Shown: positions 1 to 64,000 of the stretch, piece after piece | Layout of the letters: the number at the start of each line of letters is the position of its first letter | Position numbering within the stretch: position 1 is the stretch's first letter | Assembly: GCA_009758405.1 (NCBI GenBank) | Contig: WSBC01000016.1 | Span: 248,001-312,000, forward strand | Direction of reading: 5' to 3' | Source of the DNA: Methanobacteriota archaeon | GTDB taxonomy: Archaea; Thermoplasmatota; Thermoplasmata; Thermoplasmatales; ARK-15 | DNA length: 64,000 bases | Program-made: the position numbers and the translations under genes | Notes under the pieces: generated by a model | What the model was told of the DNA's origin: nothing | The model's input: the letters and a program-made list of their open reading frames with translations, nothing else | Databases searched by the model: none

Positions 1-2
1 TT

Positions 3-1265
3 AAAAAAATTAGGGAATGGGGGGAGTTATGGAAGTCAGGGAAAATACCCGATAAAAAGGCGCTTGTTTTTGAGGGTAGGCCAGGTGTTGGTAAAACCAC
101 TGCAGCCCTGGCACTGGCAAATGATATGGGATGGGGGGTTATAGAATTAAATGCTTCAGACATAAGGAATGAGGAAAGGATTAAGGATATTGCCCTAAGG
201 GGATCATTATATGAAACTTTTGATGATTCTGGAGATTTTCTTTCTTCAAAAAAAGGGGGTAGGAAATTAATAATTATTGATGAGGCGGACAATCTTTATG
301 AAGGTAGGGGGGAGGCAGGCGATAGGGGTGGCAGGAAGGCAATAATAGAAACAGTAAAATCAACTCTTCAACCCATTATATTAATTGTTAATGACCCCTA
401 TGAACTTTTCAAGGGCGAACAGGGAATAGTATTGAAAAATATGGTGGAGGAATTAAAGTTCAGGGCTTTAAACTATAAACAGATAGCAGCAAGTATTTTA
501 AAACCTATATGTGCAAAGGAGGGTATATTGGTAGATAGTAAAGTTTTAGAAAAGATTGCACAGAGAAGCGGTGGTGACGTTAGAGCTGCAATAAATGATC
601 TTCAGATGCTTGCAATGGGGAAGAAGATAATTACAGAAAAGGATGCAGAATACGTAGGTTCTAGGGATGTTGTTGAAAATATTTACAGCGCTACACTGGA
701 CATAATACTAAGCATGTCAATGAAAACATCTAGAGAAGTATTAAATAGTCTCGATGAAGATCCACAAACAATCCTACAGTGGATAGATGAAAACATCTCA
801 CAGGAATATCTGGATATTGATGATTTGGACAGGGCATTTTATTATCTATCCCTGGCAAACACATATTTGGGGAGGATAAGGAAGAGACAGTATTATGGAT
901 TTCTCTCATACGTTATGGATTTTATTGCTGCTGTTTCAATAGCAAAGAAACAAAAATATGGGATACATGGAAAATTAAAGAGTCCAGATTTTATCAGGGC
1001 AATGGCGATGAGGAAAAGATCAAAGGATTATAGAGATATAATAAGCAAGAAACTAGCCAAGATTACGCATCAATCCATTGATAGAACAAGTTTTGAATTC
1101 TTTGAAATTTATATGAAGATATTCAGGGAAAATAGAAGATTTGCAATTTGGCAGACAGCTATACTTTCATTATCTGAGCAAGAGGTGGAATTTTTAATGG
1201 GCTCTGATGAACAGGTTGATTCGATTGTTGATGAGGCTAGAAAGCTTAGAGAAAGACTGAAATAA
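3..1265 (+). CDS. rfcL: Replication factor C large subunit (5' truncated by window edge)
   Basis: Reading frame stays open upstream of the ORF-track start and encodes the Walker A motif EGRPGVGKTTAALALAND; Walker B IIIDEADNL; AAA+ clamp-loader architecture. Confidence 0.9.
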   Translation, partial: KKIREWGELWKSGKIPDKKALVFEGRPGVGKTTAALALANDMGWGVIELNASDIRNEERIKDIALRGSLYETFDDSGDFLSSKKGGRKLIIIDEADNLYEGRGEAGDRGGRKAIIETVKSTLQPIILIVNDPYELFKGEQGIVLKNMVEELKFRALNYKQIAASILKPICAKEGILVDSKVLEKIAQRSGGDVRAAINDLQMLAMGKKIITEKDAEYVGSRDVVENIYSATLDIILSMSMKTSREVLNSLDEDPQTILQWIDENISQEYLDIDDLDRAFYYLSLANTYLGRIRKRQYYGFLSYVMDFIAAVSIAKKQKYGIHGKLKSPDFIRAMAMRKRSKDYRDIISKKLAKITHQSIDRTSFEFFEIYMKIFRENRRFAIWQTAILSLSEQEVEFLMGSDEQVDSIVDEARKLRERLK

Positions 1266-1286
1266 TATTTTACAATTCAGAAAATA

Positions 1287-1688
1287 ATGGAATCTAATTA
1301 TGACATATTAAAATCCCTGATTGAATCAGATCCTTTCCTAAGATACGTTTCAATTCACGTAATCGAAATGAAGGAGGGCTATGCAAAGCTATCCATGGAT
1401 TTCAGGGAGGAGATAACAAGAATTGGAAATATGGCAAATGGCGGTGCATTGGCTACACTTGCAGATGCCACTGGAGGTGCATCTGTTCTTTCCCTTATGG
1501 AGGGTAAAAATCAGGTAACAGTAAGTTTAAACATAGACTTTTTGGAACCTGTTAAAAATGGGCCAGTAATAGCAGAGGGAAAAGTAATAAGGAAGGGTAA
1601 AAATTTAGTATTCTCAGAAATAAAAATATTCGATGGCATGGGCAAGTTATGTGCCCACGCAACAGGTATATGGTTCTATTTGCCTTAA
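1287..1688 (+). CDS. PaaI-like hotdog thioesterase
   Basis: 133 aa; hotdog motif GNMANGGALATLADATGGASVLSL; adjacent to beta-oxidation genes. Confidence 0.75.
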   Translation: MESNYDILKSLIESDPFLRYVSIHVIEMKEGYAKLSMDFREEITRIGNMANGGALATLADATGGASVLSLMEGKNQVTVSLNIDFLEPVKNGPVIAEGKVIRKGKNLVFSEIKIFDGMGKLCAHATGIWFYLP

Positions 1689-1689
1689 T

Positions 1690-2742
1690 TTAGATCCAGC
1701 CTGCCTTTTCCTGGAAAATAAGAGTTGAAAGTTTCATCTTTTCATCCAAATGGTTACCGCCTAGTATTGAAAGGAACATTGCATCCCTGTAGTACTTTTC
1801 AATTCCAAAGTCCATTAAATAGCCATAGCCTCCATGGACCTGAAGTGCAAGCTTTGAAACATCCCTAGCAAAGTCTATTGAAATAATTTTTAGCATAAGC
1901 TCCTTCTTTATATCCCTTTCACCCTGTGCAATGTTAATAAGATATTCATTAAGTATGTCAAGCTGTGAATAGGCCTGGGCCATTCCAAAGGCAAGTGGTT
2001 GAAAATCCTTTAATTTATGAAGGAAAGCACTTCTCTCCTTTGCATATTCTATAGCCTTGTTTAATGCGCCTTGGGCAATTCCTATTGCTATTGCAGAAAT
2101 AGGCAAATGTGTATCATCAATTAATTCATCAACATTCAGTGGTATTTCAATAGCATCCTTTATAGATGTATCAAACTTTACCGGTGAAAATCTAAGCCCC
2201 CTAAACCCAAGTTTCTCATGCTCATCTAAGGGGTGGAAGCCACTTTCTACCAGGTAGAATTTTCCATCATCTGCAGGCACTATAAACAAATTTGCTTCTG
2301 AGTTAATCACTGCATTTAATTTTCCTGTTAATTTTGAATCAATCTTTTTAATTTCGCCAGGTTCTAGAAAATTTAATAGGTGGGAATAATAGAAAGTTCC
2401 TGATATTTCACCACCTGAAATCAAACCTATCTTTTCCCTCACCTCATTTTTTAAAAGAATAGATTTAATTACAAAGGAGTTCTCTAAAAATACGTAAAAG
2501 GCAACAGATGGACTTGCAGATGCAAGCTGTTTTAAAAGAATAGAATAACCAAGTCTATCCAATGAAGCACCACCAAGATCATAAGGGGCAAGAGCACCTA
2601 AAAAACCTTGGGAGGATAGTCTTTTTTTAAGTTCCTTGGGTATACCTTCAAGCTCAATCTGTTTGTTAATTGGTTCAAGCTCCTTTGATGCAAATTCACC
2701 TACCACGGATTCCAAAACCCTATGCTCCTCATCCATCATCAT
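1690..2742 (-). CDS. Acyl-CoA dehydrogenase-like protein, divergent paralog (probably non-catalytic)
   Basis: ACAD C-terminal motifs (LQVHGGYGY...RDAMFLSILGGN) but no TEP.AGSD FAD/substrate motif and no catalytic Glu; overlaps the next ACAD by 4 bp. Confidence 0.75.
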   Translation of the reverse strand: MMMDEEHRVLESVVGEFASKELEPINKQIELEGIPKELKKRLSSQGFLGALAPYDLGGASLDRLGYSILLKQLASASPSVAFYVFLENSFVIKSILLKNEVREKIGLISGGEISGTFYYSHLLNFLEPGEIKKIDSKLTGKLNAVINSEANLFIVPADDGKFYLVESGFHPLDEHEKLGFRGLRFSPVKFDTSIKDAIEIPLNVDELIDDTHLPISAIAIGIAQGALNKAIEYAKERSAFLHKLKDFQPLAFGMAQAYSQLDILNEYLINIAQGERDIKKELMLKIISIDFARDVSKLALQVHGGYGYLMDFGIEKYYRDAMFLSILGGNHLDEKMKLSTLIFQEKAGWI

Positions 2743-3860
2743 TCCACCCCCATCTTTTTCATAAACATCCTGTAAATTACAAGTTTTTCTATCTCACTTG
2801 ATCCCTCCCATATCTCCATTATCTTTGAATCCCTGAAAAGTCTCTCTAAAGAAGTTATTGCACCATCTAATCCAGTTACCTTTAATGCTGTTTCTGCTGC
2901 ATATGTAGCAGTTTCAGCAGCAAAATATTTTGCCATGCTTGTGAATACAGGATCAGGATTAAACTGAAATAGTAGAGATGCAGCCCTATATGTGAGAAGT
3001 CTTGCAGCATCAACCCTTGTTGCCATTTCTGCTATTGTAAATTGTATGCTCTCCTGAGAAGAGAATTTTTTATCCTTTTTTGCCTTCTCAACAATCATAT
3101 CTAGAGCACCTTGGGCAATGCCTATAGACATTGCAGCAACGTATATTCTGGTAATGTTAAAGAATGTCATTACATAATAGAATCCCTTTCCAATTTCACC
3201 TATTATGTTCTCTGGTGGTATTCTAACATTTTCAAATACAAGTTCAGCAGTATCTGTTGCCCTAACACCCATTTTTCCCTTTAATTTATTAGCAGAAACC
3301 CCTGGCCATTTCATTTCCACTATGGCCATGCTCATGTTATGGTGTCTTTTTTCCTCAGATGGTGGCGGAGCAGTCCTTGCAAGTACAAGAACATAGTCTG
3401 CAATTGATCCATTTGTTATAAACATCTTTGAACCATTCAGGATATAGGAGCCATCCGGTTGTTTCTCCATTTTACTTGCTATACCCGCCACATCGCTTCC
3501 AGCAACAGGTTCAGTGACTGCAAATCCCATAATTTTTTCACCGCGCTGCACAGGTTCCAGATATTTTTTCTTCTGTTCATCAGATCCAAATAGCATAAGT
3601 ATTTCCGAACCGAATGCGTATACAAATGATGATATGCCCAAACCTGGATCAACTCTACAAAGCTCCTCTATTGATACAAGAAGATCCCAAGGATTAGAAA
3701 AATTAATAATACCTAATTCATAGGCCAGCTTTCTTATTTCAAATGGATACTTTTCATTTTCATCAAAATACCTTTTTCTTTCTTCAGTGAATTCTTTCAA
3801 AGCAAATTCTCTTACCTTTTTTCTTTTTTCTTCAATTTCCTCAGGTAACGTGAAATCCAT
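2739..3860 (-). CDS. Acyl-CoA dehydrogenase
   Basis: GFAVTEPVAGSDVAG and RDSKIMEIWEGSSEIEKLVIYR signature motifs. Confidence 0.92.
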   Translation of the reverse strand: MDFTLPEEIEEKRKKVREFALKEFTEERKRYFDENEKYPFEIRKLAYELGIINFSNPWDLLVSIEELCRVDPGLGISSFVYAFGSEILMLFGSDEQKKKYLEPVQRGEKIMGFAVTEPVAGSDVAGIASKMEKQPDGSYILNGSKMFITNGSIADYVLVLARTAPPPSEEKRHHNMSMAIVEMKWPGVSANKLKGKMGVRATDTAELVFENVRIPPENIIGEIGKGFYYVMTFFNITRIYVAAMSIGIAQGALDMIVEKAKKDKKFSSQESIQFTIAEMATRVDAARLLTYRAASLLFQFNPDPVFTSMAKYFAAETATYAAETALKVTGLDGAITSLERLFRDSKIMEIWEGSSEIEKLVIYRMFMKKMGVE

Positions 3861-3863
3861 AAT

Positions 3864-5045
3864 CTACACCCTCTCTATTATTGTTGCATAACCCTGGCCT
3901 CCACCAACGCATAGAGTGGCGAGACCATACCTAGCATTTTTTTCCTTGAGTATCCTTGCCAATGTACCTACTATCCTTGCACCAGATGCGCCAAGTGGAT
4001 GGCCTATTGCTATTGCCCCTCCATGTATATTTACCCTCTCTCTATCAATCCCAAGCTTCCTAATAGCATTCAATGGAACCACTGCAAATGCCTCGTTTAT
4101 TTCCCAGTAATCTATGTCTTCCACCTTCAATTTAGCCTTTTCCAGGGCCTTTTTTGATGCAGGAACTGGACCTTCTCCCATTATGCTAGGATCTACCCCA
4201 GCCCATCCAAATGAAACTATCCTTGCCATAGGTTTCAGACCATATTCATCCATTGTTTTTTCATTCATTAGCATGGTCATAGAAGCTCCTGCATTCAGTG
4301 GTGATGAATTACCAGCAGTTATTACACCATCGGACTTGAATGCAGGTGGTAGCTTTTTTATCTGTTCTAGGGTAGTATCAGGCCTGATGCTCTGATCCTT
4401 GTCCACAGTAATAATCTCGCCATTATACTCAACCTGAACTGGAAGTATTTCACCCTTAAACCAATCATTCTTAAGGGCCTCACCAGCAAGCTTATGGCTC
4501 CTATATGAAAATTCGTCCATATCATCCTTTGAAATACCCTCTACCTCTGCAAGCTTTTCTGCTGTAAGCCCCATGCTATAGCCGATGTTCATCTGATATC
4601 TCATATACTCAGGCCTTACAAGGAGTTTGTAATTTATAAGTATATTTGGATTGTCCCCCATTGGCACATGGGTCATATGCTCCATTCCACCTGCAAATGT
4701 AATATCAGAATTTCCAGTCATTATTTCCCAAGCACCAATTGCCATAGCCACCATGGAGGAAGAACAGGCCCTGTCCACAGCCATAGCTGGTACCTCAACA
4801 GGAAGTCCCGCAAGGAATATTGGATGTCTTCCACCATAAAGCCAGTTTTCACCAGCTTGAAGTGCACAACCTGTTATTACATCCCCTATCCTTTGGGGAT
4901 CTATACCATTTCTTTTTATAATCTCCTTTAAAAGCATCGCTACTGCCTCATCCATTCTCAGGCTATTGAATATATCCCTTTCAGGCTCCCTTGGTCTAGA
5001 CCTAGAAAAGGCTGTTCTAAGAAAATCTACCAAATAAACATCCAT
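3864..5045 (-). CDS. Acetyl-CoA C-acyltransferase (FadA-type thiolase)
   Basis: Active-site CSSSMVA, NIHGGAIAIGHPLGASGARI and LCVGGGQG motifs. Confidence 0.93.
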   Translation of the reverse strand: MDVYLVDFLRTAFSRSRPREPERDIFNSLRMDEAVAMLLKEIIKRNGIDPQRIGDVITGCALQAGENWLYGGRHPIFLAGLPVEVPAMAVDRACSSSMVAMAIGAWEIMTGNSDITFAGGMEHMTHVPMGDNPNILINYKLLVRPEYMRYQMNIGYSMGLTAEKLAEVEGISKDDMDEFSYRSHKLAGEALKNDWFKGEILPVQVEYNGEIITVDKDQSIRPDTTLEQIKKLPPAFKSDGVITAGNSSPLNAGASMTMLMNEKTMDEYGLKPMARIVSFGWAGVDPSIMGEGPVPASKKALEKAKLKVEDIDYWEINEAFAVVPLNAIRKLGIDRERVNIHGGAIAIGHPLGASGARIVGTLARILKEKNARYGLATLCVGGGQGYATIIERV

Positions 5046-5049
5046 TTTT

Positions 5050-7041
5050 TCACCTTCCCTTGAACTCCGGTTTTTTCTTTTGTAAAAATGAGGATATACC
5101 CTCCTTTAGATCTTCAGTGGAGAAAAGTACTCCTGCAGCAAATGATTCCATTTCAAGACCGACATCCATTGGCACCTCCACCCCCTTATTAAGAAGCCTC
5201 TTTGCAAGGGCCATGGAAATCGGAGCTGACGTTTCAGCAATTTTCTTGGCAAACTCGATTGCCTCATTATCTGGATCCTTTACTAGTCTATTTATGAGAC
5301 CAATAGAATATGCATCCTTTCCCTGTATCCTCTGCCCAGTCATAATCAATTCCATAGCTCTTCCAAGACCCACTACCCTGGCAAGCTTTTGAGAACCTCC
5401 CCAAGCAGGGACGAGGCCAATAGTTACCTCAGGGAAGCCCACCTGCACATCTTCAGTACCTACCCTTAGATCACAGGCAAGCGCAAGCTCAAAACCACCA
5501 CCCAATGCATAACCCTTCATTACAGCAATTGTTAATTTAGGCATTTCCGATAATAACCTGAAGATCCTTTCACCTTTTCTTGCAAATTCAAGAAATTGGA
5601 AACTGCTGGCAAAATACTGTGATAAATCGGCACCTGCTGAAAATGTTGTCCCCTGTCCTGTAACAACAACAACACTAATTTCATTATCATCCCAGAGCAT
5701 ACGAATTGCCTTTTCAAGATCTTCAAGAAGCTCGTTGTTTATAGTGTTATGCTTAGGTCTGTTTAGTGTAATTCTTGCTACTCTGAATGGGAATTTTTCG
5801 ACAATTACTGTGTTAAGCTGTTCAGAAGAAGAGGCCTTCTCTTCCTTCTTTTCCTCCCTCTTTTCCTCTTTTTTCTTTAATCTACCCTCTATAGCCTCCC
5901 TCATTTTTCCATTTTTAATTGACTCAGCAGGCTCAAAAACTGTGCAATTGAACTTCTTTGCAAGTTCTTCCAACTTTGCCTTTACTTCAGCATTGGTAAG
6001 GCTCTTTGCTACAGAAATAGGTCCAAAGGCCCTATTAAGGCCATATTTTACCCCAGTCTCGATATCCTCAGGCGTGGCTACGCCCTCCTCTATCAATTTT
6101 ACGGCTTCATTTATCTCAACAGCAAAAATATCCATCAAGGAAACCTTGTCCGTTGCCTTCTTTGTGTCTATATGTGGTCTTCCGGCTGTCCAATCGTAAA
6201 ATCCCTTACCAGTCTTTTTGCCCAAATATTTCTTGTTATAAAGATCATCATAAACCTTGCATTTCTTATAATCAGGGTTGAGTGTCTTTGCATAGTATTC
6301 CATTGAATGATAAACCACATCTATACCTACGTAATCAATTAGCTCATATGGCCCCATGGGCATACCCTGCATCTTGGCGAATGCATCTATCTCCTCAGGT
6401 GTTGCCACATTGTGCTCTATTAAAAGACAAAATAGAAGCATATCCGGCGCATTTATCCTGTTAACAATAAATCCGGGGGAATCCTTCATCACCTTTACAG
6501 GGATTTTTCCGATCTTTTTTACAAGGTCATAAAGTGCATTAATTATTTCATCACTTGTCTCTTCTCCCTTAATCACCTCTACAAGTTTCATTAGAACCGG
6601 TGGATTAAAGAAATGCAAGCCTGCCACCCTCTCCCTATTCTTAAGAGGTTTAGCTATGTCAGTAATCCTTATGTTTGAGGTGTTACTAGTTAATATTGTG
6701 TCAGACCTTGTGAATCTCTCAAGATCAGAAAATATTTTCTTTTTAAGATCCTCTATTTCAGGCACTGCCTCAATAACAAGATCAGCATCCTTAACCGCAG
6801 GCTCTAGATCAGTATATGTTTTAATCCTGGAAAGTACATCATCAACGCTTTCTTTAATACTTCCTTTTTTAGAAAGTTTATCCAGACTATCCCTGATCTC
6901 ATTCAATGCCTTTTCAAGCATTTCTTTTGAAATATCTTCAAGGCTTACACTGTATCCATTTATCGCAAAAACCTCTGCTATTCCATGCCCCATCTCCCCA
7001 GAACCAATAATAGCGACTTTTTTGATTTCCATAAAAATCAC
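5050..7041 (-). CDS. Bifunctional 3-hydroxyacyl-CoA dehydrogenase / enoyl-CoA hydratase
   Basis: N-terminal Rossmann GSGEMGHGIAEVFA and HFFNPP; C-terminal crotonase domain FSAGADLSQ, GYALGGGFELALACD; joined by a charged KKKEEKREEKKEEK linker. Confidence 0.93.
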   Translation of the reverse strand: MIFMEIKKVAIIGSGEMGHGIAEVFAINGYSVSLEDISKEMLEKALNEIRDSLDKLSKKGSIKESVDDVLSRIKTYTDLEPAVKDADLVIEAVPEIEDLKKKIFSDLERFTRSDTILTSNTSNIRITDIAKPLKNRERVAGLHFFNPPVLMKLVEVIKGEETSDEIINALYDLVKKIGKIPVKVMKDSPGFIVNRINAPDMLLFCLLIEHNVATPEEIDAFAKMQGMPMGPYELIDYVGIDVVYHSMEYYAKTLNPDYKKCKVYDDLYNKKYLGKKTGKGFYDWTAGRPHIDTKKATDKVSLMDIFAVEINEAVKLIEEGVATPEDIETGVKYGLNRAFGPISVAKSLTNAEVKAKLEELAKKFNCTVFEPAESIKNGKMREAIEGRLKKKEEKREEKKEEKASSSEQLNTVIVEKFPFRVARITLNRPKHNTINNELLEDLEKAIRMLWDDNEISVVVVTGQGTTFSAGADLSQYFASSFQFLEFARKGERIFRLLSEMPKLTIAVMKGYALGGGFELALACDLRVGTEDVQVGFPEVTIGLVPAWGGSQKLARVVGLGRAMELIMTGQRIQGKDAYSIGLINRLVKDPDNEAIEFAKKIAETSAPISMALAKRLLNKGVEVPMDVGLEMESFAAGVLFSTEDLKEGISSFLQKKKPEFKGR

Positions 7042-7370
7042 TTTAGCTTCTTTACTACGTTTACAAGTTTCTGTGCCAGGAATGGATCACCCTTGATCTT
7101 CAACTTTCCCATAAAAAATGCCTTAGTTCCATCCATGGATCCATCTATTATTGCCGCAAGATCCTCTTCCTTTGCAGTGAGAACGACAGTAGGTGAGGCA
7201 TGTTCACCCATAATCAGTTCAGCAGATCCATCATCCTTAAACTGCAGATAGTAGCTTTCTCCAAGATCATTCTTAAACTGAAATACCTTCATTCCCTTTG
7301 TTTCCTTCTTCAAATTCTCATCTTTATTGATTTTCTCAACATATCCCTTTAAAATCTCGTATGATTTCAT
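7038..7370 (-). CDS. SCP2 sterol-binding domain protein
   Basis: 110 aa, SCP2-like fold motif (DGSAELIMGEHASPTVVLTAKEEDLAAIIDGSMDGTKAFFMGKLKIKGD); overlaps the downstream beta-oxidation gene. Confidence 0.85.
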   Translation of the reverse strand: MKSYEILKGYVEKINKDENLKKETKGMKVFQFKNDLGESYYLQFKDDGSAELIMGEHASPTVVLTAKEEDLAAIIDGSMDGTKAFFMGKLKIKGDPFLAQKLVNVVKKLK

Positions 7371-7478
7371 AATTGTAAATCCAAACCATAGTTAATAAAT
7401 ATTTCCATACTTTAAATGTATCACAATTTTACACCTATAGCTTTTTATTGTAAAATAATAGAGATCATTAAACAGATT

Positions 7479-7520
7479 TGATGAAATGTTTAAAGATTTT
7501 ATTCTCTTAACATTTCATCA
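7479..7520. repeat. Perfect 12-bp inverted repeat TGATGAAATGTT-N18-AACATTTCATCA
   Basis: Read directly: arms 7479-7490 and 7509-7520, in the divergent intergenic region upstream of the beta-oxidation operon. Confidence 0.9.
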
Positions 7521-7529
7521 TTTTTAAAA

Positions 7530-7678
7530 AGTGCATTAATTAAAATAAATTTTATTGATTTCATCAGCTAGATGAATAAGATCAATTCCAAAAAAAAGTA
7601 AAAATGAAATTTTTGATGCACAATAAATAATGAAAAATATAGTGAATTATTTTTTAAAAAGGATTTCTACTGGGCTTA
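7530..7678 (+). repeat. Dispersed intergenic repeat, copy 1
   Basis: AGTGCATTAATTAAAATAAATTTTATTGATTTCATCAGCTAGATGAATAAGATCAATTCC...TTTTTTAAAAAGGATTTCTACTGGGCTTA aligns with 47063-47220 and 55250-55400. Confidence 0.85.
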
Positions 7679-7717
7679 TTCGATAAAAGATTAAAATATT
7701 GAATGCAATCACATCTT

Positions 7718-8125
7718 ATGAATGAATTTGTTTATAAATATAGAGTGGCATGGGTAGACACGGATGCCCTTGGAGTTATGCATTTTTCAAATTATTTCAG
7801 AATATGTGAAAGAACAGAAGAGGAGTTTATGAGGGCAATTGGATTATCCTTTGATCCTAGTCATAAGGTTTCTTTGCCCAGAGTAAAGGCAGAATGTACA
7901 TTTAAATATCCTTTGAGATATAATGATGAGGCCATAATTACAATGAAATTGAAAGAAATAGGAAGAAAGCATATGAAATACTCTTTTGAAATTAAAAATG
8001 CATCAAATGATATCATTTCTGCATCTTGTGAAATAGTTGTGGTGGCAATAAATGATCAATTTAAATCCATAGAACTGCCCAATGAACTTATTTATAAAAT
8101 TAAATCATTTTTTAATGAAAATTAA
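7718..8125 (+). CDS. Acyl-CoA thioesterase, YbgC/4HBT hotdog family
   Basis: KYRVAWVDTDALGVMHFSNYFRICERTEEEF motif. ORF opens at 7703, but ATG 7718 fits a leaderless start ~25 nt after a TATA-like GATTAAAATATT. Confidence 0.85.
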   Translation: MNEFVYKYRVAWVDTDALGVMHFSNYFRICERTEEEFMRAIGLSFDPSHKVSLPRVKAECTFKYPLRYNDEAIITMKLKEIGRKHMKYSFEIKNASNDIISASCEIVVVAINDQFKSIELPNELIYKIKSFFNEN

Positions 8126-9262
8126 TATGTATAGAAAAGATGAAATTATCGCTGTGATTAGTATTATTAGCCATTTTATTTCATAATTAAGTGATATGGA
8201 GAATATTAAACCACCATAAAAAGGTCCTGCTGCCCTTCCTACACTAGTAAAAAGGCCAAACGTTCCAGAATATCTGCCCTTCTCCCCCTCAGGTGCAAGA
8301 TTCATGGCTGTAGTTGTTGCGCTTGAGGAATAAATTATCTCTCCAAATGTAATTACTACCATTGATAAAAACATCCATTCTATTGTAGGCAGGAGCACCA
8401 CCATAAAATATCCAAATCCATACAATATTATACCATAAATAAGGAAATAATGTGCATTCTTTTTATTTGCCAATCGTGCAAATGGATATTGAAGTGCAGC
8501 AACCATAAGACCATTCATTGTCCATGTTAATCCTATTATTGAAACAGGTATTCCATTTACTTGATTTTCATAGTATGGATATGTGCTGTTGAGCTGTCCA
8601 AAGATTAGGAAACTTATGAACCCCGCAATGCTATAAATAAGGAATTTTTTATTCTTCAAGGCAGAAGGTATATCTTTCAATTTCATAGACATTGATCTTT
8701 TAGCTGTTTCAGGTATGTTAATCATTAAAATTGTTACCAATGAAAGCATAAAACCCATAAGTATGAAGGAAATAGAAAAATAATGTATTTCAAAAATAAA
8801 CCCACCTATCGCGGGGCCAATACCCCATCCAAAGTTTGCAAGTGCCCTTTGTATACCAAAACTTTTGAACCTCTCCTCTTCTGTAAATACGTCAGCAATA
8901 AGAGCATTGAACATTGAAAATATCATTCCACTAAATATGCTTTGCAATAATATTCCTAAAAGGATTAAATAGAAATTAAAAATCATTCCAACACCAACAA
9001 AAATAAATGATATACCCTGCCCCAATTGACCAATCCCAAGGAAGATTTTTCTGCCAATATAATCCGAATATGCTCCAAATATTACCTGCATTAAAGCGCC
9101 AATCAAGCCTGAGAATAATAGATATGCACCCGTAAAAGCCAAAGATAAATGAACCTGTGTGGTTAAATAAAGTATAACAAATGACCATAAAGTCCCATAT
9201 CCAAAAGATCTGAGGAAACTTGCTAGACCTACAGTTCTAAGAACTTTAGATTTCAGATCCAC
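8105..9262 (-). CDS. Major facilitator superfamily transporter
   Basis: ~12 hydrophobic segments; MFS motif FGAYSDYIGRKIFLGIGQ; 3' end overlaps the convergent thioesterase. Confidence 0.88.
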   Translation of the reverse strand: MDLKSKVLRTVGLASFLRSFGYGTLWSFVILYLTTQVHLSLAFTGAYLLFSGLIGALMQVIFGAYSDYIGRKIFLGIGQLGQGISFIFVGVGMIFNFYLILLGILLQSIFSGMIFSMFNALIADVFTEEERFKSFGIQRALANFGWGIGPAIGGFIFEIHYFSISFILMGFMLSLVTILMINIPETAKRSMSMKLKDIPSALKNKKFLIYSIAGFISFLIFGQLNSTYPYYENQVNGIPVSIIGLTWTMNGLMVAALQYPFARLANKKNAHYFLIYGIILYGFGYFMVVLLPTIEWMFLSMVVITFGEIIYSSSATTTAMNLAPEGEKGRYSGTFGLFTSVGRAAGPFYGGLIFSISLNYEIKWLIILITAIISSFLYILIFIKK

Positions 9263-9329
9263 GATCTTTTAACAAAAAATATATAATTAATCTTTGGGAT
9301 AATCTATTTAAATATGTAATATTTTCTAA

Positions 9330-10403
9330 ATGGAAATGATAAGTCTTGAAAAGAGATCAATAAGTAATAGGGAACTTCCGGAGGGTTGTAAACTTTGCAG
9401 AGAAGGTGCAAAACTAGTTCTTTTTATTACTGGATTATGTAATTTCAAATGCTTTTATTGTCCTTTAAGTACTAGTAAAAAAAACAGGGATGTAACATAT
9501 GCTGATGAAATGCCTGTCTTGAAGGATGAAAACATAATAGAGGAGGCAAAACTCATTGATGCAAAGGGCACAGGTATTACCGGAGGAGACCCATTAAGGA
9601 AATTATCAAAAACAATAAATTACATAAATCTTCTTAAGAATGAATTTGGAAATGGTCATCATATTCATCTTTACACAGCAAGCGGAAAAAAGGAAGAGAT
9701 TTATGCTCTTGGTAACGCAGGTTTGGACGAAATAAGGTTTCATGTGCCAGTTAGACTATGGAACAAATTAAAATCATCAGATTATGTAAATAAAATAAAA
9801 TATTCAAGGGATGCTGGAATGAAGGTGGGTATAGAGGTCCCAGTGCTCCCTGATAAAGGAAATGAACTTCTAAAAATGCTCAAAGATGCTGAAGATATAG
9901 AAGTTGATTTTGTAAATTTGAATGAGCTTGAGTTTTCAGAAACAAATTATGAATCACTTAGGATTCATAATTATAAGACAAAATCATATATAAGCAGTGC
10001 AGTAAGGGGTAGTGAGGTCCTTGCAAGAAAAATAATAATCGAAAATGATTTTTCAATCACAGTACATTACTGTTCAGCAAGTTTTAAGGATGCCGTTCAA
10101 TTAAGAAGAAGACTATTGAGGAGGGCAAAAAATATAGCAGAAGAATATGAGATTATAACCAAAGATGGGACTCTTCTTAAGGGAATTATAGAGGGAAAAG
10201 ATCTAAAGAACATTTATGAGGAATTAATAGATACAATTGGTGTACCTGAAAATATGGTCAATTTTGACATTTACAGAAATAGAATAGAAATTGCACCCTG
10301 GATACTTGAAGAATTAAAAAATATGATAGATGGAGAAAAATACATAGTCGAGGAATATCCAACGTGGGACAGAACAGAGGTGGAAAGATATCCCATAAAA
10401 TAA
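9330..10403 (+). CDS. Radical SAM protein
   Basis: CNFKCFYCPLS (CxxxCxxC) cluster motif, GTGITGGDPL; preceded by an N-terminal CKLC pair. Confidence 0.88.
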   Translation: MEMISLEKRSISNRELPEGCKLCREGAKLVLFITGLCNFKCFYCPLSTSKKNRDVTYADEMPVLKDENIIEEAKLIDAKGTGITGGDPLRKLSKTINYINLLKNEFGNGHHIHLYTASGKKEEIYALGNAGLDEIRFHVPVRLWNKLKSSDYVNKIKYSRDAGMKVGIEVPVLPDKGNELLKMLKDAEDIEVDFVNLNELEFSETNYESLRIHNYKTKSYISSAVRGSEVLARKIIIENDFSITVHYCSASFKDAVQLRRRLLRRAKNIAEEYEIITKDGTLLKGIIEGKDLKNIYEELIDTIGVPENMVNFDIYRNRIEIAPWILEELKNMIDGEKYIVEEYPTWDRTEVERYPIK

Positions 10404-11468
10404 TTAGATTTGAGAGGACTCGTTTATGACAATATCCATTTTTTTTAGTGACCTTCTAAGATAATTAAATTTTTTTTCATCCATTCCAATAAACTCAGGG
10501 GGATAGACACCGTATTCATCCATTTCCAATGCCATTGTACCTATAATTGCTGCGGTATATCCAGTCATTCTTGCCATTGAAGTTATATTCTTCTCACTAT
10601 CATATTTGTCATAGATAAAAAGATCCGTGGTATTCTTTCCGAAGCCCCTTACTAAAAGTATGCTCATATCTTCAACATTTAACCTGAGCTTTTCAAGAAT
10701 GTATAATGTTACATCATAGGGGGAACATCCATTAATCTTTTCTTTTGAGAAAAATCCAAGATCCCTGAGAAGCCTAATCTTTTGCATATGTGAAGGATAC
10801 CTTAAAGTTCTTTCAAACATCTCCTTGATTTTTATTGTTTTTAACATTGTCCTTAACCCATCAGAAATGAATGTTTCAAAGCTTCCTAAATTGGATATAC
10901 AAAATGGTTCAATTGTTTCAAGAGGATCTACCTTTATTACCTTGTAATTTTTTATAACTCTTGCAGGTCTTGTATACTCATCTATAAGTCCTTCGACACT
11001 CCAGGTTATTGTATAATCCAAGGGTGGAATTTTTTTCTGTGGAAGACCACCCACATATATCTCTATCTTTTTAATTGAATCCATTTTTTTGTACAGATGT
11101 CCGGATAGAACATTACTTAACCCTGGGGCAAAACCCGCATCGGGTATGAATAAAACTCCTTTCTCCTTTGAAATTTTATCAAGAACAAATGGATCCTCCT
11201 CCATATAAGAAATATCTACGACGCTTTTTCCCATATTAATAATTTTAAAGATTGTCTCGAACGAGGCACTTCCCGGAAGCGCAGATATAACTATTTGAGA
11301 TCTCTCTATTACATCTTTGTTATCAATTACACTTCCTTTATATTTTTTGGCACCTTCAATCTTTTTTAATGACTCACTTGAAATATCAATTACAGCAAGG
11401 TCATAACTATCCGATAAAAAATCAATTATGGCTCCTCCTATTTTTCCTGCTCCAACAACTGTGATCAT
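10404..11468 (-). CDS. Saccharopine dehydrogenase-like NAD(P)-binding protein
   Basis: N-terminal VGAGKIGGAIIDFL; domain organisation typical of saccharopine dehydrogenase-like/LYS9 family. Confidence 0.8.
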   Translation of the reverse strand: MITVVGAGKIGGAIIDFLSDSYDLAVIDISSESLKKIEGAKKYKGSVIDNKDVIERSQIVISALPGSASFETIFKIINMGKSVVDISYMEEDPFVLDKISKEKGVLFIPDAGFAPGLSNVLSGHLYKKMDSIKKIEIYVGGLPQKKIPPLDYTITWSVEGLIDEYTRPARVIKNYKVIKVDPLETIEPFCISNLGSFETFISDGLRTMLKTIKIKEMFERTLRYPSHMQKIRLLRDLGFFSKEKINGCSPYDVTLYILEKLRLNVEDMSILLVRGFGKNTTDLFIYDKYDSEKNITSMARMTGYTAAIIGTMALEMDEYGVYPPEFIGMDEKKFNYLRRSLKKMDIVINESSQI

Positions 11469-11545
11469 TAAAAAAATAAATTATTATCTGGTTATTAATT
11501 TTATTAATGAAAAAGTTAAAATTCACACTACCTTATTCCATTTAG

Positions 11546-12967
11546 ATGAGAGATCTCAGAGAATCGATTGAAAAGTTAAGGAGAACTGGAGATCTACTGG
11601 AAATAGAGGATAGATTTTCATCCGAACTTGAGGTATCAATCTTTACAGATGAAATTCAGAAAAAAGGTGGCCCAGCCCTTTTTTTTAAGGATGTTGATGG
11701 TACAGGAATTCCAGTCCTCACAAATGCATTTGGAAATAGAAAAAGGCTAGAACTATTAATTGGTAAAAGCATTGATGAGATTTCATCTTACTTTTCAGGA
11801 TTAATGGAACAGATATTTACAAAACAAACAATTACCTCTGGATTATCCCTTTACAGGGATCTCAAAAATTTTTTCCCCTCTGAAAGAAACAGTGGGCCGG
11901 TAAAGGAGATTGAAGGTGATTTAACACTTTCTGACATTCCTATTCTTAAAAGCTGGCCAGGAGACGGTGGTAAATTTATAACACTTCCTGTTGTTATTAC
12001 AAAGGATCCTGAAAATGGAAAATACAACGCTGGAGTCTATAGGATGCAAGTATATGATGAAGAAACAACAGGTATGCACTGGCAGAGACAAAAAACAGGA
12101 TACATGCATATGCTTAAGGCAAAAAAATTAGGGAAAAAATTGGATGTTGCTGTTGTCATTGGTGTTCATCCCTCAATCATATTTAGTGCCATAGCACCAC
12201 TGCCTGAGGGAATAAATGAACTAGGTTTTGCTGGACTTTTATTGAATGAGCAGGTAGATGTTGTAAAAGGTGAGACTGTAGATCTTTATTATCCTTCAAA
12301 TGCTGAATTTGTCCTTGAAGGATATGTAGATCCTGATGAATGGAGGGATGAGGGGCCATTTGGAGACCATACTGGATACTATACCCCTGTTGAGAAATAT
12401 CCTGTGTTTCATGTTAAAAAGATATTTCATAGAAGAAATCCCATTTACCATGCTACTGTAGTCGGAAGATTCTGGAGCGAGGATAGTGTAATAGCAGATG
12501 GAATACAAAAAATATTCCTTCAATTCATAAAATTTCAAAATCAGGAGATAATAGATCTTTACCTGCCTGAAGAAGGTGTATTTAACAATATTTGTATTGT
12601 ATCAATAGATAAAAAATATCCAGGTCAGGCAAGAAAGGTGGCAATGTCAATACTCTCATCAGGGCAATTAATGTTTACTAAATATGTTATAGTAGTGGAT
12701 GAGGACATTGATATAAGGGATAGAAAAGAGGTATTATGGGCTGTGGCTACAAGGACCGATCCATCAAGGGATATTGAAATAATTAAGCTTTCTGTAGCTG
12801 ATTCTCTTGATCATGCCTCAATATACAATAACACTGGTGGAAAAATGATAATTGATGCTACAAAAAAAATGCCTGAAGAGGGCTTTAACAGGGTTTGGCC
12901 TAAAAGGATTGAAAAGAATCTCAAAAATATCGTGGTTTCAATGTTGAATAAATACGGGTTTGAATAA
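11546..12967 (+). CDS. UbiD family decarboxylase
   Basis: 473 aa; GPFGDHTGYYTPVEKYPVFHV signature; overlaps downstream UbiA-family gene. Confidence 0.92.
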   Translation: MRDLRESIEKLRRTGDLLEIEDRFSSELEVSIFTDEIQKKGGPALFFKDVDGTGIPVLTNAFGNRKRLELLIGKSIDEISSYFSGLMEQIFTKQTITSGLSLYRDLKNFFPSERNSGPVKEIEGDLTLSDIPILKSWPGDGGKFITLPVVITKDPENGKYNAGVYRMQVYDEETTGMHWQRQKTGYMHMLKAKKLGKKLDVAVVIGVHPSIIFSAIAPLPEGINELGFAGLLLNEQVDVVKGETVDLYYPSNAEFVLEGYVDPDEWRDEGPFGDHTGYYTPVEKYPVFHVKKIFHRRNPIYHATVVGRFWSEDSVIADGIQKIFLQFIKFQNQEIIDLYLPEEGVFNNICIVSIDKKYPGQARKVAMSILSSGQLMFTKYVIVVDEDIDIRDRKEVLWAVATRTDPSRDIEIIKLSVADSLDHASIYNNTGGKMIIDATKKMPEEGFNRVWPKRIEKNLKNIVVSMLNKYGFE

Positions 12968-13778
12968 TATGTCAAGGGTTAAAGACTTTTTGAAATTTGT
13001 GAAAATAGAACACACTGTGTTTGATCTTCCATTTGCTTACGCAGGAATGCTTTTATATGGGAAATTTACAATAATTACAATAATTCTCATCACCATAGCA
13101 GGCATATCAGCCAGAGTTGCTGGAATGGTAATAAATAGAATTGAGGATTATCCCATAGATAAATTAAATCCAAGGACAAGGGAAAGGGAACTTGTAACGG
13201 GTAAGATAAGATTCAGAGAGGCATATGCAATACTTTTAATATCATCTATACTTTTCGAATTATCTGCTATTATGCTGAATTTTTTATCTGGGCTTTTTGC
13301 TCCTTTACTTTTATTACTCTTTTACATTTATCCTAAAACTAAAAAAATTCCAATAATATCACACATTTTCCTAGGATTTAGTATTGGTGTTATAGTAATA
13401 GCTGGATACATAGGTGCATCTGGTATTATCCCCTATGATTTTGATGTTTATTATTTAGCAATTTTTCTTACCTTCTGGATAGGTGGCTTTGATATAGTAT
13501 ATCAAAATCAGGATAGAGAATTTGATAAAACAGTGAATATAAAATCTATTCCCGTAATTTTAAATGGAAAAATACTTTTCCCCACCTTTGTATTTTATTT
13601 AATAGCAACATTTTTTTTAATACTGTATTCTTTAGGATCATTATGGAGGCTTTTTTTCCTAATTCCAGTAATACTTTTATTATATTCTAGACTATTTTAT
13701 ATATATTCATGGAGTGTTGATAAATTGTTCTATTTTGATATACCTATACCATTTTTAATTCTCTTATCACTCATATGA
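12960..13778 (+). CDS. UbiA family prenyltransferase
   Basis: NRIEDYPIDKLNPRTRERELVTG and YQNQDREFDK aspartate-rich motifs; polytopic membrane protein. Confidence 0.9.
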   Translation: MNNMSRVKDFLKFVKIEHTVFDLPFAYAGMLLYGKFTIITIILITIAGISARVAGMVINRIEDYPIDKLNPRTRERELVTGKIRFREAYAILLISSILFELSAIMLNFLSGLFAPLLLLLFYIYPKTKKIPIISHIFLGFSIGVIVIAGYIGASGIIPYDFDVYYLAIFLTFWIGGFDIVYQNQDREFDKTVNIKSIPVILNGKILFPTFVFYLIATFFLILYSLGSLWRLFFLIPVILLLYSRLFYIYSWSVDKLFYFDIPIPFLILLSLI

Positions 13779-13855
13779 TCTAAATTTCCTTTTATAGAAA
13801 AATTAAATATTCTTCATTTATTTAACCCCTGAAACAAAAATAGGAAGTGAAAATC

Positions 13856-14569
13856 ATGAACAAAGGTGACATTGTAAGGGTAGATTATACCTTATGGACA
13901 TTAGAGCAGGATAAAGAGGAGATAAAGGATACCACCATTGAACAGGTGGCAAAGGATAATGGAATTCATGATCCTAATAAGCGCTACTCCCCTGAAGTAA
14001 TCATAATTGGCCAAAAGATGGTTCTTGATGAGCTTGAAAAGGCAATAATGAATGCTGAGTTGGGAAAAGAGTATGATGTTTACCTTGAGCCATCCCAGGC
14101 ATATGGTGAGAGAAAACCATCATTATTAAAGGTTTATTCTCCTAGAGATTTTGAAAGAAACAAGATAACACCTGAGGTAGGTAAATTTGTAACAATTAAT
14201 GGCCAGAATGGAAAGGTAGTAAGCATATCTCCTGGCAGAATACTAGTTGATTTTAACAATCCTCTTGCCGGAAAGAAATTACATTACAAGTTTATCGTAA
14301 GGGAAGTAGTAGAAGGCCTCGAAAATAAGATTCTAGCAATAATTGAGGCAAGTTATAACAGGGACATAAATGAATTTAAGGTAAAGGAATTTGAAAATTA
14401 TATAGAGATTATACTTGCTGACAGTTGCAAATATAGGCCTGAATGGGCATCTGTAAAATATTTTGCAGTTGGATTAATCAGGGATTATACAGACAAGGAA
14501 ATAAGACTTGTTGAGGTATATGAGGCCAAAAAACCTGAAGAAAAGAAACAGGAAGAAAATAAAAATTAA
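13856..14569 (+). CDS. FKBP-type peptidyl-prolyl cis-trans isomerase (long archaeal type)
   Basis: GDIVRVDYTLW...EKAIMNAELGKEYDVYLEPSQAYGERKP...FNNPLAGKKLHYKF. ORF opens at 13847; ATG 13856 likely start. Confidence 0.88.
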   Translation: MNKGDIVRVDYTLWTLEQDKEEIKDTTIEQVAKDNGIHDPNKRYSPEVIIIGQKMVLDELEKAIMNAELGKEYDVYLEPSQAYGERKPSLLKVYSPRDFERNKITPEVGKFVTINGQNGKVVSISPGRILVDFNNPLAGKKLHYKFIVREVVEGLENKILAIIEASYNRDINEFKVKEFENYIEIILADSCKYRPEWASVKYFAVGLIRDYTDKEIRLVEVYEAKKPEEKKQEENKN

Positions 14570-14575
14570 AAAAAA

Positions 14576-17560
14576 TTATTTTTTATGTAAAAGTGTTCCC
14601 TTTTCCTCTTTTTCTTCAACCTTTGTCTTCTTTTCGAATTTCTTGAATCCTCTTGTTCTTATCCTCCATATTATGAAGGCAACTATAACTATAACTGCTA
14701 TTGTTCCAATAATTATGGCTGGAAGTTTCCAAGCTGCCTGTTGGACGCTCACTATTTTTGACTGTGAATTATCACCAAGGTATATCTTTGGTTCCTGAGG
14801 TGAATAAACAGTAAACTTTATTGTATAATTTCCAGAGGACGGGGGTGTCCAGGTGTAATTTAGTTTTACAGTTTTGTTCACTGGTAGATTTGTATAACTA
14901 ACATTTCCCTCCAGTTTTCCATTTACATAAAACTGCAGATAATAAATGTTTGCAGGAGCATTACCAGTGTTGGTAACATTTACAAAGAACGTTGTCTGTG
15001 AACCCTCAGTAAGATTTCCCTTCCATGTGAAATTTAATAGAACCAAATCGGGTGCTACTGGAGATACCCTAAGTGTTTTATTTAATGTAGCATAATTGCC
15101 TGAAGCATCAGTTACATTCAATATTACATAATATGTTCCATATGTTGTGAATTTCAATGTTACCTTACTTTCATTCAAGGATCCTGATACTATAACAAAT
15201 GACGTTCCTGCTGCCTGTGTCTTACCTGTATTATTCTCTATTGTCCAGAGATAAGAGGCAATAGTGCCGTTCTGTGGATCATAGGATCCAGTTCCATTAA
15301 GTGTAATAGTCTGATTTACAAATATTTGGTTAACTGTTTCATTGTTACTTCCCTGGAAAACTATTACAGGGATTGGCTTAACAGTATCCTTTACATAAAC
15401 TTTAAGGGAGACAGTAAAGTTATTCCCTACCAGGTCACTGTATGTAACGTTGATCCAATCATATCCAGACCTTGTTGGATATGTAAATGTATAATTTATG
15501 TAATTTCCTATATATTTTGAGCCGCCTATATTCCATAGAACATTAACATTTTCTCCAGATTTTATTATGCCATTTAATGTATCCTTTAAATTACTGGCAA
15601 TAAGTGAAATCTCCTTATTCTGTAGAACTGTTATTGGTCCTAAAACTGCAGCTTTTCCTGAGGGTTTATATGTATTTGATGTACCATTATATGTGAAAAT
15701 AAGTGTAGAGTTTTCATTGTATAATCCCCAAGATGCTATCTCACCTGGTCCAATTGTATATTTTATCATAGATGTTGCATCTGGATATGCACCATCAGAA
15801 TATATCTTTATATTTGTATAGTTTGTATTGTTACCCACATCAGTTACCGTAAGATTCAAATTATGTATACCTGGGGATAAATCTGCGCTGACATTGGCAA
15901 GGCCTAACCCGCTCTTTATCACACCATCAAAATTCCATTTAAATGTCATTTCCTTCCAGGAATACTGTTGTCTAACCATATCTCTTACGGCGTTGCTTGC
16001 GTTGAAATATACGTTTTGATTCGCTTTTATTACAACTGTAAAGTTATTTGCACTTGAATTTAGTATATAATTTCCTGGCGAAATTCCAGACCAGTAAATT
16101 CCAAATGTGCTCTGGGATAAAATTATTTCAGGTTTCTCCCTTTTCTTGAGATCAAGAACAACTTGGCCCACAGTTGCATTCGTTATTTTTATAGTATTTA
16201 TATAACCTGTAGATGTTGCACCAACAACATTGTTTGATAATTCATATTCAGAAGGTATAGAGACAGTATAGTTATAAATGTTGTACGCGCCTAATGCAGA
16301 GTTTTGCAATACATTTAGATAAACTGGTATATAGCCATTTGAGGATATGAGTGAAGTAGCATTAATTGAAGAATTGTAATATACGGCATATAGATTGACA
16401 GTAAATCCATTGTAATTCAATGTAAAGGGCGTTAAAGAGGAGTTCTGGAGAGAATAAATGTAATTTCCTACAGTAATATAAGATCCTGAATAATTCTTTA
16501 TTGAATTCAGGAAGAATTTATTCAGAAATGTATCATTGAAGCCATTTAAATACATCTCATAATAAAGGATCCCTGTACCACTGTATGGCAAAACTTGTAG
16601 TACTGTCTTATTATTAAGTAAAAATGTGCAATTCATATATATATATTTGAAATCCTTTGAAAATGAATAGTTATAGTTATAATAGTTGTTCACCCTGTTT
16701 AAAAATATTGTTTGCGGGTAGCTGCCATTGAATGGAAGTGTCTTTATTGAATATCCATCTGCGGTCAGAACTATGGTATAATTAGAACCTCCTATGTAGA
16801 AATTGAAAACACCATTATTAAAGGTAAAGGTATCCCAAAGTGAAGAGTTATAGAATATATTCACATATATTGTATTATATATTATAGAACCCGTAGAGGA
16901 ATCCTTAACAATTCCAAATATATGTTTAAAATTTGAAAGATCTATATTTCCATTGTAAGGTGCGCTGATCTGTAAATAATAATTCTTTATTGCACCACCG
17001 CTTGTTGTGGAAATCTCTAAAATAAAAGGACCCTTCGTTGCATTGAATGTAATATTCCCTGCAGAACCTGTAATGCCAGAAAAGAATTGTAAACTATAAT
17101 AATCAAAAGCATATACCTGGTAGTTTGAGGCTGGAAGACCAGAGTTTTTAATAACGAGTGATACAGTTTCATTTATTGCTGTTCTAGGAACCGTGATTGT
17201 GGAGACGTTTGCTCCACTTGTATTTACAGTTATAGGTAAGAAGGCTCCACCATAAACAAAGCCACCAATTTTCTGTGGAGATACCTTCAAGATATAGTTC
17301 CCAATCTGGACATTACCAAAGTTTATCACTGGATTTGAAACTGTTGATGATATAATATTACCTGAATAATCCATTAAATTTACGCTCAGACCCTGAAGGA
17401 AGTCAACATCCCCAGTTTCCGTATCTTTATACATCACCACCAAACTCACATTTCCACTTTTTGTACTCTGTGCTGGAATCAATGGCACTAAGATAGAGCT
17501 CACTAGGATCACTGAAACAATCACTAAAGCCATTGCACTTTTTGCATCTAATGATTTCAA
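14576..17560 (-). CDS. Large secreted/surface protein with PKD and CARDB-like domains and C-terminal TM anchor
   Basis: N-terminal signal-like segment, PKD-like LNGTGSYDPQNGTIASYLWTIEN, CARDB-like region, C-terminal IIIGTIAVIVIVAFIIWRIRTRGFKK; rich in N-x-S/T. Confidence 0.85.
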   Translation of the reverse strand: MKSLDAKSAMALVIVSVILVSSILVPLIPAQSTKSGNVSLVVMYKDTETGDVDFLQGLSVNLMDYSGNIISSTVSNPVINFGNVQIGNYILKVSPQKIGGFVYGGAFLPITVNTSGANVSTITVPRTAINETVSLVIKNSGLPASNYQVYAFDYYSLQFFSGITGSAGNITFNATKGPFILEISTTSGGAIKNYYLQISAPYNGNIDLSNFKHIFGIVKDSSTGSIIYNTIYVNIFYNSSLWDTFTFNNGVFNFYIGGSNYTIVLTADGYSIKTLPFNGSYPQTIFLNRVNNYYNYNYSFSKDFKYIYMNCTFLLNNKTVLQVLPYSGTGILYYEMYLNGFNDTFLNKFFLNSIKNYSGSYITVGNYIYSLQNSSLTPFTLNYNGFTVNLYAVYYNSSINATSLISSNGYIPVYLNVLQNSALGAYNIYNYTVSIPSEYELSNNVVGATSTGYINTIKITNATVGQVVLDLKKREKPEIILSQSTFGIYWSGISPGNYILNSSANNFTVVIKANQNVYFNASNAVRDMVRQQYSWKEMTFKWNFDGVIKSGLGLANVSADLSPGIHNLNLTVTDVGNNTNYTNIKIYSDGAYPDATSMIKYTIGPGEIASWGLYNENSTLIFTYNGTSNTYKPSGKAAVLGPITVLQNKEISLIASNLKDTLNGIIKSGENVNVLWNIGGSKYIGNYINYTFTYPTRSGYDWINVTYSDLVGNNFTVSLKVYVKDTVKPIPVIVFQGSNNETVNQIFVNQTITLNGTGSYDPQNGTIASYLWTIENNTGKTQAAGTSFVIVSGSLNESKVTLKFTTYGTYYVILNVTDASGNYATLNKTLRVSPVAPDLVLLNFTWKGNLTEGSQTTFFVNVTNTGNAPANIYYLQFYVNGKLEGNVSYTNLPVNKTVKLNYTWTPPSSGNYTIKFTVYSPQEPKIYLGDNSQSKIVSVQQAAWKLPAIIIGTIAVIVIVAFIIWRIRTRGFKKFEKKTKVEEKEEKGTLLHKK

Positions 17561-17683
17561 GTATCATCCCTCCAATTCAGGGATAAAAAAGTGAAATCAT
17601 AACATTATTAAATATTTTTGGTACAACGTGATTTTAAAGAAAAAATAATATAATTTGATTGTATAAATGATAATTAGATAAGC

Positions 17684-18640
17684 ATGGAAGATGTTTGGGT
17701 AGAAAAATATAGGCCAAATAATCTTGATGATATAGTAGGACAGGATTACATTGTTGAAAGATTGAAGGCATATGTGAAGGAAAAAAATATGCCACATTTA
17801 ATATTTGCAGGCCCTCCAGGGACAGGTAAAACTACTAGTGCAATTGCATTGGCAATAGGTCTTTTTGGAGAAGATTGGAAATCAAGTTTTCATGAATTAA
17901 ACGCAAGTGATGAGAGGGGTATAGATACTGTAAGGATCCAGATAAAGGACTATGCAAGGACTGCTCCATCTAACGATATTGGTTTTAAAATAATATTCCT
18001 GGATGAAGCAGATCATTTGACAGCTGATGCACAAGCTGCATTAAGAAGGACTATGGAGAAGTTTTCAAAAACCTGTAGATTTATATTATCGTGCAATTAT
18101 TCCTCAAAGATTATAGATCCTATTCAATCTAGGGCCAGCATATTCCGTTTCAGACCACTTTCAAAGGAAGATATAGGAAAGAGATTAAAGTATATAGCAG
18201 AAAGGGAAAACATAAAGATAATGGATGACGCAATAGAGGCAATATACATAATAGCTGGTGGCGATATGAGAAAATCAATAAACATACTTCAGGCCGCAGC
18301 AAGCCTTGGTGAAACAATAAATTCCGATATAATTTATAGGGCTTCAGGTCTTGCAAGCAGGGATATTATAAGAAAAATGATAGAGAAGGCACTGAGTGGA
18401 AAATTTCTGGAGGCAAGAGAATTGCTTGATAAAATGGTAGTGGAATATGGAGTTGCCGCAGAAGATATAATAAAACAGATGCACAGTGAATTTTATAGAA
18501 TATCAATAGATGAGGAGGTACTTGCCGAAATACTTGAATCAATGGCTGATATAGAATTCAGAATAATAGAGGGTGCAAATGAAAAAATAGGTCTTGATGC
18601 CCTTTTAGCAAAACTTTCAAAAATAGGGAAATCAAAATAA
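17684..18640 (+). CDS. rfcS: Replication factor C small subunit
   Basis: WVEKYRPNNLDDIVGQ, GPPGTGKTT, LDEADHLTADAQAALRRTMEKFS. Confidence 0.96.
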   Translation: MEDVWVEKYRPNNLDDIVGQDYIVERLKAYVKEKNMPHLIFAGPPGTGKTTSAIALAIGLFGEDWKSSFHELNASDERGIDTVRIQIKDYARTAPSNDIGFKIIFLDEADHLTADAQAALRRTMEKFSKTCRFILSCNYSSKIIDPIQSRASIFRFRPLSKEDIGKRLKYIAERENIKIMDDAIEAIYIIAGGDMRKSINILQAAASLGETINSDIIYRASGLASRDIIRKMIEKALSGKFLEARELLDKMVVEYGVAAEDIIKQMHSEFYRISIDEEVLAEILESMADIEFRIIEGANEKIGLDALLAKLSKIGKSK

Positions 18641-18688
18641 TTTAAATTAACAAAAGTTTTAATACATTTTTGTAATAATCAAAATCTA

Positions 18689-18761
18689 GCCGCCGTAGCT
18701 TAGCTGGTGGAGCGCTCGGCTGTTAACCGAGTGGTCGTCGGTTCGAATCCGACCGGCGGCG
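18689..18761 (+). tRNA. tRNA-Asn (GTT)
   Basis: Cloverleaf: acceptor GCCGCCG/CGGCGGC, anticodon arm CTCGG-CTGTTAA-CCGAG, T arm GTCGG-TTCGAAT-CCGAC. Confidence 0.96.
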
Positions 18762-18764
18762 CTT

Positions 18765-19349
18765 GTGATCTACAGATGTGAAGATGTGGAAAAGTTTATG
18801 CGAAAAATAAAAAATGAATTTGCAGTTTTACCAGCGGATACACTTTATTCACTATCAATAAGTATTCATTCAGAAAGGGCACCTGAAATATATGTAATAA
18901 AGGGTAGAGGAAAGGAGATCCCTGTACCAGTGGGTGTTCATGATGAAAATATGCTAGATGAATATGGTGAAATAAATGAACTTGTTCAAAAAATATTGAG
19001 TAAGGATTGGCATTACCTTGTAACAATGGTATTATTTAACAAAAAGGTGCCATCCGGAATCTCAGGTGAAAAAGTAGGTTTTCGAATTCCAAAGAATCCC
19101 ATTTTAAAAAAGATAATTGGATCTATTGGTCCAATAACACTTACAAGTGCAAACAGGCACGGGGGCAGAAATCCAGTTACTGTTATGGACGCATATGAAG
19201 AACTGGGAGAATCAATAAAAATATATGTTGATTGCGGGCCATGTTCAGGTATTCCTTCAACAGTAGTTGACCTAACAGAAAAGAGGCCAATCCTTATTAG
19301 GGAAGGCGCAGTACCATTTTCCTGGATAGTGGATCTTTATGCTTTCTGA
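18765..19349 (+). CDS. Sua5/YciO/YrdC-type threonylcarbamoyl-AMP synthase
   Basis: PADTLYSLS, GFRIPKNPILKKII, LTSANRHGGRNPV; GTG start. Confidence 0.85.
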   Translation: MIYRCEDVEKFMRKIKNEFAVLPADTLYSLSISIHSERAPEIYVIKGRGKEIPVPVGVHDENMLDEYGEINELVQKILSKDWHYLVTMVLFNKKVPSGISGEKVGFRIPKNPILKKIIGSIGPITLTSANRHGGRNPVTVMDAYEELGESIKIYVDCGPCSGIPSTVVDLTEKRPILIREGAVPFSWIVDLYAF

Positions 19350-20229
19350 AGATGATGTAAAGAAATATCTCAGGGCAGGTTTAATTGCATCAGATGCAAT
19401 AACATATGGGAAAAATTTGATAAATGAGGGTGTTGCACTTGAAGAGGTAGCAGAGGAAACGGAGGCATATATAATAAAAAATGGAGCAAAACTTGCATTT
19501 CCAGTAAATTTGAGCATAAATGATGAGGCCGCTCACTATACTCCTTCTAGGAATGATAAAAGGAAGTTCAATAAAAATGATATTGTTAAGTTTGATCTAG
19601 GTGCACACATAGATGGATTTATAGCAGATACTGCAGTTACTATAGAGGTAGGAAATGAAATGGAATCCTCTCTTTTAATATCAAGCGAAAGGGCATTATA
19701 TAATGTTGTACAGAGAATGAGGCCTGGTTTAAGGATTGGTGAGATAGGGAAAATAATAGAGGAGACAATAAAATCCTTTGGTTTCAGGCCAATCTATAAT
19801 CTTACAGGGCATGAGTTATCTAGAAATGTCCTTCACGCCGGTTTAAGTATACCTAACTATGATGATGGATCAATGGTAGAAGTTGAAATTGGAATGGCAT
19901 TTGCAATCGAGCCATTTTCTACTGACGGCTCGGGGTATGTCAAGGAAGGTTCATTTGGAAACATTTTACAAATAATAAGGGATCCTGAAGAATTTAATGA
20001 AATATATGAAAATTATGGTATGCTTCCCTTTTCAACAAGATGGATTTACAGGGATTTTAGTAATCCAGAAAATATAATTGACAAGCTTTTAAGAAGTAAC
20101 AAAGTATACAAATTTCCTATATTAAAAGAAAGAAGAAAGGGCAAAGTAGCACAATTTGAACATACTTTTGTTATTACAAAGGAAAGAATATATGTAACCA
20201 CCATGAAGATTCATAGAAATCCTATTTAA
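19339..20229 (+). CDS. map: Methionine aminopeptidase type II
   Basis: KFDLGAHIDGFIADTAVTIEVG, LTGHELSRNVLHAG, EIGMAFAIEPFSTDGSG, FEHTFVITK. Confidence 0.94.
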   Translation: MLSEDDVKKYLRAGLIASDAITYGKNLINEGVALEEVAEETEAYIIKNGAKLAFPVNLSINDEAAHYTPSRNDKRKFNKNDIVKFDLGAHIDGFIADTAVTIEVGNEMESSLLISSERALYNVVQRMRPGLRIGEIGKIIEETIKSFGFRPIYNLTGHELSRNVLHAGLSIPNYDDGSMVEVEIGMAFAIEPFSTDGSGYVKEGSFGNILQIIRDPEEFNEIYENYGMLPFSTRWIYRDFSNPENIIDKLLRSNKVYKFPILKERRKGKVAQFEHTFVITKERIYVTTMKIHRNPI

Positions 20230-20320
20230 GGATATCCCTCTTACCATCATCTGCTTTCCATATTTTGATTAAATCATTGCTTCACCTTATGATTTTTTAG
20301 CCCTTCATTGGGCTGGGATC
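20213..20320 (-). mobile_element. 3'-end (RE-like) block of an IS605/TnpB-type element, including hairpin AGCCC-TTCATT-GGGCT at 20299-20314
   Basis: Aligns with 55059-55155 (ATAGAAATCCTAT..TA.GGAT...GCTTTCCAT...TCATT.CTT.AC...TTTTAGCCCTT.ATTGGGC.GGG); lies 3' of the TnpB relic on its strand. Confidence 0.65.
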
Positions 20321-20329
20321 GTTTCAGAT

Positions 20330-20786
20330 ATGTCCGACAATTTTTCAATATGATGCATTTATATACCTATTTATGGGTAGGCCACATTTATCACAGTGAA
20401 GGATCCTCTCATTTTCTATTCGGTAGTGACCCACATACTCAACTTATTTTCTTGTATTCCTTGTATCTTTCTTTGATAGCTCTATCACTGGTAAACCTTC
20501 CCACGCACACTTATATTTGATCTGGAACTCTAATTTGCCATATGGGAATGCATTGTTGAAAAGGAATCTATAATCCTTACCCTTGTAATCCCCCTTCTTT
20601 GTTATATTCCTAATTCCCTTAATGTTTTCAAGGACGATTGCCTCATTGTTTTTTATTGCATCTATTACAATATCCTTGCTTATTTTATGCAAGATCTGAT
20701 TTACCTTGTTACCTGACCTCATTTTATACTTCTCTATATTCTTCCTTTTTCTTAGATTTGAAACCTTTTTCCTGTACCTATTCTAC
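20330..20786 (-). pseudogene. Decayed TnpB (IS605 OrfB-like) transposon nuclease fragment
   Basis: SGNKVNQILHKISKDIVIDAIKNNEAIVLENIKGIRNITKKGDYKGKDYRFLFNNAFPYGKLEFQIKYKCAWEGLPVIEL followed, after a stop/frameshift, by zinc-ribbon remnant GHYRIENERILHCDKCGLPINRYINASY. No RuvC-I part. Confidence 0.85.
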
Positions 20787-20848
20787 ATCTTTAGAAATTT
20801 AGATACATCATATTTTGATTTTCATTATACCCCAGTTATATTCCTTAT

Positions 20849-20950
20849 ATTCTAGAAAGTAAGAAAAATGAATTTTTTTGTATTCAATATTCATAAAAAA
20901 AATAAAATAAGAAATTTTTTAAAAAGAATTTTAAATGACCAACCATTAGA
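20849..20950 (+). repeat. Dispersed intergenic repeat, copy 4 (3' half only)
   Basis: ATTCTAGAAAGTAAGAAAAATGAATTTTTTTGTATTCAATATTCATA...AAATTTTTTAAAAAGAATTTTAAATGACC aligns with 3' halves of copies 1-3. Confidence 0.65.
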
Positions 20951-20977
20951 AAAATTTAATAACCAATTTTTAAACAC

Positions 20978-21757
20978 ATGATTATGGTTCTTGAAAATGT
21001 TTACATAATACCTCATGGGGATGAGATAGTAACACTACCAAACCCTGAAAGTGCAAATATGAATAAAAAGATTAAAGAAATTGCTAGAGAAGATCGTTCA
21101 AATACCCTTGTGATAATATCACCCCATTCAATAAGGCTCTCAAAGATGATAGGTGTAGTAAATACGGAATATTTGAGGGGAAGGCTAAGGCTTCATAATA
21201 AATACATTTTTCAGATATTTAAAAGTAACAGGGAGTTAAACTCTATTATTTTGAAAAATATTGATTTGACAGAGGAGGTATTGTACATTACCAGTGAAGG
21301 GAAATCGTCCGTATTTCCTCTTGATTTTGGTTCAATTATACCCCTTTATTTTTTTGGTAAAAGAAATATATCTTTGATAGGGCAATCAAGGCTAAGTGAA
21401 AGGAAAAAACTTATTGAATTTGGTAAAAAATTATATCACATAACTATGGGATATGAAGGTAGTGTATCAATAATACTTAGTGCAGACCAGGCACATACAC
21501 ATTCAAGTTCTGGTCCCTATGGTTATAGCAAATATTCAAAATATTATGACAACGTTGTCATAAAATCAATAAAAGAAAACAATTTTGAAGAATTAATAAA
21601 TATAGAGGAAAAAATAATTGAAGAGGCAAAACCGGACAGCTATTGGAATATGCTGACTTTCTATGGCATTATTAGTGAGGCAAAATCAATACCCGAGTTC
21701 GTTTATTACTATGTAGAAAAATATTTTGGTATGTTATTTGCATTTTCCAAGATGTAA
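20978..21757 (+). CDS. LigB/MEMO-like class III extradiol dioxygenase-family protein
   Basis: YIIPHGDEIV, VIISPHSIRLS, ILSADQAHTHSSSGPYGYSKYSKYYDN. Confidence 0.75.
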   Translation: MIMVLENVYIIPHGDEIVTLPNPESANMNKKIKEIAREDRSNTLVIISPHSIRLSKMIGVVNTEYLRGRLRLHNKYIFQIFKSNRELNSIILKNIDLTEEVLYITSEGKSSVFPLDFGSIIPLYFFGKRNISLIGQSRLSERKKLIEFGKKLYHITMGYEGSVSIILSADQAHTHSSSGPYGYSKYSKYYDNVVIKSIKENNFEELINIEEKIIEEAKPDSYWNMLTFYGIISEAKSIPEFVYYYVEKYFGMLFAFSKM

Positions 21758-21877
21758 AAAGATTTTTTTTATTGTATTTTTATTTTTTAATAAAAATTTA
21801 ATTAATTTACTGTTTATGAGAAAAATTTATAAAATGTATGTACATTATCTTTTAAAGGAAAGGTGAATTGATAACAT

Positions 21878-22198
21878 ATGGCAGATTTACAGTTCATCAA
21901 TGAGATAGGAATAATAGGTACTGCACTTATTAGAAGGGATGGTACATTAGAGGAATCTCTTTTACCCGAGAACATAGATAAAGAAACATTTTCAATTATG
22001 TGCGCAACAATTTATGGAGGGGCCACAACGGTTTATACCGAGATGAACTACAAGGAACCTTTAGATATTGTTATTTATGGTAAGGAATTGAATCTTGTTT
22101 TATTTCCAAATTCTTCAAGAGATTTCTGGGTGCTTTTAATACCAACTTCAATGGATCCTTCTAAGGCGAGGGAAGAATTCATTGCAAGAAAAAAATGA
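21878..22198 (+). CDS. Roadblock/LC7-domain protein
   Basis: 106 aa with IGIIGTALIRRDGTLEESLLPENIDKETFSIMCATIYGGA pattern of roadblock/LC7 domains. Confidence 0.7.
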   Translation: MADLQFINEIGIIGTALIRRDGTLEESLLPENIDKETFSIMCATIYGGATTVYTEMNYKEPLDIVIYGKELNLVLFPNSSRDFWVLLIPTSMDPSKAREEFIARKK

Positions 22199-22838
22199 TA
22201 GAATTAAAGAAATTTATTATGAACTTTTAGATTTTTATGGACCCCAGGGGTGGTGGCCAGGTGAAACAAGATTAGAGGTCATAGTAGGTGCAATACTGAC
22301 TCAAAATGTATCATGGAAAAATGTAGAAAAAAGCATAATTAACCTTAAGAAGGAAGGACTTTTAAATATCAATTCTCTTCTAAATATTGAAGATGAAAAA
22401 TTATATACTTTAATAAAATCATCAGGGTATTTCAGGCAAAAGGCAAAAAGATTGAAGGATTTTCTAAGATTTATCAATGACAATTATGGTAGAATTGAAG
22501 AAATGATCAACGATAGAAACATAAGAGAAAAAATACTGAATGTTAAGGGCATTGGGAAGGAAACAGCAGACTCAATATTACTTTATGCCCTTGATTTACC
22601 ATTTTTCGTAGTAGATACCTATACATTGAGGATATTCAAAAGGATGGGACTCATAGAAGATATAAATTTAAAAAGTTATGAAGAAATAAGAATAATGGTT
22701 GAAAATTCCCTTGATAGGAATGTAAAGGATCTTAAGGAATTCCATGCCCTTTTAGTGGAACACGGAAAAAAATATTGTAAAAAAGAGCCCCTTTGTGATA
22801 AATGTCCGATCAATAAGAAATGTAGGAAAAATATTTAA
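22182..22838 (+). CDS. Endonuclease III-like HhH-GPD DNA glycosylase with [4Fe-4S] loop
   Basis: VGAILTQNVSWKNVEKSI, LNVKGIGKETADSILLYALDLPFFVVDTYTLRIFKRMG, CKKEPLCDKCPINKKC; TTG start. Confidence 0.92.
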   Translation: MQEKNDRIKEIYYELLDFYGPQGWWPGETRLEVIVGAILTQNVSWKNVEKSIINLKKEGLLNINSLLNIEDEKLYTLIKSSGYFRQKAKRLKDFLRFINDNYGRIEEMINDRNIREKILNVKGIGKETADSILLYALDLPFFVVDTYTLRIFKRMGLIEDINLKSYEEIRIMVENSLDRNVKDLKEFHALLVEHGKKYCKKEPLCDKCPINKKCRKNI

Positions 22839-22864
22839 ATATAATAAGAATTAATTAGATATAA

Positions 22865-23575
22865 ATGAGGTTAGGAGTTTATATAAAAGATTTCAAGCTT
22901 TACCATCAAGTAATAGGCGAGATTAAAAAAAGAGGGCTTGATTATACTGAGGTTTTTCCTGGCCAAGATGATTCGGATATGATTGTACTTACCGATGTAT
23001 ATGGTATTTTTAATAAATATATACTAATAGAAAATCCATTATCCGCTGTTAGATCTGCCATAAGCAGGCTTTATGGCAAAGAGAGATTTGATGACATATT
23101 TATAGGAATAGATCCAGGGATGAGAATAGGTATTGCAATATTTGGTGATGGTATACTACTTGAGGAATTTGAACTGACAGATATTATTGATTTAAGGAAA
23201 ATAATTGAGGATATAAAAAGGGACTATTCCCCAAATAGGATTGTTGTTAGGATTGGAAAGGGTGATGAGCCTAACAGGAATAGAATAATCAACGTGCTTT
23301 ACGGACTTTTTAAGATAGAATTGGTGGACGAATACGGTACCTCTTCCATAAAAAATAGGAATACAGAGGCAGCAAAAAAAATTGCAATGAAAAAAGGTAA
23401 GGTTGTAAAGGGGAAGATGGAGATAAGACCAAGGAGGGGTGAGATATCTGAGGTACAAAGGAAGAGTAGGATAGCAAGTAATAATCTTGTAACAATCTCC
23501 AGGGAACTTGCTAAAAGGGTAGTCAAGGGTGAAATTGATCTGGATCAGGCAATAGAAATACAAAAAAAGAAATAA
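22865..23575 (+). CDS. RNase H/RuvC-fold-like archaeal protein (COG2433/DUF460-like)
   Basis: IFIGIDPGMRIGIAIFGDGILLEEFEL followed by a basic C-terminal region. Confidence 0.55.
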   Translation: MRLGVYIKDFKLYHQVIGEIKKRGLDYTEVFPGQDDSDMIVLTDVYGIFNKYILIENPLSAVRSAISRLYGKERFDDIFIGIDPGMRIGIAIFGDGILLEEFELTDIIDLRKIIEDIKRDYSPNRIVVRIGKGDEPNRNRIINVLYGLFKIELVDEYGTSSIKNRNTEAAKKIAMKKGKVVKGKMEIRPRRGEISEVQRKSRIASNNLVTISRELAKRVVKGEIDLDQAIEIQKKK

Positions 23576-24352
23576 CTATTTTTTCCATTTTGGGCTTCCG
23601 GGCCTTTTTTTACCAGCTGAATATAGGTAAATTATTGCCACTGTAAATATTACAATGCCTGCAAGTAGATACCAGAGCCAGTCATAGTTTGGTGGTTTAC
23701 CATAGTAGAAATAAATCGTAGTAACATTTGATCCTGTTGAAAATTTTACAAGGTTTGTATTAAGCCTTACACTTATAGTATTTACCCCATTTTCAAAACT
23801 ACCTATGTAATTGTATGTAACATTTGCAGTTGAGTTTGGGGAAATGGATTGAATTGTTGAATTTCCTATCAATTTACCGTTCAAAAAGAAGGAAACAGTG
23901 ATATTTTTTACCTCAAATGGCTGCAAGTTTTTAATCTTAACCTGAATAGGAATAGACTTTATAACATTCACTTGAATATAATTAATTGAAGTGACCTTCT
24001 GGGAGGAACCATTCACTATTCCTATTCCCATTACATATATGTATACTGTTTCAGGTGTGGAGGGAAATGTTATGTTAACATAGAAAACATTTGTAGAATA
24101 AGATAGCCCTGTTAACTCATTTGTTGTTCCACCACTTATATTGCTCCCTGTGAGAAAAAGATGATAACCATATCCATCAAAGTAGCCGTTTAAAACAATT
24201 TTATATTCATAGGTACCATTTGTTCCAACAGTTGTTGGTCCATATATTTCAACATTGAGACCTCTTGCCTGGGATATTGGAATTATCAATGAAAATATAA
24301 GTATAATAGCAATGAAAATTCCTATTTTTTTCATTTTTTCAGCCTCCTCCAT
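23576..24352 (-). CDS. Membrane-anchored secreted protein with Ig-like/CARDB-like domain
   Basis: N-terminal signal, beta-rich middle, C-terminal TM WLWYLLAGIVIFTVAIIYLYSAGKK; start overlaps end of STT3 gene. Confidence 0.75.
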   Translation of the reverse strand: MEEAEKMKKIGIFIAIILIFSLIIPISQARGLNVEIYGPTTVGTNGTYEYKIVLNGYFDGYGYHLFLTGSNISGGTTNELTGLSYSTNVFYVNITFPSTPETVYIYVMGIGIVNGSSQKVTSINYIQVNVIKSIPIQVKIKNLQPFEVKNITVSFFLNGKLIGNSTIQSISPNSTANVTYNYIGSFENGVNTISVRLNTNLVKFSTGSNVTTIYFYYGKPPNYDWLWYLLAGIVIFTVAIIYLYSAGKKRPGSPKWKK

Positions 24353-27300
24353 ATAATGAATGCAACGAGTGCAAATATAATTGCTGACGTAACTATTGTA
24401 AATTCAAAGAATAATGTCTCGTATGAAGGTATTACATATGTGACATTTGATGTTGTTACAATCGTAGAAATAGCACTTACAGTACCAATATTTATGTGTT
24501 TATGTGCTGTGTATTCTATTCCATGGGCTGTTGCAACAATAACTATATCAAAGGAAGGTGATGGTATAGGTTTATTCGGGGTGAGAACTACGGTAATAGT
24601 TTTTGAAGACCACGGATCAATATTCACGTATGGGGTGATATTTGAAGACCATCCAATGGACCTAAGTTCATTTGAGTTTATAATTGAGATAGAGTAATTC
24701 TCAGGAATATTTCCATTGTTGTTTATGGTAAGGTTTACATAAAGGGAATTCCCAGATGCATAGATATTAGCCCAGGTGAAAGATGTGTTTTGATATTCCG
24801 AAACATTTACCTTGATGCTTGTCTCCTGATAAAGTGAATTCTGATAGACACCCCTTATTGTAATTGTATTTAGGCCATAGCCTGCCTTATTTGAAACTAT
24901 TAATGTTAACTTTACTATTTTAGTATCACCAGGGTTAATGTATATATACCTATTAGAAAATGTCACATTCCAAATGCCTACAGATTCTAGAGTAACATTT
25001 TCAGGTCTATTTCCATTATTATTAATTGATATAGTATAATTGATTGAACTTCCAACAGTACCATTCTGAATGCCTGTAAGTGTAGTCATTCTTATGCTAT
25101 CAAAATTTACCCTCGAGAAGTATATTGTGTAGTTTTTGTTGGCAATTACATTCAGTTCATAATAAAGATTGTATTTTACAGTCTGATTATATTCAATTCT
25201 TTCTGCATTTGCAGTTAATGTATAATTGCCATAGGGTAAAATAAGGCTAAGCAATCCATTATGTGTAATTAATGTTATATTTCCGTATAATGAACTTAGG
25301 GTTACATTTGATCTGTATGTAGAATTTGCATAAATCAAGAGTAGGTTTATAAGATAACCCTTTTCCATTGAAATATTATACCAATAAATTGAATTATTTG
25401 ATATTTTAAGATTACCTATGAAGGCAAGATTTGCTGAATATGAATAAACTGTATAATTACCTATTGGAAGAAGATATGTGAAAGAACCATCTGATCCAGA
25501 TGGGACTTCATAATAAACATCCTTTCCGAAAAGATAAATTGTAACAAAGCTTAATCTTTCGCTGTTATATGTTATATACCCCTTCAAAGTTGAAAGATAT
25601 GGTTTTTCCTGTACGTTAATGTTAATTGTACCATTTGCATAAATGTATGATTCCTGGGATCCATAATATTCAATATTTGAAACTATCTTATAAACACTGA
25701 AAACATAATATCCAGGTGGAAGTAGGAGTATTGTTCCACCTTTCACTGGCTTTATGATCTTTAGCCCACCATAGTTTATTAAAAGATTGAACGTCTCACT
25801 GCTATTTATTAAGTTTATCTTAGTATAATACCCCTGAACCATGCTTATTTGCTGGACAATATTTTGTGAGGCATTAACAGTGCCTATGGAGGATAAATTA
25901 CCCGTGAATGTATAGTAGGTGTATTTTCCTAATGGTAATGAAACATTGTTTCCAGAATTAACAAGATTACCATTTTCATCAAACCAATATATATATTTTT
26001 GATTTGGGAATAGGCTAATTAGTGCATTCATTTTTATATTGAAATTAAGATTATAGTTTAATTGGCCTGTATTTATTGCTACTGCTGATGGTGAAATTGA
26101 TGCCTCTACATTTGAAGCAATAACACTTACATTATAATATCCAGATGGAAGTGTTATGTTATATTCTCCATTTATTACCTGTGCTTTGAAATTTCCACTC
26201 CTTGATGAAAATAGAATATAAAGATCACCCGCATATACATTGGGATATGAAACATGTCCATTTAGATTACATCCTCTTTCATTTACATATATTGTAACAT
26301 TATTATTTTCAATTTTGAAATTATTAAACTTAAATCCATAGGCAAAGGCATAAAATGCGAAGTTTTCACCTGTGCTGTAGAACTGGAATTTTCCATTAGG
26401 GGCTATGTTTGTTTCAAAATAGTAAAAATCACCAAGCTTTACAAATACAACAGCATTATTAATTATAGTTCCATTCCATTCTACTACACCACTAATTGTA
26501 TTTGTATTTTCTAAATAGAATTTTTCATTCAAGTTTCCAGTTAATATGAGCGTGGTATAATATGCATATGGTTGTGATGTTGTTGCATTGTAACCTACAA
26601 TTCCTACTGAGTATGTACCCTCAGGTACATAGGCACTGAAATATCCGCTTCCGTTTGTATATACCCTGAGAAAATTCATTCCATTAAATAGCATAATCTC
26701 AGCATCTGCTATGGGAACATTTCCATAGTAAACTTTACCTGAGAGGGTGATAGCCTTAGCAAGTGAAATATTAATTGTTGAGTTATCGTAGGGTACATAG
26801 CTTCCTATGTAAACATAATGATTATTATTATAAAAATAATCCACATAAACTGAGTAATAGCTCCTTGGAAGATTGAATGAAAATTCTCCATTTTTGTCAG
26901 TAATGGAAATCTGTGTATTGGAAAAGGTGAATTCATCCATAAACCTTACAACTGCCCCTTGAACAGGTATTCCATCTAGATAAACATCCCCCTTCAATGA
27001 ATATGATGTCAATAGCTCAAAATTATTTGTTGATGAGAGGTTCCAGGAATCAAAATTTACAGTCTTCTTGGGCGTATAATAACCATCCACATTTACCTCT
27101 ATTGAGTATGATCCGGGTATTACATAAGATAAATATGATCCATTCTTATCAGTAAATAAAGTATATGAAATAGGCCCATTAATTTTAACAGGTACATTGA
27201 TTGCAGGTGTACCATTCTGATAGAATACAACACCTTTAAGTATATCTCCATAGAGCTGAAGATCCTGTGTGACATTTGAATTTTGATTTATTGTTATTGT

Positions 27301-30300
27301 TTTTACAAATGCATAGGAGCCATTTGAATAAATGTAAACATTGTATTCTTCAGGTGCAAGATTTTTAATTGAAAAGTATCCATTCTTGTTTATATCTGTA
27401 GAATAATTCAACCCATATGTTTCATTTATTAGGAAAACCTTTCCAGAATTGATATAGGTCTTATTTCCAGAATTTGAAAAGTAAACAACACCATCAAGTG
27501 ATGAAGAATTAATTACAAAATTGTCATTAATATAATAATTTGGCAATCCATCAGGGTTTATGCCAGTAACAATCCTTGATGCCTGGGCATCGGACACGTA
27601 TATTTCCCTAGATGCAAGCAAATTTTTTTCATCAAGGAAAAGTTTGTTAAAGCCCCCACCTGTTGTAATCTGTATTGTATCATTCCCAGCAACCGCATAT
27701 ATCTGGTAATAACCCGATGAATTTGTTCTTGTGTATGTATGTGGAATACCATACTGATCATAAAGAGTAACGAGTACATTCGAAAGTGGGGTACCATCAG
27801 GTAATGTAACCCTGCCCTCTATAATAGCCCCTGGATAGAATTTCAATATAACAACGTCCTGTGGAAGTATCTGTCTTGCAGGTGGTATTAGGACCACAGT
27901 ACCATTGTTTGTCTTTTGAAGATAATATGCCTCCTGAAGGGGTACAGGTTTCCACGCATTTGTGTGATTTTGGTAATCCTTGTAAGGATTCCAGAATGAA
28001 ACAGAATATACAACTTCAAAATGTGTAAGATTCCATGCAAACATCACAGGATAATAGTTCATTTGGGATGATATCCCAGGAATGTAAGGTCCCATGCCTA
28101 AATTTAGACCCGAGTAGCCTACAAAGGCCCTATAAAGCATTGTATTGAAAAACATTGGATTATATGTAATATTATAACTAACAATCTGAACATTTGCAGG
28201 TATGTTGTTTAGAGAATAGGTGAGGCCATTTGATCCCACTGCAGTTATATTATAGAAATCGTATGGTATTATTTGACCACTTACTATGTTTGCCCTTCTA
28301 TCCGCCAGGTAGGCTGGCGCATAAAATATTCCTGTATTCATCCCAGAGAATGGAAACAGTCTATAGTCTGTGGCAAAATAATCTATGGAGTATCCAGTTA
28401 CCCTTTCCAAAAGTATGTAAAGATTTACAAGGGTGCTTTCACTATACTTATTTGCAAGATCTGCCTTTATCATTACATATTTGGCATTTTGGGGTGTAAT
28501 ATTCTTTGAATAAAGGCCATAATAATTTGGATTGTTCAGAATTTTATTAATATATGGTGATGGATTTTTTGATAAATTAGTATAATAATCCAAAATATTT
28601 TGCTCCTCCTGATATCCAAGATACTGTATGAGCAAGCTTTTTACCTCATTTCCATAGGTGGAATTCATTAGTGATGCATCAAGTATTCTTGATATTAAAA
28701 GAGCAACGGCTTCACTTTCATTTTGTGCTGTAATAAATTGCCCCGCTAACTGATAACCATTTTGGAAGTTATCAGCCACTGCAGGATGAAGACCCTGCTG
28801 AACATCCTGAAATCCATAGTCCCACCAGCTGAGAAAACCAGGTCTGTATTGAGGTGCCTGGTTATTATCCTGTTCGGATAACCATGCAAACGCCCCCTGC
28901 CAGGGATCTGTTGTATTTGTATCAAGCTGAATACCGTAGGCCCCAAGATACCAGGGTGGGGTATAATTTTGGGGTCTTAAAAATGATGGCATTACGTTGT
29001 AGATTTGCTTATCATATGTAGTCTTGTTATTATAGGGTATTGCTGCATCAACCGCACCCCACATATTTGGAAATACGATGAGAAATGCAACAACCGCTAT
29101 TGCCGCAATCTTAAGCCAAGGTCCTCTTTTTTTGAATGCATTCTTCCAGGATATTGATCTTATTAGATTACCTATCTCCTTTACATTTATTTTCTCTATT
29201 ATAATATCCAACATATAAGCTGCGGGTATAACAAATCCTGGCGAAGCATTAAATATGAATCTTGCAGCTGAGAATGCCATATATACTGAAACTATAGAGA
29301 ATATAACGAAGAAAAGGAAGTATTCATTTCTATTTCTTCTTATATCGTAAAGCATAAATGCAAGGCCCGCAACAAATATGAAGAAAACTCCCACACCAAC
29401 ATTCATTATTATCTGGCCTAGGGTAGGGGCCTGTGCCTCTGCTATAGTGGAATAAAGAGCACTTTTTACAAAGTAACCCTCTCCGGTATATATGTATCTC
29501 ATTATTGATGGGAAGAATAACTGACCCAGTACAGCTAATACAGCTATCACAGCTGCTGTAATTGAATATGTAAGAACCCAGGGCCATTTTGATGTGATTT
29601 CAAGGAATAGAATAAGAAAGACCATAAACAATGCTAAATAAAGTGGTGTATTGAACCAGGGTGTAATTGTTTTATCTAAAAGATAAAAGGGAAATGCAAC
29701 AGGGAATGAAAATAATATGAATATAACAGTGATCCATAAAATATGGAAGGAGCTTATGTTTCTAAATCTATTATAAAATATCTGAATAAGTAAATAAATT
29801 AATATAATTACTTCAACATAAACGAAACCTTGCCACATTGCACCAATTGTACCGAAGCTTATTCCTGAAAGGGCAGCATAGACGGTGGCACGCTTATTTT
29901 CATTAAAGAATTTTTTAATTCCATTTGACCATCCCTTTAAACTGAAATAATTGTCCACCCAAACAGATTTGTTAACATTTTTTAATGCCTTCAGGAAGAA
30001 ATAGAATACCCATATTGCAAAGAATAGAATTACATCATCATATCCGCCCCATGAAGCAACACTTCTCATCATATTTGAGGCGCTTGTTGCTATTAAAAAT
30101 GCAGAAATTATTCCTACTCTCCTATTGAATGCCTCCTTTCCTAGTAGATACATTGGGATTGCTATAAGGGCACCAAAAATTGCAGTTATCATCACAAGGG
30201 AATAACCAAGTGCATTATGCATGTTACCTACGAATGGGAGATAAAGATATGCCATGGCTATTACAGACCACTCAAAGAAAGGTGGTCTTGGATCGGGAAA

Positions 30301-30564
30301 GCCAACTGGATAATTTAGCATTGGATCCCAAAGAAGTTGATGTCCTGTGGCTACAATATAATCAATTACCCTTTCATGGTAAAATGTATCAGCTCCTCCA
30401 GAAATAGCAAAATTGTTTTCAACAGATGGACCAATGGCATAATAAGTTCTCAAAAATAGCCCAAGAAAAACTATTGATATCATTATGATCAATACCGAAA
30501 GATCCCTTTTTGTTTCCTGTGTAATACCAGGCTTAAAGCCCATATATGTTTTCACCATCCTCAC
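24331..30564 (-). CDS. aglB: Giant STT3/AglB-type oligosaccharyltransferase with long C-terminal Ig-like repeat extension
   Basis: N-terminal multi-TM STT3 with GADTFYHERV and WWDYG (codons 28813-28827), then about 8 carboxypeptidase-regulatory-like repeats, NEW3-like repeats and a terminal TM segment, in one 2077-aa ORF. Confidence 0.93.
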   Translation of the reverse strand: MRMVKTYMGFKPGITQETKRDLSVLIIMISIVFLGLFLRTYYAIGPSVENNFAISGGADTFYHERVIDYIVATGHQLLWDPMLNYPVGFPDPRPPFFEWSVIAMAYLYLPFVGNMHNALGYSLVMITAIFGALIAIPMYLLGKEAFNRRVGIISAFLIATSASNMMRSVASWGGYDDVILFFAIWVFYFFLKALKNVNKSVWVDNYFSLKGWSNGIKKFFNENKRATVYAALSGISFGTIGAMWQGFVYVEVIILIYLLIQIFYNRFRNISSFHILWITVIFILFSFPVAFPFYLLDKTITPWFNTPLYLALFMVFLILFLEITSKWPWVLTYSITAAVIAVLAVLGQLFFPSIMRYIYTGEGYFVKSALYSTIAEAQAPTLGQIIMNVGVGVFFIFVAGLAFMLYDIRRNRNEYFLFFVIFSIVSVYMAFSAARFIFNASPGFVIPAAYMLDIIIEKINVKEIGNLIRSISWKNAFKKRGPWLKIAAIAVVAFLIVFPNMWGAVDAAIPYNNKTTYDKQIYNVMPSFLRPQNYTPPWYLGAYGIQLDTNTTDPWQGAFAWLSEQDNNQAPQYRPGFLSWWDYGFQDVQQGLHPAVADNFQNGYQLAGQFITAQNESEAVALLISRILDASLMNSTYGNEVKSLLIQYLGYQEEQNILDYYTNLSKNPSPYINKILNNPNYYGLYSKNITPQNAKYVMIKADLANKYSESTLVNLYILLERVTGYSIDYFATDYRLFPFSGMNTGIFYAPAYLADRRANIVSGQIIPYDFYNITAVGSNGLTYSLNNIPANVQIVSYNITYNPMFFNTMLYRAFVGYSGLNLGMGPYIPGISSQMNYYPVMFAWNLTHFEVVYSVSFWNPYKDYQNHTNAWKPVPLQEAYYLQKTNNGTVVLIPPARQILPQDVVILKFYPGAIIEGRVTLPDGTPLSNVLVTLYDQYGIPHTYTRTNSSGYYQIYAVAGNDTIQITTGGGFNKLFLDEKNLLASREIYVSDAQASRIVTGINPDGLPNYYINDNFVINSSSLDGVVYFSNSGNKTYINSGKVFLINETYGLNYSTDINKNGYFSIKNLAPEEYNVYIYSNGSYAFVKTITINQNSNVTQDLQLYGDILKGVVFYQNGTPAINVPVKINGPISYTLFTDKNGSYLSYVIPGSYSIEVNVDGYYTPKKTVNFDSWNLSSTNNFELLTSYSLKGDVYLDGIPVQGAVVRFMDEFTFSNTQISITDKNGEFSFNLPRSYYSVYVDYFYNNNHYVYIGSYVPYDNSTINISLAKAITLSGKVYYGNVPIADAEIMLFNGMNFLRVYTNGSGYFSAYVPEGTYSVGIVGYNATTSQPYAYYTTLILTGNLNEKFYLENTNTISGVVEWNGTIINNAVVFVKLGDFYYFETNIAPNGKFQFYSTGENFAFYAFAYGFKFNNFKIENNNVTIYVNERGCNLNGHVSYPNVYAGDLYILFSSRSGNFKAQVINGEYNITLPSGYYNVSVIASNVEASISPSAVAINTGQLNYNLNFNIKMNALISLFPNQKYIYWFDENGNLVNSGNNVSLPLGKYTYYTFTGNLSSIGTVNASQNIVQQISMVQGYYTKINLINSSETFNLLINYGGLKIIKPVKGGTILLLPPGYYVFSVYKIVSNIEYYGSQESYIYANGTININVQEKPYLSTLKGYITYNSERLSFVTIYLFGKDVYYEVPSGSDGSFTYLLPIGNYTVYSYSANLAFIGNLKISNNSIYWYNISMEKGYLINLLLIYANSTYRSNVTLSSLYGNITLITHNGLLSLILPYGNYTLTANAERIEYNQTVKYNLYYELNVIANKNYTIYFSRVNFDSIRMTTLTGIQNGTVGSSINYTISINNNGNRPENVTLESVGIWNVTFSNRYIYINPGDTKIVKLTLIVSNKAGYGLNTITIRGVYQNSLYQETSIKVNVSEYQNTSFTWANIYASGNSLYVNLTINNNGNIPENYSISIINSNELRSIGWSSNITPYVNIDPWSSKTITVVLTPNKPIPSPSFDIVIVATAHGIEYTAHKHINIGTVSAISTIVTTSNVTYVIPSYETLFFEFTIVTSAIIFALVAFIIWRRLKK

Positions 30565-30651
30565 ATATTTGTAATTTATGGTACATTTCTTGTATCCTGA
30601 AGACCCTTAACAGGTTTAAAAAGATTAAGGCAATCGTAATAAAAACTTTTC

Positions 30652-30789
30652 TTAATCTGAGGTGAATACCCTTTTAACGTTAGGTCTTTCCTTGTAAAAT
30701 ATTGTTGATCCGCATTCACAGGACAGATTTGGGGTGTTTATCTCCCCTTCATAAATCTTCCCGCAAACTGCGCATCTAAACCTGGACAT
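30652..30789 (-). CDS. rpoP: DNA-directed RNA polymerase subunit P (Rpc10)
   Basis: MSRFRCAVCGKIYEGEINTPNLSCECGSTIFYKERPNVKRVFTSD; true start inside the longer predicted ORF. Confidence 0.88.
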   Translation of the reverse strand: MSRFRCAVCGKIYEGEINTPNLSCECGSTIFYKERPNVKRVFTSD

Positions 30790-31036
30790 TTTCACCCTCC
30801 TTTGCCACTTCCTTTCTAATAAATGGAGTATATGCACCACCAGCCATTGTATATCCGCATCTTCTGCAGCTCCATATACCTGTGCCTACCCTTTTTAAGG
30901 TCTTATGGCCACATCTTGGGCATATATATGTATCTATCCTCATTTCCATTATCTCTTTCCATTGTTTTTTAGGCGCTACACCATAACGGGGACCAAAACG
31001 CGCAACTATACCAAGTTTTTTAGTTCTTTTGCTCAT
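30776..31036 (-). CDS. rpl37ae: Ribosomal protein L37Ae (eL43)
   Basis: [69 protein letters not shown]. Confidence 0.95.
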   Translation of the reverse strand: MSKRTKKLGIVARFGPRYGVAPKKQWKEIMEMRIDTYICPRCGHKTLKRVGTGIWSCRRCGYTMAGGAYTPFIRKEVAKEGENVQV

Positions 31037-31833
31037 TTTGAATCATCCCCTAATATGAATGTATTTCTTAAATATTTCCCAGATTCTATGGAAACTTTAA
31101 TTGTGTTCAATATCTCATCCTTTGTAAATGTCCCTTCAAGGCCCTTTTGAATTGCATTTATCTTCCCGTTTTCATCAGTGGTTATTGTGAGCCTTGAATG
31201 CGCTATGTTCTCCTCGTCCAGATTTGGATCGAGTACTATTTTATCACCTATTTTAGCAAAGGTGGTAGTGGCTGGATAATGCCTTATTGGCAGGGGAAAA
31301 TCCTCTCCTTGACCAAATCTGCTTGCTGGCACGGTTGAATTTTTCAGTGCAATTATAGACCCCAGGGCTGAAGCATCAAAGAGATTACCATCGTAATCAA
31401 GTACATGTATGTCAACAAAAACTATCCAGACAAGCTCTCCTTCCTTTATTACTAGCCTTTCAAGGTCAATGGCCTTGCTTTCTCTTATTCCGCGATCAAC
31501 TACCCTAGCTAGCTCTATTGCCTCTTCACCTGGAGGACCTGCCTCAAAGGTGGGAGAAGCAAGCGGGACAAGCTCAGCATTTGTGCTTAAAACACCAGTA
31601 TTCGGTGTATCTGGGAAGGGTTCACCCGTCTCTATCTTAACACCCACAAGTACTTGGGTGTTTCCCAATTTCACAAGAGCAGATCCATCTGCCCTTGGAA
31701 TAAAGTTCTTTATAACCTCAATCTTTCTAAAGTCATTTTGACTTCTTCCATCTATCCTTGATCCCTGGGAGAGCAGTTTTTGAATATAATCCCTCTTTAT
31801 TTCTGAAACAACACTCTCGGTAAATTTACTCAT
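31033..31833 (-). CDS. rrp42: Exosome complex subunit Rrp42
   Basis: RNase PH fold; [17 protein letters not shown]; exosome operon context. Confidence 0.95.
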
Positions 31834-32585
31834 TGTTGCTCATCCTCCTGTGCAAGGTTTATGTATTTTCTTCTTAATGCATCCTTCTGGAGCTCGTATA
31901 CCTTTAATGCAGCATCTATTGCCATGTTAAGTCCCATCTCCACCTCATCGAATGTCATATCACCATCCATTTGGAAAAGAACAATTTCTTTAGTTCTGGG
32001 TATAATTGCCACTGGTAGATCGGCCTGCCCATAGTTATCCTCTTCTTTGTTAAGATCAAGCACAACAGTATTGTCTACCTTACCAGCTGCACATCCTACA
32101 ATAAGATCCTTCATTGGTATCCCCGCATCAGCAAGGGCCACAGAAGCTGCAGTAAGACCTGCAATCCTTGTACCTGCATCTGCCTGAAGAACCTCTATGA
32201 AAACATCTATTGCAGTCCTCGGAAATTGCTCTAAAAGAACCACAGAACTCAAGGCATTTGAAATTACAAGTGATAATTCTATTGATCTTCTATCCGGTCC
32301 TGGCTTCTTTCTCTCATCAACAGAAAATGCGGCCATGTTGTATCTTGCTCTCAGTACTGCTCTGCTCGGATCCTGCATATGTTTTGGATATACCTCCCTG
32401 GGTCCATAAACGGCAGCTATGATCTTATTGTTACCCCATTCTATATATGCTGATCCATCTGCCCTTTCTAAAACACCTGCCTCTATCTTTATTGGCCTTA
32501 GTTCATTAAAGGATCTTCCATCAATCCTTTTTCCATTTTCATCAATTAATTTTATATCCTTATTAATTCCTCCCATTTTCATCAT
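31830..32585 (-). CDS. rrp41: Exosome complex exonuclease Rrp41
   Basis: [50 protein letters not shown]. Confidence 0.96.
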
Positions 32586-33261
32586 TCTCCTTTTTATTTT
32601 TTGAAAGAAAATCTTTTACCCTATCAGTAAGTCCTATTATGTGAGCTTCTCTTTCTATCAACCTTATTGCACCAACAACCTTCAATATTGAATCAATAGA
32701 TCCATCTATCCATATAATACCATTCTGCCCTACATATATTTTTGAATTTGTCATATCCTTAAGAATTTTTATCATTGATCCATCCTTGCCAATGATCCTT
32801 GGAACCTTTGTAGGCGACACAGTAATTACATGGCCACCCTCAAGTTTCCTTAAACCTGGCTCCTTCATTGTAAGCCATACCTGTTTTACCTCATTCACGC
32901 TCATAATCTTTGCAATAATAGTATCACCTACGTTAAGGTATTTTCCTGTGTCACCAAAATCAACCTTCCATGGTGTATCATTTACATGAAGAGGAGCGAG
33001 ATAAGGCGCATTTATGTCTACTACCCAGTTTGATGGCATTATGTCCACTACCTTACCTATCACCTTATCACCCTTCTGTGGCTGATACCTTCCTGAAAGA
33101 GGTATTATGTTTAAATAACCAGATTTCACAGTTTTTACTCCAAGGTATTCCACATAAGCTTTTCCATTCTCAATGTATATTCCATTGCCAGGTTTATTGC
33201 CCATAAGATCTATTTCTTCACCTGGCAAAACAATTTCTCTAATCTTCTCCATATTTTTCAC
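32563..33261 (-). CDS. rrp4: Exosome RNA-binding subunit Rrp4
   Basis: S1 and KH domains; [35 protein letters not shown]. Confidence 0.95.
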
Positions 33262-33956
33262 CCTTTCAAAATTTTTGTTTCAATGTTTCCATGAGTCTTT
33301 TTATTTAACATATCAAAAAACTCCGCCTGCATACCTGCAGGTATCTCAACTACAGCCCTCCAAGATCCATCATCACCCCATTCATCCTTCACAATAGTCC
33401 CCATCTTAACAAGGTCCTGATATATCTTACCATAACCATCTGCACTAACTTTTATTTCAATTTTTGTCTTTTCAATCCTTATTGGGATTATTGCCTTTAT
33501 TGCCTTAAGTACAATCGGTATTTGCTCTTCAACACTTTTCATAGGATCAATGTGTACCTTTGCCTCTTCTATTGCCTTTTCAATTCTTTGTGGGGGATGC
33601 GGTGCATTTGTCTGTGGATTTATTGCGTTTTTTGCAATCTCATTTATTATTTGCCTTTTCTTTTCCTCAAGCATCTTCCTTCTTTGGTCAGTAGTCAGCT
33701 GTACCTGGCCCTTTAAGATTATCTGTTTAGCAACCTCATTTATATCAGTTGTTCCAAAAACCTCCTTTAAAACCTCTTCTCCTACCTTGTCCCCCTTCCT
33801 TGCATCCTTAAAGACTTCATCTATTACCATATAATCTACTACATTAACCTGCTTTCCAGATTTTAATAAATCTATCAATTTTGGGTCTATAAGAATCTCT
33901 AACCTATGACCCTTAGCTTCATATCTGGCAACGATAGAATCCTCAATCCTTACCAT
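33258..33956 (-). CDS. SBDS ribosome maturation protein
   Basis: LRP family; [47 protein letters not shown]. Confidence 0.95.
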
Positions 33957-33966
33957 ATAATATCAC

Positions 33967-34680
33967 TTAGCCTAGTTTTTTAATGTAAGCCTCAGTCTCC
34001 TCCTGGGGTAATATCCTGAAATTTGTGCCCCTTGTAATAAGACCTATCTCCACCACCATCGGCTGACTGGGATCCTCACTTACCTGTTTCATTGCCTTTA
34101 AAGCTAACATTATTGCATCATCTTTTTGCATATTTTCCTGATATTCCTTTTCAAATATTGCCATTACTGTTTCCCTGCCCCTGCCTATACAAGAGGCCTT
34201 GTAACCAGTAAAGGCACCACTTGGTTCAGTCTCAAAAAGGTATATGTCAGTATCATCGATCCCCGCTATTAGGAGTGATGTACCAAAGGGTCTCACACCT
34301 CCATACTGTGTATATTGTTGTACATAGTCACTGATCTTTTTTACAAGAGGTTCAACACCAATTTTCTCGCCATAAGTAACCTTCTCCACTTGGGCAGTCA
34401 CCCTTGCATAATCCACTAGTACTCTGGCATCGGCCATTAGACCAGATGATGCGGCACCAATATGCTCATCTACAATGTATATCTTTTCAATACTTTTAGG
34501 TTCTATAAGCCTGCTCCTCACCTTTTTATCAATTATTAAGGCAACGCCATCCTTGAACTTGATCCCTATGGTAGTTGATCCCATCTTTACAGCTTCTCTT
34601 GCATACTCTACCTGATAAAGTCTACCCTCTGGAGAAAATACAGTTATTGCGCGATCATATGCCATTTGGGCCGGTTGCAT
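33967..34680 (-). CDS. psmA: Proteasome alpha subunit
   Basis: AYDRAITVFSPEGRLYQVEYAREAVKMGSTTIGIKFKDGV. Confidence 0.96.
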   Translation of the reverse strand: MQPAQMAYDRAITVFSPEGRLYQVEYAREAVKMGSTTIGIKFKDGVALIIDKKVRSRLIEPKSIEKIYIVDEHIGAASSGLMADARVLVDYARVTAQVEKVTYGEKIGVEPLVKKISDYVQQYTQYGGVRPFGTSLLIAGIDDTDIYLFETEPSGAFTGYKASCIGRGRETVMAIFEKEYQENMQKDDAIMLALKAMKQVSEDPSQPMVVEIGLITRGTNFRILPQEETEAYIKKLG

Positions 34681-34721
34681 AATTTATCACCTCAGTATCT
34701 AATTCCTAAACATCTTTTACT

Positions 34722-35801
34722 TTATAAATCTTTCATTTTTAAAATTTCAATAATTTTTGGAAGGGTACATGTAGTTTTTATACCTACGGGCGAGAATTGT
34801 GTCCTTGAGGCAGGGTATCCATTAAATCTAAGCTTATATATCAAATAATCAATTTTAGGCATCTTTCCTCCCATTCTTTTACCAATTTCTTCTGTTGAAT
34901 AAAAAAATAGAAGATTTTCATAGGGCGCAATTTTTAAAATATTAATTATATGATCCCTTTTCTCAATATTTTCTGGTATTTTATAATTGTTAATTATTTC
35001 ATGCAAGTTTCCTATCCAAAGTGGGCCTATTTTTCTCCAATAACCCATTTTATTTATTTCTTGAACATATGAAAGTGTATTCATCACCCATTTTTTTCCC
35101 TTCTTTACCCTAAAAAATATCCTATAATAATATCCACCAAAGTATGTTAAAAGTGGGATTATACCAAATCCATTTTCTGCTGCTCTATTTGCAATGTAGG
35201 ATATTAAAATTCTAGTACCTACTTCATGTTTGAGATAACCTGATTCTGGTGTTGAATGGTATAGATAAAAGGTTTTATGTGGATAGGTACCTGCTAAATT
35301 GGCAATGTCTGTTGATGTAACACCAATTATTCCATTGTTTTTAATTGATTTTAATGCAGAGTCCAAAAATGGTACAGGACTTCCATATGGATCAATATCA
35401 ATGTAATCATAATATCCATCTGGAATTTGTCTTTCGGCATTGAAATTCGTAATATACGCATTTGAATTATTAATATCCCTATTTTTAAATATGTATTTTA
35501 AAGCCTCCTTGTTCCTTTCATTTATTGTTACATTAAGATTACACTCTTTTTCTATCCTGAATCCCCTTATCCCTGATCCCCCTAGAAGATCAAGGGCATT
35601 TTTTCCATTTTTTAGATAATTTTTAATAATGAAGATTGTCAAATCTCTGGATATTACTTGTGATTTTGAATAGTAGGCAGTTGATTTTTTACCTGGACCC
35701 TTATCAAAAATTACAGGTAACTCAGCCTCCACTAATCCCTCCTTCACCCTCATAATCAGCTTCACCCTATACTCAGATTTGTTCGCCCTTAATAATTCCA
35801 A
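34722..35801 (-). CDS. trm1: tRNA (guanine(26)-N2)-dimethyltransferase Trm1
   Basis: DLLGGSGIRGFRIEKE, DIDPYGSPVPFLDSAL, GVTSTDIANLAG. Confidence 0.93.
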   Translation of the reverse strand: MELLRANKSEYRVKLIMRVKEGLVEAELPVIFDKGPGKKSTAYYSKSQVISRDLTIFIIKNYLKNGKNALDLLGGSGIRGFRIEKECNLNVTINERNKEALKYIFKNRDINNSNAYITNFNAERQIPDGYYDYIDIDPYGSPVPFLDSALKSIKNNGIIGVTSTDIANLAGTYPHKTFYLYHSTPESGYLKHEVGTRILISYIANRAAENGFGIIPLLTYFGGYYYRIFFRVKKGKKWVMNTLSYVQEINKMGYWRKIGPLWIGNLHEIINNYKIPENIEKRDHIINILKIAPYENLLFFYSTEEIGKRMGGKMPKIDYLIYKLRFNGYPASRTQFSPVGIKTTCTLPKIIEILKMKDL

Positions 35802-36306
35802 CGATCTTGTATGGAAGTATTGTCCTATTTACTGGAGTTACCTCTAGAATCCTTACATCATCCATTCTCCTGATATCCTGAAGAAGGGGATTCCTTGATT
35901 TTTTATTTAATGTCATAATAATATTTTTTTCCATCTCTAGTATTTCCTTAATCTTTTCTGTGAGTTTTTTTGATTCAAGCTCCATTTTTCCTATCTCATC
36001 TATAATTATTATATCTTTTTGTTTAGCATTTTCCAGAGCCCTTACCCCCAAATCATCAAGCACACTCGTGTCTATGCCATATTTACTTACTCTACTTCTT
36101 GATTGTATATATTTTGAAGCAAAAACCTTTTTTTCCTTTGTTGACCAATCCATTATTGTAAATCCTACCCTAGTTTTATTTTCAAGTATTTCCTCAGTAA
36201 TTATTCCGCCAACTGTATATTCCTTTTCTAGAATTTCAACTGTCTTTATAAGTGTGGTTGTTTTACCAACTCCTGGCAATCCACTAATACCTATTTTTAC
36301 ATACAT
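35773..36306 (-). CDS. THEP1-type nucleoside-triphosphatase
   Basis: GISGLPGVGKTTTLIKTVEILE, IIIDEIGKMELES. Confidence 0.9.
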   Translation of the reverse strand: MYVKIGISGLPGVGKTTTLIKTVEILEKEYTVGGIITEEILENKTRVGFTIMDWSTKEKKVFASKYIQSRSRVSKYGIDTSVLDDLGVRALENAKQKDIIIIDEIGKMELESKKLTEKIKEILEMEKNIIMTLNKKSRNPLLQDIRRMDDVRILEVTPVNRTILPYKIVGIIKGEQI

Positions 36307-36307
36307 C

Positions 36308-36703
36308 CTATTTCACTCTTATCTCGCCTATATACATTAGGGGATATTTCATTTCTTCAATATATTTTAGATAACAGACAGCCTCAGTGTTATTGTATTC
36401 AACAACCAATTCTACATCAAGCATATCCCCTGTAAGTGTAAGGTATTTGTAAATGCCTTTTTTCTTTTTTATTCTATCTCTCCTAATTTTAACATTGACA
36501 CTTTTTACAAATGGCTGTACCTTTATGCTTTCCTCAATGGACTTTTCAAGGACATCAATATTTTCAGCACTAATTGGTGTACCCACAAACTGGTGATAGA
36601 TGGTCCCAAGCTTTATACCCGCCTCAAATACAGCCCTTTCACTATCATTGCATCTGAAATACTTCTTTGCAGGATCTTGCATTATAAAGGTAATTGATTC
36701 CAA
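36308..36703 (-). CDS. mptD: Archaeal dihydroneopterin aldolase (MptD family)
   Basis: ERAVFEAGIKLGTIYHQFVGTPIS motif characteristic of the DUF372/MptD family. Confidence 0.7.
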   Translation of the reverse strand: MESITFIMQDPAKKYFRCNDSERAVFEAGIKLGTIYHQFVGTPISAENIDVLEKSIEESIKVQPFVKSVNVKIRRDRIKKKKGIYKYLTLTGDMLDVELVVEYNNTEAVCYLKYIEEMKYPLMYIGEIRVK

Positions 36704-36761
36704 AGATATTATTTTTTCTAGATTTTTTAATATTAAAAAATTAAAGCATTTTTTTAAAGTT

Positions 36762-38288
36762 TTAAATCTCTATGTAATCGTTACACTTTACCTCCCTACC
36801 CAGAGATTCTCTCATCACCTGTGACATTTTATTGCATTCTACCTTTTCTATTGTGTTATAATTTATTTTTAAAAATTTCAATATACCCTTTGCAGCCCTG
36901 TTTCCATCAGCCACAGCACTAATAAAGTCCTTTGTTGTATTGGTGGCATCTCCACCTGCAAAAAGCCCTGAAATAGAGGTCATTCCATCATCATTAACTA
37001 CTATTTCATTCCCCTTCATCTTTAGATTTTTTGATAATTCTAAGGGTAAGAATGAAAGATCAGGACTTTGACCTGTTGCCTCAATTATTGTATCAACCTC
37101 TATGAAAAATTCTATGTCTTTAATTGGAACTGGTTTAAGTCTTCCTCCTCCCTTTTCACCCACCATCTCATTCTTCCAATACCTTATACCTTTAATCATA
37201 TTGTTAGAATCCTTTACATATTCTATAGGTGTAATTTTCCATAGAAATTCAACCCCTTCCTCCTCTGTTTCTTCCATCTCTTCCTCTGCATTCTTACTTG
37301 GATAACCTGGCCTATCTTCGGCCCTTCTTCTGTAAAGAACATAAACCTTATCTGCTCCGAGTCTGAGGGCGGTTCTAGCTGAATCCATTGCCGTAAAACC
37401 ACCGCCAATTATAGCTACCTTTTTACCCATGGGAATCTTTTCTCCAAGGTTTGCCATCCTCAAAAAATCCAATGCATGATAAACATATTTACCATCACTT
37501 CCGGGAGTTCCTGTTAAATTACCCTTCATTGTTCCTATTCCTAAAAATACCGCATCATAATTTTTCATCAATTCTTCGAATGAGACATCCCTACCTACCA
37601 TTGTGTTAAAAAGAAACTTTACACCTGCATTTTTAATGAAGTTATATTCTTTTTCAATTACTTTTGCAGGTAATCTGTATTTGGGTATACCTACATTTAG
37701 CATTCCAAGGGGTACAGGAAGCGCCTCATAAACAGTACAGTCTACACCAAACATTGTTAATATATATGCTACTGTTAATCCGGCCGGACCGGAACCTATT
37801 ATCGCTACCTTCTTTCCTGTAGGCTCCATTTTTTTTCTATTTAATATACTTTGGTAATCATTAAATTGTTCTGCTACAAATCTTTTAAGATGTCTGATTG
37901 CCACGGGATCCGAATATACACAATTATCCTCACAATTATGTGTGCATATGTTTCCACAGATCTCAGGGAATGGAAGATCCCTCATTATTATCTTTAGACT
38001 TTTCTCAAATTCCCCTCTTGCTATTGCCTGTACATATCCAGGTATATCGAGTCTGGCAGGGCATCCCTGTATACATAGGCCACAACCCATACACCTGGAT
38101 GCCTCCCTCATTGCCTCCGCTTTAGAATATCCAATAGTAACATGTTTATAGAAATCCCTTCTTCTCTCATCAGGCGGTATATTTTTAATAGGTACCCTTT
38201 TAAAATTTAGTCTGTATATTAAAGTCTCTGGCATGGGATCATTCCTCATGCAGGTAAATATTTTTGAAGATATTAATTTATCCGCCAC
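36762..38288 (-). CDS. Glutamate synthase small subunit-like FAD/NAD(P) oxidoreductase
   Basis: CMGCGLCIQGCP Fe-S motif, IIGSGPAGLTVAYIL, IIGGGFTAMDSARTALRLGA. Confidence 0.88.
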   Translation of the reverse strand: MADKLISSKIFTCMRNDPMPETLIYRLNFKRVPIKNIPPDERRRDFYKHVTIGYSKAEAMREASRCMGCGLCIQGCPARLDIPGYVQAIARGEFEKSLKIIMRDLPFPEICGNICTHNCEDNCVYSDPVAIRHLKRFVAEQFNDYQSILNRKKMEPTGKKVAIIGSGPAGLTVAYILTMFGVDCTVYEALPVPLGMLNVGIPKYRLPAKVIEKEYNFIKNAGVKFLFNTMVGRDVSFEELMKNYDAVFLGIGTMKGNLTGTPGSDGKYVYHALDFLRMANLGEKIPMGKKVAIIGGGFTAMDSARTALRLGADKVYVLYRRRAEDRPGYPSKNAEEEMEETEEEGVEFLWKITPIEYVKDSNNMIKGIRYWKNEMVGEKGGGRLKPVPIKDIEFFIEVDTIIEATGQSPDLSFLPLELSKNLKMKGNEIVVNDDGMTSISGLFAGGDATNTTKDFISAVADGNRAAKGILKFLKINYNTIEKVECNKMSQVMRESLGREVKCNDYIEI

Positions 38289-38514
38289 TCACAGGGGACA
38301 TTATAGCAATCTCATCTCCATCCTTTAAATTTTCATCATTTTCAACATATTTGTAATTTATTGAAATTACGAGATAATCTCTCTTAAAATCAGTATATTT
38401 TTTTTCTAAATAGGAGATCAGATCGCTTAGCCTATAAAAGTCACCTTCTAAGCTTTCCTCCATTTTACCTACTAAATCTCTGTAAAGACCGAAATATTTC
38501 ACCTTTATTTTCAT
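38278..38514 (-). CDS. MoaD/ThiS-like ubiquitin-fold protein
   Basis: 78 aa beta-grasp protein ending ...DGDEIAIMSPVSGG (C-terminal GG). Confidence 0.9.
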   Translation of the reverse strand: MKIKVKYFGLYRDLVGKMEESLEGDFYRLSDLISYLEKKYTDFKRDYLVISINYKYVENDENLKDGDEIAIMSPVSGG

Positions 38515-40043
38515 TTTCTCTCACCCTTTATTGTTCTGTATACTTGACCGTGAATACTTTCTAAAACCATACCCTCAATTCCATAAAGTCTAATCTTTCT
38601 TGAAAGCCTGAGTGCATTTTCAAGTCTATCTTTACTTTCTGAATAAAGTATGAAAATTGATTCATTCCTTTCCACCTTGTCACCTATTTTTTTAGATACC
38701 CATATTCCAGCCTTTTTTGAAAATGGTGCCCCTAGTAACCTTGCCATCTCTATAATTGCCTTGTTTGATATATACGATATATATCCATCGGTATTTGCTC
38801 TAATTTCTTCTACAAATTTTCCAAGTTCAATGTCATCACTTTTTTCTATACCTTTTCCTCCTTGGGCTGATATAATCTCAAGAAGTTTTTCCCTTGCCTT
38901 ACCACTTGCCAAAATTGATCTTGCCAAATCCTTTCCTTTTCCCTTTTCAGATAAACCACTTTCCTCCAGAAGAATTGATGCAAGTTCAAGGGATTTTACT
39001 ATTAAACTGTTAGAAGTTTGTTTACCCTCCAATGCCCTTAATGCCTCCTGTGCTTCAAGTGCAGGTCCAACTGCCCTGCCTATAGGCTGGCCACCATAGG
39101 TAATAGCACAACTCACATTTATTCCAATTCTCTCTCCTATTCTAATAAATCTTTCCGCCAATTTTCTTGCTTCAAAACCTGTTTTTACCTTTGCCTCATC
39201 ACCCATTGGAATGTCTATCAAAAGTGTATCAATGCCTGTGGCCTTTTTCTTTGCTAGAACAGAAGATATCACTTGAGCCTGTGGATCCAGACCCAAGGGC
39301 TGCTCTATCCTTATAATTTTATCATCAGCAGGTGCAAGATTTAAAGCTCCACCCCAAACAAGTGTAGCACCAACACTATCTACAACCCTTTTTATTTCCT
39401 CCATAGATAAATCCACTCTTGCAAGAACCTCCATTACATCAGCAGTTCCCGCTGCACTACTTATTGCCCTGGAGGAGGTCTTTGGTACCCTTAGACCAGC
39501 AGCTGCAAGTATTGGAACAGTTATTAATGCATATTTATTGCCCGGAACACCACCAATACTATGAACATCATAAACCTCATAATCAAATTTGATTGATTCA
39601 CCAGTGGATACCATGGATTCTATAGTACCTGTAATTTCATCATCATCTAGATCCAAAGTTTGAATGGCGGTAACGTAGCTTGAAAGTTCTATATTAGAAA
39701 GATTCTCATTAACTATATCTGTTATTATATCTTTTATTTCATCGGAAGTAAGCTTTTCTCCATAGATCTTTTTCTTAATAGCATTAATAGATTTGAGTGG
39801 TGGTGCATTTGATATATCAACCAAATCACCTTTTTTTAATCCTGTTCCTGGTGAGGCTATTGCCTCACCCTTTTTAACAATTTTAGATGAAATGGAGGCA
39901 AAAAATATCTTTTTAAAATTCTTTTTCGATACCAATAATCTGAAGCCTGGCTGTATCCCGAGGATTTTTGCATCCTCTTCACTGATCAATATATTCCTAA
40001 CCCCTAAGACAATATCAAGTTCCTTAATCTCAACATTCATCAA
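38511..40043 (-). CDS. AMP phosphorylase / thymidine phosphorylase family
   Basis: N-terminal archaeal extension plus VHSIGGVPGNKYALITVPILAAAGLRVPKTSSRAISSAAGTADVME. Confidence 0.9.
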   Translation of the reverse strand: MMNVEIKELDIVLGVRNILISEEDAKILGIQPGFRLLVSKKNFKKIFFASISSKIVKKGEAIASPGTGLKKGDLVDISNAPPLKSINAIKKKIYGEKLTSDEIKDIITDIVNENLSNIELSSYVTAIQTLDLDDDEITGTIESMVSTGESIKFDYEVYDVHSIGGVPGNKYALITVPILAAAGLRVPKTSSRAISSAAGTADVMEVLARVDLSMEEIKRVVDSVGATLVWGGALNLAPADDKIIRIEQPLGLDPQAQVISSVLAKKKATGIDTLLIDIPMGDEAKVKTGFEARKLAERFIRIGERIGINVSCAITYGGQPIGRAVGPALEAQEALRALEGKQTSNSLIVKSLELASILLEESGLSEKGKGKDLARSILASGKAREKLLEIISAQGGKGIEKSDDIELGKFVEEIRANTDGYISYISNKAIIEMARLLGAPFSKKAGIWVSKKIGDKVERNESIFILYSESKDRLENALRLSRKIRLYGIEGMVLESIHGQVYRTIKGERK

Positions 40044-40061
40044 AAAAATTATTATTTCACA

Positions 40062-40586
40062 CTATAAAAATTTAGCCATTAATACATCATCAACATATTC
40101 TCCTTCAATCTTGAACTGCTTTTTTCTTATACCCTCTATTTCAAACCCCATTTTTTTATAAAGTTCTATGGCATTTGTATTAGTTGAAAAAACTTCAAGG
40201 CATATTTTTTCAATACCCATCTGTTTGGCCCATTCAAATGATGTTTCCATCATTGCCTTTCCAATCCCCCTGTGTCTGAAATCCTTTATAATAGCTATGC
40301 CAAGAAAAGCCACATGATTGTTTTTCTTAAAGGATTCTCTTGTAAGGGTAAGAACACCAACCACCTTTTTATTATAAATTGCAACAAGAAAAAGCTCATT
40401 CATTTCATCGTTTATTCTCATTTCAAGAAAATCTATATCACCTAAGTACCTTTCACCAAGAAGATAGATACCCTCACTCATTACATCATTAAAACAATCT
40501 ATTATTCCTTGTGCATCGTCAGGTTTGGCCCTTCTAATCTCTATGATTTTTCCATCTTGAATATTCAACAATCTTGTCAAGAGCAT
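40062..40586 (-). CDS. GNAT family N-acetyltransferase
   Basis: HVAFLGIAIIKDFRHRGIGKAMMETSFEWAKQMGIEKICLEVFSTNTNAIELYKKMGF. Confidence 0.9.
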   Translation of the reverse strand: MLLTRLLNIQDGKIIEIRRAKPDDAQGIIDCFNDVMSEGIYLLGERYLGDIDFLEMRINDEMNELFLVAIYNKKVVGVLTLTRESFKKNNHVAFLGIAIIKDFRHRGIGKAMMETSFEWAKQMGIEKICLEVFSTNTNAIELYKKMGFEIEGIRKKQFKIEGEYVDDVLMAKFL

Positions 40587-41943
40587 TTACCACCCTCCTT
40601 GCAGTAGTAATTACGGGTATGCCCATCTCTTCAAGTTTTCTGGATACATTTTTACTATATTCACCACCAGATATAACAACAACAAGGGTTTTCATCCAAT
40701 TTTTTGAGAATAAATTATATAAATGATCTATATTCCTATAAATTGGTGCATTTGGTATTACAAAGTAAAGTATGATTATATCAATATTATCTCCATCTTT
40801 TAATATTTCTAATGCCTTTTCATACCATTCTGGAGTAGCAGAACCTGTTAAATCAAGTGGATTTGAAATTATACTAAATTCTGGAAGAATATCCCTAAGA
40901 CTTTTCTTTTGAAATTCATTTAATATGGCCATTTTTAAATTCTTAGATTCCCCAATAGCATCAGCAGTGACCACACAGGGTCCTGCCCCATTAGTAATTA
41001 AAAGCACACGACCATCCTTAGGAATTTTTTGAAAGGCTAGGATTTTTAAAATATCCACCATTTCTTCTATGTCATCCACCACAATAATACCGGATTGTTT
41101 TGCAGCACCCTCAAAAACAATATAATTTTCTGCAAGGGCCCCTGTATGTGATTTAGCGGCAATTGTACCCTCCATATTTTTTCCAGCCTTCAAAACCACT
41201 ATTGGCTTTTTTTTCGATATCTCAAATGATTTTTTAAAAAATAACCTACCATTTGAAAAACCTTCTAAATAAGCCGCGATTATCTTTGTTTTATTATCAT
41301 TATAGAAATAATCAAGTAGATCATTTTCATTAACATCTATTTTGTTGCCTAGTGAAACAAATTTACTAACGCCTACCTTTGATTCCTCCAGAAGCTCTAA
41401 TAGAGTAACTCCGTACGTTCCAGATTGCGTCATAAAGGAAACGGGACCAGGCCCCGGTCTTTTCATCGCCTCTCTCGACTGAAAAAATGTATCAAATTTA
41501 TCAGTAGATGAAAATACTCCAATACAATTTGGTCCTATTATACGCATTCCACAATTTTTAGCAATTTCAACTACCTTGTCTTCGAGCATTTTCCCATCCT
41601 TCCCTATTTCACCAAATCCTCCCGATATGATAATTGATCCCTTTACACCTTTTTTGCAACCCTTAGATATAATTTCAGGGATCTGGTTTGCATTTAGGCT
41701 AATCACCATTAAATCAATCTGATCTTCTATCTCCAATAGATCTTTATAGCATTTAATCCCCATAATTTCACTTTCATTTGGATTAACTGGAAATATTTTT
41801 ACTCCACTTCCCAAAAGGGAATTCATTATTTCGTATCCAATCTTCCCTTTTTTTCCAGATGCGCCTATTACTGCTACTTTAGATGGATTGAAAAAGAAAT
41901 CCATAAGACAATGATTGTATTTTGATATTTTATATTTTTCCAA
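40534..41943 (-). CDS. ADP-forming acyl-CoA synthetase alpha-subunit-like protein (CoA-binding and ligase-CoA domains, no ATP-grasp)
   Basis: VAVIGASGKKGKIGYEI, GPNCIGVFS, SQSGTYGVTLLELLEE, AAKSHTGALA; start likely at internal ATG 41904. Confidence 0.88.
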   Translation of the reverse strand: MEKYKISKYNHCLMDFFFNPSKVAVIGASGKKGKIGYEIMNSLLGSGVKIFPVNPNESEIMGIKCYKDLLEIEDQIDLMVISLNANQIPEIISKGCKKGVKGSIIISGGFGEIGKDGKMLEDKVVEIAKNCGMRIIGPNCIGVFSSTDKFDTFFQSREAMKRPGPGPVSFMTQSGTYGVTLLELLEESKVGVSKFVSLGNKIDVNENDLLDYFYNDNKTKIIAAYLEGFSNGRLFFKKSFEISKKKPIVVLKAGKNMEGTIAAKSHTGALAENYIVFEGAAKQSGIIVVDDIEEMVDILKILAFQKIPKDGRVLLITNGAGPCVVTADAIGESKNLKMAILNEFQKKSLRDILPEFSIISNPLDLTGSATPEWYEKALEILKDGDNIDIIILYFVIPNAPIYRNIDHLYNLFSKNWMKTLVVVISGGEYSKNVSRKLEEMGIPVITTARRVVNALDKIVEYSRWKNHRD

Positions 41944-42344
41944 TATTTTAAAAAAGCTATTAAGTATTTTTAAATAATAATAAAAATAAGAAATATTATT
42001 TAGAATTAATTTGTTTCTTTATTCATTACATTTAGCTAAAAAAAAATTTAATTGAAAATTTATATTTTTTATCCTTTTAGAAATCATCAATATGATAAGA
42101 TTTTTTATTATTAGATTCGGGACTTTTTGCATTTTTTAATTAATATATTTTTTTATCACTTTTTTAATTATTTCATAAAGATCTTTTCCATATGTCAATT
42201 CTTAATGCTCATTTATTTGAGTTTGCAAAGGGTTTATCTTTGATCTTTACAAAAGTTTTCGGAAACTATTATTAATGTCGAAACAGGGAAAACATTTATT
42301 AATACAATCTTTTTAATCTTAGCACAAAATGTCGGGTGAGTCAG

Positions 42345-42698
42345 ATGAATAAAACAAATCCAGAACTTATCTCCCTGATAATAAATCTAAAGAAAAAGTC
42401 AAGGGAGGAAAACGTGAACATCTGGCGAGACATTGCTGAAAGGCTTGAGAGGCCTTTACGTGTCTGGCCTGAAGTAAATGTGAGTAGAATAGAAAGGTAT
42501 GCAGAGAATTCTGATATAATTCTGGTACCTGGAAAGGTACTTGGATCAGGGATAATAAAGAAAAAGGTAACAGTTTCTGCATTCAGATTTTCTAAAGAAG
42601 CAAAGGAAAAAATTGAAAGTGCGGGTGGAAAGGTACTTACCATCGAAGAGTTGATGGCAATAAATCCCAAGGGAAAGGGAGTAAAAATAATAGGGTGA
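42345..42698 (+). CDS. rpl18e: Ribosomal protein L18e (eL18)
   Basis: NKTNPELISLIINLKKKSREENVNIWRDIAERLERPLRVWPEVNVSRIERY; ORF track opens at GTG 42336. Confidence 0.95.
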   Translation: MNKTNPELISLIINLKKKSREENVNIWRDIAERLERPLRVWPEVNVSRIERYAENSDIILVPGKVLGSGIIKKKVTVSAFRFSKEAKEKIESAGGKVLTIEELMAINPKGKGVKIIG

Positions 42699-43117
42699 AG
42701 GATATGAAAGTAATAGATGCTACTGATCATGTTTTGGGGAGGCTTTCATCTAGAGTGGCTAAAATGCTTCTAGAGGGAGAGGAAATAGTAATTATAAATG
42801 CAGAGAAATCGGTTGTTACAGGAAATAAAGAATTTATTTATAGGGATTATCTTCAAAAATGGCAGAGAGGCTCAGTTAGAAAGGGTCCCCATTATCCTAG
42901 AATGCCAGATAGGATATTGAGGAGAACAGTCCGTGGAATGTTGCCTTTTAAGACATCACATGGGAGAGAGGCATACAGAAGGTTGAAAGTTTTTATAGGA
43001 GTCCCAGAGAACATTGATATTAAAAATGCGGAAAAAATAGAGGATGCCATTTATAAAAAGATAAGGAATAAGGTTACTCTAGCTGATATATCAAGATATT
43101 TGGGTGCAAAGTTTTGA
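42695..43117 (+). CDS. rpl13: Ribosomal protein L13 (uL13)
   Basis: VIDATDHVLGRLSSRVAKMLLEGEEIVIINAEK, RMLPFKTSHGREAYRRLKVFIG-like. Confidence 0.96.
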   Translation: MKDMKVIDATDHVLGRLSSRVAKMLLEGEEIVIINAEKSVVTGNKEFIYRDYLQKWQRGSVRKGPHYPRMPDRILRRTVRGMLPFKTSHGREAYRRLKVFIGVPENIDIKNAEKIEDAIYKKIRNKVTLADISRYLGAKF

Positions 43118-43126
43118 GGTGATAAA

Positions 43127-43525
43127 ATGAAGGTAATTGTAGCAAGTGGAAAAAGAAAGACTGCGGTTGCAAGGGCTGTAGCAAGGGAAGGTAATGGAAG
43201 AATAAGGATAAATAAAATACCTTTGGAAATATATAAGCCAGAGCTTTTAAGAATGATGATAATGGAACCCATTCTTTTAATAGGGGAAAAGGCAAAACAA
43301 GTTGATATTGATGTTAATGTAAAGGGTGGCGGTATTGTGGGTCAGGCTGAGGCAAGTAGAACAGCCATAGCCAGGGCAATAAATCAATTCTTCAATGATT
43401 CCTCTATTGAAAAAATTTTTAAAGAATATGATAGAACACTTATTGTAAATGATGTTAGAAGAAAATTGCCAAAGCTACCTATGGGAAGAGGTGCTAGGGC
43501 AAAGAGGCAAAAATCATACAGGTGA
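43127..43525 (+). CDS. rps9: Ribosomal protein S9 (uS9)
   Basis: ASGKRKTAVARAV, VKGGGIVGQAEASRTAIARAI, C-terminal RGARAKRQKSYR. Confidence 0.96.
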   Translation: MKVIVASGKRKTAVARAVAREGNGRIRINKIPLEIYKPELLRMMIMEPILLIGEKAKQVDIDVNVKGGGIVGQAEASRTAIARAINQFFNDSSIEKIFKEYDRTLIVNDVRRKLPKLPMGRGARAKRQKSYR

Positions 43526-43530
43526 TTTTT

Positions 43531-43752
43531 ATGATTATACCGGTTAGATGTTTTTCGTGCGGCAGGGTAATAGCCACTGATTATATCAAGTTCAGGGAAG
43601 AGGTAGAAAAGATAAAGAAAAGTGAAAATAGAAATCCCACATCGGAGGAAATTAACAATATTTTCGATGAGCTCGGTGTAAAGAGATATTGCTGCAGGAG
43701 AATGATTGTCTCTCATATAGATCTAATAGACGAAGTAATTAACTTTGATTAA
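43531..43752 (+). CDS. rpoN: DNA-directed RNA polymerase subunit N
   Basis: MIIPVRCFSCGRVIATDY...FDELGVKRYCCRRMIVSHIDLIDEV. Confidence 0.95.
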   Translation: MIIPVRCFSCGRVIATDYIKFREEVEKIKKSENRNPTSEEINNIFDELGVKRYCCRRMIVSHIDLIDEVINFD

Positions 43753-43754
43753 AA

Positions 43755-43829
43755 GGGACCGTGGGGTAGCTTGGTCCATCCTACCAGCCTGGGGCGCTGG
43801 CGACCCGGATTCAAATTCCGGCGGTCCCA
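43755..43829 (+). tRNA. tRNA-Pro (GGG)
   Basis: Acceptor GGGACCG/CGGTCCC, anticodon arm CCAGC-CTGGGGC-GCTGG, T arm CCGGA-TTCAAAT-TCCGG. Confidence 0.95.
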
Positions 43830-44078
43830 TCAAATTTATTTTTAAAATAGAGCATTGAAATCATTTTCTTAAAAAATTCTTTAATGATCCTTTGAGTATT
43901 TTGCTATAAACCTTTTCCAATTTTGTTATTAAAATTTCCATTCATTGTATATATTTGTTTGACAAATATCATTTTTTCTATTATTTAAAATGGATCCTCA
44001 TTTTTTTTAAACATTGGAAGGTTAAATGAAAAATTTTTATAGTAGTTGAATAATAAAGAGATTGGAGGTAAGGGAAAA

Positions 44079-44204
44079 ATGACCTCTAAGAAAAAGAAGC
44101 AATTTTTTAAAGAAGAGAAGGAGATTATGGAGGAACTTAAGGAATTCAAAAATGAGGACCTTGATATTGACCTTGAAAATGAAGAAAATGAAGAAGATCA
44201 CTAA
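44079..44204 (+). CDS. Small 41-aa charged protein (MTSKKKKQFFKEEKEIMEELKEFKNEDLDIDLENEENEEDH)
   Basis: ATG preceded by SD-like GGAGGT (44064-44069) and TATA-like AAATTTTTATAG; absent from the ORF track because of its length. Confidence 0.6.
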   Translation: MTSKKKKQFFKEEKEIMEELKEFKNEDLDIDLENEENEEDH

Positions 44205-44248
44205 CCTAGCCAAATATTAAAAATTATAAATTTTTTACGAACAAAAAA

Positions 44249-45565
44249 TTAGGGAATTATCCTCCTCCTGTCTCTAGGAAAAAGTGTTACCTCTCTTATA
44301 TTTTTTGAATTTGTTAGTATCATTGTAAATCTTTCCAGTCCAATTGCCCAGCCTGCATGTGGAGGCATGCCATATCTGAATGCATCAAGATAAAATTTAA
44401 AATCTTCTGGGTTTAAACCTTTTTTAATAATATTTTCTTTAAGGGACGAATAAATATGATTTCTTTGAGCACCAGAGGTAATTTCTCTTTCTCCAAACTG
44501 CAAATCAAATGCTCTACCATATCTAGGATCATCCTCACATGGCATAACATAAAAGGCTCTAGCCTCCATAGGCCACCTTGTTATGAAGAAAAAGCCCTTG
44601 TATTTTTCACCTATTAAAGTAAGAGCCTCCGAGGAAAAATCCTCTCCAAATTTCATTTCAATACCTTTTGAATTAACATAATCAAGAAGTTCATCATATT
44701 TTACCCTTGGGAAAGGTCTTTCAGGAAGATTTATCTCTACATTTAAAATTTTTAAATCCCTTACATTATCCTTTTTAATTTTTTCTATTGCATTGTATAT
44801 TACCTTTTCAAGCATGTTCATTGCATCATCATCTGTAGAAAAGCTCATTTCAATATCTATAGAAACAAATTCATTTAGATGCCTGTTCGTATTGTGTTCC
44901 TCAGCCCTAAATGCAGGTGCAATTTCAAAAACCCTTTCAAATCCAGCTGCCATCATAATCTGTTTATATAGTTGAGGACTCTGAACTAAGTATGCATCAT
45001 TTTCAAAATATTTTACCTTAAAAAGATTTGTTCCTCCTTCTGTTGCAGTGGCAATAATTTTAGGTGTATGTATCTCAATGAATCCTTCATTCTCTAGTGT
45101 TTCCCTTATACCCTTAGAAATTGAAGACTCTATTCTAAAAAGTGAAAAAACCTCAGGCTTTCTAAGGTCTATGAACCTATTATTAAGTCTTGTTTCAATA
45201 TCAACGGATACCTTATCTATAATCCCCATTGGGAGAGGTGTTTCTGCCTCGTTAAGTACATCAATTTTTGTTGGAATTATTTCTAAGCCAAGTTTACTTT
45301 GAGTTTTTTTATTTATTTTTCCATTTACACATATTACACTTTCTCTATTCAGGCCATTTATTTTTTTATAATAGTCCTCCCCCATTTCTTTCTTAATTAA
45401 AGTTACCTGTGCGATTCCCTCTCTATCCCTTAATATTAGGAATGATATGTTTCCAAGATTTCTAATATCCTGTACCCATCCACATATTGTTACATTGAAA
45501 CCATCAGGTAGTTCATTAAGCTGATTTGTAAAGTGTGTCCTCATCGAAATGTTTATAGTTAACAT
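44249..45565 (-). CDS. aspS: Aspartyl-tRNA(Asn) synthetase
   Basis: Class II motifs: FRAEEHNTNRHLNEFVSIDIEMSF, GLERFTMILTNSKNIREVTLFPRDRRR. Confidence 0.95.
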   Translation of the reverse strand: MLTINISMRTHFTNQLNELPDGFNVTICGWVQDIRNLGNISFLILRDREGIAQVTLIKKEMGEDYYKKINGLNRESVICVNGKINKKTQSKLGLEIIPTKIDVLNEAETPLPMGIIDKVSVDIETRLNNRFIDLRKPEVFSLFRIESSISKGIRETLENEGFIEIHTPKIIATATEGGTNLFKVKYFENDAYLVQSPQLYKQIMMAAGFERVFEIAPAFRAEEHNTNRHLNEFVSIDIEMSFSTDDDAMNMLEKVIYNAIEKIKKDNVRDLKILNVEINLPERPFPRVKYDELLDYVNSKGIEMKFGEDFSSEALTLIGEKYKGFFFITRWPMEARAFYVMPCEDDPRYGRAFDLQFGEREITSGAQRNHIYSSLKENIIKKGLNPEDFKFYLDAFRYGMPPHAGWAIGLERFTMILTNSKNIREVTLFPRDRRRIIP

Positions 45566-45710
45566 ATTTAATAATTTTTTTATTTTGAAACAATGGAAAT
45601 TTTAATAAAATATAGTTTCAATAAGATGTTTTGATAAAATATAAAGAGCTGATAAAAAATTTTATTATTAATAGATTAATTTTTTTAATGATTATGTATT
45701 ACTATAAATT

Positions 45711-46208
45711 ATGAGGGCAATTTTTCCTGGGAGATTTCAGCCATTTCACAATGGACATCTTTATGCAATTAAAAAAATATCTGAAGAAAGTGATCTTTTG
45801 ATTATTGTTGTTGAAAATGCAGGTGAATCTTTTACATTAGAAAATCCATTTACAGCGGGTGAAAGAATTGAAATGATTCTTGGAAGCTTAAAAATGAAGG
45901 AAAATATTCTTATTGTCCCTATTGAAAATATTAAGAATAATGCAGAATGGGTAAACTATCTTAAGATTATGTTGCCCAGGTTTGATATATGCTATTCAAA
46001 TAACCCTCTTGTAAGGATCCTAATGGAAAATGCAGGTGTAAAAGTGAAAGGCATAGAATTCCTTGAAAGAGATAAATACAGCGGTACAGAGATAAGAAAA
46101 AGAATAGCAAAGGGTATAGAGTGGAAAAATTTAGTGCCTGAATTTGTTTATGAATACATTATTAATAAGGGTTTAGATAAAAGAATTATTTCACTTTATG
46201 GTGATTAA
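45711..46208 (+). CDS. Nicotinamide-nucleotide adenylyltransferase (archaeal type)
   Basis: AIFPGRFQPFHNGHLYAIKKI, YSGTEIRKRIAKG. Confidence 0.92.
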   Translation: MRAIFPGRFQPFHNGHLYAIKKISEESDLLIIVVENAGESFTLENPFTAGERIEMILGSLKMKENILIVPIENIKNNAEWVNYLKIMLPRFDICYSNNPLVRILMENAGVKVKGIEFLERDKYSGTEIRKRIAKGIEWKNLVPEFVYEYIINKGLDKRIISLYGD

Positions 46209-46209
46209 A

Positions 46210-46986
46210 ATGATATTTTCTTTTATTGGTAAGGGTGGAGTTGGAAAAACAACAATATCTTCAGCATTTGCAATTGAAATGGCATCTAGGGGAAAGGTGG
46301 CTTTATTATCCATGGACGAAATTCCAATGACTCACGAAATATTCAAGGAAAAGGAGAAAAATATAGACATATATGAATATAAAGAAATTGATGCTCAAAG
46401 GGAATGGAAAGAAAAATATGGTGAAGAGGTATATTCATTAATATCATCTTTTTTTGATCTTGACAGGAGCATCATAGAACATATAGCCAAGGCTCCTGGA
46501 ATATCAGATGAATTTATGTTGGCCAAACTCCTTGAATTAAAGGATAATTACGATTTTATTGTGTGGGATACAGCTGCATCTTCTTCAACGATGCATCTTT
46601 TATTGCTTGAAAAGGATTTTTATGAACATATTAACAGCGATATAAAATTTTATTTTGAAATAAAGGATACATTGTCCAAAATAATGAGAAGAAATGTAAA
46701 TCCTCTAGAAATTCTTAATAAATGGAAAAAACTTGCGCAAGATGTTTGGGATTTACTATCAAAGGAAACATTTTTTTTCATAGTAAAAACAGACGATGAT
46801 CTCTCATATATTCAAGGCGATATTATAGAAAAGGAATTAAATTCAATGGGTCTTAAAATATATAAACATATACTAAACAGATGGAAAGGTAAGTATGATG
46901 CGCCAATTAAAATTCCTGAGTTAACTGGTAATCCAAGGGAGATAGTTGAAATGGTAAGACCATTTCTAAGGGAGGTGCATATTTGA
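46210..46986 (+). CDS. ArsA/MinD-like ATPase
   Basis: FSFIGKGGVGKTTISSAFAIEMASRGK (deviant Walker A), VWDTAASSSTMHLL. Confidence 0.82.
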   Translation: MIFSFIGKGGVGKTTISSAFAIEMASRGKVALLSMDEIPMTHEIFKEKEKNIDIYEYKEIDAQREWKEKYGEEVYSLISSFFDLDRSIIEHIAKAPGISDEFMLAKLLELKDNYDFIVWDTAASSSTMHLLLLEKDFYEHINSDIKFYFEIKDTLSKIMRRNVNPLEILNKWKKLAQDVWDLLSKETFFFIVKTDDDLSYIQGDIIEKELNSMGLKIYKHILNRWKGKYDAPIKIPELTGNPREIVEMVRPFLREVHI

Positions 46987-47062
46987 AAAACCTATTTCTA
47001 AAATTTAATTTATAGAATATAAAGAAAGTCATTGAAATAATAAAAGACGAATTAATAGAAAA

Positions 47063-47220
47063 GGTACATTAATTAAAATAAAGTTTTGTGATTTAATTAG
47101 CTCGATTAATAAGATCAATTCTAGGAAGAATTTAATTATGAAATTTTTGTCATGCAACATTCACAAAATAAATAAAAAATATAATAAATCATTTTTTAAA
47201 AAGGATTTTTACTAGGCTTA
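47063..47220 (+). repeat. Dispersed intergenic repeat, copy 2
   Basis: GGTACATTAATTAAAATAAAGTTTTGTGATTTAATTAGCTCGATTAATAAGATCAATTCT...ATTTTTTAAAAAGGATTTTTACTAGGCTTA aligns with copy 1 over its length. Confidence 0.85.
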
Positions 47221-47260
47221 GAGAGATAAAAATTTAAGTAACAATTGCATAAATGATAAT

Positions 47261-47476
47261 ATGCAGGACCTATCAAAAATGGATAAAGAGATCGCATTTA
47301 AAATAAAGTTACAAATTGCACTTATATGGAATGCACAAAGGTTAATTGATGTGTATCCAGAAAAGAAGTCCAAGTTTAATGAATACATAGAAGAAAGGAA
47401 AAATATTATTAGGGATATACTGAAAACTAATCATGACGAGATATGGGAAGATGGAAAAAAATTATTTGATCTCTGA
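47261..47476 (+). CDS. Hypothetical protein, 71 aa
   Basis: Start ~25 nt after TATA-like AAAAATTTAAG; no recognised domain. Confidence 0.55.
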   Translation: MQDLSKMDKEIAFKIKLQIALIWNAQRLIDVYPEKKSKFNEYIEERKNIIRDILKTNHDEIWEDGKKLFDL

Positions 47477-47515
47477 AAAAGTTAATTATGTTGAGTTTAA
47501 TTAAATTATAAAGGT

Positions 47516-48538
47516 GTGAATATGTACAGGTTTGGGATCTCAGGAATACCTTTATCCTCAAAGGGTAGAATGCTCAAGGATGCAATAGAGGATACTTATG
47601 AGATGGGATTAAATGCGCTCGAAATACCATTCTTTAAGGTTAACATAGTGGAAATGGAGGCAACGGATGAAGTAGGATTGTTGCCTAGGGAAATTCTTCC
47701 CAGCAATAGGGATGAGAGTAAAATAATTGTAGATGTATTTAGGCCAGATGAAAATGGTGATTACAGGCCAATAGGAATAAAAAGCAAAATAGAGGAAAAT
47801 GATATTCTCAGGGTTTTACAATGGAACCTTGCTAGATCATATGAGGAGCTGAGAGATCTCGGTAAAATGTCAAAGGAGCTGGACCTTGAGCTTACCGTGC
47901 ATACACCAAATTATATAGATTTATCATCCAATGACGAATTTACAGAGAAATGTCTCAATTATATTTATTGGTCATCAATCATTGCCAATGAATTAGATGC
48001 AAAGGGTATAGTTTTCAACTTAGGCATATACAATCCCAAGGATTCCAAAAATGATATGAAAAAAATTATTGATAACATAAAAGGTGCAATGGAAAAGGTT
48101 CAGAAGGAAAATCTGAATGTTAATTTCTATATTGAAACCTCAGGAAAAAGGCAGGTAGCAGGATCATTAGATGAGGTGATTCAGGTTTCATCAAAAATAA
48201 AGAATGTATTTCCAGTTATCAACTTTCCAAAAATAGTTGCAAGATCGGGAAAGCCTTTAACATCCCCTAAAGATTTTGAGGATTTGATTGAAAAGGTAAA
48301 AAAATTTTATCCAAAGGATATATATATGCAGTATGCAGGTCTAGAATACTCACCTGAAAATGTTATGCGTTTAGCTCCAATCAAAAAGGGAGAAATTAAA
48401 TTTGAAAATCTTGCAGAGGTACTTTTAGAAAAGGATTATGAAACTACAATAATTTCTGTTTCCCCTCTTCTTGAACACGATGCACAATACATGCGTGTAA
48501 TTTTGGAAAGGATAATTGAAAAAAAGATAGGAAAGTGA
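47516..48538 (+). CDS. Endonuclease IV-like TIM-barrel (AP endonuclease family 2) protein with degenerate metal site
   Basis: LTVHTPNYIDLSSN, FYIETSGKRQVAGSLDEV; several canonical EndoIV ligands apparently substituted. Confidence 0.7.
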   Translation: MNMYRFGISGIPLSSKGRMLKDAIEDTYEMGLNALEIPFFKVNIVEMEATDEVGLLPREILPSNRDESKIIVDVFRPDENGDYRPIGIKSKIEENDILRVLQWNLARSYEELRDLGKMSKELDLELTVHTPNYIDLSSNDEFTEKCLNYIYWSSIIANELDAKGIVFNLGIYNPKDSKNDMKKIIDNIKGAMEKVQKENLNVNFYIETSGKRQVAGSLDEVIQVSSKIKNVFPVINFPKIVARSGKPLTSPKDFEDLIEKVKKFYPKDIYMQYAGLEYSPENVMRLAPIKKGEIKFENLAEVLLEKDYETTIISVSPLLEHDAQYMRVILERIIEKKIGK

Positions 48539-48544
48539 ATTAAA

Positions 48545-49081
48545 ATGATATATAAAGAGGCATACAAATTTATATTAAGCCAGGCCGGTGATATTTTAAA
48601 TAATGTAGACGAATCTTCCGTAAAAAGATCTATTGAAATTATTTTAAATTCAAAGAAAACATTTGTTTATGGTGCTGGAAGAAGTGGTATAATAGGAAAA
48701 AGCTTTGCCATGAGACTTGTACAGTTAGGTTTAACAGCATATTTTATTGGCGAAACAATTACACCAATAGTAACGGATCAAGATTCAGTTTTTTTAATAT
48801 CAAATACTGGTACAACAAAATCTACTTTATTGGTTGCTGAAATATCCAAGAACGTTGGTGCTAAAATTATAGTTTTAACATCAAATGAGAATTCACCACT
48901 GGTAAAATATTCAGATGAAAAAATATTATTAAGGGGTATATCACACAATTCACTTGCCCCGCTGGGAACAATTTTTGAGGACTCTTCCTTGATATTGCTT
49001 GATTCAATCATTGCCCAGATGATACAAATTCTAAATCAAAGTGAGGAGGATCTCAGGAAAAGGCATGCAATATGGGTGTGA
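48545..49081 (+). CDS. 6-phospho-3-hexuloisomerase-like SIS domain protein
   Basis: VYGAGRSGIIGKSFAMRLVQLGL, FLISNTGTTKSTLLVAEISKNVGAKIIVLTSN, APLGTIFEDSSL. Confidence 0.87.
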   Translation: MIYKEAYKFILSQAGDILNNVDESSVKRSIEIILNSKKTFVYGAGRSGIIGKSFAMRLVQLGLTAYFIGETITPIVTDQDSVFLISNTGTTKSTLLVAEISKNVGAKIIVLTSNENSPLVKYSDEKILLRGISHNSLAPLGTIFEDSSLILLDSIIAQMIQILNQSEEDLRKRHAIWV

Positions 49082-49085
49082 TATA

Positions 49086-49715
49086 ATGAAGGTAAATGAG
49101 ATATTTTATTCAATACAGGGTGAAGGTACATTAATCGGGATTCCTATGGTATTTGTAAGGTTTACTGGTTGTAATCTTAGGTGCGCTTGGTGCGATACAA
49201 AATATGCATGGGAAGAGGGTAAAGAGATGTCAATGGAGGAAATAATAGGCGAGATCAGGAAATATAAATCAAATTGGGTATGTCTTACAGGAGGTGAACC
49301 TCTTCTTCAAAAGGACATATACAAACTTATCGACCGTCTAATAAATCTTGGTTACAGGGTATTGCTTGAAACAAACGGATCATTAAGTCTGGAGGATCTA
49401 CCATGTGAAGAACAATTGATTGTAGACATGGACATAAAAACACCATCATCTGGCATGAGTAATTTCATGAATTTAGAAAATCTAGAGCTTCTTGGACCTA
49501 AGGATACAATTAAGTTCGTAATTGCGGATGAAAATGATTATAATTTTATGAAGGAGTTTATTAAAAATCATGAAATAAAAGGGGAGGTGATTGCACAGCC
49601 TGAAGGTAATAAAAACCTCAAATGGCTAACAGAAAAGGTTTTGGAAGATGGACTAAATATAAGGGTTCTTCCACAGTTACATAAAATAATATGGGGTGAT
49701 AGACGTGGAGTTTAA
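49086..49715 (+). CDS. queE: 7-carboxy-7-deazaguanine synthase (QueE), radical SAM
   Basis: MKVNEIFYSIQGEGTLIGIPMVFVRFTGCNLRCAWCDTKYAW. Confidence 0.94.
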   Translation: MKVNEIFYSIQGEGTLIGIPMVFVRFTGCNLRCAWCDTKYAWEEGKEMSMEEIIGEIRKYKSNWVCLTGGEPLLQKDIYKLIDRLINLGYRVLLETNGSLSLEDLPCEEQLIVDMDIKTPSSGMSNFMNLENLELLGPKDTIKFVIADENDYNFMKEFIKNHEIKGEVIAQPEGNKNLKWLTEKVLEDGLNIRVLPQLHKIIWGDRRGV

Positions 49716-50313
49716 ATATACAAATGAAGATGGAATTTTTGCCGTAAAACTGGCAAGAAGGGCAGTAAAGGATTATTTTAAAGGGAGGAAAACTGAGTTA
49801 ATGGAAATACCTGAAAATTTTTTAAAGAATGCAGGTGTTTTTACAACCATTAACAGTTATCCAGAAAAGGAGTTGAGGGGATGTATAGGTTTTCCAGAAC
49901 CAATAATGCCTCTCTATGAAGCTATAATAAAAAGTGCAATATATGCTGCCACAGAGGATCCAAGGTTTCCTCCAGTTGTAGAGGGTGAACTTGAAAATAT
50001 TATATTTGAAGTATCCCTATTGACAGTTCCAGAAAGGATTGTTATAGATGATCCTAACAAGTATCCTGAAAAGGTAGAGATAGGCAGGGATGGTTTAATA
50101 ATAAGATATATGGGTTTCTCAGGATTACTTTTACCTCAGGTTGCAGTTGAATATTCTATTAGTAGCACTGAATTTCTTGACCATACGTGTTTAAAGGCGG
50201 GGTTGTCAGCAGGTTGCTGGAAAAGAAGGGGTGTGGAGGTTTATAAATTTCAGGCGGAGATATTCACAGAGCTAGAACCAGAAGGGAAGATAGAAAGAAT
50301 TAAACTAAGGTGA
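49696..50313 (+). CDS. AMMECR1 domain protein
   Basis: GVFTTINSYPEKELRGCIGFPEPIMPLYEAIIKSAIYAATEDPRFPPV. Confidence 0.94.
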   Translation: MIDVEFKYTNEDGIFAVKLARRAVKDYFKGRKTELMEIPENFLKNAGVFTTINSYPEKELRGCIGFPEPIMPLYEAIIKSAIYAATEDPRFPPVVEGELENIIFEVSLLTVPERIVIDDPNKYPEKVEIGRDGLIIRYMGFSGLLLPQVAVEYSISSTEFLDHTCLKAGLSAGCWKRRGVEVYKFQAEIFTELEPEGKIERIKLR

Positions 50314-50320
50314 TTTATTA

Positions 50321-51565
50321 ATGGACGTAATTGAGGGTAAGTTTTTTATAGACGGTGAAATAAAAACAGCATCCATTGGTATTGAAAATGGTAAGATTGT
50401 TAAAATAGCAAAAAACCTCACAGGAGAAAAGTTTTATAGCATAGAAGAAGGGACAATTTTTCCATCAATGATTGATATTCATGTTCACATGAGGGATCCG
50501 GGTTTCACATGGAAAGAAGATTTTGAATCTGGAACATTGAGCGCTCTCCACGGGGGTGTTACATTCATCCTTGATATGCCAAATACAAAACCGCCTGTAG
50601 ATAGCATAGAAAATTTTAGAACCAAGTTAAAAATTGCATCAAAAAAGAGTTATATAGACTACGGAATAGCATATCTTCTTCAAAAAAAAGAGGAAAAATA
50701 TGTTCAGAATGAGGTCACTTCTTTCAAGATATATATGAGTGAAACAACAAATATAAAACCTGTTAATTATCTTCTCATTCCAGAGATTGTAAGTGATATT
50801 GAAAAAAATATAACTGTACATGCTGAATTACAGGATTGTATAGACAATAATAAGAGGGAATCAAAGGATCTCATTATGCACGATATGTCAAGACCTGAAA
50901 GTTGTGAGGTCAGTGCTGTTAGGTACCTGGGGGATATAAGGGGCCCAAAATTTCACATTGCACATGTAAGTTCGCCAGATACTGTTGATCTTTCAAAAAT
51001 ATTTGGTTTTACCACTGAGGTAACACCACATCATTTATTCCTTAACAGGGAGATGGATCTAGGAGCCTTTGGAAAGGTGAATCCTCCATTAAGATCAAGC
51101 TTTATTTCCGAAAGGTTGAGGTATTTACTTTCCAATGGCAATATAGATGTAGTTTCAAGCGATCATTCTCCGCATACACTCGAAGAAAAATCAGACTTTG
51201 CATCGGCCCCGTCCGGATTGCCTGGCGTTGAAACTTCCCTTCCCCTATTATTTCAAGCCTACAGGGATTCAATATTCTCCCTTGATACAATTGTAAAGGT
51301 ATCCATGGAAAATCCTGGAAAAATTTTGAAAATTCCTAAGGGGAAGATAGCTCCTGGCTATGATGCTGACCTGATTGTAGTTAAGTTATCCGATTCTAGA
51401 AGAATAAGATCTAAGGATCTCCATTATAAATGTGGTTGGACACCCTTTGAAAATCTATGGGGAATATTCCCAAGGAAGGTATTCATAAGAGGAGAACTTG
51501 CACTGGATAACTTTGAGGAAACAATAGAACCAGGTTTTGGACTATATTACTCAGGCAATCGTTAA
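50321..51565 (+). CDS. pyrC: Dihydroorotase
   Basis: IDIHVHMRDPGFTWKEDFESGTLSALHGGVT, DHSPHTLEEK, APSGLPGVETSLPLL. Confidence 0.93.
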   Translation: MDVIEGKFFIDGEIKTASIGIENGKIVKIAKNLTGEKFYSIEEGTIFPSMIDIHVHMRDPGFTWKEDFESGTLSALHGGVTFILDMPNTKPPVDSIENFRTKLKIASKKSYIDYGIAYLLQKKEEKYVQNEVTSFKIYMSETTNIKPVNYLLIPEIVSDIEKNITVHAELQDCIDNNKRESKDLIMHDMSRPESCEVSAVRYLGDIRGPKFHIAHVSSPDTVDLSKIFGFTTEVTPHHLFLNREMDLGAFGKVNPPLRSSFISERLRYLLSNGNIDVVSSDHSPHTLEEKSDFASAPSGLPGVETSLPLLFQAYRDSIFSLDTIVKVSMENPGKILKIPKGKIAPGYDADLIVVKLSDSRRIRSKDLHYKCGWTPFENLWGIFPRKVFIRGELALDNFEETIEPGFGLYYSGNR

Positions 51566-51597
51566 TTTTATCTATTCATTGAATTTCATGTATATGG

Positions 51598-51670
51598 GCA
51601 GGCGTGGTGTAGCATGGTAGCACTAGAGCCTTCCAAGCTCTCGACCCGGGTTCAAATCCCGGCGCCTGCA
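51598..51670 (+). tRNA. tRNA-Gly (TCC)
   Basis: Acceptor GCAGGCG/CGCCTGC, anticodon arm AGAGC-CTTCCAA-GCTCT, T arm CCGGG-TTCAAAT-CCCGG. Confidence 0.95.
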
Positions 51671-51700
51671 TATTTTAAAAAATAAAAAAATTTAAGAAAA

Positions 51701-52063
51701 TTAGGGGAAGGTCATTGTAATTAAAAGTAGGGCTATGGAAAGAACGATCAATGATACCCTGAGGGATACATGGAGATTATTGTTCATAATTGATGTTCCT
51801 AATGTGAAAAAGAATAAAAATATGCCTCCAAGGGAATAAAGTATCCTGCCTATCTGATAATAAAGTGAACCCCCTGCCAGACCAAATATTATTCCAATCC
51901 ATAGTATAAGAAGGAAGATCAAGGAGAAGAAAAGAACTGTCTCTAGGTTGAAAAGAATATCCATTATTCCTCTTCTCTGGTATCCATAGAATTGTTCTTG
52001 AGGTACAGCCTTTGGTTGTTCGGTTTGTTGTTCCATCTTGCTGGTGTCTTGTACCTTAGGCAT
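51701..52063 (-). CDS. Small membrane protein of unknown function
   Basis: 120 aa, three or more hydrophobic segments, Gln-rich N terminus. Confidence 0.6.
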   Translation of the reverse strand: MPKVQDTSKMEQQTEQPKAVPQEQFYGYQRRGIMDILFNLETVLFFSLIFLLILWIGIIFGLAGGSLYYQIGRILYSLGGIFLFFFTLGTSIMNNNLHVSLRVSLIVLSIALLLITMTFP

Positions 52064-52159
52064 TTTTAATCACGTTATTGTATTAATAAATAGCATTAAT
52101 AAACTTTTTTATTGACCAAAACAAAAATTTATTACTAAAGTAAACAATATCATATCATA

Positions 52160-52753
52160 TTGGGTGTCAGGATGAATCAAAAGGAGATATACAAAAACCT
52201 CAAGGAAAGGATAATCGAGATACTTAACCAGGATGAAAAGAGCATATCATCCATTTCAAAACAACTTGAATTGGAGGGTACAAAAATACATAGACTAACT
52301 CTGACAGGTTATCTTATGGCCTTAAGAGATTTGAATATACTTAAGGAGAAGGAGATACAGCCATCAAAAATTTATAGTGTAAATTCTGTTGAAGAAAAGA
52401 ATATATATGAAATAATTGGTGAATATGTTTCAGAAAAACAGGAATCTGGGGATATGTGTGTTTATATACTCTACCAACTTTTTAAAAGGCCTATATTGAA
52501 ATGGGAGATAGATAAGTGTGGGGCAGAAAAACCAGAATATGCTGAGAAGGTATATGGCGATGAAAGAAAGATGGCAATGGACATACTTGAATCTATGGGA
52601 ATATCCATTAGTAAAAATATGCCTGCATATTTACCCAAAAAGGATTATAGTGATGATTTTAAAGAAATTCTTGTTCAGATGGTAATCAATGGATATAATC
52701 TTCAAAGATATGTTTCAAACAAGAAAACACAAATGAAAATTGATTCTATTTAA
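52160..52753 (+). CDS. Putative winged-helix DNA-binding protein
   Basis: N-terminal [49 protein letters not shown] resembles a wHTH. Confidence 0.6.
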
Positions 52754-53975
52754 TTATACCGTAGCCTATAAGTCTCCACCTATTCTGTATTTTTCTTCCT
52801 ATTGCCACTCTCTGATTTTTCTCTGCAATTACGGGATATTTGAGATTTATATCTATGGAATCGGACCTGGCACTTTTAACACTTCCCACAGTCGTTGTAG
52901 TACCCACACTCAGCATCAGTGCCTCTCCAGTTCTTATTTTTTCCACCTTCAGTTCCTCGATATGTCCAACAACATAATCCAACAGATGAACATCAATTGT
53001 AAGATCTAATGACAACTCAGGCAATGTGCCTGGCATTCCAGCCATCCTTCCTATGAGTCCATCAGCCTTTGTAAGTGATGGATCCAGTCTTGTACCAATT
53101 GCAACAAGTCCCCCTGGCTTTACCTCATCCCATCTTCTACCACCGGAATATAGAGAAACAATATCTGCATAAATGGGTTCCCATGTGGTTTTTCTGTTCT
53201 TGGTTACCTGGAAGCCTGGGGAGATCTCTATCTCATCTCCCACCCTAAATTTTCCCTGTATCAGTGATCCTCCAATTACACCACCCTGAAGCTTATCCGG
53301 TGGAGTCCCTGGCTTGTTTACATCAAAAGATCTTGCAATATACATTCTTGCTGGTTTTCCTGGATCAAAATGTGGTGTTTTAATCACCTTTTCAATTGCC
53401 TCAATAAGTACATCAATATTTGTGTCATGGTGGGCACTAACAGGTATTATTGGTGCATTTTCTGCAATTGTTCCCTTTACAAAATCCTTTATCTCTTTAT
53501 AATTTTCCCTTGCCCTTTCATCTGTCACAAGATCTATTTTGTTCTGAACAATTACTATTTGTTCCACCCCTACAATCTCTAGTGCTTTGAGATGCTCCCT
53601 AGTTTGTGGCTGTGGACATTTCTGATTTGCTGCCACAATCAAAAGAGCTCCATTCATTATGGCAGCACCTGAAAGCATTGTGGCCATTAAGGTTTCGTGG
53701 CCTGGAGAATCTACAAATGAAACTACCCTTTCAAGTTCGAGTTTTCCAGAACAATTTAAATTTGCGGATGAAACATACCTTTTTTTACCATCCTCTTCAC
53801 ATATGTAAAAGGCAGCATCCGCATAACCAAGTTTTATTGAAACCCCTCTCTTTATCTCTTCACTGTAGGTATCTGTCCAAGTACCAGTAAGTGCCTTTGT
53901 AAGCGTAGTCTTTCCATGGTCCACATGACCTACCATTCCGATATTTATTTCGGGTTGCCTTGGCATCTCTGTCAT
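52746..53975 (-). CDS. Translation initiation factor aIF2 gamma subunit
   Basis: [64 protein letters not shown]. Confidence 0.96.
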
Positions 53976-54370
53976 GCTGTTCCTTCATCCTTCTTTTCTT
54001 CAAAAATTGGCTTTTCTCCATATTCTACTATAACTGTATTGATTTGTACAATCTCAGAGGTTATTGTATTTCCCCTGAGTATCTTTTTCTTTCTCATTCC
54101 CTTCCTTTTTGGATGGAATCCAAAACCAGAAGATAATAAAACAGCTTTTCTTACACCGCCTGGGATACTTGGAGACATTGGAAAACCATCCTTATCTGTA
54201 CCACCTGTTATCTTAAGTCTATAACCATCAAATCCAATTAAAGATCCCTCAATGGTATCCCCTATTTTTTTTCCAATTAGGGAATCTGCTGGCCTTTCCG
54301 AAATTTCCCTTTGGAGGCTCTTTCCTGATTTTGGATCTGACACAACAATTCTGAATGTTGCCATAATCAA
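53972..54370 (-). CDS. rps6e: Ribosomal protein S6e (eS6)
   Basis: [18 protein letters not shown]...[73 protein letters not shown]. Confidence 0.96.
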
Positions 54371-54429
54371 TAACCACCTTTATTTTTTTCTAATATACCA
54401 CCCATATATTTTAACATTATGGAAATCAT

Positions 54430-54879
54430 CTATAGGGTGGTTTGATATATTATCCTGTTTTCATAAATTATATTAAATGTTGATCCTGAAATATAATTCT
54501 GTGATGATCCCTTTATAATAATAGAGTCACCAGCAGTCAATTTATTTGAATTAACATAATTTTTTAATTCAATTGTAAAATTAATTCCACCTAATGTAAT
54601 GTTATAAATATTTTTTTGAAAATTATATATATTTACCATTGAGATATTTGTGCCCTTAATAATCTCAATAGAAAATGGTGGTGGAACTGTTCCAGAGGTA
54701 ATGCTTATAACTGTTTCATTGACATTATGTTCAACATATCCATTTAGATATATGTTTCCTGATTGAATGCCAGAAAGTGACTCAAATCCATAATGAAGTA
54801 CAATTATTGTAAGTATAAATGTTATTGATATTATCAGGATTTCACCAACTATGGGGGAAACCCCCTTCTCTCCCGTCAT
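54430..54879 (-). CDS. Archaeal type IV pilin-like protein
   Basis: Class III signal-like N terminus MTGEKGVSPIVGEILIISITFILTIIVLHYGF. Confidence 0.75.
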   Translation of the reverse strand: MTGEKGVSPIVGEILIISITFILTIIVLHYGFESLSGIQSGNIYLNGYVEHNVNETVISITSGTVPPPFSIEIIKGTNISMVNIYNFQKNIYNITLGGINFTIELKNYVNSNKLTAGDSIIIKGSSQNYISGSTFNIIYENRIIYQTTL

Positions 54880-55040
54880 TAAAAAAATAATAAAAAAATA
54901 ATATATAAATATTACTAAAATCTTCTGAAAAATCTAAAAATTTTAATACAATATTTTTAATCATATCCATCTAGCAATTGCTATTTTTATATAAAAATAA
55001 TAGGAAGATATAATCATTATAAAGTATAACTTCATATCAG

Positions 55041-55081
55041 GGATCCATAATTGGCTTTATAGAAATCCTATCTATGGATCC
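55041..55081. repeat. Perfect 9-bp inverted repeat GGATCCATA-N23-TATGGATCC
   Basis: Arms 55041-55049 and 55073-55081, overlapping the edge of the solo RE-like block. Confidence 0.85.
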
Positions 55082-55155
55082 TATATCCGCTTTCCATTTT
55101 TATACTTTATCATTACTTTACTTGATGTTCTTTTAGCCCTTTATTGGGCAGGGTA
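55059..55155 (-). mobile_element. Solo RE-like block related to the TnpB element 3' end (no transposase), hairpin GCCC-TTTATT-GGGC at 55136-55149
   Basis: ATAGAAATCCTATCTATGGATCCTATATCCGCTTTCCATTTTTATACTTTATCATTACTTTAC...TTTTAGCCCTTTATTGGGCAGGG aligns with 20213-20320. Confidence 0.7.
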
Positions 55156-55249
55156 ATGGGTTTAAGTTCAAGCATTATAAAAATATTATTTAAAAATAAA
55201 TATAATTATATCTATTTATATTAAAAAATTATAAATAAAATTAATAAAA

Positions 55250-55400
55250 AATGCATTAATTAAAAGAAGTTTGTTAATTCAATCAGATGAATAAGATTAA
55301 TTCAAGAAAAGAAATAATAACGAAATTTTATAATATTCATATAGTAATTAAAGGAGAATAAAAATTTTTTTAAAAAGAAATCTAATTGACTCCATAATGG
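55250..55400 (+). repeat. Dispersed intergenic repeat, copy 3
   Basis: AATGCATTAATTAAAAGAAGTTTGTTAATTCAATCAGATGAATAAGATTAATTCAAG...TTTTTTTAAAAAGAAATCTAATTGACTCC aligns with copies 1 and 2. Confidence 0.8.
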
Positions 55401-55435
55401 AAAAATTTTAATTAAAGACGTATAATTAACATAAT

Positions 55436-56098
55436 ATGCATTTATTTAGGAAAAAGGAAGAAAAAAAGGTAGCCGATAACTATGCAAAACAAATTGAGGA
55501 GGTCCTAAAGGCCTCACATTTACTTCCCGATGCAAAAAATTATTTAATTAATCTGGACTATGAATCCCTGGATAACCTTGCCAAGAAATTAATGGAAATA
55601 AGCAACAATGAAAAACAAATAAAAAAAGAAAATGAAAGGATGTTATACCAGGGACTTTTATTTCCCGAGGATAGATTCCTATTTATTACACTTTCTGAAA
55701 AAATTGATAAGGTAATGAATAAGATTAATCAATCTGTAAGGGCTATAACAGAAAGAAAAATACCATTACCTGGTATCAATTTTTTAAGGGATTCAGGACT
55801 CAATGAATTTTTAGATTTAACTATAAAATCTGTTGAAAAACTTGATCTTGCCATTAAGGAATTATTCGCTGGAGAAAATGATGTAATATCCATATGCAAT
55901 GAAATAGAAAATCTTGAAGGTAAAATAGATGAAATTAAATTAAAAATATTGAAGGAAATTCATTTACTAGAAAAGGACCTCGATGTATTTACAATATTAC
56001 AGATTGAAAATATTGTTCATAGAATAGATGAGATTAGCGATGAGGCTGAGGATTCATCAGATATCATAATATTGGTGAAATCATTATCATTACCATAA
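55436..56098 (+). CDS. PhoU-like DUF47 protein (predicted phosphate transport regulator)
   Basis: 220 aa, helical, N-terminal HLFRKKEEKK; adjacent to a convergent PiT-family transporter. Confidence 0.75.
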   Translation: MHLFRKKEEKKVADNYAKQIEEVLKASHLLPDAKNYLINLDYESLDNLAKKLMEISNNEKQIKKENERMLYQGLLFPEDRFLFITLSEKIDKVMNKINQSVRAITERKIPLPGINFLRDSGLNEFLDLTIKSVEKLDLAIKELFAGENDVISICNEIENLEGKIDEIKLKILKEIHLLEKDLDVFTILQIENIVHRIDEISDEAEDSSDIIILVKSLSLP

Positions 56099-56963
56099 CC
56101 ATAAAGGCTGAGAAAAGTGGAGTAATTGCCCAGGAAAGTATTAACTGATTTACCCTTTTAAGATTTATTTCAACATATCCCTTGGAAAATCCAGTTCCTA
56201 TAATTGATCCCATTACCCCCTGTGTAATAGATACGGGCATATGCAACTGTGTAAAGATCTCTACCACAATAGATGATGATATTTGAGAAACAACTGCCCT
56301 TTCTCTATTAAGACGTACTATAGATCTTTTTACATTATAGTAAGTAAAAGTATTTAAAAAAAAGGTACCAAAAAATATTCCAAGAATTATTGCAATGAAG
56401 TTATATGTATTTGGATCAATGGCGTATAGAAATCCTAATGTATTTGCTCCAAATGTATAAGAAAGAAATGCGCTGGAAGACATTAAAAATATCATTGTTA
56501 CCCTAGATCCAATTGATTTTTTTCTTCTTTTTGAAATTTTATTGTATATAATATAACCTAATATTATTGACATTGCAAAAGAGAGTATCCATGATATGAA
56601 AATAAATATGGTAGATAATTTGAGGGATCTTGAATATAAAGAAAAGCCTATAATTGCCCCTGTAAATACCATTCCGGCTGATAATGGATAGGACAACAAA
56701 GTAAATATGAAGAATATTATTAAAGAGGATAAAAAAATATAAAATGGTATTATTTCTACTCCAGTTATATAATTAAGTGAAAGGAGCATTTTATTCCCTT
56801 CTAAAATAAAACCAATTAGTATAAATAGAAATACAAATAATGTAGAATAATTTCTGCCCATTATACCCGAGGATCTCAAAGGCCCAAGAATCAATGTACT
56901 ATTATTCCCTGAAATTATCGAAGAAAGTAAAAATACAATCAAAAATAGTATTATTATTGACAA
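56064..56963 (-). CDS. PiT family inorganic phosphate transporter
   Basis: Polytopic; GNNSTLILGPL-like N-terminal and TQLHMPVSITQGVMGSIIGTGFSKG C-terminal PiT motifs. Confidence 0.85.
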   Translation of the reverse strand: MSIIILFLIVFLLSSIISGNNSTLILGPLRSSGIMGRNYSTLFVFLFILIGFILEGNKMLLSLNYITGVEIIPFYIFLSSLIIFFIFTLLSYPLSAGMVFTGAIIGFSLYSRSLKLSTIFIFISWILSFAMSIILGYIIYNKISKRRKKSIGSRVTMIFLMSSSAFLSYTFGANTLGFLYAIDPNTYNFIAIILGIFFGTFFLNTFTYYNVKRSIVRLNRERAVVSQISSSIVVEIFTQLHMPVSITQGVMGSIIGTGFSKGYVEINLKRVNQLILSWAITPLFSAFMVMVMIMISPIL

Positions 56964-56980
56964 ATAGATTCCCCACTAAT

Positions 56981-59332
56981 TTAAAGGAAATCCTCTAGTG
57001 TACCCTTCTTCTTTTTCTTATTCTCCTCAAACAATGTCGTTTGCCTCTTTCCCGTAATCAATGCATTCTGATCTAGTTCAAAGACCTCTGTAATTCTCGA
57101 AAGTGTTTCTGCAAGTCTTCTTGCGTAATATTCATAGTCAGGCTTTTTTGTAAATGGTCTACCGCTTACGTAAGGCTCTACCTCCTGAGGACTTTTTCTA
57201 TCATTTACCACAATCCATGAAACCTTCATTCCAGGAACAAATTCATATCCCATTTCTTGCAACTTTCTTGCAGCCTGAACATTTGGCATAGAATCTGGAT
57301 TTTTATACTGTTTTATATCCCTTACACTCCTTGATATTACAAGTTTTTCAATGGGTATTTGTCCCTTCTTTACCTGATCTATTATTTCCTTTGATCTCCT
57401 CTTTGCCTCGTCAAGTTTTCCGTCAAGTATAAGCTGAAATATCTCCATAAGTATTTCACTCTGAAGGTCAAAACTATCTGTCCTTCTTGTTTCATAACCC
57501 CTTACCACAATCTGGCCCCTCTCTTCTGGTGGGAAAACTACTCTCCCCACATACCTCTTCTTTGCACCATGTGAAAAGAATGGCTCTAAAACTTGCTCAA
57601 ACTCAAAAATTAGGTTCTCTTTTTTAGATATTTCTTCAGCAATTTGCATACCAAATTTAACAGTATCCTCAAGGTTTTGTTTTGGTGATATGAAAAATAC
57701 ACTGTCAGTATCGCCATAAACTACCTTTATGCCCCTCTCAGTGAGATCATTGATTACACTTTTAACCGTTTCCCTCCCAAATGCAGTAATGCTTGATCCA
57801 ATCTCTTTGTTTGTGAATCTGTAAAATGATGATGCAAAAACACCATAGAATGAATTCATGAGTATTTTTATTGCCTGTTGCAGTCCATCATAATATCTTC
57901 TCGTCTCTCCAGTAGAGTTTTTCATTTTTTCCTTTATCTCATCCCTCTGAATCATTAGGTCCTTCAATATTTTAGGAACTAGACCCTCTTTTACATTTTT
58001 TGAAAGAAACCTGGCACCGGATGGACTTACAATTGTACCATCTTTGCTAAGGGTTGTGAAACAAATATTATATTTTATTATTATTGAAGGATACATGGAT
58101 TTAAAATCCAAGACGCATACCCAATGATATAATCCAGGTTCAATTGTATGTACATAACCACCCTCTATTCTTTCCTCCTCTTCCTCCTGAGACATCATCA
58201 ATGGAACACCTATACCATTTCTATCAGCCTCTCTAATTAATATTGAATCTATTAATGTTGAAGCACCTGAATTCATAACATCATCAAGGGGAAGTTTTGA
58301 TACCGATGAAAGATCCTGGTATTTTCTCAGAACCTCAATCTTCATTAATATTTTTAATGCAAGTACTGCATCGTTTATACAGTATTGTATAACCTTTTCC
58401 CTGTCATTGTTCCATTCTTCATCCATCCTTGACCTATCAACATCAAATTTTTCTTCACCAAGTAATTCTTTTGCCACAGCATTAAGTGTTTCCTGCTTTG
58501 GTTTTATCTCCCTTTTCACATTCCACCATGCATCTGCAACGATCCTACCATGAACCCTCCAAAACTGCCCCATTATTCTTTGCGGCTCTGAACTATCCCT
58601 AGCAATGGGAAATCCTATTTTAAGATCCTTTGCAATCTCAATTATATATGGCAGATCATATCCATCGATATTATAACCCGTTATAACATCCGGGTCCTCT
58701 CTTTTTATTATTTCTATGAATTTCGTTATAATATCTTTATTATCATTTCCTTCTATGTGTAAAGTCTCTATCTTACCATTTTCATATATCGCTATCCCAA
58801 TTGTAAGAATTTTCTTTTCTTTTATTGAATTTTCTATATCAAATGAAAGTATCTTTAAATCTGGTATAAACGGATCTACATTTTTAATTGAATTCGCCTC
58901 TATAACATAATCTGTAGTATACTTTTTTTCCTTTTTTTCCTCACCTTCAACAAGTATGCATGAACCAAGGTCCAAATCATACACAAACCTATGGTGAAAT
59001 GGTATATCTGCTGCAAGCACCTGGCATCTTTCTCCAGCAATTTTTCTATAGTTTGGTACCTTCCATGGTGAATAAAGTGTGATCTTTTTACATTTTCTTA
59101 TTTTTCCAGAGACCCAAAGATCAACATCATCCATCCTGATTATTTCAGGATCCCTTTCCCAAGTACTTATTAAATCTTCAGGGGGTTCAACAACATAAAA
59201 GTAAGGCTTAAAATTTCTGTATCTTACGGTGACACTCTTTCCATCATCAGTTTTTCCAAACAATTCCACCACTACATTTTTTTCATCACTTCTATCATAG
59301 GAACCTGAGAGTATTCTCATTTTTACCTGCAT
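56981..59332 (-). CDS. polB: Family B DNA polymerase
   Basis: SFDIENS (Exo I), VLDFKSMYPSIIIKYNI, VYGDTDSVFFI, KKRYVGR. Confidence 0.97.
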   Translation of the reverse strand: MQVKMRILSGSYDRSDEKNVVVELFGKTDDGKSVTVRYRNFKPYFYVVEPPEDLISTWERDPEIIRMDDVDLWVSGKIRKCKKITLYSPWKVPNYRKIAGERCQVLAADIPFHHRFVYDLDLGSCILVEGEEKKEKKYTTDYVIEANSIKNVDPFIPDLKILSFDIENSIKEKKILTIGIAIYENGKIETLHIEGNDNKDIITKFIEIIKREDPDVITGYNIDGYDLPYIIEIAKDLKIGFPIARDSSEPQRIMGQFWRVHGRIVADAWWNVKREIKPKQETLNAVAKELLGEEKFDVDRSRMDEEWNNDREKVIQYCINDAVLALKILMKIEVLRKYQDLSSVSKLPLDDVMNSGASTLIDSILIREADRNGIGVPLMMSQEEEEERIEGGYVHTIEPGLYHWVCVLDFKSMYPSIIIKYNICFTTLSKDGTIVSPSGARFLSKNVKEGLVPKILKDLMIQRDEIKEKMKNSTGETRRYYDGLQQAIKILMNSFYGVFASSFYRFTNKEIGSSITAFGRETVKSVINDLTERGIKVVYGDTDSVFFISPKQNLEDTVKFGMQIAEEISKKENLIFEFEQVLEPFFSHGAKKRYVGRVVFPPEERGQIVVRGYETRRTDSFDLQSEILMEIFQLILDGKLDEAKRRSKEIIDQVKKGQIPIEKLVISRSVRDIKQYKNPDSMPNVQAARKLQEMGYEFVPGMKVSWIVVNDRKSPQEVEPYVSGRPFTKKPDYEYYARRLAETLSRITEVFELDQNALITGKRQTTLFEENKKKKKGTLEDFL

Positions 59333-59408
59333 AATTAAACATTTAAAGAGAGTTAATTAAATTTTCTTTGAGGTAAATTTTATTATTCAATTTATCATTA
59401 TTATTTTT

Positions 59409-59888
59409 ATGAGGATAGAGATAAACGGCTGGGAAACAAATTTAAGATTTTCAGCATCTCACTTTATACCATTTCATGGTAAATGCCAGAGGCTTCATGG
59501 CCATGACTATGGTTTAAAGGTAATTATTGAGGGAGAAATTAATGAAAATTTTATGCTTGTTGATTTCATTGAAATTAAGAAAAATTTGAGGGATTTGTTA
59601 GAAAAAATAGACCACCACGTCATTATACCTTCAAAATCAAGGTTTATTGATGTTCAGGAGCTAGAGGCAAGAGTGATAGTTTCATTCGAGGATAAGGAAT
59701 ACATATTTCCTAGCGAGGATGTTTATTTCATGGATATAGAGGTAACTACCGCAGAAGAGATATCAAGGTATATACTCGAAAAATTTTTGCAATCCTTTAG
59801 TATACCAAGTAATGTTAAAAAGATATCAATTTGTATTGAAGAAGGACCTGGACAAGGAGCATGTTATGAAAAGGTGTTAAAAGGATGA
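59409..59888 (+). CDS. queD: 6-carboxy-tetrahydropterin synthase (QueD family)
   Basis: FSASHFIPFHGKCQRLHGHDYGLKV; overlaps queC. Confidence 0.9.
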   Translation: MRIEINGWETNLRFSASHFIPFHGKCQRLHGHDYGLKVIIEGEINENFMLVDFIEIKKNLRDLLEKIDHHVIIPSKSRFIDVQELEARVIVSFEDKEYIFPSEDVYFMDIEVTTAEEISRYILEKFLQSFSIPSNVKKISICIEEGPGQGACYEKVLKG

Positions 59889-60595
59889 AGGCTGTTGTTC
59901 TTTTATCCGGAGGGCTAGATAGCGCTACGACGCTCGCTATAGCACTTTCCATGGGATATGAGACATATCCAATTACATTTAGGTATGGCCAAAGACATTC
60001 AAGGGAATTTGAGAGTGCAAAAAAATTGTGTGAATATTATGGATTGAATCTTAAGGTAATAGATGTTACACTTGATAGAATTGGTGGAAGCGCACTAACT
60101 TCAAATCAGGAGATACCAGAAAGGAAGGATGTTTCGGAGATCGGCGCTGAAATACCTGTTACCTATGTACCAGCAAGGAATACAATATTTATCTCCATCG
60201 CTCTTTCATATGCTGAGACTATTGGAGCCGAAAAGATATTCATAGGTGTAAATGCACTAGATTATTCAGGTTATCCTGATTGTAGACCTGAATATATAGA
60301 AGAATTTAACAGGCTATCAAGGCTTGCAACAAAGGTAGGTGTAGAAGGTAGACCAATTGAAATAGTAGCCCCCTTAATTAATATGAGTAAAGCGGAGATT
60401 ATTAAGAAAGGTATGGAATTGAAAGTTCCATACCAATTAACATGGTCTTGTTACAGGGGTGGAAATAGGGCATGTGGAAGGTGTGATTCATGCATACTTA
60501 GATTAAAGGGTTTTATGGAGGCGGGTGAAAAGGATCCTTTGGATTATGAAACTTATCCTGAGTTTTATCTTAAATATCTGGAGGGGAGTAAATGA
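59885..60595 (+). CDS. queC: 7-cyano-7-deazaguanine synthase (QueC)
   Basis: VVLLSGGLDSATTLAIALSMGYETYPITFRYGQRHSRE; C-terminal CxxxxxxCxxCxxC. Confidence 0.95.
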   Translation: MKAVVLLSGGLDSATTLAIALSMGYETYPITFRYGQRHSREFESAKKLCEYYGLNLKVIDVTLDRIGGSALTSNQEIPERKDVSEIGAEIPVTYVPARNTIFISIALSYAETIGAEKIFIGVNALDYSGYPDCRPEYIEEFNRLSRLATKVGVEGRPIEIVAPLINMSKAEIIKKGMELKVPYQLTWSCYRGGNRACGRCDSCILRLKGFMEAGEKDPLDYETYPEFYLKYLEGSK

Positions 60596-60729
60596 TACTT
60601 GGTCTTTGTTACATCTGCGGTAGGCCTGCAAAACATGTTTGCAAATTATGTGGTAGGCAAGTATGTGATGAACATTATATATCTTCCCTGGGTATTTGTA
60701 CCACTTGCTATTTAAAGAAGGGGAAGTGA
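60592..60729 (+). CDS. Small 45-aa zinc-finger-like protein ([45 protein letters not shown])
   Basis: ATGA overlap with queC stop; four Cys pairs/His ligands; absent from the ORF track because of its length. Confidence 0.75.
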   Translation: MILGLCYICGRPAKHVCKLCGRQVCDEHYISSLGICTTCYLKKGK

Positions 60730-62157
60730 CCTCAGTATATCTAGATCTGCAATGTAAAGATCTCTTATATTATTAAGTCCATAGTAGAGCATTGCTAATC
60801 TTTCGAGTCCTAAACCCCATGCAAGTACCTTGTCTTTTATTCCTAATGGTATTGTTACCTCTGGTCTGAAAACTCCAGCACCACCAAGCTCTAGCCATTT
60901 CCCATCAGTGAACACATGCACTTCAACGCTTGGTTCAGTGTAGGGAAAGTAAGATGGTTTAAATTTAATTTCCTTAAAGCCAAGGGAACTGTAAAATCTA
61001 TGAAGAGTACCTAAAAGCATAGAAAAATTGCTACTTGGCTCAACCATTACCCCTTCTATTTGGTGGAATTCAGGTAAATGTGTTGGATCCATATTTTCTC
61101 TTCTAAATACCCTTCCCACCATAAAAACTCTTATTATTTCTTCATTTCTATGATCATATAAATATTTTATAGAATTAACAGTTGTATGTGTTCTCAATAT
61201 ATTTTTTCTTGCCATTTCCCTATTCCATTCATATCTCCAGCCCCTAGAAATACCACCACCAGATTTATGAATATTTTCCACTGTTTTCGCATAATCTGGT
61301 AGATTACTCTCTGAATCCATATAAAAGGTATCCTGCATATCTCTTGCAGGGTGATCCTGTGGTATGTAAAGTGCATCCATGTTCCAGAATGCTGGAACTA
61401 TATAATCTCCATCAATCTCCTTAAAGCCCATGCTTAGGAATATTCTCCTTACCCTAGAAATGAACTCACTAAGAGGATGTTCCCTCCCCATATCGGGCAA
61501 TGGAGCAAACATCCTTATGTCATATCTTTTGAGATCCTTCTCTCTCCAGGAACCTGTCTGAATATCCTGTGGAGTTAATTGAGTTATTTCATCCCTTATT
61601 TCTAGATCTTTATCCTCTATTGAATTTCCTACGTTCGTCAATGATATTATTCTTTCTACAATATCCCTTTTTTCAATTAATCCCCTTTTTAATAATCTTT
61701 TTAATGTTTCCTGATCAGCATTTAAATAATTTTTCAGAGAATTGGTGTTTGTCTCTACAGCATATCTAGCCTTTTCAGGATCCTGAAGGATTATATTACC
61801 ATTAATAATCTCTATACCATTACCCTTTAGATACGCTATACCAAGAGAAACAACATCCTTACCAATTTCATTTTTTAATTTTTCAATGTTTTCTTTGCCT
61901 GATTTCAAAAGTGACTCCAAAAGCCTTTTTTCAGGTAATCCCTGATTTAAACTTTTTTCACCCTCAGGGCTTAGCTTATATTCTGTTCTTAATCTTTCTT
62001 CTATTTTGACTGCCCCCTTCATTTTTAGCCATGAAGCAGCATTCATTATCTCTACAATAGACATACCAAGTTTTTTTATTAATATATCAATTGAAGCACT
62101 TCCCCCCAGTTCTTTTAGAGTCTTTATTAACAATTTTTCATTCCTGCTCAGTTCCAT
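60712..62157 (-). CDS. pheS: Phenylalanyl-tRNA synthetase alpha subunit
   Basis: HPLSEFISRVRRIFLSMGFKEIDG, FHQIEGVMVEPSSNF, WLELGGAGVFRPEVTIPLGI, GLGLERLAML. Confidence 0.96.
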   Translation of the reverse strand: MELSRNEKLLIKTLKELGGSASIDILIKKLGMSIVEIMNAASWLKMKGAVKIEERLRTEYKLSPEGEKSLNQGLPEKRLLESLLKSGKENIEKLKNEIGKDVVSLGIAYLKGNGIEIINGNIILQDPEKARYAVETNTNSLKNYLNADQETLKRLLKRGLIEKRDIVERIISLTNVGNSIEDKDLEIRDEITQLTPQDIQTGSWREKDLKRYDIRMFAPLPDMGREHPLSEFISRVRRIFLSMGFKEIDGDYIVPAFWNMDALYIPQDHPARDMQDTFYMDSESNLPDYAKTVENIHKSGGGISRGWRYEWNREMARKNILRTHTTVNSIKYLYDHRNEEIIRVFMVGRVFRRENMDPTHLPEFHQIEGVMVEPSSNFSMLLGTLHRFYSSLGFKEIKFKPSYFPYTEPSVEVHVFTDGKWLELGGAGVFRPEVTIPLGIKDKVLAWGLGLERLAMLYYGLNNIRDLYIADLDILRSLPLL

Positions 62158-62251
62158 AACAAAAAAAATGCAACATATTATTTTATTTTTATCTTTCCAG
62201 GCATAAAAACCAAAAGGATTAATATCAGCTTATTTTTTCTATTAAAATAAC

Positions 62252-63304
62252 ATGAGTTTCAACAAGGTAAAGAAAATGGAACTCCCAAGGATAATATTGG
62301 CAGGTCATGGCGTAATAGAGAAAATTGGGGAGGTATTAAATTCAATAGGGCATATTGGGAAGATACTTATTGTAACAGGTCCAAAAACCTATGAAGTGGC
62401 AGGAAAAAATGTTGAATCCATTATCTCAAAGAATTATGATGTGGAAACTTTTATAACTGGAGATGCAACCATAGAGAATGTTAATAAGGTCAAAGATAAA
62501 ACGAAGGAGGAAAAGATAAAACTTCTAATGGGGATCGGTGGAGGTACCAAGATAGATATAGCAAAAAAGGCTGCATATGATCTTTCTATCCCTTTCATAT
62601 CAATTCCCACATCAGCATCACATGACGGTGTGGCAAGCCCAAGGGCAACAATAAAAGATTCAGGAGGGACAGTTTCATCAGAGGCCTCTGTTCCAATTTC
62701 AATAATAGCAGATACTGCCATTATTGTAAAGGCACCATATAGATATCTGATTGCAGGAGCAGCAGATATAATTGCAAATTATACGGCAATAAGGGATTGG
62801 GAGCTTGCCTATAAATTAAAAGGTGAAGATTTTTCAAGCTCTGCATATGCAATATCAAAATATACAGCGGAAGAAATGTTAAATTATGCACCTCAATTAA
62901 AACCGAATGATGAGGAATCTGTTTGGGTAGTGGTGAAGGCCATAATATCTTCAGGTATGGCTATGAGCCTTGCAGGATCATCTAGACCTGCAAGTGGAAG
63001 TGAGCATCTATTTACTCATGCAGTTGAGATGATAGCACCTGGCAGGGCATTACATGGGGAAATTGCAGGTGTAGGAACAATAATTATGAGTTTTCTTCAG
63101 GGGCAGGATTGGAAAAGAGTAAGAGAGGCGCTTAGGGTAATGGGGGCACCAACTAAGGCAAAAGAAATAGGTCTTACCCCTGATGAGGCAATTAGGGCTC
63201 TTACAATAGCACATACGGTGAGAAATAGATATACAATTCTTGGGGAAAGTGGTATATCCGCCGAGGCTGCAGAAAAGGCATTAAGGGCCACAGAGGTGAT
63301 TTGA
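62252..63304 (+). CDS. egsA: sn-Glycerol-1-phosphate dehydrogenase
   Basis: GIGGGTKIDIAKKAAYDLSIPFISIPTSASHDGVASPRATI; archaeal lipid biosynthesis enzyme. Confidence 0.93.
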   Translation: MSFNKVKKMELPRIILAGHGVIEKIGEVLNSIGHIGKILIVTGPKTYEVAGKNVESIISKNYDVETFITGDATIENVNKVKDKTKEEKIKLLMGIGGGTKIDIAKKAAYDLSIPFISIPTSASHDGVASPRATIKDSGGTVSSEASVPISIIADTAIIVKAPYRYLIAGAADIIANYTAIRDWELAYKLKGEDFSSSAYAISKYTAEEMLNYAPQLKPNDEESVWVVVKAIISSGMAMSLAGSSRPASGSEHLFTHAVEMIAPGRALHGEIAGVGTIIMSFLQGQDWKRVREALRVMGAPTKAKEIGLTPDEAIRALTIAHTVRNRYTILGESGISAEAAEKALRATEVI

Positions 63305-63736
63305 TTGGTTTCAATAGCACTTGTAGGAAAAAGAATGGCAAAAAAAGATTTTGTTTTTCAATACCTAGGAAGTATTCAGGATTGCAGGGACTGCCCCCTA
63401 AGAAATATATGCTTTCTCCTTTCTCCAGGAAAATATTACAGAATTATAAATGTAAGGGAAAAGGAGCATCAATGTAAAATACACGATTTAAATAAGGTAG
63501 TGACTGTTGAGGTAGAGGAAATTCCAGTACCAATTGCAATAGATAAAAAAATGGCAATTGAGGGATCCACAACAGCAATTTTAAACAAGGATTGTGATAA
63601 TATTTACTGTCCTAACTTCGATTTATGTAACCTTCCTTGGGTTAAGGAAAATATGAAGGTAAAGATAGAAAATGTTGGCGAAAATTTAAAATGTCCTAAA
63701 GGAAAGGATTTAGTTAAGGTATATGTGAGGTGGTAA
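63305..63736 (+). CDS. UPF0179 family protein
   Basis: Cys-rich [35 protein letters not shown]...[12 protein letters not shown]. Confidence 0.8.
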
Positions 63737-64000
63737 AAATACTTGTTGGAATAGTGGGCAAACCAAATGTAGGGAAATCAACCTTTTTTTCCGCTATTAC
63801 ACAGCATATTGTGGAAATAGCAAACTATCCATTTACGACTATAAAACCTCATCTTGGAACTGCCTTTGTAAGAAAGCCCTGTCCTCACACAATTTTAGGA
63901 AAGGCGTGCAATCCTAGAAATTCACTTTGTATGGATGGAATAAGGATGATACCTGTTAATGTAATGGATGTGGCAGGCCTTGTTCCTGATGCGCATAAGG
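63730..64000 (+). CDS. OBG/YchF-type GTPase (3' truncated by window edge)
   Basis: GTG start overlapping upstream stop; [46 protein letters not shown]...[14 protein letters not shown]. Confidence 0.9.

Follow-up and report, generated by a model that had tools for sequence, protein, structure and literature searches.

The aglB-XL locus

The locus lies in a window of 64,000 nucleotides (the whole stretch of DNA analysed, positions 248,001 to 312,000 of contig WSBC01000016.1 from an archaeon of the order Thermoplasmatales; all positions below are those of the window). Two genes are found there on the reverse strand: aglB-XL, encoding a giant oligosaccharyltransferase (OST) of the AglB/STT3 type, and directly downstream a gene for a small type I membrane protein, here called the partner (Table 1). 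The aglB-XL frame is a single uninterrupted ORF, and because its homologues begin at the third codon, an ATG two codons past the GTG, the ATG is the likelier start. The ORF is evidently real rather than a chance artefact, since 60 aligned homologues are colinear with it and its first array module is conserved like the catalytic core. Upstream, at positions 30776-35801 (-), L37Ae-, Rrp42-, Rrp41-, Rrp4-, SBDS- and proteasome-alpha-like ORFs, read by eye, resemble an exosome/proteasome cluster.

Table 1. Features of the aglB-XL locus (window coordinates; residue numbers count from the GTG).
Feature	Position	Strand	Basis or remark
Partner gene, 252 aa	23576..24334	-	Signal peptide, Ig-like domain, CARDB domain, TM, basic tail ending PKWKK
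4-nt ATGA overlap, aglB-XL stop/partner ATG	24331..24334	-	Sequence; same overlap in 87/108 loci
aglB-XL, giant AglB/STT3 oligosaccharyltransferase CDS	24331..30564	-	2077 aa from GTG; likelier start ATG at 30558
C-terminal TM helix and short basic tail, residues 2048-2076	24337..24423	-	Model, hydrophobicity; conserved in homologues
Two NEW3/Ig-like modules, residues about 1810-2025	24490..25137	-	Model strands; NPCBM_assoc NEW3 in 6/34 members
Array of about 11-12 CarboxypepD_reg/transthyretin-like modules, residues 913-1806	25147..27828	-	Pfam, model, conservation profile
C-terminal globular catalytic core with WWDYG, residues 511-905	27850..29034	-	PDB matches to AglB C-terminal domains; model
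WWDYG motif, residues 580-584	28813..28827	-	Invariant in 34-sequence alignment
STT3 multi-TM catalytic domain, residues about 15-510	29035..30522	-	Pfam STT3 58-446; model helices; AfAglB match
First catalytic motif GADTFYH, residues 57-63	30376..30396	-	D59 invariant in 34-sequence alignment

The catalytic core resembles characterised AglB

The N-terminal part of AglB-XL was assigned to STT3 by Pfam (PF02516, residues 58-446, 43.5 bits and thus above the curated cut-off of 24.5), and both D59 and the whole of W580-G584 are invariant across 34 aligned members of the order. A model of the core (residues 1-1110; pLDDT 87.4, pTM 0.81) found its best structural match in A. fulgidus AglB (7e9s; E 6.4e-26, TM 0.68 on target). 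The first-pass annotation, made from the DNA letters, had described one open ORF with an STT3/AglB core recognised by GADTFYH and WWDYG, and the Pfam match, the invariant motifs and the AfAglB-like fold bear this out. The best NCBIfam match, TIGR04154, reached 208.4 bits over residues 26-716, far under its cut-off of 450, and membership of that subfamily was rejected.

The catalytic part superposes on that of archaeal AglB (A. fulgidus AglB-L, 7e9s/3wak), with which it shares the STT3 fold, the first-motif Asp, TIXE and WWDYG. The last residue of A. fulgidus AglB is 868, however, and that enzyme is described as single-subunit (PMC8342417), whereas AglB-XL is longer by ~1,170 residues, is anchored in the membrane a second time and has a partner gene coupled to it.

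The extension is a folded, sequon-rich extracellular array

Pfam matched CarboxypepD_reg in AglB-XL (E 3.4e-35), and NPCBM_assoc NEW3 was recovered in six of the 34 order members. The model of the extension (residues 890-2077; mean pLDDT 86.8) was found to consist entirely of beta-sandwich modules with a TM helix at the end, and pLDDT fell below 50 only at construct residues 1-5 and in a short segment before the TM; its pTM was low (0.47), as expected for a flexible chain of modules. The only hydrophobic segment past the core is residues 2048-2076. The first-pass annotation had counted about eight regulatory-like modules, two NEW3-like modules and a terminal TM helix; the last two items stand, while the model contains roughly 11-12 transthyretin (TTR)-like modules. 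It had also called the extension sequon-rich, in agreement with the 43 sequons counted in residues 906-2045 against 23.8 +/- 4.1 in shuffles.

Module 1 (residues 901-1000) is conserved to the same degree as the catalytic core in the 60 aligned homologues, and the later modules show 13-37% identity in order- and class-wide comparisons. Foldseek matches of the array were generic Ig-type arrays (TM about 0.1), and structure therefore names no function for it.

Sequons are enriched 2.23-fold in the array within the order, 2.0-fold in other intact class members and 2.53-fold in the partner class-wide, and sequons at N615, N961 and N1047 are present in 34 of 34 order members. The array might offer acceptor sequons to the catalytic site joined to it, or hold them in position, thus acting as a regulator or as a presenter of substrate; or it might be the principal acceptor itself. 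These figures would fit such a role, as would a first module conserved like the core, but the enrichment may just reflect an extracellular site in a strongly N-glycosylating organism, and one family (f11, below) keeps array and partner after losing the catalytic motifs, so that presentation cannot be the whole role. As the principal explanation it appears unlikely.

A further possibility, raised in the first-pass annotation, is that AglB-XL is cleaved to give an independent OST and a surface protein. No support for it was found among the loci read and the models: the array has its own C-terminal TM, no disordered linker follows the core in the model, and none of the loci read has the gene divided into two ORFs where core and array meet. 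We consider processing highly improbable.

A membrane protein gene is coupled to aglB-XL throughout the class

The partner, ~255 aa class-wide, was placed by an automatic search at 108 of the 113 class loci with enough sequence, with the exact 4-nt overlap in 87; of the other five loci, four hold a matching ORF whose start is slightly displaced and one is a fragment. This downstream gene had gone unmentioned in the first-pass annotation. CARDB is present in 42 of 42 aligned partner members, and the PDB matches of the partner are generic CARDB and antibody domains. The partner also adjoins AglB in L160 and L168, tool-ranked as outside the class. In the phylum's short AglBs (about 1,130-1,430 aa), the C-terminal TM and the partner are both missing.

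Eleven giant AglBs that have no adjacent partner terminate in a CARDB-TM segment matching the partner profile (8.5-53 bits), while a CARDB match to that profile was found in none of 61 partner-type AglBs (one matches in the TM only). This complementarity hints at a shared function of the partner and the AglB end; it is only suggestive, and does not prove fusion, because terminal CARDB-TM segments are frequent on surface proteins of these genomes. A tryptophan/basic tail was rejected as a diagnostic of fusion, being found also on AglB tails in 29 of 108 loci. Elsewhere in the window an ORF of 994 aa (14576-17560, -) ends in a partner-like CARDB-TM stretch (G000:C1:262639-262995) and is probably another surface protein.

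Archaeal OSTs have been stated to be single-subunit enzymes (PMC8342417). The class-wide coupling of a partner gene suggests otherwise, and the partner is probably a second subunit of the OST; a physical complex between AglB-XL and the partner would be in keeping with this gene coupling.

The extended form is usual in class Thermoplasmata

A PF02516 search identified AglB-XL as the sole STT3 of its own genome. Homologues, most of them full length, are present in 58 of 61 relatives' genomes, and 233 of 300 genomes of class Thermoplasmata match PF02516. Complete frames in the class are almost all about 2,030-2,440 aa (the exception being family f11, at 1,830-2,030 aa), and the extension is colinear across the class (60 homologues, coverage >90%). 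Judged from these frames, the extended colinear AglB is the usual single STT3 form throughout the class. The length and distribution searches covered the phylum, Thermoplasmatota; in the rest of it AglB lengths run from about 900 to 3,277 aa, forms of 2,300-3,280 aa being present outside the class. The giant partner-bearing forms group together in a quick core tree (SH-aLRT support only), and a plasmid search with the catalytic core gave no match.

In three phylum-level genomes (L161, L162 and L177 in G400, G354 and G402), AglBs of 3,124-3,198 aa with a C-terminal TM are followed by a one-TM protein of ~375-410 aa that is unrelated to the partner profile. One genome carries a separate second STT3-like frame of 471 aa (G031:C2:14429-15733) besides a full-length giant AglB.

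The first-pass annotation had suspected a non-standard AglB architecture, to be given up if the arrangement proved common and already described. The suspicion holds against characterised AglBs, which have no such array, but within the class this is the usual STT3 form. The AglB enzyme is of a known kind; of the extended form, the partner and the pseudo-OST form of family f11 no description was found in the open literature searched, where published mentions are limited to AglB being present (PMC5155288, PMC10354927, PMC3750248).

Family f11 outside genus g80 has lost the catalytic motifs and kept the array and the partner

Family f11 is a methanogen family, since its genomes carry mcrA and include one matching ISO4-H5, and is probably Methanomethylophilaceae. 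A giant AglB homologue is present in 60 of its 61 genomes. All 44 proteins read from outside g80 lack WWDYG and the second acidic motif, and their TIXE is degraded, with an acidic residue left in some. The first-motif Asp is lost in 35 and kept in eight of the 43 of these proteins that are readable there. In genus g80 (L063, L219 and L220) all catalytic motifs are intact, and the motif loss thus took place inside f11, once or more often. A sensitive profile found no second STT3 in ten pseudo-type f11 genomes, all core matches falling inside the giant protein. Catalytic activity has presumably been lost in f11 outside g80.

Both other parts were retained. A stop-to-stop search detected the partner downstream of the giant gene in 41 of 41 f11 loci with enough downstream sequence. 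Genus g59 shows clear purifying selection (dN/dS 0.10-0.16), and constraint is weaker in genus g73, where the dN/dS of the array is 0.59-0.66.

It could be argued that the f11 proteins still glycosylate through altered motifs, as the eight proteins with the first-motif Asp and the acidic residue near TIXE in some might indicate. WWDYG mutations abolish glycosylation, however (PMC2952790), and here WWDYG and the second acidic motif are missing in every protein read outside g80. Sequon enrichment in the pseudo forms is moreover down to 1.2-fold in the array and 1.27-fold in the partner, and host-associated Methanomassiliicoccales have few glycosyltransferases (PMC9723798), a low number that fits reduced surface glycosylation. 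Continued activity is thus very doubtful. Note that the intact g80 proteins, unlike other intact groups, show no array enrichment either (0.88, n=3), and the link between catalysis and sequon enrichment is therefore imperfect.

As gut methanogens retain the arm and the partner after decay of the catalytic site, the arm probably serves a purpose separate from sugar attachment. One candidate for that purpose is a surface coat, with AglB doubling as part of the unordered glycoprotein layer of Thermoplasmatales that have no S-layer and the partner as another coat protein. Such a layer, unordered and probably of glycoprotein, has been seen by cryo-ET on both C. divulgatum and O. meridianum (PMC12448462). 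The length, extracellular site and sequon richness of the array would suit a coat, and retention without catalysis would fit one equally well. The extended form does not track the absence of an S-layer, however, being found in many other lineages and in a genome matched to A. boonei, an organism with an S-layer; the idea that the array replaces the S-layer is disfavoured. Furthermore, the gene is present once per genome and encodes an enzyme, normally of low abundance, and the conservation of module 1 resembles that of an enzyme interface. The coat reading is improbable on balance.

NOMO and TRAP as analogies

The nearest working analogies for the array and the partner are eukaryotic, namely NOMO and TRAP; kinship was tested in both cases and was not shown. 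NOMO, of the BOS complex in the multipass translocon, likewise has tandem transthyretin/prealbumin-like modules on the extracytoplasmic side and a C-terminal TM, but it contains no STT3 domain. The extension profile matches NOMO2 (E 6e-29), and Pfam NOMO_5th was detected in 20 of 34 members. Orthology was rejected, as the match is non-colinear (profile 157-358 matches several NOMO modules), and NOMO is absent from the best 50 fold matches of the array. The likeness would be one of module type, and is kept as an analogy only.

TRAP alpha/beta and the OST accessory subunits of eukaryotes have the same layout as the partner, with a signal peptide, an Ig-like extracellular part, one TM and a short basic tail. 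The partner was rejected as a TRAP homologue, since Pfam TRAP_beta matched one of 42 members (E 0.01) and the PDB matches are generic.

A proposed two-gene OST with a separable scaffold

From the anatomy of the protein, its class-wide conservation, the gene coupling and the motif loss with retained array and partner, we infer that the locus encodes a two-gene OST module with an extracellular scaffold role separable from catalysis, a reading to which we give a probability of about 0.5. The N-terminal ~905 residues would act as AglB, which is predicted to transfer a lipid-linked glycan onto Asn-X-Ser/Thr on the outer side of the membrane. The array would make up a folded arm outside the cell with a membrane anchor at either end, namely the STT3 domain and the C-terminal TM, and module 1 would probably be packed against the catalytic core. 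The type I membrane protein encoded downstream and coupled through the 4-nt overlap would probably be the second subunit. Array and partner would most likely act as scaffold or chaperone to secretory and membrane proteins as these emerge and are glycosylated in their company, and in one methanogen family the catalytic part would have decayed while the scaffold was kept. Among accounts of a folded, doubly anchored arm and a coupled membrane partner, both retained where catalysis is not, this is the simplest.

The first-pass annotation had guessed that the enzyme carries its own acceptor or scaffold, and scaffold is the better half of that guess. Self-acceptance is compatible with the 2.0-2.2-fold sequon enrichment of the array, but cannot be all that the array does, because it has been kept in proteins that seem to have lost catalysis and in which the enrichment is nearly gone (1.2-fold). 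Alongside a scaffold role, the array could possibly also serve as coat material or as self-acceptor.

A more far-reaching version of the scaffold reading would make the Thermoplasmata OST a two-subunit, translocon-associated machine with a built-in NOMO-like chaperone arm, of which the gut methanogens keep a catalytically dead form that is chaperone/scaffold only; this we put forward tentatively, as somewhat unlikely. An enzyme with so large a folded arm and a coupled second membrane protein, shared by a whole class, would change the single-subunit picture of archaeal OST. It would also provide a simple model of how the eukaryotic OST and translocon acquired the accessory domains that surround them on the extracytoplasmic side. 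With its decayed motifs and intact arm and partner, family f11 is a natural experiment in which a separate function of the arm is testable, and complete genomes as well as isolates or enrichments exist for organisms among its members. Pseudo-OSTs that keep array and partner are encoded at loci L178-L204, L206, L207, L208-L218 and L221-L224.
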